Source: a bacterium (GTDB lineage: Bacteria; Patescibacteriota; Saccharimonadia; Saccharimonadales; Saccharimonadaceae). Taken from it: 43,447 nt of DNA. The notes beneath the pieces are model-generated. The model had not been told where the DNA came from. It was given only the letters and a program-made list of their open reading frames with translations, and made no database searches. Positions 1 to 43,447 of the stretch are shown one piece after another. The stretch is taken from NCBI GenBank assembly GCA_030427525.1, contig JAUIBD010000009.1, positions 1-43,447 on the forward strand, given 5' to 3'. The stretch's first letter is position 1. Each line of letters opens with the position of its first letter. The translations under genes were made by a program, and so were the position numbers.

Positions 1-1293
1 GTAATCGTATCGTCTGCCTCTGGACTTGCAGGGTCTGAATCGATAGTCACGTTTAGTGCCGTTTGCTCGTCTGGTATAGCCGCTATCTCTGTATCAGTAT
101 CCGCGCGTAAATGGTCAAGCGAAAATATAGCGTCTCCGCTTCCAGCCGTGTACCCCATACGTAAACTGTCCATTTGTGTGGCTGTCGTAGAAGTAGCTAC
201 ACCTATTCCAGAATCGTATACGTTGCTTGCCGCACGGTCATAAATTTTAAGCCGTGCACCCGTTGCACTTCCTGGCTCAAAGTAGACAGATACCCAATAC
301 CACTCTGTCGGAGTCAGAGCACTAGAGGAAGTAAAACGCGTGACCAAACCATCCCGTAGTTGGATAGTGCCGTCTGTTTGAATTCTTACGGTAAACGCAA
401 TCGCGGAAGTTCCAGCTTGTTGTACGTTACAAATAGTCGTGATAGCCGTAGGTAATGCACCTAGCCGCAACGCAAATCCATACCATGCAGCCGTCTGAGC
501 CGTATAATCCACCCGATAGGTTTTCACAGCGCCACCAGTTACATCAACATGCATCGCTAATGAACCCTCGTATGGGTTTTCTACGAATGTGGCATCTGGC
601 CCAGCGCCCGTAATTGTATTAAATATCGTGCTGGTGCTATCTAGTGGGTCACCGTCCGCACCGTTTTCAAAATCTTCCCTTAGCTCCGTTATCTCTGTAG
701 AGCTGTATGATGGAGGGCCAACTTCATCGGTATCATCTGCCAACATACGGTCTATCGAATAGGTGCAGTCGCCTGTTGTGGCCAGTAATCCGACGCGTAG
801 ATTGTCCATGGCTGTCGCAGCGGTAGAAGTTGCTGCTCCATTGCCTGAATCATACACTAGCGATGAGCCAGCATCGTATATTTTTAGTCGCGCACCTGCT
901 GCATCACCTGGCTTGAAGTGAACAGACACCCAATACCAATTGTTACTAGAAAGTACGGGCGAAATAAACCTAGAGGTCAAGTTGTCTCGAAGTTGTACGG
1001 TGTTATCCGTCATTAGCCGAATGGTGCACGCTAGCGTCGTACCCTGAAATGCTTGATAGATGGTTGTTGTAGCTGTAGGAACAGTATCGATTCGAAGCGC
1101 AAAACCAAACCAGATTTCACTTTGTGATGAGTGGTCTACCCGATAAGATTTTACCACCCCGCCGGTGGTCGTCATCTGTGCAGCTAAACCACCTTCAAAA
1201 CTAGTATCTACAAACGTAGCGTCGGGGCCCGCTGAGGGCTGCTCCGTTCGACCCGCTCTCAAAATCCTCAGTAAGTGCTGCTATAGTTGCCAT
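1..1293 (-). pseudogene. Tandem LamG-like surface/tail protein, frameshifted near its start and cut by the window edge
   Basis: Read on the minus strand, the start codon at 1293 overlaps the stop of the upstream gene (TAATG), so it is the third gene of the module. The first frame gives a short peptide ending LTEDFESGSNGAALSGPRRY and a stop at about 1201. From about 1260 to position 1 a different frame is open without a stop and encodes two similar units of about 185 residues, each with AGPDATFV, a GG-VK-YRVD stretch, W-GFALR, LRD and WYWVSV-F-PG-A-GARLKIYD. These look like concanavalin/LamG carbohydrate-binding domains. In the second unit about 15 residues separate FENGADG from AGPDATF; in the first unit only 10 nt remain, so about 35 nt appear lost, which breaks the frame. 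The gene continues past the left edge. It could be a true pseudogene, a phase-variable state or an assembly error. Confidence 0.6.
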
Positions 1294-2441
1294 TATGGCT
1301 CCGTCGTGTATGGTGTTGTTAGTGATAAGTCGCGTAGTGTGCGGTACTTCTCTAGCTGGAGCTCAGTCATTATAGAGCCGCCTTCATCTACCAAGCCCTT
1401 GCTATTCGTTCCGTTGTAAGCCGGATAGCTGTCTGGAATCAGTCGCCAGTCCCACTTGCTGTTCGCGAAACTGTTGAAGTACATAGTAATGGCCCACACA
1501 TCACGTCGAGCCATTATGACGTCAAATACGGCTTGCATCTCCACATCTGTTGTTGTGCCGAACTCACCACAACCAAGTGCAACTGTACCCCCACAGGAGT
1601 CTGCCCAATCTATAAAGCCAGCAATCTTTACTGATGTTCTGTCTGCATTGGCGGGGTAACCACCAGGGTTGTCTCTGTCGCCATTTGGTGGTTCGGGATC
1701 ATAAAAATCTCCTAAGAGTATCGAACCATTTTGCTCAAACACATCATACAGTTCCTGTGGGTGGGCGGCTGCCACACGGTCTGGTTTCGGGAACTTTGTC
1801 CCCCACCAGTGGCCGTTTGCAATCGAACACCAAGCCATCACATCTGACACATCATTTGCCGCGTTGTAGCTAGCGTCTTTTATTCCTGCAAAGTAGTTTG
1901 AGCAATATATTTGCATCTGCGCCCATAGTTCGAGGTTTGCTATTCGGTCAGCATTACTCGACGATGGATCACCTATTGGTCCGTCACCGTCTGGTTCATG
2001 ATGTATCGTAAATGCAAATGCAGGCTTACCCGCCCCGCGACGAGCTATGGCCACATCGCGCACGATATTTAGCATGGAATCTTTGTTTCCTGCCACGACT
2101 TGGTCCCATGCGTCTCCGTTTACTTTACACGATAGTACGCCGTACGCTCCTAATATATCGATTTCATCTAAGCGCGAGTTTAGCCAATTTGTGGTAACCT
2201 CGGATGACGTAAATTTACGTCGAGAGTAGATGTTTCCACCGATAATCGTCAGAGCTTCATCCTCTGTTGGTCGCACTGTTTCAGAGGCATTCATCCCCCA
2301 AAAGTTCGTCCATGGCACATGACCAGCGAACAGTGGAGTGCCACTTGAACCAGAACCGGGATCTAATAAATGATCAGTTCGCCCGCGGTATACGAGCTTC
2401 GTTTGGTTCTCAACCATTGTCCAGCTAGGTAACGTACTCAT
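1293..2441 (-). CDS. TIM-barrel glycoside hydrolase-like protein (GH26-like)
   Basis: 382 aa, no signal peptide or membrane segment seen. Residues 141-151 read [11 protein letters not shown] and residues 290-295 read GCGEFG. A His-Glu pair at the end of one barrel strand (E149) and a Glu at the end of a late strand (E293) match the acid/base and nucleophile layout of clan GH-A enzymes such as GH26, so polysaccharide cleavage is a reasonable guess. The substrate is not readable. The start overlaps the preceding gene by ATGA and the stop overlaps the next by TAATG, so the three genes should be co-translated. A glycosidase between a repeat fibre and a LamG protein suggests a surface or tail-associated depolymerase acting on a host glycan. 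Family assignment is from motifs only. Confidence 0.55.
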
Positions 2442-3925
2442 GGGAGAATCTGCCAGTCGTCTCCGTCAATCATAATAGATTCAGGGCTTGTGCCGGTACC
2501 TGCGGTGCCTGAACCCTTGAAAATAAAGTAGATGTCGGTACGAGCTGAGGGACGAGAGCCAGGCCATGACCCAGCCGGTGGCTTATATACCGTAAATGTC
2601 GAACCAGCTGGTACATCTGCATACGTAACGGTTCCAGCGCTTGGTGTTGCCCATGTCCCATCCCCACGAAGGTATGTCGTGCTATTTGCAGTGCCAGAGC
2701 CCAATCGCGCAGTTGCAATAGTTCCGGAGGTGATGTCTCCCGCTGCATGAGCGTGGGACGTATCTGCCTTGCCCGACAGTGAGGTATTTACTTGAGATTG
2801 TGTGTAGTACCGTGCATCACCCCGAGTATCGTTGTGGTATTGCGGGTGGTCGTCATCGCTCAGACCAGTTAAGGCGCCGTGGTCGCTTACCCCTGCACCC
2901 GCTGCAGTCCACTCTAGTCCACTACCATTCCAGCTAAGTACGTCACTGCTGCTGGGTGAATTTGTTACGGATAGTTTTGGTTCTGTCACACTATCGCTGG
3001 CGAGTTTGGTGCTAGTAACCGAGCCATCTACTGGCGTACGATTGTCACTGAGGCGTGCATCACTGTCGTCTACCTTGCCCGCGAGAGATGTATCTATTTC
3101 AGATTTTGTGTAGTAGCGTACGTCACCACGAGCATCGTTGTGATATTGCGCATGATCATCATCTGCGAGCCCTGTCAAAGCACCATGATCTGTTACTCCA
3201 CCACCACTGGACACGGTAGCGGGCACCCATGTACTTGTGCCAGATTGGTAGACGAGTGATTGACCATCACTTGCACCAGATGTATTTACGTCTGAAAGAT
3301 CATCAAGCGTGGTGGGCACACCCGTCGGGTCAGTCCAGCCCAGCGTAGTACCATTGTAAACCAGTAGCTGGCCGTTTGTTGGGCCAACGGCAGTGGCGAT
3401 TTTGTCTACCGTTACAGAGTTATCTGCTAGCTTTGCAGTTGTCACGTTGGCATCGGCGATTTTGGCCGTACTCACTGCGCTCGACGCAAGCTTGACCGCG
3501 GTCACATTGCCATCAGCAATTTTTACAGTGGTAACCGCACCATCTGCTATAGTCGCCGAAGCATTGAGCTTTGTTTGAGTTGCGCTATCTAGCTTTGTTT
3601 CTGCAATTGTACCATCGGCTATCTTTGCGTTGGTCACACTGCTGCCTGCGAGTTCAGTAGTACCAACCGCTCCAGCCACAATCTGTGCATTGCTAGCAGT
3701 CCCAGAGAGGTCGCCACCCATGGTTGGATTGCCCCCAGCACCGTTTACTTTTGTAGCCAGCGCGGAGTCTAATTTTGCTTCTGTGATAGTTGCATCGGGA
3801 ATAGCAGCAGCCGGTACCGCGTCATCTTTCAATGAACCATCTGATTTGTGAGCTGCGAGCAAGTACTGATTGAGGACATCCCCCCATGTACCTTCATCGG
3901 CGCCCGGTATTGGTAAACGTGGCAC
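2438..3925 (-). CDS. Repeat-rich fibre protein, phage tail-fibre-like
   Basis: 495 aa. The N-terminus (residues 5-36) has [18 protein letters not shown] and a KSDGSLK stretch, the G-W-LN motif often seen at the start of phage tail or fibre proteins. Residues about 85-180 are short repeats of the type V(T)-x-KIAD / KLA. Two copies of a 38-residue unit follow at 246-283 and 348-385 ([24 protein letters not shown]), typical of fibre shafts. The C-terminal region has [13 protein letters not shown], another fibre motif. No signal peptide. Start chosen because AAGGAGGG lies just upstream (3936-3943). It heads a module with a glycosidase-like and a LamG-like protein, which suggests attachment to and digestion of a host surface. 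No capsid, terminase or integrase gene is visible, so prophage remnant and cellular adhesin are both open. Confidence 0.6.
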
Positions 3926-3935
3926 TTTGTGTATT

Positions 3936-3943
3936 CCCTCCTT
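3936..3943 (-). promoter_or_regulatory. Strong ribosome binding site of the fibre gene
   Basis: AAGGAGGG on the minus strand, 10 nt before the ATG at 3925. Its strength contrasts with the leaderless genes around it and fixes the start. Confidence 0.6.
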
Positions 3944-4010
3944 ATAAATAGGATATAGATATACTTTACTGCATATGCTTGTGAAGGTAAATAGCGTTTA
4001 CACCCCATGG

Positions 4011-4016
4011 TATACT
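4011..4016 (+). promoter_or_regulatory. -10 box, leaderless start of the kinase gene
   Basis: TATACT ends 7 nt before the ATG at 4024, so transcription should begin on or next to the start codon. No Shine-Dalgarno site is present. Confidence 0.55.
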
Positions 4017-4023
4017 GATCAAG

Positions 4024-4605
4024 ATGAGTAAAAACGAAAATGTGAAGATTGTCGCGTTCGTCGGCCTAGCTGGTAGCGGTAAAAGTGCGGCGGTAGAGTA
4101 CCTCACTGAGAAGGGTTATCCAAAGGTATACTTTGGCGGCATTATTTATGAAGCCATGAAAGAAGCAGGTTTAACGCCAGGCGATTGGGACCAAGATAAA
4201 AAATTCCGCGAAGAAATTCGCGAAAAAGAAGGCAAAGATTTCGTCGTAAAACGTGCTGTAAAGCAAACCCGTGACCTGATCGCTGCCGGTCAGAAGCATG
4301 TCGTACTCGATGGCCTCTATAGCTGGAGTGAATACAAAATTCTAAAGCATGAATTCCCTGGTGAGATGACAGTAATTGCGATTGTTACCCCAAAACACCT
4401 GCGCTACAGCCGCATGGAACACCGGCCCGAGCGACCAATGACTAAACAAGAAATAGACGAACGCGACTGGGCAGAGATAGAAAACCTCGAAAAAGGTGGC
4501 CCGATAGCCATCGCCGACTATTTCATACACAACGATAAAGACGTTGCGCATTTACAGCACGAGTTGTCGACGATTCTACAATCAACCGGCTTCTTCGAGG
4601 GATAA
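4024..4605 (+). CDS. P-loop kinase, dephospho-CoA-kinase/nucleotide-kinase-like
   Basis: 193 aa. Walker A at residues 14-21 (GLAGSGKS), followed by YFGG in the place where dephospho-CoA and cytidylate kinases bind their acceptor. HVVLDGLYSWSEY (about 92-104) resembles the Walker B strand, and RMEHRPERPMT (about 126-136) gives the arginines expected in a lid. The domain resembles the archaeal-type dephospho-CoA kinase/AAA group. The substrate cannot be told from sequence; a nucleotide or coenzyme precursor is likely. It stands alone and is predicted leaderless. Its last 24 nt overlap the end of the convergent whiB-like gene. Confidence 0.65.
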   Translation: MSKNENVKIVAFVGLAGSGKSAAVEYLTEKGYPKVYFGGIIYEAMKEAGLTPGDWDQDKKFREEIREKEGKDFVVKRAVKQTRDLIAAGQKHVVLDGLYSWSEYKILKHEFPGEMTVIAIVTPKHLRYSRMEHRPERPMTKQEIDERDWAEIENLEKGGPIAIADYFIHNDKDVAHLQHELSTILQSTGFFEG

Positions 4606-4905
4606 ATATCCATTTAAATCTAGTGGCAAGCGCTGCTCCTCTGCGTGCGCCTCAGCGGCCGCTACGACTTGACTCCAGCTGTGCATTGGCCTGCGTCGTA
4701 AAAGAGATCTCCGTTCTCGTTCAGTCATACCTCCCCACACACCCCATTCAATCTGGTTATCGAGTGCCTCGGCCAGACAAGCAGCTCGCACCAAGCAACT
4801 TTTACACGTTTCTTTCGCTTTATTCTGTTCTGAACCACGCACAAACATTGCGTCAGGCTCTTGCTGTCTACACTTTGCGTCTGCCCACCGATCTATTTCA
4901 GGCAT
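4582..4905 (-). CDS. WhiB-family iron-sulfur transcription factor
   Basis: 107 aa. The four-cysteine signature is complete: C12, C34, C37, C43 (C-x21-C-x2-C-x5-C), followed by the family's turn GVWGG at 55-59 and a basic stretch ERERRSLLRRR (62-72) for DNA contact. WhiB proteins bind a [4Fe-4S] cluster through these cysteines, and in Actinobacteria several bind region 4 of the principal sigma factor. The gene starts 16 nt after the rpoD stop, with AAAGGG upstream as a ribosome site, so it is the last gene of a dnaG-rpoD-whiB operon. That linkage suggests the product acts with this very sigma factor, probably as a redox or NO sensor. The C-terminal 35 residues match no motif I know. The family call is firm; the partner is inference. 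Confidence 0.9.
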   Translation of the reverse strand: MPEIDRWADAKCRQQEPDAMFVRGSEQNKAKETCKSCLVRAACLAEALDNQIEWGVWGGMTERERRSLLRRRPMHSWSQVVAAAEAHAEEQRLPLDLNGYLSLEEAG

Positions 4906-4921
4906 TCTTCTTTTCCCTTTG

Positions 4922-5917
4922 TTACTTTAAGTATTCGTGCAGCTTCTTGCTGTCTTTGTGCTTTCGCAGTTTTGCCAGCGCTTTTGCTTCGATTTGTCGA
5001 ATACGTTCGCGCGTTACGGCGAATTCTTGGCCGACTTCCTCTAGCGTATGGCTCTTGCCGTTGTCGAGCCCAAAACGCATGCGAATAATTTTTTGTTCAC
5101 GGTCTGACAGTGTTGAAAGCACTTCTTGTACTTGTTCTTTCAATAGTTGGGTAGTGGCAGATTCTTCTGGTGTAACGCTGTCTTCGTCTTCAATAAAATC
5201 TTGCAGCACGCTGTCGGCGTCGTCGTCGTCACGCCCTACACCGGCGTCTAGACTCTGAATGTCTTGCTTAATTTTAATAACGTATTCCACCTTTTCTGGC
5301 TCCATCTCGAGTTCTTTTGCCAGTTCATCGATGGTTGGTTCGCGGTTTAGTTCCTGGGTCATTCGGCGCTGTGTGCGCAGCAGCTTGTTGATGGTTTCCA
5401 CCATGTGCACTGGAATACGAATCACACGCGCTTGGTCGGCAATCGCACGGGTTATGGCCTGGCGAATCCACCAGGTAGCATAGGTACTAAACTTGAACCC
5501 TTTGTCTGGGTCGAACTTTTCTACCGCACGTAGCAAGCCAGTGTTTCCTTCCTGAATCAAATCCAGAAAATCGAGCCCACGGCCACTGTAGCGCTTCGCG
5601 ATACTGACTACCAGACGCATGTTAGCTTCGGCCATCTTATCTTTTGCGCGCTTGTCGCCTTTTACTACTTTTTGCGCAAGTGCCAGTTCCTCCTCGGCGG
5701 AAAGTAGTGGAATTTTACCAATTTCACGCAAATACAAACGCACCGAGTCGTCTGACACATCATCAAAGTATTGGTTGCTGTTTAGCGTATCTTCGTCATC
5801 CTCGACTTCATCTTCGAGGTCACCTTCATCTGGTTCGTCTACTACTTCAAGTAAATCAAGCTCTTGCTCGTCATTCTCGTCGTTTAATTGCTTGCTGTCA
5901 TCGTCATTATTACCCAC
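4922..5917 (-). CDS. rpoD: Principal sigma factor (sigma-70/SigA)
   Basis: 331 aa. An acidic, low-complexity N-terminus (1-55, many D/E) replaces a long region 1.1. Region 1.2 is [17 protein letters not shown] (56-72). Region 2 covers about 97-167 with the [20 protein letters not shown] and [13 protein letters not shown] core that melts the -10. Region 4.2 (about 290-318) has [21 protein letters not shown], the -35-reading helix-turn-helix. Length is typical of a compact SigA. The GTG start at 5917 shares its G with the TAG stop of dnaG (TAGTG), so translation is coupled. The WhiB-like gene follows after 16 nt. This sigma should serve both promoter styles seen here: -10-only leaderless genes and full -35/-10 promoters. 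Confidence 0.95.
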
Positions 5918-7641
5918 TAGGCAGTCTCCTTGATTAATGTTGAGAGTTGTTCGCGCAGTTGCCCTGCTAATGTTTCGTCACCAGCAGATTCGGCCTCACG
6001 TAGCCGTTCTATTAGTTCTTGTTTTGCTTTTTTCTTGTGTTCAACTTCCGTTTGGCGGAGCAGTTTGGCTATTTCCTGCGACGCATCTTCGTCGCTCCAG
6101 CCATCGTACCTGGTCTCGGCCCTAAGTTCTACTATTTTGACATAGGTTGCAACAGGTTGCAACTCTTTAGCAGTCAGTTCGGCGTTCGATTTTTGCAGAA
6201 GGTTCGCTAGGTATTGCCTGTGTTCACCGACAAACATGTCACTTGTGTAATTCGCTAGCTGGTACCGCTGGGCAGAAAACATCCACAGCGCCGCCAGCAC
6301 ATCATCTTGGTATGCGTAGCGCACATCGTGTTCAGTCGCTTCAATTTTCACAGCTCTACGTACCGTTTCATCATTCGTTTCACCGCTCAACTTTGCCTTT
6401 ACTGCCTCAAAGGAGCTGTCGGTTAGTTTGGCGATTTGCTTCACGTAGTGCTCTTGCTCTACTGTATCTTGTAACATTCGCACAATACGTAGACTTTCGG
6501 TAGTAAAACGTCGTTTTCCTGCCGCTGTTTTTAGGTTCTCACGCTTGGAAAACTCTTCTAATACCCAGTCCACCACTGGTTCGGCCGATTCAGTCGCCTT
6601 CTTCCACGCACCTGCGTCCTGTTGTATCAGCTCGTCGGGGTCTTTTGCACCTTCAGGCAAGCGAATAATTGAAAGCTCCACGTCGGTTCGTGCGGCAATC
6701 GGAATTGCCCGTTCGGTTGCGGCTAGGCCTGCTTTGTCACCATCAAAACTCAAGCGCACGTTGTGGCTCAGACGACTCAGAGCTTTTAAATGGTACTCGG
6801 TCATTGCCGTACCAGCCGAAGCCACCACGTTTTTTACGCCTGCCTGGTGACTACTTACCACGTCTAAGTTGCCTTCTACTATTACGCTTGCGTCTTGTTT
6901 ACGAATGGCTTCCTTTGCCTGACTTAAACCAAACACATGGCGTGACTTGTCATACAGTAATGTCTGCGGAGTATTCAGATATTTGGGCGCTTTCGGATCA
7001 TCTACCAAAATACGGCCGGTGAAACCAATCACTTGCCCACTCGGGTCCATCAACGGCACCGTCATCCGCCCACGAAACAGGTCACTGCCATAACGATTCG
7101 CCAAACCCGCGTCGGAAAGATCTTTTTTATTAAATCCTTTATTCAGCAGTATCCGCGTTAGTACTTCGCCGTCATCCGGTGCATAGCCCAGACGGAAATC
7201 TTGCACGATTTGCTTTGAGAATCCACGAGTCTTGAAAATATACTCCATGGCGTGCTGATTTTTTAGCAAGCTTTGCTGATAGTATTTCGCAGCAAGTTCA
7301 TTGGCTTCTAGCAAGCGTTTTTTCTTTTTAGCAATCTCGCCAGAGCCTTTGGTGTCGTACATACTTAGGTCGACGCCGGCTTTTCTAGCTAATTGCTCTA
7401 GTGCCGCACGAAAATCTAGCCCTTCGACTTCCATCACGAAACTAAACACGTCCCCACCTTTACCGCTACTGAAATCATGCCAAATGTGTTTATCAGGGCT
7501 CACCACGAAACTCGGTGTTTTTTCACTGCTAAATGGGCTCAAGCCTTTAAAATTTCTACCAGCTCGCTTCAGTTGCACGTATTCGCCAATCACGTCTTCT
7601 ATATTCAGACGTGCACGCACCTCTTCTTTTGCATCCTGCAT
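5917..7641 (-). CDS. dnaG: DNA primase without zinc ligands
   Basis: 574 aa; makes RNA primers for replication. The N-terminal domain aligns with the CHC2 zinc-binding domain ([13 protein letters not shown] at 33-45; [10 protein letters not shown] at 55-64), but the four ligands of E. coli DnaG (C40, H43, C61, C64) are S35, S38, D56 and S59 here, with spacing preserved. The catalytic core is intact: [13 protein letters not shown] (221-233), the TOPRIM VEGNLD with E256, and SFDGDKAG with D300 and D302. The C-terminal third is the helicase-interaction part and is poorly conserved. It heads the dnaG-rpoD-whiB operon and is predicted leaderless. Loss of all ligands implies a zinc-free fold of the template-binding domain. 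Confidence 0.93.
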
Positions 7642-7647
7642 GTTTTT

Positions 7648-7653
7648 ATTGTA
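7648..7653 (-). promoter_or_regulatory. -10 box of the dnaG operon, leaderless
   Basis: TACAAT on the minus strand, 6 nt before the dnaG ATG. It lies back to back with the -10 of the divergent gene at 7689. Confidence 0.55.
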
Positions 7654-7677
7654 CCACTATTTACCTCTGTAATTGAT

Positions 7678-7683
7678 TATGCT
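7678..7683 (+). promoter_or_regulatory. -10 box of the 7689 gene, leaderless
   Basis: TATGCT, 5 nt before the ATG at 7689. A second ATG lies at 7695, but the -10 spacing favours the first. Confidence 0.45.
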
Positions 7684-7688
7684 TAACT

Positions 7689-8321
7689 ATGTATATGCAG
7701 CCAAACAATCCCATGCAAACACCACAGCCCGAACAGCCTAATCCATCGATTGATTATTTGAATCAAATTGCTTCGCCTGTTCCACAAAAAACTATGAATC
7801 CACTAGTTGTGTGGGTGGCAATTGCTGGCTTCTTAGCGGTCATCATCTTGGTTATCACCCTTATTGCCACAGGTGGCACGTCAAACAAAGACCGCATGAC
7901 TACCATAGCCGCCGAGCTGACAGCGCTACAGACCATCACATCAGAGGCAACTGAAAACATTCAGGGTTCCGAACTACGCACACTAAACAGCAGCCTGACT
8001 CTTGTCTTAGCAAATGTAAACCGAGACAGCGCCACGGCTGTTTCTGCAATCGGTGCAACCAGCGACGAAAAGAATAAAAATGTGATAGCTGTGAACAATG
8101 AAGTTGCCGACTTCAAATCAAAACTAGAGGACGCACGCCTGAATGCAATCTTCGACCGCACCTATGCTCGTGAAATGACCTACTACCTAAAAACGGTGCG
8201 TACGCAAATGGCAAATTTATACAGCTCTACAAAGAAACAACCAGTTCGTGAATTCTTGCAAACAACGGACCAAAACCTTAGCCCGTTTGTCGAAGGCTTC
8301 GAAAACTATAACGGCAATTAG
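7689..8321 (+). CDS. Single-pass membrane protein of unknown function
   Basis: 210 aa. The first 30 residues are rich in Pro, Gln and Asn (cytoplasmic tail), then one hydrophobic segment (VVWVAIAGFLAVIILVITLIA, about 39-60), then a helical, Ala/Thr/Glu-rich domain that is probably extracytoplasmic and coiled-coil-like. I recognise no family. Divergent from dnaG with a shared 47-nt promoter region. It ends in a 4-nt overlap with the convergent YjbR-like gene. Confidence 0.7.
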   Translation: MYMQPNNPMQTPQPEQPNPSIDYLNQIASPVPQKTMNPLVVWVAIAGFLAVIILVITLIATGGTSNKDRMTTIAAELTALQTITSEATENIQGSELRTLNSSLTLVLANVNRDSATAVSAIGATSDEKNKNVIAVNNEVADFKSKLEDARLNAIFDRTYAREMTYYLKTVRTQMANLYSSTKKQPVREFLQTTDQNLSPFVEGFENYNGN

Positions 8322-8656
8322 TTACCAGCAACAAGATCGTAGCTGAGGCGCGCCAGGTCTTTTATTTCATCGTCGTCCAGCTGGCCTGAACAAATTATCG
8401 TATTCCAGTGCTTTTTGTTCAGATGATACCCAGGCACCACTGATTCGTATTTTTCACGCAAATTCTCTGCTAGTTGCGGGTCACACTTTAGGCTCACGCG
8501 CAGTGGCTTACTACCATCGGCAATTATCGCAAACAGCTTTCCTTCGCCCGTTTCTTTATGACCTACTTTGTACACACTGGTACCTTCGCCAAAGGGAAAA
8601 TCCAGCCAGGTGTTGGGAAATGTTAGCAGATATTCTTCAAGTTCTTTGTGATTCAT
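8318..8656 (-). CDS. MmcQ/YjbR family protein
   Basis: 112 aa, the full family length. Matches the fold's landmarks: a charged N-terminal helix, FPFGEGTSVYKVG, KLFAIIADG, LRVSLKCDP and the conserved VPGYHLNKKHWNT segment near residues 74-86. Members bind DNA in a CyaY-like fold but their physiological role is unclear. It overlaps the preceding 87-aa gene by 20 nt and is the last gene of the orn operon. Its stop overlaps the convergent stop of the 7689 gene. Confidence 0.85.
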   Translation of the reverse strand: MNHKELEEYLLTFPNTWLDFPFGEGTSVYKVGHKETGEGKLFAIIADGSKPLRVSLKCDPQLAENLREKYESVVPGYHLNKKHWNTIICSGQLDDDEIKDLARLSYDLVAGN

Positions 8657-8900
8657 CTAAAAGCCCTTGTCGTTGTGCGAATACTATCACTCGCTCTGCA
8701 GCCTTCTTATATGCTGGTGCACCACCCTCCATTGAAGTCACTATCACACGTACGTCTGCTGAAGCAATTACACCCGCCAAAAACGTCGCAAGTGGTCGAT
8801 CGAGGGGCCCCTCTTTTATCGCGGCAGCTTGTACATCTTTAGCAACTTCGGGCGTAATACCAAACTCTTGTGGTGTACGTACTCTCGCAGAGCCTCTCAT
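8637..8900 (-). CDS. Small protein of unknown function between orn and the YjbR-like gene
   Basis: 87 aa, soluble, mixed alpha/beta in character (TPEVAKDVQAAAIKEG, ADVRVIVTSMEGGAPAYKKAAERVIVFAQ). Its ATG overlaps the orn stop (ATGA) and its end overlaps the next gene by 20 nt, so it is a genuine operon member rather than a chance frame. No family recognised. Confidence 0.65.
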   Translation of the reverse strand: MRGSARVRTPQEFGITPEVAKDVQAAAIKEGPLDRPLATFLAGVIASADVRVIVTSMEGGAPAYKKAAERVIVFAQRQGLLDESQRT

Positions 8901-9430
8901 AGTTTCACCTTCGCCAAATAGTATTTCAGTTCTTCTATGCTTCCCTGTATATCTTCCATCGCGCGGTGGGCTTCAGGCTTGGCAAATTTCTTTTTGTACT
9001 TGCCTTCAAACACTACCTTCCACGCGCTCACGTCTAGCATGCGGTAGTGCAGTTTCGCGTTGAGCCGTGGCCATTCATTTTCAATAAATTTGCGGTCTTG
9101 ATGAATCGAATTGCCTGCTAACAGTACAGGGTCACTGGTATCAAACTGCTCTTCTAAAAACCTAAGTAACTCATTTTCTACTGTTTCTGTATCTTTACCT
9201 TGCTCGTTCTGCTGCGTTAACTGGCTTCTAACCTCAGGAAATTTCTCCCAGAATTCACCGACCATACGCTGCTGCATCAAGTTAGACTCTACCTTCTGCA
9301 CCGCTTCATATCGCGCTAGTTCATTAAACTGCCAATCAGTCGCAATCACCGCCACTTCTAATATACGGTCCTCATTCGGGTCGAGTCCCGTCATTTCTAA
9401 ATCAATCCACAAAAGGTTTGCTTTTTTCAC
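8897..9430 (-). CDS. orn: Oligoribonuclease
   Basis: 177 aa, normal family length. DEDDh exonuclease that degrades 2-5 nt RNA and linear dinucleotides to mononucleotides. Motif ExoI is LLWIDLEMTGLD with D10 and E12; ExoII is LLAGNSIHQDRKFI; ExoIII is HRAMEDIQGSIEEL with the catalytic His and Asp. The start is GTG at 9430, 8 nt after a perfect TATAAT that itself contains the helicase stop codon. It leads a three-gene overlapping operon. Confidence 0.95.
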   Translation of the reverse strand: MKKANLLWIDLEMTGLDPNEDRILEVAVIATDWQFNELARYEAVQKVESNLMQQRMVGEFWEKFPEVRSQLTQQNEQGKDTETVENELLRFLEEQFDTSDPVLLAGNSIHQDRKFIENEWPRLNAKLHYRMLDVSAWKVVFEGKYKKKFAKPEAHRAMEDIQGSIEELKYYLAKVKL

Positions 9431-9438
9431 TGTTTATT

Positions 9439-9444
9439 ATTATA
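9439..9444 (-). promoter_or_regulatory. -10 box of orn embedded in the end of the helicase gene
   Basis: TATAAT, whose TAA is the stop codon of the upstream helicase gene. It ends 8 nt before the GTG start of orn. Confidence 0.55.
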
Positions 9445-12217
9445 CGTGTTGTACGCTGTTTGAGGCAACAGCCTCTTTTAGTGCTCCCGCCTTCAGACGC
9501 TTCGTGTCATCGTTATCATTCTTATGACTAAACAACACTTCTCGACCATCTGGTAGGAAAAACCCAGTTTCAGGTAGCACATCGACATCTTGCAAGTTAA
9601 ATCCATTAATTACCGCTCGGCCATTCGTCCAATAAATCGGGTACTGAACGCCATTTGCTAATGTAATCGTATCTGGTGATGAACGGCGTATGGTTGCTTC
9701 GTGTTCTTCACTAATCCATGTTCGCATGCTGATTTTTTCACGCACAACCATAGCACGTAGCCTGTTGTCGAGCGTATAAATATTCGTTACCTCTCCATCG
9801 GTTGCCTCATCAATTTGCTGCATCAGCCAATCTTGGGTCATGATGCCATTCGGGAACATAACATGCCTGGTACGCACCGGGACTCTGCGCTGCAAGTATT
9901 CGAGCGTATCTTTTATTTGTACAAGCTCGCTAATTGTTTGGGTAGGCTTATTGAATATACCTTCCATCAACACCCGTTTCGTCGCTGCTGTATGCACGAT
10001 ACCTGCTGGTGCTTCTACTTCCTCTCCTACGCGTATATCACCGAAAAACAGTCCAGTTGTCTGTTTCAGCACACCATCCACCAATTTCGGCGGCTGGTCT
10101 TGTCGCCGAGTGACAAGGTGCATCACATGCTTTGCTAGTTTGGAAACACTCGTTGGCATTACTCTCTCGAGCACATTGTGGATCTGCATTTCACCGTTTG
10201 TCGGCTTTTCATAACTACGAGGCAAGCCAATCACAAGGTCAGGGCCTTTCACTTGCATACGGCTCCTGTCAGATATACGGCGTTCACCTGTCTCAGTTCG
10301 ATGCGTTTCTCTATACCATGTGCGTGTGCCACTACCTTTTCCGCGTAGTTTTTCATCGTGCGTTTTTCGGTGTGTGAAATCGAACAGTCCAGCAGTCAGG
10401 TAATCTTCTAGTAGCTCCGCGTCTGCACTAGAAGCAACAGGTATCTTATCTCTACGCGCATCCAAGCCAAACGTCTGACAAATCTTGTCATACGTTTGAT
10501 GAGCTTGCAGTACACTTTTTGTATCGTACCCACGCTGCAATAGTGCAGCTTCGTTAACATAGTCACCCTTGTAAAACTTCCGGGTTGCTCGAAACATTCC
10601 CAGGGACGCCATGGGGTCATCCTTTGCAATGGCAGGTATATCTTTCCTCCATAATTCACTTACAGTCCCCGAAGCATCGTAAAACGGTAATTCGCCGGCT
10701 TCGGTCGCTGCTACTATAGCCGCAAGTTGTCGCAAGTTGTCGCCACTTGCACCGTGCTGCTGGGCATATACTAAACTGCGAGCAAGTTCTGGTCGCACCG
10801 GAAACTCGTTCATAGCCTTGCCAATCTCGGTAATTTGGTTGTGTTCGTCTATCGCCTGCAAGCGCCATAATACTTCTAGTGCGTCGAGAATTCTGCTTCT
10901 GTCCACACCATGAATTAGGTAGTCATTTACCTTAAAGAAATCATAGCCAAGCGATATTGCAAGCAACGTGTTTCTGGCAATGTTTGTGCTGTAGATTTGC
11001 GCGGGTGCTTGCTCGTCTCTATCTTCGAATGCCTTATACCCAAATCGACTGTCTGAAGCTTTCAATAGTACCGCCACACCACCTCCCACATCTCGGCCAG
11101 CTCTACCTCCCATTTGAATAAATTCATCTTGGGCTCCATACATTTTCAGTAGGCCTTGCACGCCGTCAGCATCTAAGTGTGAGCGTCGCACTGTCCCATC
11201 TACCATCACAAGCGTGAGGCCTTCAATGGTCAGACCAGACTGCGCGACTGGTGTTGAAATAATTAATAGTCGCTGTCCGGGTTTCAACTCGGCTTTGATG
11301 GCTCTATCTATTTCTTTATCAGTCAGTTTTGAATGTAGCGGTAGAATTACAAGGTTTTCGTCACCAAGCGCCCTAAACTCACGAATATAGTCTCGAATCT
11401 CTGCTTTGCCTGCAGTAAATAACACACTTCTTTCATGGCCAGCCCCATATTTTTTATATGCAGCCACCGGGCCTAGTTCTTCTTCCTCATGGGTCTCTAG
11501 CTCATGAGGTCTACCTTCGATTTCGATATGAGGTATATAGCCGTTCGAGAATCGACTCATACGGCTATCAACTACTTCAGAATCCATCGTTGCACTCATC
11601 AGTGCCAGTCGCCATTTTGGATGCTTTTCAAGCGTCATTGCGGCAACAGCGGTAGCCATTTCTGTTTCGAAATCCTTTTCATGTATTTCGTCCGAGATTA
11701 TCAGCAGTGGTTCGTCTGAATATTCTTCCAACTCATCCATCACACGCATGAAGGTACCCGGCGTCATTACCTGTACCATAGCACCCGGATTTTCACGTCT
11801 TTCACCGTGTCGAATACCTACCAATGATGCTGCATCATCGCCAAGCTGGCTCACCAGCTCTTCCTTCAACCGTTCACCTAAACTATTGGCGGTAATACGA
11901 CGAGGCTCGAGCATCACAACACGATAGCCCATTTCCAGTGCGAATTGCGGAAGCTGCGTGCTTTTGCCCGAACCAGTTTCACCCTCATGCGCGGAAATCA
12001 CATTGTCACGAACCGCGTCTTGCATCTCTCGTTTTTTTACAAATGCATTTAGATTGCGATTTCCCAGATTTCCATACGGGCTTTCTTCGGGTTTTGGTAA
12101 CCCAGCTCGCACTGCCAACATTCGTTTTAACACACGGTCACGCTCGCCGTGACGGCGATCAAAGTTCGGATGTCCTGGAAATACGCCTACTTGGTCAGCT
12201 GGCAGTTTACGTCCCAT
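9440..12217 (-). CDS. DEAH-box RNA helicase, HrpA-like
   Basis: 925 aa. Motif I is GETGSGKSTQLP (79-90), motif II is DEIH (176-179, a DEAH variant), motif III is SAT (208-210), and motif VI is QMGGRAGR at roughly residue 370. HA2 and OB-fold-like regions follow. Related to bacterial HrpA/HrpB, which unwind RNA, but shorter than E. coli HrpA (about 1300 aa) and with an unusual N-terminal 60 residues. Cytoplasmic, probably rRNA or mRNA processing. Start at 12217 with a weak AAAGAGAG site upstream. It lies directly before orn, so both may serve RNA turnover. Confidence 0.85.
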   Translation of the reverse strand: MGRKLPADQVGVFPGHPNFDRRHGERDRVLKRMLAVRAGLPKPEESPYGNLGNRNLNAFVKKREMQDAVRDNVISAHEGETGSGKSTQLPQFALEMGYRVVMLEPRRITANSLGERLKEELVSQLGDDAASLVGIRHGERRENPGAMVQVMTPGTFMRVMDELEEYSDEPLLIISDEIHEKDFETEMATAVAAMTLEKHPKWRLALMSATMDSEVVDSRMSRFSNGYIPHIEIEGRPHELETHEEEELGPVAAYKKYGAGHERSVLFTAGKAEIRDYIREFRALGDENLVILPLHSKLTDKEIDRAIKAELKPGQRLLIISTPVAQSGLTIEGLTLVMVDGTVRRSHLDADGVQGLLKMYGAQDEFIQMGGRAGRDVGGGVAVLLKASDSRFGYKAFEDRDEQAPAQIYSTNIARNTLLAISLGYDFFKVNDYLIHGVDRSRILDALEVLWRLQAIDEHNQITEIGKAMNEFPVRPELARSLVYAQQHGASGDNLRQLAAIVAATEAGELPFYDASGTVSELWRKDIPAIAKDDPMASLGMFRATRKFYKGDYVNEAALLQRGYDTKSVLQAHQTYDKICQTFGLDARRDKIPVASSADAELLEDYLTAGLFDFTHRKTHDEKLRGKGSGTRTWYRETHRTETGERRISDRSRMQVKGPDLVIGLPRSYEKPTNGEMQIHNVLERVMPTSVSKLAKHVMHLVTRRQDQPPKLVDGVLKQTTGLFFGDIRVGEEVEAPAGIVHTAATKRVLMEGIFNKPTQTISELVQIKDTLEYLQRRVPVRTRHVMFPNGIMTQDWLMQQIDEATDGEVTNIYTLDNRLRAMVVREKISMRTWISEEHEATIRRSSPDTITLANGVQYPIYWTNGRAVINGFNLQDVDVLPETGFFLPDGREVLFSHKNDNDDTKRLKAGALKEAVASNSVQHV

Positions 12218-12295
12218 GTGCTACTCTCTTTGTTTGGTGGTACTAATATCTCAATAATATACCCTTCACAGAGATAAACAAGCATAGGTGTGTTG

Positions 12296-12694
12296 TTATT
12301 TTTTATTAAAATTCAAACACACTGAATTTATGCAGTAGTGCTGTCCATTTGGTGAGCTATCGTCTGGAAATAAATGCCCCAAGTGCCCACCACATTTTGC
12401 ACATACTACTTCAGTGCGATGCATCCACATAGTATTGTCATCACGCAGCTCAACTGCATCGTTATTAGCAAGATCGGAAAAGCTCGGCCAGCCTATTAAG
12501 CCAGGCGTAGTCGATTCATATTGATGTTCCGCCTTAAACAGTTCGTTGCCACACGCCACGCAGGTGTACACGCCATCATCATTCGGTGGCAGCACATACT
12601 TACCACTCCCCGGCACTTCTGTGCCCTTTTTGCGTAGCACATGGTACTGCTCATCGGTTAAATCCTTTTTCCATTCATCGTCAGACTTCTGCAT
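12296..12694 (-). CDS. msrB: Peptide methionine-R-sulfoxide reductase
   Basis: 132 aa. Reduces Met-R-sulfoxide in proteins. Structural zinc site C45-x2-C48 and C98-x2-C101; catalytic C121 in HYCINS at the end, with C126 nearby as a possible resolving cysteine. Length and order match single-domain MsrB. Predicted leaderless. msrA sits separately at 24295, so the two stereospecific repair enzymes are not fused here. Confidence 0.95.
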   Translation of the reverse strand: MQKSDDEWKKDLTDEQYHVLRKKGTEVPGSGKYVLPPNDDGVYTCVACGNELFKAEHQYESTTPGLIGWPSFSDLANNDAVELRDDNTMWMHRTEVVCAKCGGHLGHLFPDDSSPNGQHYCINSVCLNFNKK

Positions 12695-12700
12695 ACTACT

Positions 12701-12706
12701 ATTATA
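12701..12706 (-). promoter_or_regulatory. -10 box of msrB, leaderless
   Basis: TATAAT, 6 nt before the msrB ATG; the spacer reads AGTAGT, the same as before gdh. Confidence 0.6.
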
Positions 12707-12736
12707 CTTGGGCTATAAAGAATTTTTAAATTGAAA

Positions 12737-12761
12737 GACCCTCAGCTGGCTGCTGAGGGTC
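12737..12761 (-). terminator. Terminator of the 12860 cassette
   Basis: Perfect 10-bp stem (GACCCTCAGC / GCTGAGGGTC) with a 5-nt loop, followed on the minus strand by TTTCAATTT. The loop (AGCCA on the minus strand) and tail are nearly the same as in the hairpin at 29137-29159. Confidence 0.75.
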
Positions 12762-12859
12762 CGTGACGGCTCTGGGGTTTCCCGGTAACTAGGCGACGTC
12801 ACAATTGCCCGCACTTGGTTTTTACTTCTCACAAGGTTTGACTTAATGCTGTGATGACA

Positions 12860-13210
12860 TCATCCAGCGACCTGCGACAGCTCGTCGTTCTCCTGGCGCA
12901 CGTAGTGCCACGAGTTGGGCCCGATTCTGGTGAATGTGTGCCTTGTGCCTTGGCGGCTCACTCGGCCGACCATCTGGCCGTCCTGGAGCTTGCCCAGGTC
13001 GTACCAGAAGTACTTGTTGCTGTCGAGCCACGAATCATCTGTGATGGCGACCGGCTCGTGCAGGTCGCCAAAGATCGAGTTTTTTGCAAAGCTCGACCAG
13101 GCAGCGGGCACCAGCGTGCCACCGAGGAGGGCCTTGCCCTCCTCGTCAAGGTTGGCGGCGCGCCCTCCGAAGAAGGCGACGACGGACTCGGTAGTAACGA
13201 TGCTGGACAT
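12860..13210 (-). CDS. GC-rich orphan gene, unknown function (cassette 1)
   Basis: 116 aa from the ATG at 13210, chosen because GAGGGAGAC precedes it by a few nt; a longer reading from 13399 has no ribosome site. The protein is soluble, with aromatic-rich KYFWYDLGKL and NSWHYVRQEND near the C-terminus. I recognise no family. Base composition is much richer in GC than its neighbours msrB and gdh, and its codons favour C/G at the third position. It has its own promoter 420 nt upstream and its own terminator, so it behaves as a self-contained cassette. Confidence 0.65.
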   Translation of the reverse strand: MSSIVTTESVVAFFGGRAANLDEEGKALLGGTLVPAAWSSFAKNSIFGDLHEPVAITDDSWLDSNKYFWYDLGKLQDGQMVGRVSRQGTRHTFTRIGPNSWHYVRQENDELSQVAG

Positions 13211-13389
13211 AGTTGTCTCCCTCAGAAGACGAGCCGCATTTTCCGATGTCCCTAATGACTCGGAGGTATGCGGGGGTGTTGCGTCAAGAGTCCGTACGGC
13301 TTGAACTCTTGCCCTTCCCCACTTTTTAAAAGCAAGGAATTCGCAAAAGCTCAAAACATTCGTAAACTCTATAAGCAACGTACGCCCTG

Positions 13390-13631
13390 AAAAAGACACT
13401 GAACATTCAATGAGAGGCTTCTACTTAGATTCGAAACAGAACATTCCGTTTTATTATCAATGCAAATACAACTCATGAATTTAATAGATGTCATAAGCTT
13501 TTAAGGTGCGGAGTTCTGTAGCCCCTAAGGGCCAACAAAAGCTCCCGAATAGCTTAGTCAAAAACGACGCGGCAACTTTTGTTTATACTGTAGACAACAA
13601 CGCGATTGAAGCCTCTCATTGAATCAATCGT
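13390..13631 (-). ncRNA. Structured leader or small RNA closed by a 17-bp inverted repeat
   Basis: Minus-strand transcript expected from about 13631. Arms at 13608-13624 and 13405-13421 are perfectly complementary over 17 bp. The 5' arm is also framed by a 7-bp hairpin (CGATTGA / TCAATCG, 13602-13629), which cannot form fully together with the long-range helix. Inside lies a strong hairpin at 13510-13545. The 3' arm contains CATTGA, which can pair with TCAGTG just before a T5 run (about 13391-13396), giving a weak terminator that competes with the long-range helix. This may be a free RNA or a switch in the leader of the 12860 gene. I match it to no known class; a miniature element with terminal inverted repeats is the alternative. 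Confidence 0.5.
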
Positions 13632-13637
13632 AAGTAC

Positions 13638-13666
13638 ATATTAACATAATCGATATAATTTGTCAA
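13638..13666 (-). promoter_or_regulatory. Consensus sigma-70 promoter of cassette 1
   Basis: TTGACA (13661-13666), 17-bp spacer, TAATAT (13638-13643) on the minus strand. Start of RNA predicted near 13631. Confidence 0.75.
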
Positions 13667-13751
13667 TAATTTATATACTATTCATAGAAAATGACTAGCC
13701 CAAGTAGAACCGTTTGTAGTGTTACGTCATCACCGATATAGTTAGTTCTGT

Positions 13752-14936
13752 TCATACTAACCTTTCTAGTGCCAGGCTAAACGCAGCTTCCTTCATCGGC
13801 ACCTCGTCTTTCTTGGCTCGTTTTTCTGCTTCGTGCACAGCCTTACCCAAAATCTCATCCAGCTTAGTGTTCACTGTTTCTTCACTCCAATGCTCACCCG
13901 CACGATTTTGCTGCCATTCCAGGTAGCTCACTATCACACCGCCCGCATTGGCTATCACGTCAGGTATCACCCTCACATCTCGTGCCTCAAGCTGCTGCAA
14001 GGCATCGTCGTCAATTGGCCCATTAGCAAGCTCCAGCGCAACACACGCATGTATATCGGATTGGTTTTCTGCATCAATCACTTCACCTAGCGCAGCGAAT
14101 ACCAACACATCTGCATCCACCTGAATAATTTCGTTACTCGGGCGTTCTTCCCCTGTTAATTCGTCCATTACTTTCCGAGAAAACTCAAGGCTCGAGAAAT
14201 CAAGACCGTCCTGGTTGTACTTCGTAACTTTCGAATTCGCCGCCGCGATCACTTTCACGCCCAGCTCTTTCTGAGCCAGTTTCGCAAAGTAAAAACCCAC
14301 ATTTCCTACGCCCTGCACTGCGACCGTCAGGCCATTTGTGTCAATGTTATTGGCTTTGCAATACTCACGTAGTGCTATCATACCGCCACGCCCAGTTGCC
14401 ATATCGCGGCCTTCTGAGCCACCATTATCAAGCCCTTTGCCGGTAAAGCTCGACTTTGTACTATCGCCGGTTAGCACTTCGTACTCATCTACCATCCAGT
14501 CCATCACCTGGCTGTTCGTGTTCACGTCTGGTGCAGGCACATCCTTGTCAGGGCCAATGTGTTCTTGCAATGCACGCACGTATTGACGTGCTACTTCTTC
14601 TACGTGTTCCTCGTCGTACTCGCGAGGGTCAAATGCAACCCCGCCCTTGCCACCACCCAGCGGTATATTCACGGCGGCGCATTTTATACTCATTAGTGTC
14701 GCTAGCGCACGCACTTCATCTATATCTACATGCGGGTGAAAGCGTATACCGCCCTTGTATGGCCCGCGTTTGTTACTGTGTTGCACACGGTATGCCTGGT
14801 GGGTAATATCACCAACCGTTACCTCAAATTCATGCACTTGCTCGGGTGTTAGTAATTCCTCTACGTCAGCGTCACTCCAGCCCAATTTCTTAGCCGAGCG
14901 TCGAATCAGCGCTTCGGCACTTTCTAACATATTCAT
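13752..14936 (-). CDS. Glu/Leu/Phe/Val family dehydrogenase (glutamate dehydrogenase)
   Basis: 394 aa. Oxidative deamination of glutamate or a related amino acid with NAD(P). KRGPYKGGIRFHP (56-68) binds the substrate, PLGGGKGGVAFDP (92-104) carries the catalytic lysine K97, and the Rossmann segment TVAVQGVGNVGFYFA binds the cofactor. Slightly shorter than typical GdhA (about 410-450 aa). A second in-frame ATG lies two codons in. Predicted leaderless. Monocistronic, with the FMN reductase gene 15 nt upstream on the same strand. Confidence 0.9.
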   Translation of the reverse strand: MNMLESAEALIRRSAKKLGWSDADVEELLTPEQVHEFEVTVGDITHQAYRVQHSNKRGPYKGGIRFHPHVDIDEVRALATLMSIKCAAVNIPLGGGKGGVAFDPREYDEEHVEEVARQYVRALQEHIGPDKDVPAPDVNTNSQVMDWMVDEYEVLTGDSTKSSFTGKGLDNGGSEGRDMATGRGGMIALREYCKANNIDTNGLTVAVQGVGNVGFYFAKLAQKELGVKVIAAANSKVTKYNQDGLDFSSLEFSRKVMDELTGEERPSNEIIQVDADVLVFAALGEVIDAENQSDIHACVALELANGPIDDDALQQLEARDVRVIPDVIANAGGVIVSYLEWQQNRAGEHWSEETVNTKLDEILGKAVHEAEKRAKKDEVPMKEAAFSLALERLV

Positions 14937-14942
14937 ACTACT

Positions 14943-14948
14943 AGTATA
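14943..14948 (-). promoter_or_regulatory. -10 box of the dehydrogenase gene, leaderless
   Basis: TATACT followed by AGTAGT and the ATG, 6-nt spacing. It sits between the FMN reductase stop and the start. Confidence 0.6.
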
Positions 14949-14951
14949 CTC

Positions 14952-15509
14952 CTAGCGCGCTGCGGCCAAGGCGTTGCCGTACCATAATAGGTCATCTATA
15001 TGACGGTCGAGGTTTGCGTTATTTTGCTCTGTTTCAGGTGTTAATGTGCCATCGTCATGTATGCCACCGTCTACCTTGCCAAAAAACGTCACGGTATCTG
15101 GCAATACAGCCGAGCCAACCTTCGCGCCCAGTACTTGCCGTAGTTGTTCATTAGCCCTCGCACCGCTCACGACTCCATGGCTCACGATTCCGACTGGCTT
15201 TCGTTTTAGCTGGCCATTTGTATAGTCGATTGCATTTTTTAGCACCGCCGGGATACCATGATTGTATTCTGCTGTTACAAACATATACGCATCGGCACGT
15301 TCTAAGCCATCAAGCCAGGCTTTTGCGCCATCGGTAAGTTCTCTCTCTGGTGTCCACGGGGCTTCAGGCAACAGCGGCATGTCGTAGTCTATCAAATCAA
15401 GCACTTCTATATCATCATGTTTTGCCTTCAGTCGCGTCTCTACCCACTTGGCAAGCTTTGGTGTTACTCGGCCTTCACGGGTTGTTCCTACTATCACTGC
15501 TATTTTCAT
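14952..15509 (-). CDS. NADPH-dependent FMN reductase family flavoprotein
   Basis: 185 aa, usual length. N-terminal flavodoxin-like KIAVIVGTTREGRVTPKLAKWV binds the FMN phosphate; YMFVTAEYNHGIPAVLKNAIDY (about 76-97) is the conserved flavin-ring segment, followed by KPVGIVSHGVVSGARA. Cytoplasmic flavin or quinone reductase; the natural substrate is unknown. It has a real leader: TATACT at 15534-15539 and GAGAGGGG before the ATG. Confidence 0.9.
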   Translation of the reverse strand: MKIAVIVGTTREGRVTPKLAKWVETRLKAKHDDIEVLDLIDYDMPLLPEAPWTPERELTDGAKAWLDGLERADAYMFVTAEYNHGIPAVLKNAIDYTNGQLKRKPVGIVSHGVVSGARANEQLRQVLGAKVGSAVLPDTVTFFGKVDGGIHDDGTLTPETEQNNANLDRHIDDLLWYGNALAAAR

Positions 15510-15562
15510 ACTCGCCCCTCTCGTTATGTCTTAAGTATACGTTATTTGCTATACAAAATAAA

Positions 15563-15593
15563 GTAAAAGCCTCGCATTTGGCGAGGCTTTTAC
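15563..15593 (-). terminator. Terminator of mscL
   Basis: 13-bp perfect stem with a 5-nt loop followed on the minus strand by TTTATTTTG, 16 nt after the mscL stop. Confidence 0.85.
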
Positions 15594-15608
15594 TATGCGT
15601 TTTACGGA

Positions 15609-15938
15609 TTAATCTTTTTTCTTGTCCATGCGGTCTAGCTTGGCTACGTGTACAATCCAGTAAATAACCAATGCGGTAGCTAATAGTGTAATCGCCGAGC
15701 TCACAAATGCGCCCCAGGCAAAGTCGGCTGATCGGTCGCCGACGTTGACCGTCCACACAGCTGCCTGCAGACCTTCCTGCGAGCCAACTATCAGCGCCAC
15801 GATTGGGTTTACAAAGCCCTCCACCAGCTTTGCCACCGTGTCGCCTGCTGCTACACCAATCGCTAAACCGACTGCTAATCCTACTACGCCTTGTTCACGA
15901 ATAAATGTCATAAATCCGCTTGCGTGCTTTTTTACCAT
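15609..15938 (-). CDS. mscL: Large-conductance mechanosensitive channel
   Basis: 109 aa. Osmotic safety valve in the membrane. TM1 (FIREQGVVGLAVGLAIGVAAGDTVAKLVEGFVNPIVALI, about 12-50) has the small-residue packing of the MscL gate, with the usual RGN replaced by REQ. TM2 is WGAFVSSAITLLATALVIYWIV (about 75-97), ending in a charged KLDRMDKKKD tail. Start set by AAAGGAG. Terminator directly after. Confidence 0.88.
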   Translation of the reverse strand: MVKKHASGFMTFIREQGVVGLAVGLAIGVAAGDTVAKLVEGFVNPIVALIVGSQEGLQAAVWTVNVGDRSADFAWGAFVSSAITLLATALVIYWIVHVAKLDRMDKKKD

Positions 15939-15968
15939 CTCACAACTCCTTTGTTTAGTACTGAAAAA

Positions 15969-15974
15969 ATTATA
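15969..15974 (-). promoter_or_regulatory. -10 box of mscL
   Basis: TATAAT on the minus strand about 30 nt before the ATG, giving a short leader with AAAGGAG. The -35 is weak (TTGCGC at 19 bp). Confidence 0.5.
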
Positions 15975-16009
15975 GCATTAAAATATTGTTTAAGCGCAAG
16001 TTGTTGCCC

Positions 16010-16062
16010 CGAGGGGCGACCTTGCGCGCGGGGTTGCCACGCGACTGACAGGTCGCCCCTCG
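16010..16062 (-). terminator. Long hairpin after the 16070 gene
   Basis: 13-bp perfect stem (arms 16010-16022 and 16050-16062) with a GC-rich inner region. There is no T-run on either strand, so termination is a guess; it could instead protect the 3' end. Confidence 0.45.
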
Positions 16063-16069
16063 TCGGAGG

Positions 16070-16375
16070 TCAGTGCAGGACCGTGATAGTCACGGTTCGA
16101 TCGACGTTGCGGTGAGGCCGCTTCTCACGGTTGTACTCACCAGCCCGATGCGCAGGAACGCATCGCTCAGCCAGACCAGCCTGCTTCAGGGCCTCGAGCG
16201 CCCGACAGACCGCGTCCTGGTCGGTCCGCTCGTAGCCGAGCGGCCTCAGAAAGTCGCTCAGCCAGTTGCGTGCCAGGTAGGACATCGTGCCACCGACACC
16301 GAGCTTGTCTCGGAGTCGGTCGTAGAGATCTTCTGCGAAGTCATCGATCGCAGGCTCCATCGTCGTAACAGCCAT
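16070..16375 (-). CDS. GC-rich orphan gene, small protein of unknown function (cassette 2)
   Basis: 101 aa. N-terminal acidic helix (MEPAIDDFAEDLYDRLRDKLG), then a segment that could be a winged-helix (MSYLARNWLSDFLRPLG, DQDAVCRALEALKQAGLAERC) and a basic tail. A DNA-binding role is possible but not shown. The ATG at 16375 has AAGGAG 10 nt upstream. GC content is far above neighbouring mscL and argS. Expression seems controlled by the leader ORF and terminator at 16453-16580. Confidence 0.65.
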   Translation of the reverse strand: MAVTTMEPAIDDFAEDLYDRLRDKLGVGGTMSYLARNWLSDFLRPLGYERTDQDAVCRALEALKQAGLAERCVPAHRAGEYNREKRPHRNVDRTVTITVLH

Positions 16376-16452
16376 GCCTTAGTCACTCCTTGGGGTTGTG
16401 ATGTGCTCGAAAGACAGGCTTGTCCCGTCCTCCGTTGTTACACTGTTTCGAG

Positions 16453-16484
16453 AAAACAAATCCGCCGAGGTGGACCCTCGGCGG
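16453..16484 (-). terminator. Attenuator terminator in the leader of the 16070 gene
   Basis: 9-bp GC stem (CCGCCGAGG / CCTCGGCGG, loop 5) followed on the minus strand by ATTTGTTTT. It lies between the leader ORF and the 16070 gene, so it must be bypassed for expression. Its 5' arm (16475-16482) is perfectly complementary over 8 nt to 16516-16523, inside the end of the leader ORF, which gives an antiterminator. Confidence 0.75.
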
Positions 16485-16508
16485 CGGTTAAAGCTCGAAA
16501 CTTCGAAG

Positions 16509-16580
16509 CTACGCTGCCGAGGGCGCGTTAAACAGGATAATCACGAGTTGTTCAGATTTCCTATTCATTCGCATCGACAT
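16509..16580 (-). CDS. 23-codon leader peptide (attenuation)
   Basis: Reads MSMRMNRKSEQLVIILFNAPSAA then TAG. AGGAG precedes the ATG by 4 nt and lies almost at the predicted RNA 5' end. The final codons (N-A-P-S region) contain the strand that pairs with the terminator arm. A ribosome finishing the peptide would cover this strand and let the terminator form; a ribosome held earlier would free it and allow read-through. The inducer is not readable: there is no run of one amino acid, so a drug or translation stress signal is more likely than amino-acid starvation. Confidence 0.65.
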   Translation of the reverse strand: MSMRMNRKSEQLVIILFNAPSAA

Positions 16581-16596
16581 GTTGCTCCTGACTGCA

Positions 16597-16625
16597 ATTC
16601 TACCCCTTCAAAAGCGTTTTGACAA
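16597..16625 (-). promoter_or_regulatory. Sigma-70 promoter of cassette 2
   Basis: TTGTCA (16620-16625), 17-bp spacer, TAGAAT (16597-16602). RNA start predicted near 16590, directly before the leader ORF. The -35 almost touches the argS stop. Confidence 0.7.
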
Positions 16626-16627
16626 CC

Positions 16628-18292
16628 CTAAAGTTTTTCAGGTGCTTCTATGCCCAGCAGCCGCAAGCCATCTGCCAATGTGCCAATATACTGTTCAACC
16701 AAATACAACCGCTCCGCCTCGCGTTCGTCACCCACTATGCGTGACTTTTCGTAGAAACGGTTAAATTCTTGGGCTAGCTCGTACAAATACACGCATATTA
16801 GATGCGTCATTAGTTCTTTAGTAGCGGCTTCTACCACCTCTACGTATTCGCCTAGTTTCCGCACCAACGCCCGTTCGTTTTCGTCAAGGCTTTGTGGTCT
16901 CGCGGGTGTTGCGCTCGCTTTTTCATGAATACTGCAGGCCCTTGCGTGCGCATACTGAATGTAGGGGCCAGAATTACCGCTTAATGTCACCGTCTCATCT
17001 ACATCAAACGCAATATCGCCGCCAAACCTATACTTGGCGAACACATATTTTAGCGCGCCTAGTGCGACGGGCTCAACCAACGATTCGTCAGCCACCAGCT
17101 CGCGTACTTTTTCACGCACTATTTCTAGCACGTCTATCGCACGGCTTACGTTGCCCAGTCGTGAACTCATTTTTTTGCCATCACCAAACTTCACCGTACC
17201 GTTGGTCAGGTGTTTCATCTTTGCATCTATGCCTGGCTGAAATGTTTCAGCCGCAGCAAACACCACGCGCATATATTCTTTTTGGTCGTTGCCCGTTATT
17301 AAAATTCGTCGGTCAAAATTGTAGTCGGTTTGTTCCTGCCATATCACTCCAATGTCTTTTGTTTCATAGGTTGGCAAGCCTTTGCTGGTAATAAACACCC
17401 TAGTATGTAGGTGCTTACTCTCATCACCTTCAAACACCACCGCACCTTCAGACTTCTTCAAATTGCCTTTTTCCAGCTGCTCTTTCACTACTTCCATACC
17501 CGTAGGCGCAGTTTCACTTTCAGGGTAGTAACGTAGCGGCGCAACTTTCAGCTGTTTATAAAACGCGTCGAAATAGTCAAAACTCCACTGCCGTGTTTCC
17601 CAGTAAATTTTCGCTAGTGGGCTGTCGTGTTCGTTGTCATTATGAAAGCCATAAATTGTTTTGTTCAGTTCATCAATCTCTTGCTTGGCTTCGTCACTTT
17701 CCTCGTACGCTCCTGCGCCTCTCACGTAGCAATTGCTAATCCATCGCGCGCGCGCAAATGCATTACTACCCACAGTCTTTAGTTTTTCAGGTGCGATTTC
17801 GCCTAATTCTGCCACCATCCCCCATAAACATTTTGCTACGTGCAGGCCTACATCGCCACCAAAACTAGTGCGATGCACGGTAGCGCCGGCGTTTTCTATT
17901 AGCTTCGCTAATATATCGCCTGCAAATGTCTGGTACAAATGCCCGGTGTGTAGTTCCTTAAATGCGTTGGGGCAACTGTACTCCATTACGTACGAAATTC
18001 CTTCGTATGGCTTGCTTGGCTCGCGCCGTGCTTCTGCCAGCAATGCTTCGTCGCCCAGTGTTATGTTCAAGAACCCGGGGCCAGCTACAGTTACTTCGGC
18101 AAAATCATCAGTATCACGTAGTTTGGTTGCTATCTCCTCGGCAATTTCACGTGGGTTTTTACCCAGTGGTTTTGCTAGTTGCAACGCTACGTTCGTCGCA
18201 TAGTCGCCAAATTGTGCTTCAGGGCGTGTTAAAACAACTTCGATTTCTGTATCGAAGAGTTCTTTCACCACATCAGCAATTTGCTTGTTCAT
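16628..18292 (-). CDS. argS: Arginyl-tRNA synthetase
   Basis: 554 aa, class I enzyme charging tRNA-Arg. N-terminal Add-1 domain (1-95), HIGH-like motif in FKELHTGHLYQTF (about 112-124), the GGDVGLHVAK segment typical of ArgRS, a KMSK-equivalent KKMSSRLGN (about 374-382), and an all-helical DALR anticodon-binding domain from about 430 with YIQYAHAR before it. Full length. Predicted leaderless from TATACT at 18301-18306. Confidence 0.96.
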   Translation of the reverse strand: MNKQIADVVKELFDTEIEVVLTRPEAQFGDYATNVALQLAKPLGKNPREIAEEIATKLRDTDDFAEVTVAGPGFLNITLGDEALLAEARREPSKPYEGISYVMEYSCPNAFKELHTGHLYQTFAGDILAKLIENAGATVHRTSFGGDVGLHVAKCLWGMVAELGEIAPEKLKTVGSNAFARARWISNCYVRGAGAYEESDEAKQEIDELNKTIYGFHNDNEHDSPLAKIYWETRQWSFDYFDAFYKQLKVAPLRYYPESETAPTGMEVVKEQLEKGNLKKSEGAVVFEGDESKHLHTRVFITSKGLPTYETKDIGVIWQEQTDYNFDRRILITGNDQKEYMRVVFAAAETFQPGIDAKMKHLTNGTVKFGDGKKMSSRLGNVSRAIDVLEIVREKVRELVADESLVEPVALGALKYVFAKYRFGGDIAFDVDETVTLSGNSGPYIQYAHARACSIHEKASATPARPQSLDENERALVRKLGEYVEVVEAATKELMTHLICVYLYELAQEFNRFYEKSRIVGDEREAERLYLVEQYIGTLADGLRLLGIEAPEKL

Positions 18293-18300
18293 CGATATCT

Positions 18301-18306
18301 AGTATA
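18301..18306 (-). promoter_or_regulatory. -10 box of argS, leaderless
   Basis: TATACT 8 nt before the argS ATG. Confidence 0.5.
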
Positions 18307-18319
18307 CCAGAGGTGGCAA

Positions 18320-18484
18320 CTATTCGTTATAGCTCACGTCGCTATCGGCAGCTTCTTCAACTTCTGCCAGTTCGTATTGCAAACTAGAAACCGGGCTAAT
18401 ACCACGAATCGTATGTAACAGTTCGCGCAGCATGCTCATGTCGTCTAGCCCAGTGGTCGATTCGTCGTAGTTGTCTTCAGCCAT
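18320..18484 (-). CDS. 54-aa protein sharing its N-terminus and leader with the 557-aa gene
   Basis: Reads MAEDNYDESTTGLDD, then an amphipathic MSMLRELLHTIRG helix and an acidic tail ending DVSYNE. The first 15 residues match those of the 18769-20442 protein (MTEEQYDESTTRLDD), and the 40 nt upstream are also alike, including AAAACAAATATG at the start. It looks like a partial duplication of the larger gene, now a separate short gene with its own promoter. Function unknown. Confidence 0.6.
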   Translation of the reverse strand: MAEDNYDESTTGLDDMSMLRELLHTIRGISPVSSLQYELAEVEEAADSDVSYNE

Positions 18485-18509
18485 ATTTGTTTTTATACCT
18501 TATATTTTT

Positions 18510-18538
18510 ATTTTATCACGCTTGTGGTTTTTTGTCAA
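18510..18538 (-). promoter_or_regulatory. Consensus sigma-70 promoter of the 54-aa gene
   Basis: TTGACA (18533-18538), 17-bp spacer, TAAAAT (18510-18515). Confidence 0.7.
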
Positions 18539-18568
18539 TCCATACACGTTTTTTTGATACTATACAAA

Positions 18569-18597
18569 TACCCTCATGACGTTATAGCATGAGGGTA
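18569..18597 (-). terminator. Terminator after the hammerhead ribozyme
   Basis: 10-bp perfect stem (TACCCTCATG / CATGAGGGTA), 9-nt loop, followed on the minus strand by TTTGTATAG. It should end the transcript of the 557-aa gene about 170 nt after its stop codon. Confidence 0.65.
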
Positions 18598-18684
18598 AGC
18601 TCGTAGTGCAGTCAAAAGCCCTTGCCCATGTCCTACACAAACTCGAGAGGCAAATCTGATCTATAAAAACCTCCGACTACTGAC

Positions 18685-18739
18685 TGTCTGTTTCGTCGTT
18701 TCCGACTCATCAGCACGAGTACACACCCACGGACAGACA
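18685..18739 (-). ncRNA. Type III hammerhead ribozyme
   Basis: All core elements are present on the minus strand. Stem III: UGUCUG (18739-18734) with CAGACA (18690-18685). Cleavage triplet GUC with the cut after C at 18732. Stem I: CGUGGGU / ACUCGUG (18731-18725 / 18720-18714), loop GUGU. CUGAUGA at 18713-18707. Stem II: GUCG, tetraloop GAAA, CGAC (18706-18695). GAAA at 18694-18691. Three of the seven stem I pairs are G-U on this strand and would be A-C mismatches on the other, which supports function as minus-strand RNA. It lies 30 nt after the stop of the 557-aa gene and upstream of the terminator, so cleavage would trim the mRNA 3' end. Confidence 0.9.
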
Positions 18740-18768
18740 TTCCTAATTTCTCAGGTTTATATGTTACC

Positions 18769-20442
18769 CTATACACTCTGCCAGTCTCTGGCTAATTCCT
18801 GTGCCTTTACCCGAATTGTTGTTCTCATCTTGCGCAACACTTCTTTGTGTACTAGCTGAAAGCACCGCTCTGCATTTATATGTGCCTTTTTTAATTCGGG
18901 TGGGACCATGCGATCTATGTTCCAGTCTTTGTATTTTTCTCTAAACGTTATTAGCTCGTCCCGCTCGTCATATGCTTTTTTTAGACTATCAGACATCTCT
19001 ATGTGTTGCTGCGAACGTGCAGTCATAACATCAGAGTCTTCGCTGTAAGGTGCCTTCTGTAGCGCATCTATCCTGCAACGTAATGAATCCACTATTCTAT
19101 CGAGCTCTTTTATACTCTCTGGAGTTTCTTCTAATCTTTGTTTGATGGTTTCAGCAGTTTTTCTATAGTGCACATACAGATGAAAGTATCGAATCAGCAC
19201 ATCTAAGTGAATGTTCCTGTCTGCCCTTTCACGGTCATTCGATTCACGTAAATTCAAAATGTCATTCCGATACAAATCATCGAATTCTTCAGACCCAAAC
19301 CACTCGTTAAGTGCTGCAATAATGCCTTTTTCGTAGTCACTAGCCTCGCTTGGAACCTTTATTGGCTCCGGACGGAATAGTTCAATCAGTTGGTTTCTAT
19401 TGCTTTCGACTGTTTTATCAGTTACATTCACGAACTCTTTGCCTCGAAGGCAATGTAAGCCGTCCCTTTTCATTTCATCAGTAACATCAATACCACCGAT
19501 TCTTGCTTCAATTGCTGCTGCTTGAACTGGACTTATCATCTCGAGTAGCGAGATCAACTCTTTGCTCAAAACTACCATTCGACAAATATGACACGAATCG
19601 TTTACGTGGCCATCTACCCATTTGTCTACGTGGGTATTCGTTCGCGTCCCGATACAGTCTCCGTCATAATTCATCTGACGCGCCATATATTTAATGCGAT
19701 ACGTTCCGTCACCCATATTCTCTGGCTGTACACTCTTACTGAACACCGGTTGCTCTTTTTCATCTACAGGTACAAAATACAAATCATGCTCGATAGTGCC
19801 AGGTGCAGCAATGGTAGCCAAAACCTTTTCGTAAGTATCGTCATTCATCGCGGTTTCTAAAACTTGTTGAAAAAAGTCAGCGATTAGGTTGTTCCGGGAC
19901 GTTGACGTCTCCATCAGGCTTATCGCTCGTCTTGCTGCCTGATTGCGCCCAAACAAACCTCGTTCCGGAAATTGGTCAGTGCCACTGAGTCCTGCTTTGT
20001 TGATGCACAAAGCATGATAAGGGATTTCCACAAAGTCAACCGGATCCCTTTCCGTACCAAAAAGCTCTGAGGCTCTGGCAAAGCCCAACTCAAGCCATCC
20101 TGGCTTTTCATTTTCGCTCATACCGCTTACGTTCACAACAACACAACTCCCATCAAATGAAACAAGTGTGTTACCGACTGGCATTCCTTCAATACCAGAA
20201 AGTCGTACAGAATCCAACCGTTCCGTGACAACAGGCGGAGCACCCTCGCACAGCATGTAAAAACGCAGTATACTTTTCTCAAGCTGAGCTTGAGCAGCCT
20301 GAACCTCCGGTTTCGGCAGTACGTATTTATCGTTGTAACGCTGCAACTTATGTCTCAACCCAGCTTCAACATCCAACCGATTCATGTGTAAGTCAGCGTC
20401 GTCTAGCCTTGTGGTTGATTCGTCGTATTGTTCTTCTGTCAT
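18769..20442 (-). CDS. 557-aa protein of unknown function, hammerhead-tailed transcript
   Basis: Soluble, no membrane segment. The N-terminal half is mixed alpha/beta (VGNTLVSFDGSCVVVNVSG at about 89-107). A possible metal site lies at C263, H271, C284 and C287 (CIG..., H..., SCHIC). The C-terminal 250 residues are charged and helical, probably coiled coil (KQRLEETPESIKELDRIVDSLRCRIDALQ). I recognise no family. A start context AAAACAAATATG is shared with the 54-aa gene downstream and the 569-aa gene upstream, so the three seem to be a related accessory set. No clear promoter is seen directly upstream; it is 46 nt after the 569-aa gene and may be co-transcribed with it. The mRNA tail carries the ribozyme. 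Confidence 0.75.
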   Translation of the reverse strand: MTEEQYDESTTRLDDADLHMNRLDVEAGLRHKLQRYNDKYVLPKPEVQAAQAQLEKSILRFYMLCEGAPPVVTERLDSVRLSGIEGMPVGNTLVSFDGSCVVVNVSGMSENEKPGWLELGFARASELFGTERDPVDFVEIPYHALCINKAGLSGTDQFPERGLFGRNQAARRAISLMETSTSRNNLIADFFQQVLETAMNDDTYEKVLATIAAPGTIEHDLYFVPVDEKEQPVFSKSVQPENMGDGTYRIKYMARQMNYDGDCIGTRTNTHVDKWVDGHVNDSCHICRMVVLSKELISLLEMISPVQAAAIEARIGGIDVTDEMKRDGLHCLRGKEFVNVTDKTVESNRNQLIELFRPEPIKVPSEASDYEKGIIAALNEWFGSEEFDDLYRNDILNLRESNDRERADRNIHLDVLIRYFHLYVHYRKTAETIKQRLEETPESIKELDRIVDSLRCRIDALQKAPYSEDSDVMTARSQQHIEMSDSLKKAYDERDELITFREKYKDWNIDRMVPPELKKAHINAERCFQLVHKEVLRKMRTTIRVKAQELARDWQSV

Positions 20443-20488
20443 ATTTGTTTTTTATAACTTATACTTTTATTGCTTCACGCTTTAGCTG

Positions 20489-22198
20489 TTACGGTTGGCC
20501 GAGGAGTTCTTTTTCCCAGTCTTCTAGCATTGCAAATTGAGCCGCTTTTAACTCTTCATCAGTTAGCTGAAGTTCTTCACGGAATTTCCATAACAGGGGT
20601 AGTTTATTATCTATGAACAGCTGCATTACATTCCTCTTCCCTATTGCTTCTATAAGCTCTGGAAGTATCTTTTCTATGAAACTAGCATCTTGGTCTGTAA
20701 GACACTCAAATATTTGCCGAGAAAATTTTTTGTATTGCTCTTGTGAAAGATTGAGTACCTGGATCTTTTCAAGTGCGATCCATATATACCGACTACTAAA
20801 CAATGTCTCGAACAATTCATTTTTCTCCTGCTCATCCATTTGCTGAATGAATACATCAAGATGACTGCTAACAACCCTACTAAGGCCAGCGTCAAGCATA
20901 TGTTGAATTATTGCTCCTGCACCTTCTCTTGATGTTTCGATAATAGTCTTTATATCTGCATTACGATCACGACCATTTAGTAAGTTGCGAATTCTATCGT
21001 CCCGAATAGATATCGCACGTTCTACTCCGCTACAGTACAAAAAGTATAGGTTTTCATTAGAAAGCTGACCGCCTTCCTTCACCTTATGATCTATCGCGGC
21101 TAGTTCTTTGTTTAATTCTAATGTTCGATACGAATACTCACCGTTCGGAAGAGTTTTAAGTTTATCCATTGTGATATCAATCATACAATCTTCGATGTTC
21201 TGCCCAGGTAGAATCCCGCGGATTTCAGCTACGTTTTCATCTTCCATTCGTATTGCTATCCGTGGAGTTGTATACCGACCATCACTTCCTGCGCTGTAGT
21301 AAACAAAGAAATCGCCATTTTTGAGTTGGTATGATGCAGTGATCGAATTTGCCGTACACCAGCCTGTACTATGACCTTTTAACGACCCAGCGAGCCGTTT
21401 TGCTGTTTCACTAATGTTTATATCCTCTTCGTAGGATTCTTCAAGAGGATCATCACGCTCTGTTTGATGAAAGACTACCCACTCACCTCTTGTTTCAACC
21501 AAGACTTCTGATCTCGTGTCATCAAACTCCTCTAGATATTGGGCATACTGTTTGGCAAAGCTAGACAGGGGTTGCACTTTCCCACTGTCGGATGTACTAC
21601 TCGTTGCCTCAGCCATACCACCAAATACATTTGCTAGAACTTCCGCGTTTAATTCGGCAAACGGGGATACAGTTGTTTCAGTTCTCTTCCTGTAGACATA
21701 TCTCTTCTTGTCAAACGTACCCATCTTTAACACACCATCCCACACCATTTTTCTAAACCAGACAGGATACATTGCTACTACAGCATCACTTGAAAGATAT
21801 TCTGCCCATTCCGATAAGCTCTCTGCTTGCTCATCCCTTATCTCCTCAATCTTCGCTTGCCGAACGCGATCTGATATGTACACTTCGCCGTGGCCTTGAT
21901 CATAGGCGATTTGTCTTTGTAAATCAAAGTAACTCTCTGGTACGTTTTCTGGTTTCACTAAGTTATACGATATTTGTCTTTCAATACTAGCCTTATTACC
22001 AGTAAGTATACCGTCATTTACATACTCATCTGAGGCCAAGAACCCTAGATAAGCGCCTATCCTATCCGCAGGGTTGTCTGCAACTTTTTCACCATTTTGT
22101 CGTAGATAACGCACAGAGTCATCCACTTCAACTGATGTGTGGAACTTGGGATTTTGTCGATGCAGTATCTGTTCGCCTGCTAGATTTTTATGTGCCAT
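20489..22198 (-). CDS. 569-aa protein of unknown function with a GWCTA motif
   Basis: Soluble, acidic. The centre has STGWCTANS (277-285), an FFVYY strand, TPRIAIRMED (311-320) and AEIRGILPGQN (324-334). This order (Cys motif, short strands, R-G-N) faintly resembles the PcfJ-like core of conjugative plasmids and phages, but the usual histidine-cysteine pair is Trp-Cys here, so I do not assign it. The C-terminal 200 residues are helical and repeat-like. It has its own strong promoter with an overlapping palindrome and is probably the first gene of a pair with the 557-aa gene. Confidence 0.75.
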   Translation of the reverse strand: MAHKNLAGEQILHRQNPKFHTSVEVDDSVRYLRQNGEKVADNPADRIGAYLGFLASDEYVNDGILTGNKASIERQISYNLVKPENVPESYFDLQRQIAYDQGHGEVYISDRVRQAKIEEIRDEQAESLSEWAEYLSSDAVVAMYPVWFRKMVWDGVLKMGTFDKKRYVYRKRTETTVSPFAELNAEVLANVFGGMAEATSSTSDSGKVQPLSSFAKQYAQYLEEFDDTRSEVLVETRGEWVVFHQTERDDPLEESYEEDINISETAKRLAGSLKGHSTGWCTANSITASYQLKNGDFFVYYSAGSDGRYTTPRIAIRMEDENVAEIRGILPGQNIEDCMIDITMDKLKTLPNGEYSYRTLELNKELAAIDHKVKEGGQLSNENLYFLYCSGVERAISIRDDRIRNLLNGRDRNADIKTIIETSREGAGAIIQHMLDAGLSRVVSSHLDVFIQQMDEQEKNELFETLFSSRYIWIALEKIQVLNLSQEQYKKFSRQIFECLTDQDASFIEKILPELIEAIGKRNVMQLFIDNKLPLLWKFREELQLTDEELKAAQFAMLEDWEKELLGQP

Positions 22199-22211
22199 AT
22201 TTGTTTTAGAG

Positions 22212-22237
22212 GTTTATGCTTACATACTAGCATAAAC
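22212..22237. promoter_or_regulatory. Palindromic operator over the -10 of the 569-aa gene
   Basis: Perfect 9-bp arms (GTTTATGCT / AGCATAAAC) separated by 8 bp. The -10 box lies inside it, so a bound dimeric repressor would block the promoter. No repressor gene is adjacent. Confidence 0.6.
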
Positions 22238-22252
22238 ACTATAAAATGTCAA
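22224..22252 (-). promoter_or_regulatory. Consensus sigma-70 promoter of the 569-aa gene
   Basis: TTGACA (22247-22252), 17-bp spacer, TAGTAT (22224-22229). Confidence 0.7.
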
Positions 22253-22276
22253 GAGGTCGTACCAGAGATAGTAGGG

Positions 22277-23875
22277 CTAGTGCTTGCTAGCCCGGATGAG
22301 ACCGACAAACATCGGATGTGGTCGCATGGGTCGGCTACGAAACTCTGGATGTGCCTGCGTAGCCACAAAGTACGGATGGTTAGTGCCCTCAATATATTCC
22401 ACTAGCTTGCCATCTGGCGATGTGCCTGAAATAGTCAGCCCACCTGCTTCGATTTCCTTGGTAAATTTCTGGTTCACTTCGTAGCGATGCCTGTGGCGCT
22501 CGGTTGCTTTTTCGCTGCCATACACTTCGGCGATTTTAGAGCCGGCTTTCAGTTTCGCTGGGTAATCGCCCAAGCGCAGTGTGCCGCCAGTTGATTCCTT
22601 CCCTGCCTGACCTTCCATAATGTACACCACATCGTGTTTCGTATCTGGGTCTAGCTCGGTACTACTTGCGTCCTTCAGTCCTGCTTTGCGCGTGGCAGCC
22701 ACCACCGCCATTTGCAAGCCTAAGCAAATACCAAGGTATGGTTTGTTGTGATCTAACGCATAGCCAGCCGCAGCAATCTTGCCCTCTAGCCCACGCGTGC
22801 CAAACCCACCAGGCACCAGTATGCCATTCACACTGGCAAAGTCGTCATCACCCGCCGTTTCGGCGTTAATCCATTTAATTTCTAGTTCTGTATTCTCATC
22901 CCATGCAGCGGCTTTCAAGGCCTCTAGCACAGAAATGTAGGTATCTTCATTGTCCGTATACTTTGCCACCAGGCCTATTACTGCTTTGTGGGCTTTTTTC
23001 GCGCGCTGCTTTTTTACCAATTCCCGCCAGCCAGAGAGTTCTGGTTCTTTTGTCTCGCCAGTAAAGCTATCTAGCAAGTCCATCAGTGTGCTATTGGCAA
23101 TACCTTCTGGTATGCGGAACACACTGTCGACATTTGGCATCATCAGCACAGACGTTTCGGGCAAGCCGCCAAAGAGCGCAATCTTTTTGGCTATCGATAC
23201 AGGTGCTGGGTTATCGGTACGCACTATTACGGCGTCTGGCACAATACCAAAGCCACGTAGGTCGTTTAGTGCATTCTGCGCTGGTTTAGATTTAAATTCT
23301 TTACTGGTACCAATAAATGGCACGTACACCACGTGCACATACATGCAATTTTCGCGGCCCACACGTAGGGCAAACTCACGTATCGCTTCTACAAAGCTTA
23401 GGCCTTCGTAGTCACCCACCGTACCGCCAATTTCCACTATGTGAACGTCTTGGCCATGCCCTGCAATCACAATTGATTTTTGAATTGCGCGAGTTAAATG
23501 TGGCACCAATTGTACGGTTTTACCACCAAATTTGCCTGCCCGCTCGTCGGCTATTAGCTCAGACAGCAGTCTGCCCGAAAGCGTGGCGTTCTTCTGCGTC
23601 ATTTCTTCGTCTAAAAATCGCTCATAGTGCCCTAGGTCAAGGTCGGTCTCGGCACCATCTTTCGCCACAAAACATTCGCCATGTTCCGCGGGATTAAGAA
23701 GACCCGCATCTACATTCAGATACGGGTCACATTTTTGTATCGAAACGGCCAAGCCTTGAGCTTTTAGAACTGCTCCAATACTCGCGGCTGTTATGCCCTT
23801 TCCTACCCCCGAGAGAACTCCCCCCGTGACAAATATATATTTCTGTTTGCGCCCATGGCTTTTTGTGCTTTCCAT
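22277..23875 (-). CDS. pyrG: CTP synthase
   Basis: 532 aa, full length. Makes CTP from UTP, ATP and glutamine. Synthetase domain begins KYIFVTGGVLSGVGKGITAASIG (13-35), then KCDPYLNVDAGLLNPAEHGECFV and the EIGGTVGDYE Mg site. The glutamine amidotransferase domain (from about 295) has GGFGTRG and the nucleophile in YLGICLGLQMA; the His-Pro-Glu of the triad is in ATQAHPEF near the end. Predicted leaderless. Confidence 0.97.
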   Translation of the reverse strand: MESTKSHGRKQKYIFVTGGVLSGVGKGITAASIGAVLKAQGLAVSIQKCDPYLNVDAGLLNPAEHGECFVAKDGAETDLDLGHYERFLDEEMTQKNATLSGRLLSELIADERAGKFGGKTVQLVPHLTRAIQKSIVIAGHGQDVHIVEIGGTVGDYEGLSFVEAIREFALRVGRENCMYVHVVYVPFIGTSKEFKSKPAQNALNDLRGFGIVPDAVIVRTDNPAPVSIAKKIALFGGLPETSVLMMPNVDSVFRIPEGIANSTLMDLLDSFTGETKEPELSGWRELVKKQRAKKAHKAVIGLVAKYTDNEDTYISVLEALKAAAWDENTELEIKWINAETAGDDDFASVNGILVPGGFGTRGLEGKIAAAGYALDHNKPYLGICLGLQMAVVAATRKAGLKDASSTELDPDTKHDVVYIMEGQAGKESTGGTLRLGDYPAKLKAGSKIAEVYGSEKATERHRHRYEVNQKFTKEIEAGGLTISGTSPDGKLVEYIEGTNHPYFVATQAHPEFRSRPMRPHPMFVGLIRASKH

Positions 23876-23883
23876 GGGATTTC

Positions 23884-23889
23884 ATTATA
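23884..23889 (-). promoter_or_regulatory. -10 box of pyrG, leaderless
   Basis: TATAAT 8 nt before the pyrG ATG. Confidence 0.55.
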
Positions 23890-23958
23890 GCAATGTTCGT
23901 TTAGTCGGCGCTAGATGTAGAGCGTTGTAGTTTTTCTCACGCACTACATATAGAGGTG

Positions 23959-24258
23959 TTACGCTACCGAAACTTGTGGGTAAAACGCCACGTAGTTGGT
24001 AAAATCTTTCTTTACGCGCTCCACTGATCCATCTTTTGGCTCTGGGTAATACCAAGCACCGTTTTCAAATGTTTCGCCATCCGCGCTCACATTGTAGTAG
24101 CTTGCCTCGCCCTTCCAAAAACAAGTGGTGTGCAGGTCGGTGGGCGTAAAATATTCATTTTTTACGGCGTCTGGTGGGAAATACCAGTTGCCTTCTATTT
24201 TTATCAAATCTTCCTGCGGTGCCTCTGCAACTACCACGCCGTTCCAGGTTGCTTGCAT
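23959..24258 (-). CDS. DUF427 family protein
   Basis: 99 aa from the ATG at 24258, selected because GGAGGAAC precedes it; the open frame extends further but only through the msrA antisense. Matches DUF427: [52 protein letters not shown] small beta-rich fold of unknown function. Divergent from msrA with overlapping promoters, which suggests a shared oxidative-stress setting but does not prove it. Confidence 0.88.
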
Positions 24259-24276
24259 AGTGTTCCTCCTGTATTT

Positions 24277-24286
24277 AGTATACAAT
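24277..24286. promoter_or_regulatory. Overlapping divergent -10 boxes of msrA and the DUF427 gene
   Basis: TATACT on the minus strand (24277-24282) and TACAAT on the plus strand (24281-24286) share bases, so polymerase can open only one at a time. The plus one is 8 nt from the msrA ATG (leaderless); the minus one gives a leader of about 12 nt with GGAGGA. Confidence 0.5.
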
Positions 24287-24294
24287 ATATAGTA

Positions 24295-24789
24295 ATGAGT
24301 GTTCAAAAAGCATATCTTGCTGGTGGCTGTTTCTGGGGCATGGAAGAATTGTTCCGGGTTCAACCTGGCGTGGTAGATACCGAAGCTGGCTACACTGGCG
24401 GCGACAACGATTCGCCAGACTATTACAACCATCCTGGCCATGCCGAGGTGCTGGAAATTACCTACGATTCCGATAAAACATCGTTTGAAAACATCCTTGA
24501 TTTCTTTTTCCAGATTCACGACCCCACCACGAAAGACCGCCAAGGAAATGACGTTGGCAGCAGCTACCGTTCGGCCATTTTCTATCAAAACGAGCACGAA
24601 AAGAAGACCGCTGACGAATTCATCGAAACAGTGAATGCCTCTGGCCGCTGGCAAAACCCCGTTGTCACCACGCTAGAACCATTCACCAAATTTTGGGTCG
24701 CCGAGCCAGAACACCAAGATTACCTACAAAAAGTCCCTTTCGGCTACACCTGCCACTACATCCGCCCTGGTGGTAGCTACCTAGGTTAA
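24295..24789 (+). CDS. msrA: Peptide methionine-S-sulfoxide reductase
   Basis: 164 aa. Catalytic motif GGCFWG with C12; conserved [48 protein letters not shown] follow in family order, and the protein ends soon after [10 protein letters not shown]. No obvious C-terminal recycling cysteine pair (only C in YTCHY), so a one- or two-Cys mechanism. Complements MsrB. Confidence 0.96.
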
Positions 24790-24802
24790 CAGCAGTATAA
24801 TA

Positions 24803-24831
24803 TTGACTATTTATACTGTTTGTACTATAAT
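24803..24831 (+). promoter_or_regulatory. Consensus sigma-70 promoter of cassette 3
   Basis: TTGACT (24803-24808), 17-bp spacer, TATAAT (24826-24831). RNA start near 24838. Confidence 0.75.
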
Positions 24832-24902
24832 ATTCATACTCTTCGTTGAGTGCGTATAGTTATGTACTCCGAAAGAGCACATTGACACGCAGATAGTATT
24901 TT

Positions 24903-24955
24903 CTGGCAGTGAGCTACTTTACTTTTACCCTAAAAGTACGGCAGCTCGCTGCCAG
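24903..24955 (+). promoter_or_regulatory. Long hairpin in the leader of cassette 3
   Basis: 13-bp stem (24903-24915 with 24943-24955, one U-G wobble valid only on the plus strand), internal loop, then a 7-bp upper stem TACTTTT / AAAAGTA. It ends 32 nt before the ATG and may act on translation or RNA stability. Confidence 0.6.
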
Positions 24956-24987
24956 TTCGGCAGTTGAGTCACAGAAATGAGACCACC

Positions 24988-25626
24988 ATGCTTTTCCCCG
25001 GAATCACACCCGAAAACTGCGAGCTCGCGGTCGAGATCTGCCTGCCCGCGCTGGCCAAGTCGCACAACAAGGGCATGGCGAACAAGTACGCCGGCACCGT
25101 GGTCATCATCGACCCGTACATGCCGGCACCCAGCCTCAACCCCACTGCAATCACCGACGGTCAGGTGGAGCGGGCCGCCATCCTGATCCAGGACATCGAC
25201 CCGGACCACCCGGATGCCGCGAAGTACCGCCACATCGCCATCGGCAAGGCGAAGGTGCTGTGGGTGCTGCGCACCATGGGCATGATGGGGCACACCTTCA
25301 CCACCCGCGAGGTGCAGCAGCAGTTCCCCCACCTGTTCCGCCCCGGCATGACCAAGTGGCACGGCGGCTACTGCTGGCACGGGCTCATCGTCACGTTCTC
25401 GGGCGTACAGGGGAACTACGACGAGTGGGTCAGCCTGATGATCGCCGAGGCGATCACGGCCATGAGCCGCGAGGCCATGACCGACACCGAGGTTGGCGTC
25501 ATGGCCAACGTCGGACAGTCCTTCATCGGCTCGTCCTTCAACTCCATCGCCCGCACCGCGCTCGCCGCTGCGCAGCGGGCCGAGACGTCCGACGCCAGCA
25601 GTGGCGCCTGGCCCGTGCCCGACTGA
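24988..25626 (+). CDS. GC-rich orphan gene, unknown function (cassette 3)
   Basis: 212 aa from ATG; a TTG at 24964 is an in-frame alternative giving 220 aa. No good Shine-Dalgarno for either. Soluble. NKYAGTVVIIDPYM (about 28-41) resembles a beta strand and turn, the middle has HTFTTREVQQQFPHLF and KWHGGYCWHGLIVTF, and the C-terminal third is an Ala-rich helix. I recognise no family. GC content is near 65%, far above msrA before it and the cupin gene after it. Confidence 0.65.
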   Translation: MLFPGITPENCELAVEICLPALAKSHNKGMANKYAGTVVIIDPYMPAPSLNPTAITDGQVERAAILIQDIDPDHPDAAKYRHIAIGKAKVLWVLRTMGMMGHTFTTREVQQQFPHLFRPGMTKWHGGYCWHGLIVTFSGVQGNYDEWVSLMIAEAITAMSREAMTDTEVGVMANVGQSFIGSSFNSIARTALAAAQRAETSDASSGAWPVPD

Positions 25627-25636
25627 TCGCCGGGGG

Positions 25637-25713
25637 TGCCCCGCAGAGAGTAGTTCATTTGAACGCTCTTGGCCGGGCGTTTGAAAGGAATACTGTCTGC
25701 GGGTCATCCCCCA
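25637..25713 (+). repeat. Compound inverted repeat after cassette 3
   Basis: Outer arms CCCGCAGA / TCTGCGGG plus AGTA / TACT and flanking G/C runs enclose a smaller hairpin (AACGC / GCGTT). Lies right after the stop; no T-run, so probably a 3'-end structure. Confidence 0.45.
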
Positions 25714-25725
25714 CTTAGCTTTTAT

Positions 25726-25750
25726 AGCCGCACGTAGCGGTTTTTATTTT
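25726..25750 (+). terminator. Terminator of cassette 3
   Basis: 6-bp stem AGCCGC / GCGGTT with loop ACGTA, followed by TTTATTTT. Confidence 0.65.
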
Positions 25751-25772
25751 TGTTCGAATGTAGCCTCGGGGG

Positions 25773-25778
25773 TATACT
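25773..25778 (+). promoter_or_regulatory. -10 box of the cupin operon, leaderless
   Basis: TATACT 6 nt before the ATG at 25785. Confidence 0.55.
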
Positions 25779-25784
25779 AGCTCT

Positions 25785-26129
25785 ATGAAACAGGTAAAAT
25801 TTGTAGACGCTGAAAAGTTTGAAAATGCCGCCACGTGCTATGGCTACGAAGCGAATTTTGGCAGTGGTGCAACCATGAATGGCGCGGTCATTACCGTAAA
25901 TGGCCGCTACCCAGAAAAAGGCTACGTGCTAAATGAAGAGTGCAGTGAGCTAGCCTTCATCGTGCGTGGCAGCGGCAAGGTTTGCACGGCCAGTGAAACC
26001 GTAGAGTTCAATTTGCACGATTCTATCTACCTAGAACCAGGCGAAAAGTTCTATTGGGAAGGTGATTTCGATATGTACACCATCTGCACACCCGCCTTTT
26101 ACCCAGAACAGCACAAGGAGGTACAATGA
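25785..26129 (+). CDS. Cupin-fold protein
   Basis: 114 aa. Small beta barrel: GAVITVNGRYPEKGYVLNEECSELAFIVRGSGKV then FNLHDSIYLEPGEKFYWEGDFDMYTICTPAFYPEQ. The usual metal histidines of cupin motif 1 are mostly replaced (E and C appear), so metal binding is doubtful and a small-molecule or sugar-binding role is possible. First gene of a five-gene operon; its stop overlaps the next start by ATGA. Confidence 0.75.
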   Translation: MKQVKFVDAEKFENAATCYGYEANFGSGATMNGAVITVNGRYPEKGYVLNEECSELAFIVRGSGKVCTASETVEFNLHDSIYLEPGEKFYWEGDFDMYTICTPAFYPEQHKEVQ

Positions 26130-26536
26130 CAGGCCACGAAATTGCCCAAAAAGTGAAAGAACTCAATCTGCCACAAGGGTCGTATGTCGTATTCGGCAGC
26201 TGCCCATTGGCGCTGGCTGGCATTCGACCTACCGATGACATCGACCTTTTTATTACACCCGAACTATTTGAAACGTTACAAACAAACGGCTGGCAACAAT
26301 TCCAAAAAGGCAGCAGCCAGGCTCTAGCATCTGAACATTTCGAAGCCTACGACAATTGGGACTTTGGTTCGTTCCAGCCAACTGTTTCAGATTTACTGTC
26401 GCAAGCTAATGATGTAGATGGTATTCCCTTCGTTTCCCTGCCCGACGTTCTAGCGTGGAAAAAAGCCGCCGGCAGACCGAAAGATGTAGCAGATGTCGAA
26501 CTGATTGAAGCATACTTAGCAAAGGAAACCGCATGA
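26126..26536 (+). CDS. Nucleotidyltransferase-like protein
   Basis: 136 aa. VVFGSCPLALAGIRPTDDIDLFI (22-44) is a GS...D-D nucleotidyltransferase motif of the type found in minimal (MNT-like) and antibiotic-resistance enzymes, followed by a helical C-terminus with LPDVLAWKKAAGRPKDVADVELIEAYL, typical of the DUF6036/AbiEii-like group. It could adenylylate a small molecule or protein. Coupled to genes on both sides by 4-nt overlaps; not next to a HEPN partner, so a toxin-antitoxin role is unlikely. Confidence 0.7.
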   Translation: MTGHEIAQKVKELNLPQGSYVVFGSCPLALAGIRPTDDIDLFITPELFETLQTNGWQQFQKGSSQALASEHFEAYDNWDFGSFQPTVSDLLSQANDVDGIPFVSLPDVLAWKKAAGRPKDVADVELIEAYLAKETA

Positions 26537-27330
26537 AACTAGTCACTGTTGCATCCGAAACTGTATGGAAAGACGCGACAGCAAACGTAGCTAAACATGA
26601 ATATCACGTGTCTGAGGTTATGAAAAAGTGGCCAGACACCGAACTAATTCTATTCCCGGAACTCAGCCTGATGGGATTTTTAGTTGACCCAAGCAACGCA
26701 GAAATTGCAGAGCCACTCGAAGGTCCGAGTGTCACGAAAATGCGCGAAGTCGCCAGAAAATATGCGGTGGCAATCTGTTTTGGAATCATAGAATCAAACG
26801 CAGAGGGAAAGCCATACAACACGCAAGTAGTCGTGTCGAAAAGCGGCGAAATTTTAGCCGTCTACCACAAAAACCATCTGTTCACCGAGTCTGGCGAACC
26901 AGATGTATACACACCTGGTGAGAGTCTAGTCACTTTTGATCTCAACGGCTGGAAGTGCGGACTATCGACCTGTTTCGACATTCGTTTCCCTCGCCTATTT
27001 GAAGCGTACAAAAATGCTGGAGTAGAACTAATGCTATCTGGCTTCAACTGGGTAGAAGGCCGCAACAAACCAGAGATTATGAAATCACTTGTGAAAGCCC
27101 GTGCCCACGAAAACCAATACTTCTTTGCAGCCGTGGACCGTTCCGGCAAAGATCCAAACACATCATTTTATGGTACTCATGTTACATCATCACCCTATGC
27201 TGAAAACATCGCCAATATCGATGGCGTATACGCCATGGCGGAACTAGAAAAATCAGATATTCGAACGTTGCCTGAAACACTTCCTTTGAAAAGCAGTTTT
27301 AGAAATGAGTACGAGGTAAAGAGCTTATGA
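26533..27330 (+). CDS. Carbon-nitrogen hydrolase (nitrilase superfamily)
   Basis: 265 aa. Catalytic triad visible: E43 in LILFPELSLMG, K113 in VYHKNHLF, C147 in CGLSTCFDIRFP. Hydrolyses an amide or nitrile, or releases ammonia from glutamine-like donors; substrate unknown. Length fits the omega-amidase/N-carbamoyl group. ATGA overlaps at both ends. Confidence 0.9.
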   Translation: MKLVTVASETVWKDATANVAKHEYHVSEVMKKWPDTELILFPELSLMGFLVDPSNAEIAEPLEGPSVTKMREVARKYAVAICFGIIESNAEGKPYNTQVVVSKSGEILAVYHKNHLFTESGEPDVYTPGESLVTFDLNGWKCGLSTCFDIRFPRLFEAYKNAGVELMLSGFNWVEGRNKPEIMKSLVKARAHENQYFFAAVDRSGKDPNTSFYGTHVTSSPYAENIANIDGVYAMAELEKSDIRTLPETLPLKSSFRNEYEVKSL

Positions 27331-28250
27331 CCAAGCCAAAAATTGTGGTAACAAACGATCAAAAAATGAGCGAGACGCAGACGGCTCGCCTAAATTCACT
27401 TGGCGAGGTTACCTACTACCATGAGCTACCCTCCTCTGCCGAGGAATATTTAGGACGTGTCAAAGGCGCTGATATCATTTGCTCTGGTACGGCTGGGCTA
27501 AAAGACGCGTACGACCAACTGAGTGATGTGTACATTACGGTTGCGTTTGTTAGCGTTGCCTTTTTAGACCTAGATGTATTGAAGAAGAATAATGTCATAG
27601 TCTCTACCGCACCCGGTGCAAATAAATATGCGGTTTCGGAGTGGATTATCGGCATGATGATACACATGACTCGTGGGTTTGCTATGTTTATCAACCGGAA
27701 AGAGAGTCTACGAAAGGACGGTAATCTGCCTCCTATTCTCGAAGGTCTAGCGGGTAAAAATCTGACTGTTTTGGGCAAAGGAAATATCGGTAGCCGCGTT
27801 GGTGAAGTCGCCGAAGCTCTAGGCATGAAAGTACGCTACTTTACTCGCGAGACAGACCTGCATAATAGCGTAAAAGACGCAGACTTTGTAGTAGACACAC
27901 TGAGCAGCAATCCATCAAGCCAAGGCTTGTTAAATGCTAATTTCTTCAATGCCATGAAGACTGGTAGCTACTTTGTGACCGTCACTGCACAAGGCATTGT
28001 AGATGAAGATGCACTGCTAGCCGCCTTAGATAACGAAACTCTGGCTGGTGCTGCTACAGACTGCGGCAAGATATTGGTCGGTGATACAGATGACCCATCA
28101 TACCAAAAGTTTCTCAACCATCCCAAAGCATTTGTCACGCCGCATATCTCGTACAACACCCAGCTCAGCATGAAAACTGGCGTGGACATCATGATAGATA
28201 ACGTGGAAGCATACATAAATGGCACCCCTCAGAATGTAGCGAGCAAATGA
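27327..28250 (+). CDS. D-isomer-specific 2-hydroxyacid dehydrogenase-like protein with altered active site
   Basis: 307 aa. NAD-binding LGKGNIGSRVGE (149-160) and catalytic-domain fold are clear, and H273 in VTPHISYN is kept. The conserved Arg of the family (usual context T-ARG--VDE) is Q222 in VTAQGIVDEDAL, and the acidic partner is not in its usual context (AATDCGKI). The enzyme may use a different substrate or have lost classical activity. Fourth gene of the operon, coupled by ATGA overlaps. Confidence 0.85.
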   Translation: MTKPKIVVTNDQKMSETQTARLNSLGEVTYYHELPSSAEEYLGRVKGADIICSGTAGLKDAYDQLSDVYITVAFVSVAFLDLDVLKKNNVIVSTAPGANKYAVSEWIIGMMIHMTRGFAMFINRKESLRKDGNLPPILEGLAGKNLTVLGKGNIGSRVGEVAEALGMKVRYFTRETDLHNSVKDADFVVDTLSSNPSSQGLLNANFFNAMKTGSYFVTVTAQGIVDEDALLAALDNETLAGAATDCGKILVGDTDDPSYQKFLNHPKAFVTPHISYNTQLSMKTGVDIMIDNVEAYINGTPQNVASK

Positions 28251-29113
28251 AGAATCTAGAAAAACACATGAACAAACCAAAAATCGGCATCGTTGGCCTA
28301 GGCATTATGAGTCGAGGCATGGCAGATAATTTTCTGAAAAACGATTACGAAATAGTCATATGGAATCGCACAGATAGTGTCTGTGATCCTTTTGTGTCGC
28401 GTGGCGCTACAAAAGCGACATCTATAGCAGACGTTGTAGCGTCTTCTGATGTCATTTTTGAAGTTACAGCAAACGACGAGTCCGCACGTGAAGTATGGCT
28501 GTCTGAAAATGGCATCGTTGCGTCTGCAAAGCCAAGCCAAACACTCATCACGTCTGCGACACTATCAGCCGACATGGCGGACGAGCTTGCGAAGGCATGT
28601 GCAGACAATGGATTGACATTTTTTGACATGCCCCTCACTGGCGGACGTGTAGCAGCAGAGGCTGGAAGCCTAACAATGTTAGCAGGTGGCAATGAAGCAA
28701 AACTAGATGATATTCGCCCATATCTTGAAGCAATCGCTGGCGATGTAAAATACTTCGGCAAGGCTGGAAATGGTATGCGCTATAAACTTATACTCAATGG
28801 CCTGCAAGCACTGCATGTTGCAGGGTTTGCAAGTGCAATTCGCACAGCCAAAGATGTCGGCCTTGACCCAAAACAAGTTGGTGCAGCCTTAGCTGAACGT
28901 CCAGGAGGCGTACTAACAAACTGGGCAAACGAAAGCCTGAATAATCCACCCACATCCGTAACGTTTTCTGTTGAATGGATTACCAAAGACTTGCGCTACC
29001 GCGACGATCTCGCTCGTGATGAGCTAATCGAAGAAATAATACGCCAATATGAAACACTCATTCAAAACGGCAAAGCAAGCGACGACTGGATGACGTTAGT
29101 TACTGATGCATAG
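28247..29113 (+). CDS. 3-hydroxyisobutyrate dehydrogenase family (beta-hydroxyacid dehydrogenase)
   Basis: 288 aa; a second ATG at 28268 would give 281 aa and begins right at the Rossmann fold (KIGIVGLGIMSRGMADNFL). TFFDMPLTGGRVAAEAGSLTMLAGG is the substrate loop (normally D-PVSGG), and GNGMRYKLILNGLQA supplies the catalytic lysine. NAD(P)-dependent oxidation of a beta-hydroxyacid or reduction of its semialdehyde. Last gene of the operon. Confidence 0.9.
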   Translation: MKNLEKHMNKPKIGIVGLGIMSRGMADNFLKNDYEIVIWNRTDSVCDPFVSRGATKATSIADVVASSDVIFEVTANDESAREVWLSENGIVASAKPSQTLITSATLSADMADELAKACADNGLTFFDMPLTGGRVAAEAGSLTMLAGGNEAKLDDIRPYLEAIAGDVKYFGKAGNGMRYKLILNGLQALHVAGFASAIRTAKDVGLDPKQVGAALAERPGGVLTNWANESLNNPPTSVTFSVEWITKDLRYRDDLARDELIEEIIRQYETLIQNGKASDDWMTLVTDA

Positions 29114-29136
29114 TGTCAAAGCTTTCCAATTGAAAT

Positions 29137-29159
29137 AGGCACCTCTGGCTGAGGTGCCT
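29137..29159 (-). terminator. Distal terminator hairpin of cassette 4
   Basis: 9-bp stem (AGGCACCTC / GAGGTGCCT), loop 5, followed on the minus strand by ATTTCAATT. Loop and tail match the terminator at 12737-12761. Confidence 0.65.
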
Positions 29160-29162
29160 CTC

Positions 29163-29196
29163 GCGGGGGCGCGTGCTGGTGTGCACGCGCCCCCGC
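29163..29196 (-). terminator. Strong GC hairpin after the TPM-like gene
   Basis: 14-bp perfect stem (29163-29176 with 29183-29196), 6-nt loop, placed between the stop at 29218 and the second hairpin. No T-run of its own. Confidence 0.6.
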
Positions 29197-29217
29197 TTCC
29201 TACTACCGAGCCGAGGG

Positions 29218-30762
29218 TCAGCGGCGACGGCGCACGATGCTCCGGCGAGGCCGGCTGACGCCGCTCCGACGAACCGTAGCTCGACGAATCGACGTCGAGG
29301 GCTTCGGCTGCGAACGACGAGCCGTCCGCCTGGAGGGCCTCGAGCCACCTCCACCGAAGCCACCAGGCAACCTGATGCCACCACCAGACCCAGCCGGCTT
29401 GCGCGGGCGCGCCTCCGGCTCAGGCCTGCGCTTCTGCTTCGAACGCTTCTCTTCTCCGCCCTTCTTCTTCGGCTTCTTGGGTGCTTCCGGACGCGGCGAC
29501 GGAGGCGATGGACGAGGCGGCTCGGGTCGCACCATCTCCTGGCGATTGCGTACCTGCTCCATCGTTGTCTCCGCCTCAGCCATCTCCATCACAGCCGCCA
29601 TGGTGCCGCTATCGCGGACCATCTGCTCGGCGACATCAAGGTTCGATCCGGCCAGCGCCAGCAAGTCACCGTTGTTCGGCGACACCCCATCCTGCCGCAG
29701 GGCGATCTCCTGGGACTCCAGGTACTGCAGGATGTTGCGCAGCTTCGCCACAGCCTCCAGGGGGTCTTCCAGACGCTCCTTGAAGTCGTTGCATGCCGCG
29801 CTGAAGCTACCGATGGCCTCGGTAGCTTCCTCCACCAGCCGGGTGGTCGTGTTGTTCATCACGATCACCAGGTCGTACTGGTCGTCGCTCAGCTCCTTGT
29901 CGGGGTCGAGCTCAGCCGAGACGTCGTTCCACGCAGCGTCACTTGCCACCGCGTCGTTGAACAGCTTCTCGGCCTTCACGGCCAGCGCGTCCAGCTCGGG
30001 CTTGAACACCTGGCGAGGTGTCTTGGCCTTCAGCTGCTTGTACTCCTCCTTCGTGGTCTCGTAGCCGATGTCGTCGATCAGCTTCTTGATCTTCTCGGAC
30101 GTCTCGTTTGCGGCGGCCTTCGCCTCTCGCTTCAGCTTGGCCGACACGGCTTCGGCGTCACGTCGCTTGGCACGGCGCCAGGCCACCAGCGCAACAGCGC
30201 CAGCCGCCAGCAACACCAGCAGAGTGACGAAGCCAGCCCACGTCAGGACGGTGCCCGCCTTCGACGGCTCGAACTTCTTGGCGATGGCCTTCTGAGCGTC
30301 GATCACGCCGGGGGTCGGGTCACCGTTGGCTACGGCCTGCCCGAACACATCATCGCTGATGCGGTACTGCTCGTCCTCGCTGATCTCGTCGTAGTAGCTC
30401 TCTCCCACCTCGATGGCGGTCACCACGTCGGGCTCCAGCGTGAACACGAACAGCATCACGTTGCCGCGCACGGAACCACCCGGCCCCTGCAGCTCTGTGC
30501 AGGTGGCGTAGATGGTATCCAGGTAGGCACCGACGCCTTCGTCGGGCTCCGTCTGAAACCCGAGAACGTAGACATCACCGTCGATGATGCGAGACAGCTC
30601 GTTTGACGATTGCGTCACCGCAGTTTCGTCCAGTAAGCTGTCGTTGGTCTCGTCCTGAAAACGGTCAGGACATCCGGTCGCGCTTATGGCGACAGCATTC
30701 GAGGGCATCAGCCCTCCGCCAGCTAGGATCAACCCAGCCAGCAGCAACACCAGTCGTCGCAC
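29218..30762 (-). CDS. GC-rich membrane protein with TPM-like domain and Arg-rich tail (cassette 4)
   Basis: 514 aa from the GTG at 30762, chosen because AAGGGAG lies 5 nt upstream; an ATG at 30777 is in frame but has no ribosome site. Signal peptide at the N-terminus (RRLVLLLAGLILAGGGLMPSNAVA). An extracytoplasmic domain of about 130 residues (IIDGDVYVLGFQTEPDEGVGAYLD..., ...NVMLFVFTLEPDVVTAIEVGESYYDEIS) resembles TPM domains. One TM segment (WAGFVTLLVLLAAGAVALVAW, about 160-180), then a cytoplasmic helical region, then a Pro/Lys stretch and a Gly-rich, Arg-rich tail (about 470-514). The tail could bind nucleic acid or membrane. Unlike the AT-richer genes beside it. Confidence 0.7.
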   Translation of the reverse strand: MRRLVLLLAGLILAGGGLMPSNAVAISATGCPDRFQDETNDSLLDETAVTQSSNELSRIIDGDVYVLGFQTEPDEGVGAYLDTIYATCTELQGPGGSVRGNVMLFVFTLEPDVVTAIEVGESYYDEISEDEQYRISDDVFGQAVANGDPTPGVIDAQKAIAKKFEPSKAGTVLTWAGFVTLLVLLAAGAVALVAWRRAKRRDAEAVSAKLKREAKAAANETSEKIKKLIDDIGYETTKEEYKQLKAKTPRQVFKPELDALAVKAEKLFNDAVASDAAWNDVSAELDPDKELSDDQYDLVIVMNNTTTRLVEEATEAIGSFSAACNDFKERLEDPLEAVAKLRNILQYLESQEIALRQDGVSPNNGDLLALAGSNLDVAEQMVRDSGTMAAVMEMAEAETTMEQVRNRQEMVRPEPPRPSPPSPRPEAPKKPKKKGGEEKRSKQKRRPEPEARPRKPAGSGGGIRLPGGFGGGGSRPSRRTARRSQPKPSTSIRRATVRRSGVSRPRRSIVRRRR

Positions 30763-30831
30763 AGCGACTCCCTTCATTCGGTAGTAGGATGTGTGGTTCT
30801 CTCGCGGTGTGTTACCGCTCGACAGTAGTAT

Positions 30832-30860
30832 ATTATGGCATATTTTATGTTAATATTCAA
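30832..30860 (-). promoter_or_regulatory. Sigma-70 promoter of cassette 4
   Basis: TTGAAT (30855-30860), 17-bp spacer, CATAAT (30832-30837). The region closely resembles the promoter at 32522-32550, about 27 of 33 positions alike. Confidence 0.7.
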
Positions 30861-30908
30861 TACAATTACCTCTGTTGCAGCGAAGTGGTCTTGTTGTGCT
30901 AACTATGC

Positions 30909-30914
30909 CATACT
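30909..30914 (+). promoter_or_regulatory. -10 box of the EamA transporter, leaderless
   Basis: CATACT 7 nt before the ATG at 30922; this supports the shorter start. Confidence 0.45.
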
Positions 30915-30921
30915 AAACATA

Positions 30922-31818
30922 ATGAACCGAAAACATTTTTTGCTCATTACCCTCGCTGCTTTGGCTGGCGGTTCCATCCCCCCATTTGCCAAGCTCGCCC
31001 TTGAAACGTTCGACCCATTCACACTGGTATTTTTCCGTTTTCTCGCAGCGTCTGTCGTTATCTATTTCTTCATGCCAAAGCACGAGCTGTCATGGAAGCA
31101 TTTACTACAGCTAAAATGGGTAGGTATTATCGGAGCGCTCAACCCTATCTTTATCTTCTTAGCTTTACCGCATATTCAGGCAAATATTGTCACACTTTTT
31201 TACGCCATCATTCCCGGCATGGGGGTAGCGTATTTATGGTTTCAAAAGCGCGACAAAGCCACGCCACAGCAGCTACTTGGCTTCGTGCTCGGCCTAATTG
31301 GCGTCGCCATTATTTCGTTGCACACGGTTACATCAAAAGATGGTGGCAACCCGTGGCTTGGTATTTTGTTTGCTTCTGTCGCCGTAGTCAGCTTCTTTAT
31401 CTACGGAATCATGAGCAAAGAACATCAACGCAGCGAAAAAGTTTCTGGCGTGGCACTGGCATTCTATTTTAGTGTTATTACTACTGTTGTTTCATTCCCA
31501 ATTGCTGTGTATCAAACCGTGCAGCAGCCATGGTTCGGCCAAATAGCGCTCATACCTCTGCTTGCCATGCTGTACCTTGGCTTTATTGGCACTGGCGCGC
31601 AGTATTTGTTCTACCAGCGTTCACTAAAAGTTATGGAAGCCGCGCAGGCCAACATTTTTATTTACTTGCAGCCTATTGTCACCGTTATACTAGCCGCATT
31701 TCTAGTGGGCGAAGCCATCACCTGGGAGATATTTATTGGTGGTGTTATCGTGCTATTTGGCGCCCGTTTAGCGTTATCGGAACGCAAGCAAAAGCCTATT
31801 GCACCTGCCGAGCCATAG
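30922..31818 (+). CDS. EamA/DMT-superfamily transporter
   Basis: 298 aa, about ten TM segments in two EamA repeats (for example LLITLAALAGGSIPPFAKLAL, PFTLVFFRFLAASVVIYFFMP, ILFASVAVVSFFIYGIM, ANIFIYLQPIVTVILAAFLVGE). Drug/metabolite exporter or importer; substrate unknown. The start at 30922 is preferred to an in-frame ATG at 30835 because the upstream 29 codons do not look like protein and overlap the divergent promoter. Codon use is that of the core genome, unlike the cassettes on both sides. Confidence 0.85.
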   Translation: MNRKHFLLITLAALAGGSIPPFAKLALETFDPFTLVFFRFLAASVVIYFFMPKHELSWKHLLQLKWVGIIGALNPIFIFLALPHIQANIVTLFYAIIPGMGVAYLWFQKRDKATPQQLLGFVLGLIGVAIISLHTVTSKDGGNPWLGILFASVAVVSFFIYGIMSKEHQRSEKVSGVALAFYFSVITTVVSFPIAVYQTVQQPWFGQIALIPLLAMLYLGFIGTGAQYLFYQRSLKVMEAAQANIFIYLQPIVTVILAAFLVGEAITWEIFIGGVIVLFGARLALSERKQKPIAPAEP

Positions 31819-31830
31819 TTCACCATAAAA

Positions 31831-31857
31831 AACACCGAGCTCACATTGCTCGGTGTT
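31831..31857 (-). terminator. Terminator of cassette 5
   Basis: 10-bp stem AACACCGAGC / GCTCGGTGTT, 7-nt loop, with TTTTTTAT after it on the minus strand. About 120 nt after the 31976 stop; it may also stop plus-strand RNA from the EamA gene. Confidence 0.8.
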
Positions 31858-31975
31858 CAAAAAATTCAGTGCGAACATGACAAGCAGACATGGGGTGTAG
31901 GAAAACATCACGGGCGCTAGTCGTGAACCTAGGTTTGAACCCATATCCACTTGCCACATTCGCGCTCCACAGTCA

Positions 31976-32389
31976 TCAGTCCACCTCCCTGAAGAGCGGT
32001 CGGAAGCTGTACAGGCTCAGCAGAGCCAGAAGCCACATCACGTCCATCATCTGCCGGGCGATGTCGTAGCTGTTCCACCACGACAGCTGAACCAACGCGT
32101 TCTCGATCACCTGGCAGCCCACGAGCGCCACGATCACGGGCTTGCGCCACGGAGCACGGCTGTGATCCCAGATCATGCTGTACAGCATGAAGATGAAGAA
32201 CGACGTCAGTGCCGCATCGAGCAAGCCGCCCGTGGCATCGGGCTGAATCAGCCCGCCGTAGTTGCGCAGGTCGGAGATGACGCTCAAGACCCCCGGCATC
32301 ACGAGCGCCCAGATTGCGATGCGCGCTGCCAGCATGGTCGTGTCCAGCCGTACCAACCACTCCATTTTCTCGTAAAACAATCGGTTCAA
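31976..32389 (-). CDS. Multi-pass membrane protein, unknown function (cassette 5)
   Basis: 137 aa. About four TM segments (MLAARIAIWALVMPGVLSVI, LLDAALTSFFIFMLYSMIW, KPVIVALVGCQVIENALVQL, MDVMWLLALLSLYSF). The start is TTG at 32389, supported by GAGGGGAGAGACAG directly before it and no better ATG. Unknown family. GC content is raised and its leader is structured. A longer frame 31929-32498 covers the same DNA but has no ribosome site and no membrane pattern. Confidence 0.65.
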   Translation of the reverse strand: MNRLFYEKMEWLVRLDTTMLAARIAIWALVMPGVLSVISDLRNYGGLIQPDATGGLLDAALTSFFIFMLYSMIWDHSRAPWRKPVIVALVGCQVIENALVQLSWWNSYDIARQMMDVMWLLALLSLYSFRPLFREVD

Positions 32390-32408
32390 CTGTCTCTCCC
32401 CTCATCGA

Positions 32409-32503
32409 TTGAACAAAGCTTTCGAAGCACATGTATGCGTCAAAAGCCGTGTTCAACCGTTGTCTGCTTGTCAAAGTGCTTCGGGTAAAGGCAAACATGC
32501 CTT
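32409..32503 (-). promoter_or_regulatory. Leader RNA with hairpin and predicted pseudoknot
   Basis: On the minus strand: hairpin AAGGCA / TGCCTT (32488-32503, loop 4), then two interleaved helices. Helix A is CGAAGCAC at 32476-32483 with GTGCTTCG at 32423-32430 (8 bp). Helix B is TTGAACA at 32450-32456 with TGTTCAA at 32409-32415 (7 bp). The order A, B, A', B' is a pseudoknot, ending about 8 nt before the ribosome site. This suggests a translational switch of unknown ligand. Confidence 0.55.
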
Positions 32504-32521
32504 CATCGACGAAGTTAGTAC

Positions 32522-32550
32522 ATTATAGCATATTTTAGTGAAATATTCAA
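32522..32550 (-). promoter_or_regulatory. Sigma-70 promoter of cassette 5
   Basis: TTGAAT (32545-32550), 17-bp spacer, TATAAT (32522-32527). Confidence 0.75.
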
Positions 32551-32575
32551 TACTCTACTACTGTAGGTGTAGCGG

Positions 32576-32761
32576 TTACTTCTTTTTCAAATATTTGCTG
32601 CGGATATTTAGGCCTATGGCTGTCATTACAAAAAACGTGCCTGTTAGCAGCGCGTATATTACCCAATTGATAGGTTTTGCCCCTACCATGCCTAGTGGCG
32701 CGAAAAAGCTCCAAAAAATTCCGAAAAACCCAATTGTTGTTAGTATTGTGCCTTTTAACAT
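32576..32761 (-). CDS. Small two-TM membrane protein
   Basis: 61 aa from the ATG at 32761, which has TACAAT 6 nt upstream (leaderless); an ATG at 32788 is in frame but lies before this promoter. Two TM segments (TILTTIGFFGIFWSFFAPLG, WVIYALLTGTFFVMTAIGL) and a basic C-terminus RSKYLKKK. Family unknown. Confidence 0.65.
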   Translation of the reverse strand: MLKGTILTTIGFFGIFWSFFAPLGMVGAKPINWVIYALLTGTFFVMTAIGLNIRSKYLKKK

Positions 32762-32767
32762 GTGTTT

Positions 32768-32773
32768 ATTGTA
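32768..32773 (-). promoter_or_regulatory. -10 box of the 61-aa gene, leaderless
   Basis: TACAAT with a 6-nt gap to the ATG. Confidence 0.5.
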
Positions 32774-32788
32774 GCAGAACATAAACAT

Positions 32789-32820
32789 GACAAGAGCCGC
32801 TCGGGCGAACGACTCTCGTC
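32789..32820 (-). terminator. Terminator of cassette 6
   Basis: 15-bp stem that is fully paired only as minus-strand RNA (three G-U pairs), loop 2-3 nt, then ATGTTTATG. About 40 nt after the 32860 stop. Confidence 0.6.
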
Positions 32821-32859
32821 ACACCTCGAAGCGGCTCGAACTCCACACGCACCCTCAGT

Positions 32860-33378
32860 TCATCCCCTCACGAGGGTCAGCCCGTCGGTCCGTACCATCG
32901 GACCATCGCTGACGAACTTGTTCATCCCTCGACTGCCGTCCCTCGCGTACTTGCTGCTGGGGTAGAAGATGAGGACGATGCGCCGCCAGAGCTTGTCGGT
33001 GGTTGAGATGTCGACCGGGACACCGTTCTGCGCGTCGTTAGGTAGTCGGACGTCGGGTTCAAGCACCGTGTAGGTCTTGGTGCCCACCGTCAGCACTTCA
33101 GCCACCGGCTCGACGAACTGCATCCACCCCCACGCCATCTGGCGGTTGTGGTAGCGAGTGAACGTCCCGAACTCGGTGGTCCGCAGCACGGTCAGGCCGC
33201 GCATCAGCAGGTTCAGTCGATCCTTGTCGTAGACGCCGGGGCTCGGAGCCAAGAACATCTCGACACTGTGGTGGTAGACCCGTTGTCCGTACTGCTGGTT
33301 CGAGTACTCGTTCTCGGTCACCAGCCGTAGCTGGTCGTGCGCCTCAATGGCGGCGCGCAAATCAGACAACATGCTCAT
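32860..33378 (-). CDS. GC-rich orphan gene, unknown function (cassette 6)
   Basis: 172 aa, ATG at 33378 with GAGGAG nearby. Soluble, rich in aromatic and charged residues (QRVYHHSVEMFLAPSPGVYDKDRLNLLMRGLTVLRTTEF, WGWMQFVEPVAEVLTVGTKTYTVLEPDVRLP, RRIVLIFYPSSKYARDG). The second half looks like a beta domain. No family recognised. Own promoter and terminator; GC well above neighbours. Confidence 0.65.
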   Translation of the reverse strand: MSMLSDLRAAIEAHDQLRLVTENEYSNQQYGQRVYHHSVEMFLAPSPGVYDKDRLNLLMRGLTVLRTTEFGTFTRYHNRQMAWGWMQFVEPVAEVLTVGTKTYTVLEPDVRLPNDAQNGVPVDISTTDKLWRRIVLIFYPSSKYARDGSRGMNKFVSDGPMVRTDGLTLVRG

Positions 33379-33424
33379 GTCGTCGTCTCCTCGTCTCTAG
33401 TAGGTGCGTGTGAGCTTAGCGAAT

Positions 33425-33453
33425 ATTATGCCAAATTATAGTGTAAAAGTCAA
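33425..33453 (-). promoter_or_regulatory. Consensus sigma-70 promoter of cassette 6
   Basis: TTGACT (33448-33453), 17-bp spacer, CATAAT (33425-33430). Leader of about 40 nt. Confidence 0.75.
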
Positions 33454-33473
33454 TTATATACTCTTCTCGTTCG

Positions 33474-34283
33474 CTAGTCCTGTGTTCGTACTGCTTCTTC
33501 TCGTTGTAGCGTTCTGATTTGGTCTTGCAATAAATCATAAACATCCAGTGGCATAAACTCGTTATCTGCATACAAGTACTGACTAAAGTTTGAGTGTGAA
33601 TCCATCAATGCGGCGACTGTCGGCCGCTCGCCTATTTTGTTGGTTAATTCAAGCATATGCCTCATAGAGTCTTGCGCTGCTTTCCAGGCATGCCACTGCA
33701 TCTTTTCCTCTGAACCTTGCTGTTGTGGAACACGCTCAGCCAAGACTGCAGCATATATACCTGCCTCTGCTAGCGACCTACCCAGCCTACGACTGCGAGC
33801 TTCAATTCCGCGGTTCTTCCTGTGTGCTTTCTCTATTGCATTAGCCTCTAATCCTGCGGCCATTAGCCAAAATTCTGTAATAATCGCCAAGTCTTTGCGG
33901 TAAAATCGCTCATCTGTGCTGTCATCCTGCACAATTGGCAGTTTTACCCTGCGTTCACCTACCATGTCGGCATCGTGCTGTACAAACAAGTGGTATGCGC
34001 TACCTAACCCTACCTCACTGGTAAAACGTGCCAGTTGGTCTGCATCGCCTGCGCTTAATTCGCGCATGCCTTCCTCGAAAGTTCGCTGCAATACTGTAAT
34101 ACCCATGCGCTGTTTTCGCACTATCACCTGACCTGCACGCTTCTGTTCTTGTAGTCGTGCTATTTCTTCTGGGTCGCGCGATTTCTTTGGTACAAAATCT
34201 AAATCTGTTGGTGTTTGAACTGCGGGAAATGCCAGTTCTCGTCGTGGCCTACCCTTTTCCCATGGTGCTTTGCGTGTAGTCAT
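33474..34283 (-). CDS. Protein of unknown function, basic N-terminus
   Basis: 269 aa from the ATG at 34283, which lies 7 nt after TATACT; an in-frame ATG at 34319 precedes that box and would be untranscribed. N-terminal TTRKAPWEKGRPRREL is basic and proline-rich, then a long helical region (EEIARLQEQKRAGQVIVRKQRMG..., ...EANAIEKAHRKNRGIEARSRRLGRSLAEAGIYAAVLA). Ends in a coiled-coil-like DLLQDQIRTLQREEAVRTQD. No family recognised. Divergent from the 34410 gene. Confidence 0.65.
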   Translation of the reverse strand: MTTRKAPWEKGRPRRELAFPAVQTPTDLDFVPKKSRDPEEIARLQEQKRAGQVIVRKQRMGITVLQRTFEEGMRELSAGDADQLARFTSEVGLGSAYHLFVQHDADMVGERRVKLPIVQDDSTDERFYRKDLAIITEFWLMAAGLEANAIEKAHRKNRGIEARSRRLGRSLAEAGIYAAVLAERVPQQQGSEEKMQWHAWKAAQDSMRHMLELTNKIGERPTVAALMDSHSNFSQYLYADNEFMPLDVYDLLQDQIRTLQREEAVRTQD

Positions 34284-34290
34284 AAACAGA

Positions 34291-34296
34291 AGTATA
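34291..34296 (-). promoter_or_regulatory. -10 box of the 33474 gene, leaderless
   Basis: TATACT, 7 nt before ATG at 34283; it decides that start. Confidence 0.5.
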
Positions 34297-34394
34297 CGCC
34301 CATGCAAACTAGTGGGCAATCATAAGCAAAACAGTTCAGCTAGTGCTTGTGCCTATCGTTCTATGCTTACGCTTGCACGCCGAACGTAACCGAG

Positions 34395-34400
34395 TACAAT
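34395..34400 (+). promoter_or_regulatory. -10 box of the 34410 gene
   Basis: TACAAT 9 nt before the ATG, giving at most a leader of 1-3 nt. Confidence 0.45.
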
Positions 34401-34409
34401 TAAAACACT

Positions 34410-35108
34410 ATGTCCGCTGCAAATCCTCACGAAAGGCCCAATAAACCCACTCGCTCTCAACGTATGTTTGATGCGCTGATGGTCTACAACGCCCGTTTGG
34501 TTACCCGCATGACAGTAGGCAAGGATAATGACGATATAATGCGTGAATTCGGCCTAGGTATTTGCGAAGATGGTATCATCGGTAGTTCTGTCGCATTTCC
34601 AGACCCAGAATATGACAGTCAGCACCTGACGTACCGTACAGCAGGTATCGGCCAGTGGAAGTCACACGATTTCAGGCGCGCAGAATTTTTCCCTGCAGCA
34701 GCTAGGCGCATGTCACACTTTACGTTATATACCGAGGGTATCCTCACCGCTTTCATGCTCGACTCAGTGGCAGATGCACCTATAGATGTCCGTACCAACC
34801 TAACATTTCAGCAAGCCTGGGGCCTTGATAGAAGGCTTACGCATGAACACCCTACCATGGGTCGTCTATTAGAATTAGGCATAGTGGAAGAACGCACCCA
34901 AGAAGATGCCTTTGAACAAGCCCGCGCCACTAAATATATAGATGAACTACGCGCCAAAGGCCTCGCCGCCGACACAGTGTATCAGGTTACACCAAAAGGT
35001 AATGGCTTGGTTGAGCTACGGCAAGAAAGAGGCGACCCCACCCGACGCCGTGGCAAAAAAATACCCGCCGCCAATGGCGCGCGCTTGGCACATATTCAGC
35101 AATCGTAG
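34410..35108 (+). CDS. Protein of unknown function, possible winged-helix C-terminus
   Basis: 232 aa, soluble. The C-terminal part (MGRLLELGIVEERTQEDAFEQARATKYIDELRAKGLAADTVYQVTPKGNGLVELRQERGD) has the helix-strand pattern of a winged-helix domain (VYQVTPKGNGLVEL like a wing), then a basic tail RRRGKK. The N-terminus is unassigned. A DNA-binding role is possible but unproven. Divergently arranged with the 33474 gene. Confidence 0.6.
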   Translation: MSAANPHERPNKPTRSQRMFDALMVYNARLVTRMTVGKDNDDIMREFGLGICEDGIIGSSVAFPDPEYDSQHLTYRTAGIGQWKSHDFRRAEFFPAAARRMSHFTLYTEGILTAFMLDSVADAPIDVRTNLTFQQAWGLDRRLTHEHPTMGRLLELGIVEERTQEDAFEQARATKYIDELRAKGLAADTVYQVTPKGNGLVELRQERGDPTRRRGKKIPAANGARLAHIQQS

Positions 35109-35165
35109 GTTTCCGAGTACCTACAGGTTATATCGATGGTGATAATAGATTAATTTCCAAAACTT

Positions 35166-35750
35166 CTACCTGTCTTCGCCCACTGGTAATACACCTTTTT
35201 GCGTAAGGTATTCGTAAGATTCTTTGTTGATGTCGTAGTAGCAACTTATTTGCCCGGTGATTATTTTTGAGTCCTTAGTGTATGCATACTGCGCTACACA
35301 AGGTTTACCCTCGTGAAGTGAGTCCTTAAGATTAAACCCCGTTGTATTCTCGAGACTTGTGTATAGATTAACTGCATCTCCAAAATCTAGCTGCTCTCCA
35401 GCTATGGCAGTACTGCGCGTGAGCGAAACAAACCTCTTTTGGCTAGCTTTTTCACTTGCAGAGAACAATACTTTACATACATGCTTATAGTCCTGACCGA
35501 ACAAACTTGGAGTCAACCTATAGCACTCACTCATATCTTGCCATTTCATGTCAGTTTGTTTCGACAGGTCTTTTGCTATTGTTACCAATTCCGCATGGGT
35601 TGAAGTAATGTCAGCCTTTATGCGTTCGTTGGTTTGAACTTGTTGGAAATAGCTTACCAATAAAAAGGCCAATCCCACTAGTACTAAACCGAGTACACCA
35701 AGCCCTAGCCATTTCATAAATTTATTTCTAGATTTTGTGTTTTGCTTCAT
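35166..35750 (-). CDS. Membrane-anchored protein of unknown function downstream of the SGNH gene
   Basis: 194 aa. Basic N-terminus then one TM segment (MKWLGLGVLGLVLVGLAFLLVSYF, about 13-36), then an extracytoplasmic domain with three cysteines (CYRLTP, CKVLFSA, CVAQYAYT, CYYDIN) that may form disulfides. Starts by ATGA overlap with the stop of the SGNH gene. No family recognised; co-transcription suggests it works with the secreted hydrolase. Confidence 0.65.
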   Translation of the reverse strand: MKQNTKSRNKFMKWLGLGVLGLVLVGLAFLLVSYFQQVQTNERIKADITSTHAELVTIAKDLSKQTDMKWQDMSECYRLTPSLFGQDYKHVCKVLFSASEKASQKRFVSLTRSTAIAGEQLDFGDAVNLYTSLENTTGFNLKDSLHEGKPCVAQYAYTKDSKIITGQISCYYDINKESYEYLTQKGVLPVGEDR

Positions 35751-38644
35751 GCCTTTTTCCTTCTGCGTTTAGTATATAGAACCAAACCGCTACTGGCAAA
35801 AATAATCAGTAACCCCGCAATAAAAGCAAGGATCTGAGGTGCATTGTTGTCAGGTTCATTGGCTGTATACACACCCTTTACCTCGCCATTATTGTCCGGC
35901 TGTGTTGGCTCGATGTATTCTTCATAATCCGAGTTATTCAGGGCAACTGCTGCGCCACTTACATCTGTTAGCGTTGTTCTATTAACGCTTCGTTTATCCA
36001 TTCGATCAACTGATACTGCTGAGGCCGTGTAGTCAGTAGCCTCATCATCATCATCATTATCAGCAACTGTTTCGTCTATGTATGTGTCGCAGCCATCATC
36101 TACTCCGTCTGCGTCTGCATCAATACCATACGATGTTACGAATAGACATTTATCTTCACTGTCATCGATACCATCTTCATCTAGGTCGCTATCATTTCCT
36201 AGTACAGTAACTATTTGCCACAATCGTATAGATTCACCAGAATATGTCTTTGCATCTACGTATAGTGTATGACTTCCTGCTGGAACCTCTTTTGGAATCG
36301 ATACCGAGCCAGTCAATATACCCTTCGCATCTAACTTCAGAATTCCTAAATCGACTGGGTCTGATGCTAAGCTGATTGATGCGCTAGATGACGGCTCCAG
36401 ACCTTCATATGCCAAATCCAGCTGGTCTTGCTCGCCTTTTTGCAAAATATCATCATTTACCAACGAAGCGTACTGATATTTTGGCTTTACGGAATTGATA
36501 CTCGCTTCGGTATCAAGCGCCTCTTTGAATAGTGGGGGAATAGTAATAGTTGGTGCTCGACTGTTCGGGCAGCTGACAGTATTGTTCACACAGTACTCAT
36601 AGCTTCGAAGGTCACCAACATCAGACAATACACTATCTGTAATGACTTGGTGACCCCAATGATTAGGGTGGAATGATTCCTCGCAATTATCGCTGCTCGA
36701 CCACTTTAGAAGTGGAATACAGTTTCGATTTATGCCACTGACATATATTTTACCGTCGCCGCAAAGTGCGTGATTCCCCAGCGAATTCTCTATGTCTACA
36801 TACATCACGCCAGCATCATCTGCTGCTGCTTCTATAATGTCGTTCATGTACGATACAGCTTGGCGAACAAAGTCTTGTTCTGTTGAGTTAAGTTGCACAT
36901 TCAAATTCAAGACATTGCACTGTTCTTCACCGCTAATAAACTGTGGGTAACCTAGAATATAGATTTTCGTGGCTGGTGAAAGCCGATGAATATCTTCGTA
37001 AAGATCTTTTAGTTTTTCTCTTTGAGCTTGCATGGTGTATGCAAGCGTACGTAGCTGCGCACCTGTTTTTGCATAATCACAAGTGCCTGGTTCGGCGCAT
37101 TTTGTAATAATCGGTCCAAAACCAACATCGTTACCACCGGCGGTAAGTGTAACTGTTTTGGGCAAATCTCTCGAGACAAACTTGTATTGGCTTACTCTGC
37201 CTGGAATGTAATTCTGAGTCGCTTCTTCCTGAAGGAGTTCAACTCCTGGTTCATTCTCCAGCCTGCCATCCTGGCCTTCGTAAAGTATCTTCCCCATATA
37301 GTCATTCCTTGCCTTAGCCCCCGAACATGCCACACTCTGCCATAACGTATTGTTTTGCCCTCTTGGTTTACCAAGCCCCATATACGACGCCAAGAGGTAT
37401 GGGTACGACCGCGTGCTGATGTGACACATTTCACGCGGAATTTCCAAGCTCTTATTCCCGGCCACATCCGTGAATTCTCGGTAGTATTTCTTGCCGTCTC
37501 TGCCACGCTGAGTATCGCCTTCACCACTACTATACGAATCTCCCAAAGCCAAATACTCAAGATGCGGAGATGGTACATACCCTTCTGCTGTCAACGTAAA
37601 CCACCCCACCTTCGCGGTTTCTGAAACTGCTCCTGGCTTGTAATAGCCTGTTAGCTGCCCACCGTCGTAATTAAAATTGAGTCTTTCAAAAGATCTGAAG
37701 CCAGCTGCCTCGCCACCATTCGCATCACGCAGTATCGGGGCCATGTCTAGGTACGGACATTCGGAAATCTTCGTCTCACTTTGTCGCCAACTGGCCTTGA
37801 ATGCGGTACTGTCATCGCCGCAAGTATCATCAAGCTTGTACATACGCGCTGGCAAATTCCCGCCTGCCGTTGCCACATATTCGCCACCGTCTGTAAACGC
37901 GAAGCTATATTCTGGGTCACGACCGTAGCCATGCAAACCGACATCTTTTGTAAATAGCTTCATTGAACGATCTTCCAAATTGACCCGTAACAGCCCGAGG
38001 TTCCTTGCTTCTACTATCGCCCACCTATTGTCTGCTGAGGTCCGAGCTGAATATATTTGTACAAATCGCCTAGCGTCATCATACAATGGCTTCATGCCCG
38101 AACTGTCAAATTGATAAAACGTTTCGGCTATTGTTTGTTTACGACTAATGTAGTCATAAATATTATCTATGGTGGCAAAGTACCCGCTGCACATGACCAC
38201 CACCCTATCGGTGTCTGGTGATGTTCGCCAACAACTATCAGCTACACCAGGGTCAAGATTCTCGACGCGGTACATATATTGATCTGTCGAGAATGATATT
38301 GCCAGCCAAGATTGCGCAGTACAAGAACTATACGGTGTAGGCACACAGGCAGTTACGCGTGCCAAACGGAACGTCTTCGCGCTATGCACGCATGCTTCAA
38401 CTTTATCTACCTTTAGGGTAAACCGATTATAAATGCCGACTTCCTGGCGGGTACACTGATGAGTAATGTTTACCTGAGGGTTTAAGGGGGTGTCTTCGGG
38501 TGTGGTTTCTTGTGAACTAACGCCTGGCGAAAGCCAGGATATATCTGTAGCAGCCACGTTACTAGGCATGACGAAAGGAGAAATACTGGCGAATACTAGT
38601 ACCAATACAAAACCAATTTTATGTCTAGCCCACACTCCTCGCAC
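35747..38644 (-). CDS. Large secreted, wall/membrane-anchored SGNH hydrolase
   Basis: 965 aa. Signal peptide at residues about 8-32 (KIGFVLVLVFASISPFVMPSNVAA). Residues about 40-355 are an unassigned, beta-rich domain with several cysteine pairs. The SGNH esterase domain follows: YLALGDSYSSGEGD (about 362, nucleophile Ser), GGNDVGFGP (about 503), FHPNHWGHQ (about 660, catalytic His). Then an Ig-like region, a calcium-binding stretch like thrombospondin type 3 (DSDLDEDGIDDSEDKC..., DADADGVDDGC), a linker, and a C-terminal TM segment with KRRRKK. Probably displayed outside and acting on an ester in host or own surface polymer. GTG start at 38644; a GTG three codons on is possible. Confidence 0.85.
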   Translation of the reverse strand: MRGVWARHKIGFVLVLVFASISPFVMPSNVAATDISWLSPGVSSQETTPEDTPLNPQVNITHQCTRQEVGIYNRFTLKVDKVEACVHSAKTFRLARVTACVPTPYSSCTAQSWLAISFSTDQYMYRVENLDPGVADSCWRTSPDTDRVVVMCSGYFATIDNIYDYISRKQTIAETFYQFDSSGMKPLYDDARRFVQIYSARTSADNRWAIVEARNLGLLRVNLEDRSMKLFTKDVGLHGYGRDPEYSFAFTDGGEYVATAGGNLPARMYKLDDTCGDDSTAFKASWRQSETKISECPYLDMAPILRDANGGEAAGFRSFERLNFNYDGGQLTGYYKPGAVSETAKVGWFTLTAEGYVPSPHLEYLALGDSYSSGEGDTQRGRDGKKYYREFTDVAGNKSLEIPREMCHISTRSYPYLLASYMGLGKPRGQNNTLWQSVACSGAKARNDYMGKILYEGQDGRLENEPGVELLQEEATQNYIPGRVSQYKFVSRDLPKTVTLTAGGNDVGFGPIITKCAEPGTCDYAKTGAQLRTLAYTMQAQREKLKDLYEDIHRLSPATKIYILGYPQFISGEEQCNVLNLNVQLNSTEQDFVRQAVSYMNDIIEAAADDAGVMYVDIENSLGNHALCGDGKIYVSGINRNCIPLLKWSSSDNCEESFHPNHWGHQVITDSVLSDVGDLRSYEYCVNNTVSCPNSRAPTITIPPLFKEALDTEASINSVKPKYQYASLVNDDILQKGEQDQLDLAYEGLEPSSSASISLASDPVDLGILKLDAKGILTGSVSIPKEVPAGSHTLYVDAKTYSGESIRLWQIVTVLGNDSDLDEDGIDDSEDKCLFVTSYGIDADADGVDDGCDTYIDETVADNDDDDEATDYTASAVSVDRMDKRSVNRTTLTDVSGAAVALNNSDYEEYIEPTQPDNNGEVKGVYTANEPDNNAPQILAFIAGLLIIFASSGLVLYTKRRRKKA

Positions 38645-38721
38645 GTGTCCTTTCGCTAAAACTTATTCTAATAGTAGCAGCGTTTTTCTGAGTCCACAAT
38701 GAGATTTTGCTTGGCTGTGGA

Positions 38722-39933
38722 TTACCCTACAAACGTCAGCCAAATCAGCGCGACATTGATAACCACAATGACTGCCGTAATGGCACCTAGCAGCCATGTG
38801 AGCGCTGGGTGGTTTTTGTATGTGCCCATAATGTTGCTGCTAGATGTAGCAAGTAGCAGCGGAACCAGTGCAAACGGAATGCCGAAGCTCAGAATAACCT
38901 GTGAAATAATTAAAGCGAAAGTTGGGTCTATACCAAACGCTACGATAACAATGGCAGGAATAATAGTAATTAGCCGACGCCAATGCAGCGCAATTCTGCG
39001 CTTTAACATGCCGTCCATAATAACCGCGCCGGCGTGCCCGCCCACAGCAGTAGATGCAAAGCCAGAAATCAGCAAGCTGAGGCCAAACAGGCCGCCCACC
39101 AGCACGCTGAGTTCATTATTTAGTGCGTTGTAGATACCTTCTAATGTGTCGGTACCTTCTAGCCCGCGCAGCGCACTGGCAGCCAGCAGCAGCATAGAAA
39201 TATTTACACCACCAGCTATTATCATGGCTGCGCCCACGTCTATTTTGGTGGTTTTTAGCAGATGTTTCAGCTCGCTACCGCCCTTGCGGCCATGCCTATC
39301 GCGCGCTAAGGCCGAGTGCAAATACACTACGTGTGGCATTACCGTTGCGCCGAGCATGGCTGTAGCGATGAGTAGCATGTCGGTGCTGCCAATATGTGGC
39401 ACCAGCCCCGCCAGCATGTCGCCGCCATTTGGTGGCTGCATAAATAGCCCCACAATAAAGCCCAGTGGAATAATTAGCAGCAGGCCTACAATCACGCGTT
39501 CGAAGATCTTTTGACCCCTGTTGCTGTAAATAAATAGCAGTAGCATGCTAACAAGCCCCGTAATGGCCGCGCCCAGCAGCAGCGGTACATTGAACAAAAT
39601 TTTTAAGGCTAGCGCACCACCCACTACTTCGGCAATATCGGTAGCAATGGCCACCAGTTCTGCCTGAAACCAGTAGGCAACGCGGCTTTTAGTACCCAGC
39701 TTTTCAGCGATGACTTCGGGCAAGCTTTTGCCTGTTACTAGCCCCACTTTGGCGCTAAGGTACTGCACCAAACTAGCCATCAGGTTGGCGAATACCAGCA
39801 CCCACAGCAGTGTGTACCCGTATTCGGCACCTGCCGAAAAGTTGGCGGCAAAGTTGCCCGGATCTACATAGGCCACCGCCGCAATAAACGCCGGGCCCAG
39901 TAAAACAACAACTTTTCGCGCCTTTTGCACCAT
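38722..39933 (-). CDS. mntH: Nramp-family Mn2+/Fe2+ transporter
   Basis: 403 aa, about 11 TM segments. Proton-coupled divalent metal uptake. Both metal-binding motifs are canonical: AYVDPGNFAANF in TM1 (Asp and Asn ligands, about residues 21-32) and ATVMPHVVYLHSAL in TM6 (Met ligand). The start lies two nt after the stop of a 32-aa micro-ORF, so translation is likely coupled. Sits about 215 nt downstream of the nrd operon whose small subunit has a Mn/Fe-type active site. Confidence 0.93.
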   Translation of the reverse strand: MVQKARKVVVLLGPAFIAAVAYVDPGNFAANFSAGAEYGYTLLWVLVFANLMASLVQYLSAKVGLVTGKSLPEVIAEKLGTKSRVAYWFQAELVAIATDIAEVVGGALALKILFNVPLLLGAAITGLVSMLLLFIYSNRGQKIFERVIVGLLLIIPLGFIVGLFMQPPNGGDMLAGLVPHIGSTDMLLIATAMLGATVMPHVVYLHSALARDRHGRKGGSELKHLLKTTKIDVGAAMIIAGGVNISMLLLAASALRGLEGTDTLEGIYNALNNELSVLVGGLFGLSLLISGFASTAVGGHAGAVIMDGMLKRRIALHWRRLITIIPAIVIVAFGIDPTFALIISQVILSFGIPFALVPLLLATSSSNIMGTYKNHPALTWLLGAITAVIVVINVALIWLTFVG

Positions 39934-39935
39934 AC

Positions 39936-40034
39936 TTAGCCTAGCCTACTCGCCTCTACCACAAACATCATGGCGTATGCGAACACCAGCAGTGTGCTAA
40001 ATACTGATACATTGATTTTTTGCTTGGTTGTCAT
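39936..40034 (-). CDS. 32-aa single-TM micro-protein upstream of mntH
   Basis: MTTKQKINVSV followed by hydrophobic FSTLLVFAYAMMFVV and EASRLG. AGGA lies 7 nt before its ATG, and its stop is 2 nt before the mntH ATG. The ribosome site, hydrophobic segment and coupling support a real peptide: a possible regulator or subunit of the transporter, or a leader whose main job is to bring ribosomes to mntH. Confidence 0.6.
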   Translation of the reverse strand: MTTKQKINVSVFSTLLVFAYAMMFVVEASRLG

Positions 40035-40061
40035 ATACATTCCTCTATTTTTAGTGGCGAC

Positions 40062-40102
40062 AAAACGAGCGCGGAGTGTGGTTGCCCGCCCGCGCTCGTT
40101 TT
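40062..40102 (-). terminator. Terminator of the nrd operon
   Basis: 12-13-bp stem (AAAACGAGCGCG / CGCGCTCGTTTT) with a 15-17-nt loop; T-runs on both sides. Placed between nrdB and the mntH micro-ORF. Confidence 0.75.
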
Positions 40103-40149
40103 TGTAGCTGTTTGTTATAAAAGGTACATTCCGCCGTGTGGCGTGGCTG

Positions 40150-41145
40150 TTACTTCTTGTCCGAACCTTTGGTTGCGTTCACTTCGTAACTGGTGTTTGT
40201 GGCTTCAAAGAAATTAACCAGCTCGTAGGTGTCGTTGGCTGCCGCCATCCATTTGGCAGGGTTAGACACCTTGTAGTGCGCACCAAACCCTAGCTCTTCG
40301 AGGCGTCGGTCGGTCAGGTACTTCACGTACTGGTTTACATAGTCGGCGTTCAAGCCCAGAATACCCTTTGGCAGCATCGCCTTGTTGTATTCTTCTTCCA
40401 TCTCAACGGCGTCGAGAATGGTTTGCTTGATTTCGTTTGCAAACTCTTCGGTCTGCAAATCTTCGTTTTCTTCTAGGGTTGTCAGAATCAGGTTGATACC
40501 AAACTTTAGGTGCAGGCTTTCGTCGCGTACGACCCAGTCGATAAGGCTACCAAAGTTGCGTAGCAAGTTGCGTTGACGGAAGCTAAGCGCCACCATAAAG
40601 CCACTGTAGAACCAGATACCTTCAAGGATGATGTTGTACGCTACAAGGTTGCGAATGAAATCTTTTTTACCTTCAGTCGTGGTAATGTCGAGGTGCTTTT
40701 CAGTCATGCGCTTGATGGCCTGCGTTTCAAACTCTTCTTTACGCGCCATTGTTGGCTCGTCGACGTGCGCTGCGTATGCTTTATCACGATCGATTGGGAA
40801 CGTTTCTAGCACGTACTCGAATGCCATACAGTGGTTGGCTTCTTCCCACATTTGCTTGGCTAGGTACAGGTGACATTCTGCCGCGTTTACATACGGGTAC
40901 ACACCGAAGGCTAGCGCCTTGTTTACCAGTAGTTCGTTCGGGTTAAAGTACGCCATAAGGAACTCGACAGCGTGTCGTTCCTCGTCGGTCATGTTTTTCC
41001 AGTCAGCTAGGTCTTGGCCTAGTTGAATTTCGTTCGGGAACCAGGTGTTCGCGACCGCTTGGTCGTATAGTTCCATCGCCCATGGGTAATGAATCGGCTT
41101 CAAGAGTAGACCGTCTTGAATACCGGTGCCTAATATTCCTGCCAT
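40150..41145 (-). CDS. nrdB: Ribonucleotide reductase small subunit, class Ic-type active site
   Basis: 331 aa. Ferritin-like R2 that holds the metal cofactor. Metal ligands are E71, E102, H105, E175, E209, H212; their spacings (31, 3, 70, 34, 3) match Chlamydia trachomatis R2 (E89, E120, H123, E193, E227, H230). The radical tyrosine position, four after the first His, is F109. The first ligand is Glu, as in class Ic, not Asp as in most class Ia. This predicts a Mn/Fe cofactor without a tyrosyl radical. SD AAGGAGAT upstream; 3 nt after the 89-aa gene. Confidence 0.92.
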   Translation of the reverse strand: MAGILGTGIQDGLLLKPIHYPWAMELYDQAVANTWFPNEIQLGQDLADWKNMTDEERHAVEFLMAYFNPNELLVNKALAFGVYPYVNAAECHLYLAKQMWEEANHCMAFEYVLETFPIDRDKAYAAHVDEPTMARKEEFETQAIKRMTEKHLDITTTEGKKDFIRNLVAYNIILEGIWFYSGFMVALSFRQRNLLRNFGSLIDWVVRDESLHLKFGINLILTTLEENEDLQTEEFANEIKQTILDAVEMEEEYNKAMLPKGILGLNADYVNQYVKYLTDRRLEELGFGAHYKVSNPAKWMAAANDTYELVNFFEATNTSYEVNATKGSDKK

Positions 41146-41148
41146 ATC

Positions 41149-41418
41149 TTATCTCCTTTTCTTTAGTGTAATAACGTTCTCGTCATCCTTTTTCGGGATT
41201 TCCAGTCCTACGCCTAGGCGCAGTTCGTCTTCCATGCCCGGGAAGGCATCATCTGGGACCGACCGTGACAGAGCAAATTTTACTCGGTTTTGAACAAGTG
41301 CCGCCTGTATTGCTTCTTTTCCGACTGGCACATCGCTTCCACTTGTCGCCCTTGGGTAGTATGGGTCTTCAAGCTCGTCGTGAGCTGAGGGTGTACGTTC
41401 TACTGCCCTCTCAGCCAT
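41149..41418 (-). CDS. 89-aa protein of unknown function inside the nrd operon
   Basis: Soluble, charged, with no cysteine. The N-terminal third looks disordered (ERTPSAHDELEDPYYPRATSGSD), the middle has EAIQAALVQNRVKFALSRSV, and it ends in basic LKKRR. Its ATG overlaps the stop of the 57-aa gene (TAATG) and nrdB follows after 3 nt. The tight placement suggests a role with the reductase, for example assembly or regulation. No family recognised. Confidence 0.65.
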   Translation of the reverse strand: MAERAVERTPSAHDELEDPYYPRATSGSDVPVGKEAIQAALVQNRVKFALSRSVPDDAFPGMEDELRLGVGLEIPKKDDENVITLKKRR

Positions 41419-41591
41419 TACTCACAGCCGTCACAAATTGTTAGTAGTGCTGGGTCAATCGGTGCTGCTACAGTGCCGTTTGCAGCCGCTTCGTCGTTTG
41501 CTTGCGCTTGTGCGTTCGCCATAGCTGAATCAATCGCAGCTAGTTTTTCCTCTAGTGTCATGTTGTCGGTGATGATAGAGTTTGCGTTCAT
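41418..41591 (-). CDS. 57-aa protein ending in CDGCE, possible detached redox tail of ribonucleotide reductase
   Basis: Begins MNANSIITDNMTLEEKLAAI, has an Ala/Gln/Asn-rich flexible middle, and ends ALLTICDGCE: a C-terminal CxxC after a flexible arm, just like the redox tail that normally ends NrdA. NrdA in this window has no cysteine in its last 48 residues. AAGGA lies 9 nt before the ATG. I infer that the peptide may shuttle electrons to NrdA in trans. A metal-binding or unrelated role is possible. Confidence 0.65.
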   Translation of the reverse strand: MNANSIITDNMTLEEKLAAIDSAMANAQAQANDEAAANGTVAAPIDPALLTICDGCE

Positions 41592-41636
41592 GTTCTTATT
41601 CCTTATACCCTTTTATGATTTGTTTACTCGTTATGT

Positions 41637-41681
41637 TTATTTGCAGCAATCGCAGCTGCAGTTGCATGTGCAATCTGTCAT
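41637..41681 (-). CDS. 14-aa cysteine-rich micro-ORF overlapping the nrdA stop
   Basis: Reads MTDCTCNCSCDCCK: six cysteines in 14 residues. Its ATG overlaps the nrdA TGA (ATGA). It could be made by re-initiation, or joined to NrdA by a -1 shift at the G5 run about 10 nt before the stop; no stop lies between in that frame. Either way it would supply thiols at the NrdA C-terminus or bind metal. Very short, so it could be chance, but cysteine density argues against that. Confidence 0.5.
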   Translation of the reverse strand: MTDCTCNCSCDCCK

Positions 41682-43447
41682 GAGCCTACCCCCGCTGCTT
41701 GTTTGCCAGCAAAGCCAAATCCAGATCGGCGTGGGCCGCCAGATTTCTTTGCCATCTCTTCTGTCTTGTTTACTTTAGTGGTGCTTTGCTCGGCCTGGTG
41801 ACGAGGCTTTACGTGCAGGTAGTAGGTGGTTTTTAGGCCACGCTTCCAGGCTTCCATGTAAATTTCTTCGTAATCGTCGACGTTGCGGGTTTCGAGGTAC
41901 ATATTGCGAGAAATCGCTTGGTCTACCCATTTCTGTGCACGAGCCGCTACTTCGATAAACGCGTATGGGCTTAGCTGGAAGCTCGTCTTGTACACGTCTT
42001 TTACGTGCTGTGGAATTGCGTCGATAGTCTGAATATCACCCTGGTTTGCCAATACTTCGTCTTTTACTTGTTCCCAAATTTCAAGCTCTTTTAGCTTGGC
42101 CACCATGTTGCGGTTTACTTCTAGGAACTTACCGTTCAATGTTGCTCGTGAAAAGATTTGTGCGAACTGTGGGTCAAGGCCAGGGGTAGTACCAGCTACT
42201 AAACCAATGTTGGCGGTTGGTGCAATTGCCATTAGGGTTGCGTTACGCATACCTTTTTTGGTCTTTAGGCGTAGCTTTTCCCAGTCGAGGCGAGTTTTGT
42301 CGCCTACGGTAACCTTGCTGCCACGCTCCTTACCGTGAATGCCGATGCTGTCGATTGGTAGCAAGCCTTGGTCCCAACCACTACCCTTGAAGTTTTCGTA
42401 CTTACCACGAGTCTTGGCTAGTTTGGCAGATTCATCAATTGCGTAGTAGCTAATAAACTCAGTTACTTGGTCGATCAGTTCATACGCTTCGTCAGATTCG
42501 TAGCTAAGGTTCAAACGCTCGATCACGTCGGTAAAGCCCATCAGACCCAAACCAACAGCGCGGTTTTTGGTGTTTGAATTCATCGCTTCTACCACTGGCG
42601 TGTCGGTAATGTCTACCAAGTTGTCGAGCTGACGAGTCGCAGCGCGAACCGATTGCTCCATGCGCTCCCAGTTCCACTTTAGGTCATCACCCAGGTGACG
42701 GCTAAGGTTGATAGAAATGAGGTTACAGACAGAAATGTTCTTTTCGTCTTGTGGCAAGGTAATCTCTGTACACATGTTTGAACAGTGAATAGTGCCAGTG
42801 TTGTTGTTCAGTGCACGCACGTTAATAGCGTCTTTCCAGGTGACCCATGGGTGGCTGGTTGCCTGTAGTTGAGTCAAAATCTGGCGCCATTGCTGACGAG
42901 CTGGAATGCTCTTGAATACACGCATCTTGCCAGCGTCGGCCATCTTTATGTATTCAGCGTAACGCTTTGAAAATTCACTACCGTATAGTTCTGGTAGGTC
43001 GCTTACCTCTGCAGGGTCGAACATGTACCAGTCTTGGTCTTTTTCAACGCGCTTCATAAACTCGTCGCTTAGGTAACACGCGGTGTTCATAATACGAGTA
43101 CGCATGTATGGGTCGCCCGAGTTGGCACGTAGGTCCAGGAATTCTGGAAAGTTGATGTGCCAGTTTTCTAGGTACATTGCTGCACCGCCCATCTTCTTGC
43201 CCTTACGGCTTACCGCAAATAGCGCGGTGTCGATCATCTTCATGAACGGAATTGGGCCAGTACTTTCGGTGTTGGTTGTCTTAACAGGACTCCCCGCTGC
43301 GCGTAGCTTGGTCATAGTAATACCAATGCCACCAGTCCCCTTTGCAATCCACATCGTGTCACGTACCGATTTTGCAATCGCTTCCATGTCGTCTTGAACT
43401 TCTAGTAGGAAACAGTTTGAAAGTTGTGGGAATGCGCCACCAGCGTT
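41678..43447 (-). CDS. nrdA: Ribonucleotide reductase large subunit, 5' end outside the window
   Basis: The frame is open to the right edge (QLSNCFLLEVQDD at the edge), so at least 589 residues are seen and the N-terminus with any ATP cone is missing. Catalytic residues are present: the Cys of LSNCF, the thiyl-radical Cys with Asn and Glu in SNMCTEI, the second redox Cys in VCNLISINL, and the radical-path tyrosines in TTYYLHVKPRHQ. After these the protein ends in a Lys/Gly-rich tail (KKSGGPRRSGFGFAGKQAAGVGS) with no CxxC, which is unusual for class I. Followed by two small Cys-containing ORFs, an 89-aa gene and nrdB in one transcript. Confidence 0.93.
   Translation of the reverse strand, partial: NAGGAFPQLSNCFLLEVQDDMEAIAKSVRDTMWIAKGTGGIGITMTKLRAAGSPVKTTNTESTGPIPFMKMIDTALFAVSRKGKKMGGAAMYLENWHINFPEFLDLRANSGDPYMRTRIMNTACYLSDEFMKRVEKDQDWYMFDPAEVSDLPELYGSEFSKRYAEYIKMADAGKMRVFKSIPARQQWRQILTQLQATSHPWVTWKDAINVRALNNNTGTIHCSNMCTEITLPQDEKNISVCNLISINLSRHLGDDLKWNWERMEQSVRAATRQLDNLVDITDTPVVEAMNSNTKNRAVGLGLMGFTDVIERLNLSYESDEAYELIDQVTEFISYYAIDESAKLAKTRGKYENFKGSGWDQGLLPIDSIGIHGKERGSKVTVGDKTRLDWEKLRLKTKKGMRNATLMAIAPTANIGLVAGTTPGLDPQFAQIFSRATLNGKFLEVNRNMVAKLKELEIWEQVKDEVLANQGDIQTIDAIPQHVKDVYKTSFQLSPYAFIEVAARAQKWVDQAISRNMYLETRNVDDYEEIYMEAWKRGLKTTYYLHVKPRHQAEQSTTKVNKTEEMAKKSGGPRRSGFGFAGKQAAGVGS

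Follow-up and report, generated by a model that had tools for sequence, protein, structure and literature searches.

In the window (the whole 43,447-nt stretch of Saccharimonadaceae DNA analysed here, from an ultrasmall Saccharibacteria species), the minus strand between pyrG and the housekeeping gene argS carries two orphan genes, a complete type III hammerhead ribozyme, a conserved motif, a hairpin and a short conserved reading frame (Table 1). pyrG and argS adjoin throughout the genus, and in relatives the interval holds other genes or almost nothing, being nearly empty in 3 of 12 genus members. Neither orphan gene and no hammerhead occurs at the pyrG-argS or argS neighbourhood of these 12 members, which bears out the accessory nature that an earlier sequence-only reading had attributed to the region. 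The segment lacking a counterpart in the closest relative, G012, takes in the two orphan genes together with the hammerhead and its downstream motif.

Among 200 genomes searched, the 557-aa protein is encoded in the window's own genome alone. The 569-aa protein combines a part common to Saccharibacteria genera (residues ~1-425) with a variable C-terminus, and no hammerhead was found within the ~1.5 kb read on each side of the genes for its relatives. The locus had been connected with phages and mobile elements, but neither protein has a Pfam match, a convincing PHROG match or a relative among 50,697 phage records. These searches leave a phage origin of the two proteins unsupported, and nothing in these neighbouring accessory proteins places the hammerhead in a prophage or near an integrase. 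As a separate observation, the leader and first codons of the 557-aa gene (20400-20460, minus strand) resemble the start of the 54-aa gene (18430-18500), with 46 of 54 bases matching the G012 copy of the latter, which looks as though a copy of that gene's 5' end had been fused to the orphan.

The ribozyme lies on the same strand as the 557-aa gene, as had been read, and begins 29 nt past its stop codon, with the predicted cut 37 nt past it. The terminator reported farther downstream turned out to be a hairpin with a poor U tract, absent from the terminator-scan list; it may act as a weak terminator or may belong to the motif element.

Table 1. Features of the hammerhead locus in the window
Feature	Position	Strand	Evidence
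argS, housekeeping gene downstream	16628..18292	-	Pfam DALR_1, tRNA-synt_1d, Arg_tRNA_synt_N
Conserved 54-aa reading frame between accessory segment and argS	18320..18484	-	Aligned in G012, visible in G009
Segment without counterpart in G012	18543..22277	-	DNA similarity resumes at 18542, ends at pyrG stop
Hairpin TACCCTCATGC...GTCATGAGGGTA	18570..18597	-	Sequence; not in terminator-scan list
Conserved motif downstream of hammerhead, AGATCAGATTTGCCTCTCGAG	18642..18662	-	6/295 family genomes
Complete type III hammerhead ribozyme	18685..18739	-	cmscan RF00008, 41.9 bits, model 1-54/54
Stem II GUCG-GAAA-CGAC (4 bp, GAAA loop) and core GAA	18692..18706	-	Sequence; stem II cells 100% paired, 35 copies
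Catalytic core CUGAUGA	18707..18713	-	CUGAUGA in 54/59 copies
Stem I CGUGGGU-GUGU-ACUCGUG, 7 bp, three G-U	18714..18731	-	Sequence; covarying helix
Predicted self-cleavage site, C17 (18732) / C1.1 (18731)	18731..18732	-	Inferred from hammerhead scheme
Stem III 5' strand UGUCUGU, partner ACAGACA 18685-18691	18733..18739	-	Sequence; covarying helix, 35 copies, 98.6% of cells paired
557-aa orphan gene	18769..20442	-	No Pfam match; no relative in 200 genomes or phages
569-aa gene, patchy Saccharibacteria family	20489..22198	-	8/151 genomes including own; 38-48% identity, better matches

Results

When positions 18300-19100 (801 bp) were compared with all of Rfam using cmscan, a single match was returned, to RF00008 on exactly 18685-18739, with an E value of 1.3e-7 (6.9e-6 when scored over the whole 43-kb window). 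Its 41.9 bits fall short of the Rfam gathering score for this family (48.5 bits), which is a curation rule and no biochemical property, so a default Rfam scan reports nothing at this site; a relative with the same flanking downstream motif reaches 50.1 bits, above the cut-off. Read on the minus strand from 18739 to 18685, the element runs UGUCUGU C^CGUGGGU GUGU ACUCGUG CUGAUGA GUCG GAAA CGAC GAA ACAGACA, where the caret marks the expected cut. Stem III is open and has 7 bp (6 plus the core pair A15.1-U16.1), stems I and II are closed by loops, and all helices are paired along model positions 1-54. The core has CUGAUGA, GAA, the A15.1-U16.1 pair and the cleavage triplet GUC, and loop I with its closing pair included reads UGUGUA. 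The sequence-only reading had called a complete type III hammerhead here from its GUC, its CUGAUGA, a GAAA-capped stem II, a stem III and a stem I with three G-U pairs, had placed the cut at 18731/18732, and had proposed the Rfam covariance model as a check. All of these parts are present, the same cut position follows from the hammerhead scheme, and the model matched over its full length with every core base in place, though below the gathering score.

A score under the Rfam cut-off would fit a chance resemblance to a hammerhead, but the E value over the window, the covariation of the family (below) and 400 random windows without a comparable match refute that reading, whose probability we regard as negligible. 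These Markov-1 windows were built with the dinucleotide make-up of the real window; the strict motif finder gave three weak matches in them and none at a score of at least 14, and the real copy scores 17.4. By motif finder and Rfam scan, the window holds one hammerhead only. We conclude that 18685-18739 is a genuine, complete type III hammerhead, for which self-cleavage is predicted.

The same genome contains two further copies, C19 (37.5 bits) and C2 (22.9 bits), the latter reading as a full hammerhead with the cleavage triplet UUA. Hammerheads occur in 6 of 14 genomes of the genus, in 55 of 394 of the family (E ≤ 1e-3; up to eight per genome, several in arrays) and in 25 of 380 of the phylum (E ≤ 1e-4), spread over ~18 families. 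The phylum of a Paenibacillus genome, taken for comparison, has them in 5 of 398 genomes, though these are ~3 times larger (Fisher p 1e-4). Three loci (L042 in G038:C13; L040 and L041 in G225) are arrays of small orphan genes, several of which have their own hammerhead behind them.

Covariation was assessed on 35 copies aligned without reference to structure. Both sides had changed in 17 of the 21 pairs, and the covariation score was 0.656, compared with 0.200 for shuffled alignments and at most 0.11 with the partners slid. The 99% of cells found paired is biased upward because the copies were originally found with structure-aware tools, a bias that leaves the variety of pair types unaffected. 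CUGANGA is present in 59 of 59 copies by construction of the motif finder. When two species of genus g36 are compared, the hammerhead ahead of rpoB shows 2 differences in 51 positions, neither of which disturbs the fold, and the preceding gene differs by 8%. The loops UGYGUR and NAAA are kept throughout the family and suggest a tertiary contact between loops I and II. Such conservation is to be expected for a loop-loop contact of the kind present in the sTRSV ribozyme, whose loop I, as in the window copy, begins UGUG.

The copy in the window is a poor example of this family. Its three G-U pairs in stem I are the most among 59 copies, a rival hairpin, ACUCGUGCUGAUGAGU, sequesters the core, and the hammerhead fold exceeds the minimum by 5.6 kcal/mol, a gap larger in only one other of the 59; in 40 of the 59 this fold lies within 1 kcal/mol of the minimum, under an energy model that omits tertiary contacts. 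The hairpin upstream is weak (z -2.1), and the motif downstream has no clear closing stem. By these folding predictions, the window copy may be slow or decaying, and its cleavage is likely weaker than in relatives. That it is a relic or a slow ribozyme contributing little, in a family that is itself active, strikes us as possible but rather doubtful: the core bases are all intact, the stems are all still paired, loop-loop contacts outside the energy models can favour the active fold, and no relative with the same gene is at hand to reveal decay. The real finding is the family rather than this single copy. Both the predicted misfolding and the membership in a family-wide pattern had escaped the sequence-only reading, whose observation is confirmed and whose interpretation is partly supported.

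The RNA just upstream of the ribozymes is strongly structured. Over the 80 nt upstream, the median z against shuffles was -3.6, with 62% under -2.5 (n = 58); the 80 nt downstream fold no better than shuffles (median z -0.4), and control windows after other genes of the same loci gave a median of -0.94. A U tract (at least four T in 6 nt) follows the upstream hairpin in 2 of 57 cases. Because it is absent in the other 55, these hairpins are not plain terminators; the family's upstream hairpins lack the combination of hairpin and U tract that marks an intrinsic terminator. The same pattern is seen in other Patescibacteria (n = 15) and in viral contigs of IMG/VR (n = 52). In these viral sequences the stop codon is followed first by the hairpin and then by the ribozyme, which starts a median of 32 nt past the stop. 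Their hairpins have a 0-nt spacer to the ribozyme, 95% of them ending at most 3 nt away from it (45% in shuffles). In Saccharibacteria such closeness (within 3 nt) is not above shuffles (37% against 43%); an exactly abutting hairpin was accordingly dropped there, and since exact distance does not exceed shuffles, stability alone is claimed for the hairpin in this group. Two further observations concern these hairpins. An upstream hairpin, TGGCAAGTGGATATGGGTT...TGTCTGCTTGTCA, is alike across several genera and behind different genes (L009, L043:9066, L098, L100, L113), and 49 IMG/VR viral contigs (L121-L169) have near-identical hammerheads with directly abutting hairpins, ten of them carrying two or three.

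Placement was counted over 59 distinct family copies. A same-strand reading frame ends within 300 nt upstream in 42 of them and starts within 300 nt downstream in 36; about a quarter lack an obvious same-strand gene ahead. At most 5 of 39 upstream proteins have a Pfam match (NUDIX, ThiF, glycosyltransferase, alpha-CTD-like protein), compared with at least 17 of 34 downstream proteins (p 8e-4). The latter include RpoB, DnaK, TruB, an RlmH-like SPOUT methyltransferase, RfbC, a class I tRNA synthetase and an RNase_T exonuclease (orn frame). Many of the upstream genes are much higher in G+C than their surroundings. Certain spots recur, namely before orn (six genomes, three genera) and before argS (the window, G113 and G087), and in genus g16 each member has a different sequence just ahead of orn, mostly an accessory gene. 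From this contrast of flanking genes and the recurrent spots, the ribozyme therefore appears to mark the point where an exchangeable gene gives way to its neighbour, which is often essential. At the g16 orn loci (L170-L182), varied accessory genes stand directly ahead of orn, and many of their stop codons fall near its TATACT-like box; these loci, together with the window argS, read as hot spots at which genes are inserted ahead of housekeeping promoters.

Several copies lie 1-26 nt ahead of a start codon (H33, H36, H42, H51, H54, H55 and H56), a position equally compatible with a role in the 5' leader of the downstream gene, where cleavage would give a fixed 5'-hydroxyl leader and tune stability or translation. 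The 36 copies with a same-strand gene downstream would agree with this, as would RiboJ, an engineered relative that increases expression of the gene following it (PMC6206723). However, argS in the window starts ~390 nt away, past a separate 54-aa frame that has a promoter-like site of its own; the box resembling a promoter at rfbC comes after the ribozyme; and the strong structure lies 5' of the ribozyme. We consider a leader element improbable.

One locus offers a natural exchange of terminator and ribozyme. Ahead of rfbC, G002 has a NUDIX-like gene followed by a hairpin and then a hammerhead, and G005 has the same gene (82% identity over 574 bases) but with an intrinsic terminator, GAGCGCACC...GGTGCGCTCTTTC, at its end. 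The gene is missing from G007, where similarity to G002 starts 13 nt past the hammerhead. Sequence comparison at this one case supports the view that a terminator and the hairpin-hammerhead pair are functionally equivalent, and it places the ribozyme right at the boundary of the segment that was exchanged.

Such a position could also mean that the ribozyme belongs to transfer machinery, processing a cassette RNA to a circle or unit length in order to move accessory genes, as in retrozymes, in which type III hammerheads are likewise associated with mobile DNA (PMC7761336). The company of exchangeable genes, the hot spots before orn and argS recurring in several genera, the gene-by-gene arrays in G225 and G038, and flanking motifs common to several genera all fit this. 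However, a segment mostly has one copy rather than a flanking pair, the hairpin is on one side only, and phage contigs show the same layout without cassettes; no reverse transcriptase or other retroelement was seen adjoining, nor, in a non-systematic look, an integrase. Retrozymes have two direct copies flanking a unit, and the window has a single hammerhead. We judge transfer machinery to be quite improbable. Integron-like cassettes, considered because of the arrays and the shared upstream hairpins, are kept only as a rival.

A second conserved element accompanies a subgroup of the ribozymes. In all six carriers among 295 family genomes, the AGATCAGATTTGCCTCTCGAG motif follows a hammerhead that is on the same strand, and a search of genome contigs placed it at one unrelated site besides. 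A 17-nt motif, CAGATTTGCCTCTCGAG, is also present in G113, G253, G230, G299 and G240 (L097, L055, L044, L099 and L094). In five of six copies, as judged by eye, two helices that vary in sequence and keep their pairing enclose the 17-nt core, which has UGU or UCGU opposite it; in the window copy the closing helix is doubtful. The RNA has no Rfam match at gathering level, and the motif with its covarying helices is a candidate for an undescribed structured RNA. A match in IMG/VR without a hammerhead was judged to be due to chance, and so was a match in Paenibacillus.

Discussion

We propose that mRNA 3' ends are made by the ribozyme, with hairpin plus hammerhead replacing a terminator and separating an exchangeable gene from the next one, and give this proposal an even chance of being correct. 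The hammerhead would belong to the 3' untranslated region of a gene that is both orphan and exchangeable. Transcripts reading through from this accessory gene would fold and cut themselves, in the window between 18732 and 18731. Of the two products, the accessory-gene mRNA would acquire a defined 3' end carrying a 2',3'-cyclic phosphate, and the RNA downstream, now separate, would bear a 5'-hydroxyl. In most copies from Saccharibacteria, the hairpin 5' of the ribozyme would cap the new 3' end, and the stem of this hairpin should resist 3' exonucleases. It is from this hairpin-capped, defined 3' end that the notion of a terminator substitute derives: the end would be made after transcription, and the next gene would be insulated from its new neighbour. 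For the window copy, cutting the mRNA tail of the 557-aa gene is the most likely act predicted from its sequence. Cleavage in cells, protection of the 3' end and insulation of the next gene are what we infer from the observed sequence and covarying fold, the placement where accessory genes meet housekeeping genes, the hairpin and the single terminator swap. More tentatively, Saccharibacteria, other Patescibacteria and phages might share this hairpin-plus-hammerhead manner of making 3' ends, with one subgroup, which includes the window, adding a second structured RNA that works together with it and has a 17-nt internal loop, CAGAUUUGCCUCUCGAG, between covarying helices; this fuller version is perhaps rather unlikely.

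The ribozyme itself resembles the sTRSV-type hammerhead (RF00008) in its type III topology, CUGANGA/GAA core, GUC triplet and 4-bp stem II. It differs in lying on a bacterial chromosome behind an orphan gene, in having GAAA or AAAA as loop II, and in scoring just below the curated cut-off. Prophage hammerheads have been described that flank single genes or short blocks; cleavage in E. coli was demonstrated for one set, and it was proposed that long transcripts are thereby converted to single-gene mRNAs (Perreault et al. 2011, PMC3088659). Several hammerheads around single genes or short blocks are likewise seen here, but on Patescibacteria chromosomes, at a border of orphan and housekeeping genes, and with a hairpin lacking a U tract on the 5' side of the ribozyme; a search of the text of that paper (PMC3088659) found no mention of a 5' hairpin or of terminators. 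RiboJ, an engineered sTRSV hammerhead plus hairpin, finds use in bacteria as an insulator and increases transcript levels about twofold (PMC6206723). It too divides a transcript from the preceding sequence by means of a hammerhead and a hairpin, but its hairpin is 3' and protects the downstream RNA, whereas the natural arrangement described here has the hairpin 5', where it would protect the upstream RNA.

Conclusions

The kind of ribozyme is canonical, and its proposed hairpin-guarded use at gene ends in Patescibacteria is a new variant as far as the literature searched shows, in which no open-access paper mentions Saccharibacteria together with 'hammerhead ribozyme'. The candidate phyla radiation is thereby added to the known carriers of hammerheads. 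A 2017 review named the role of prokaryotic hammerheads as an open question of the field (PMC6155905); the recurrent layout, the natural terminator swap and the same layout in phages make that role directly testable. The recurrence of the arrangement after unrelated accessory genes in Saccharibacteria and phages suggests that mRNA ends are trimmed by ribozymes instead of being set by a normal stop of transcription. If this is true, foreign genes could be inserted ahead of essential genes without disturbing them.
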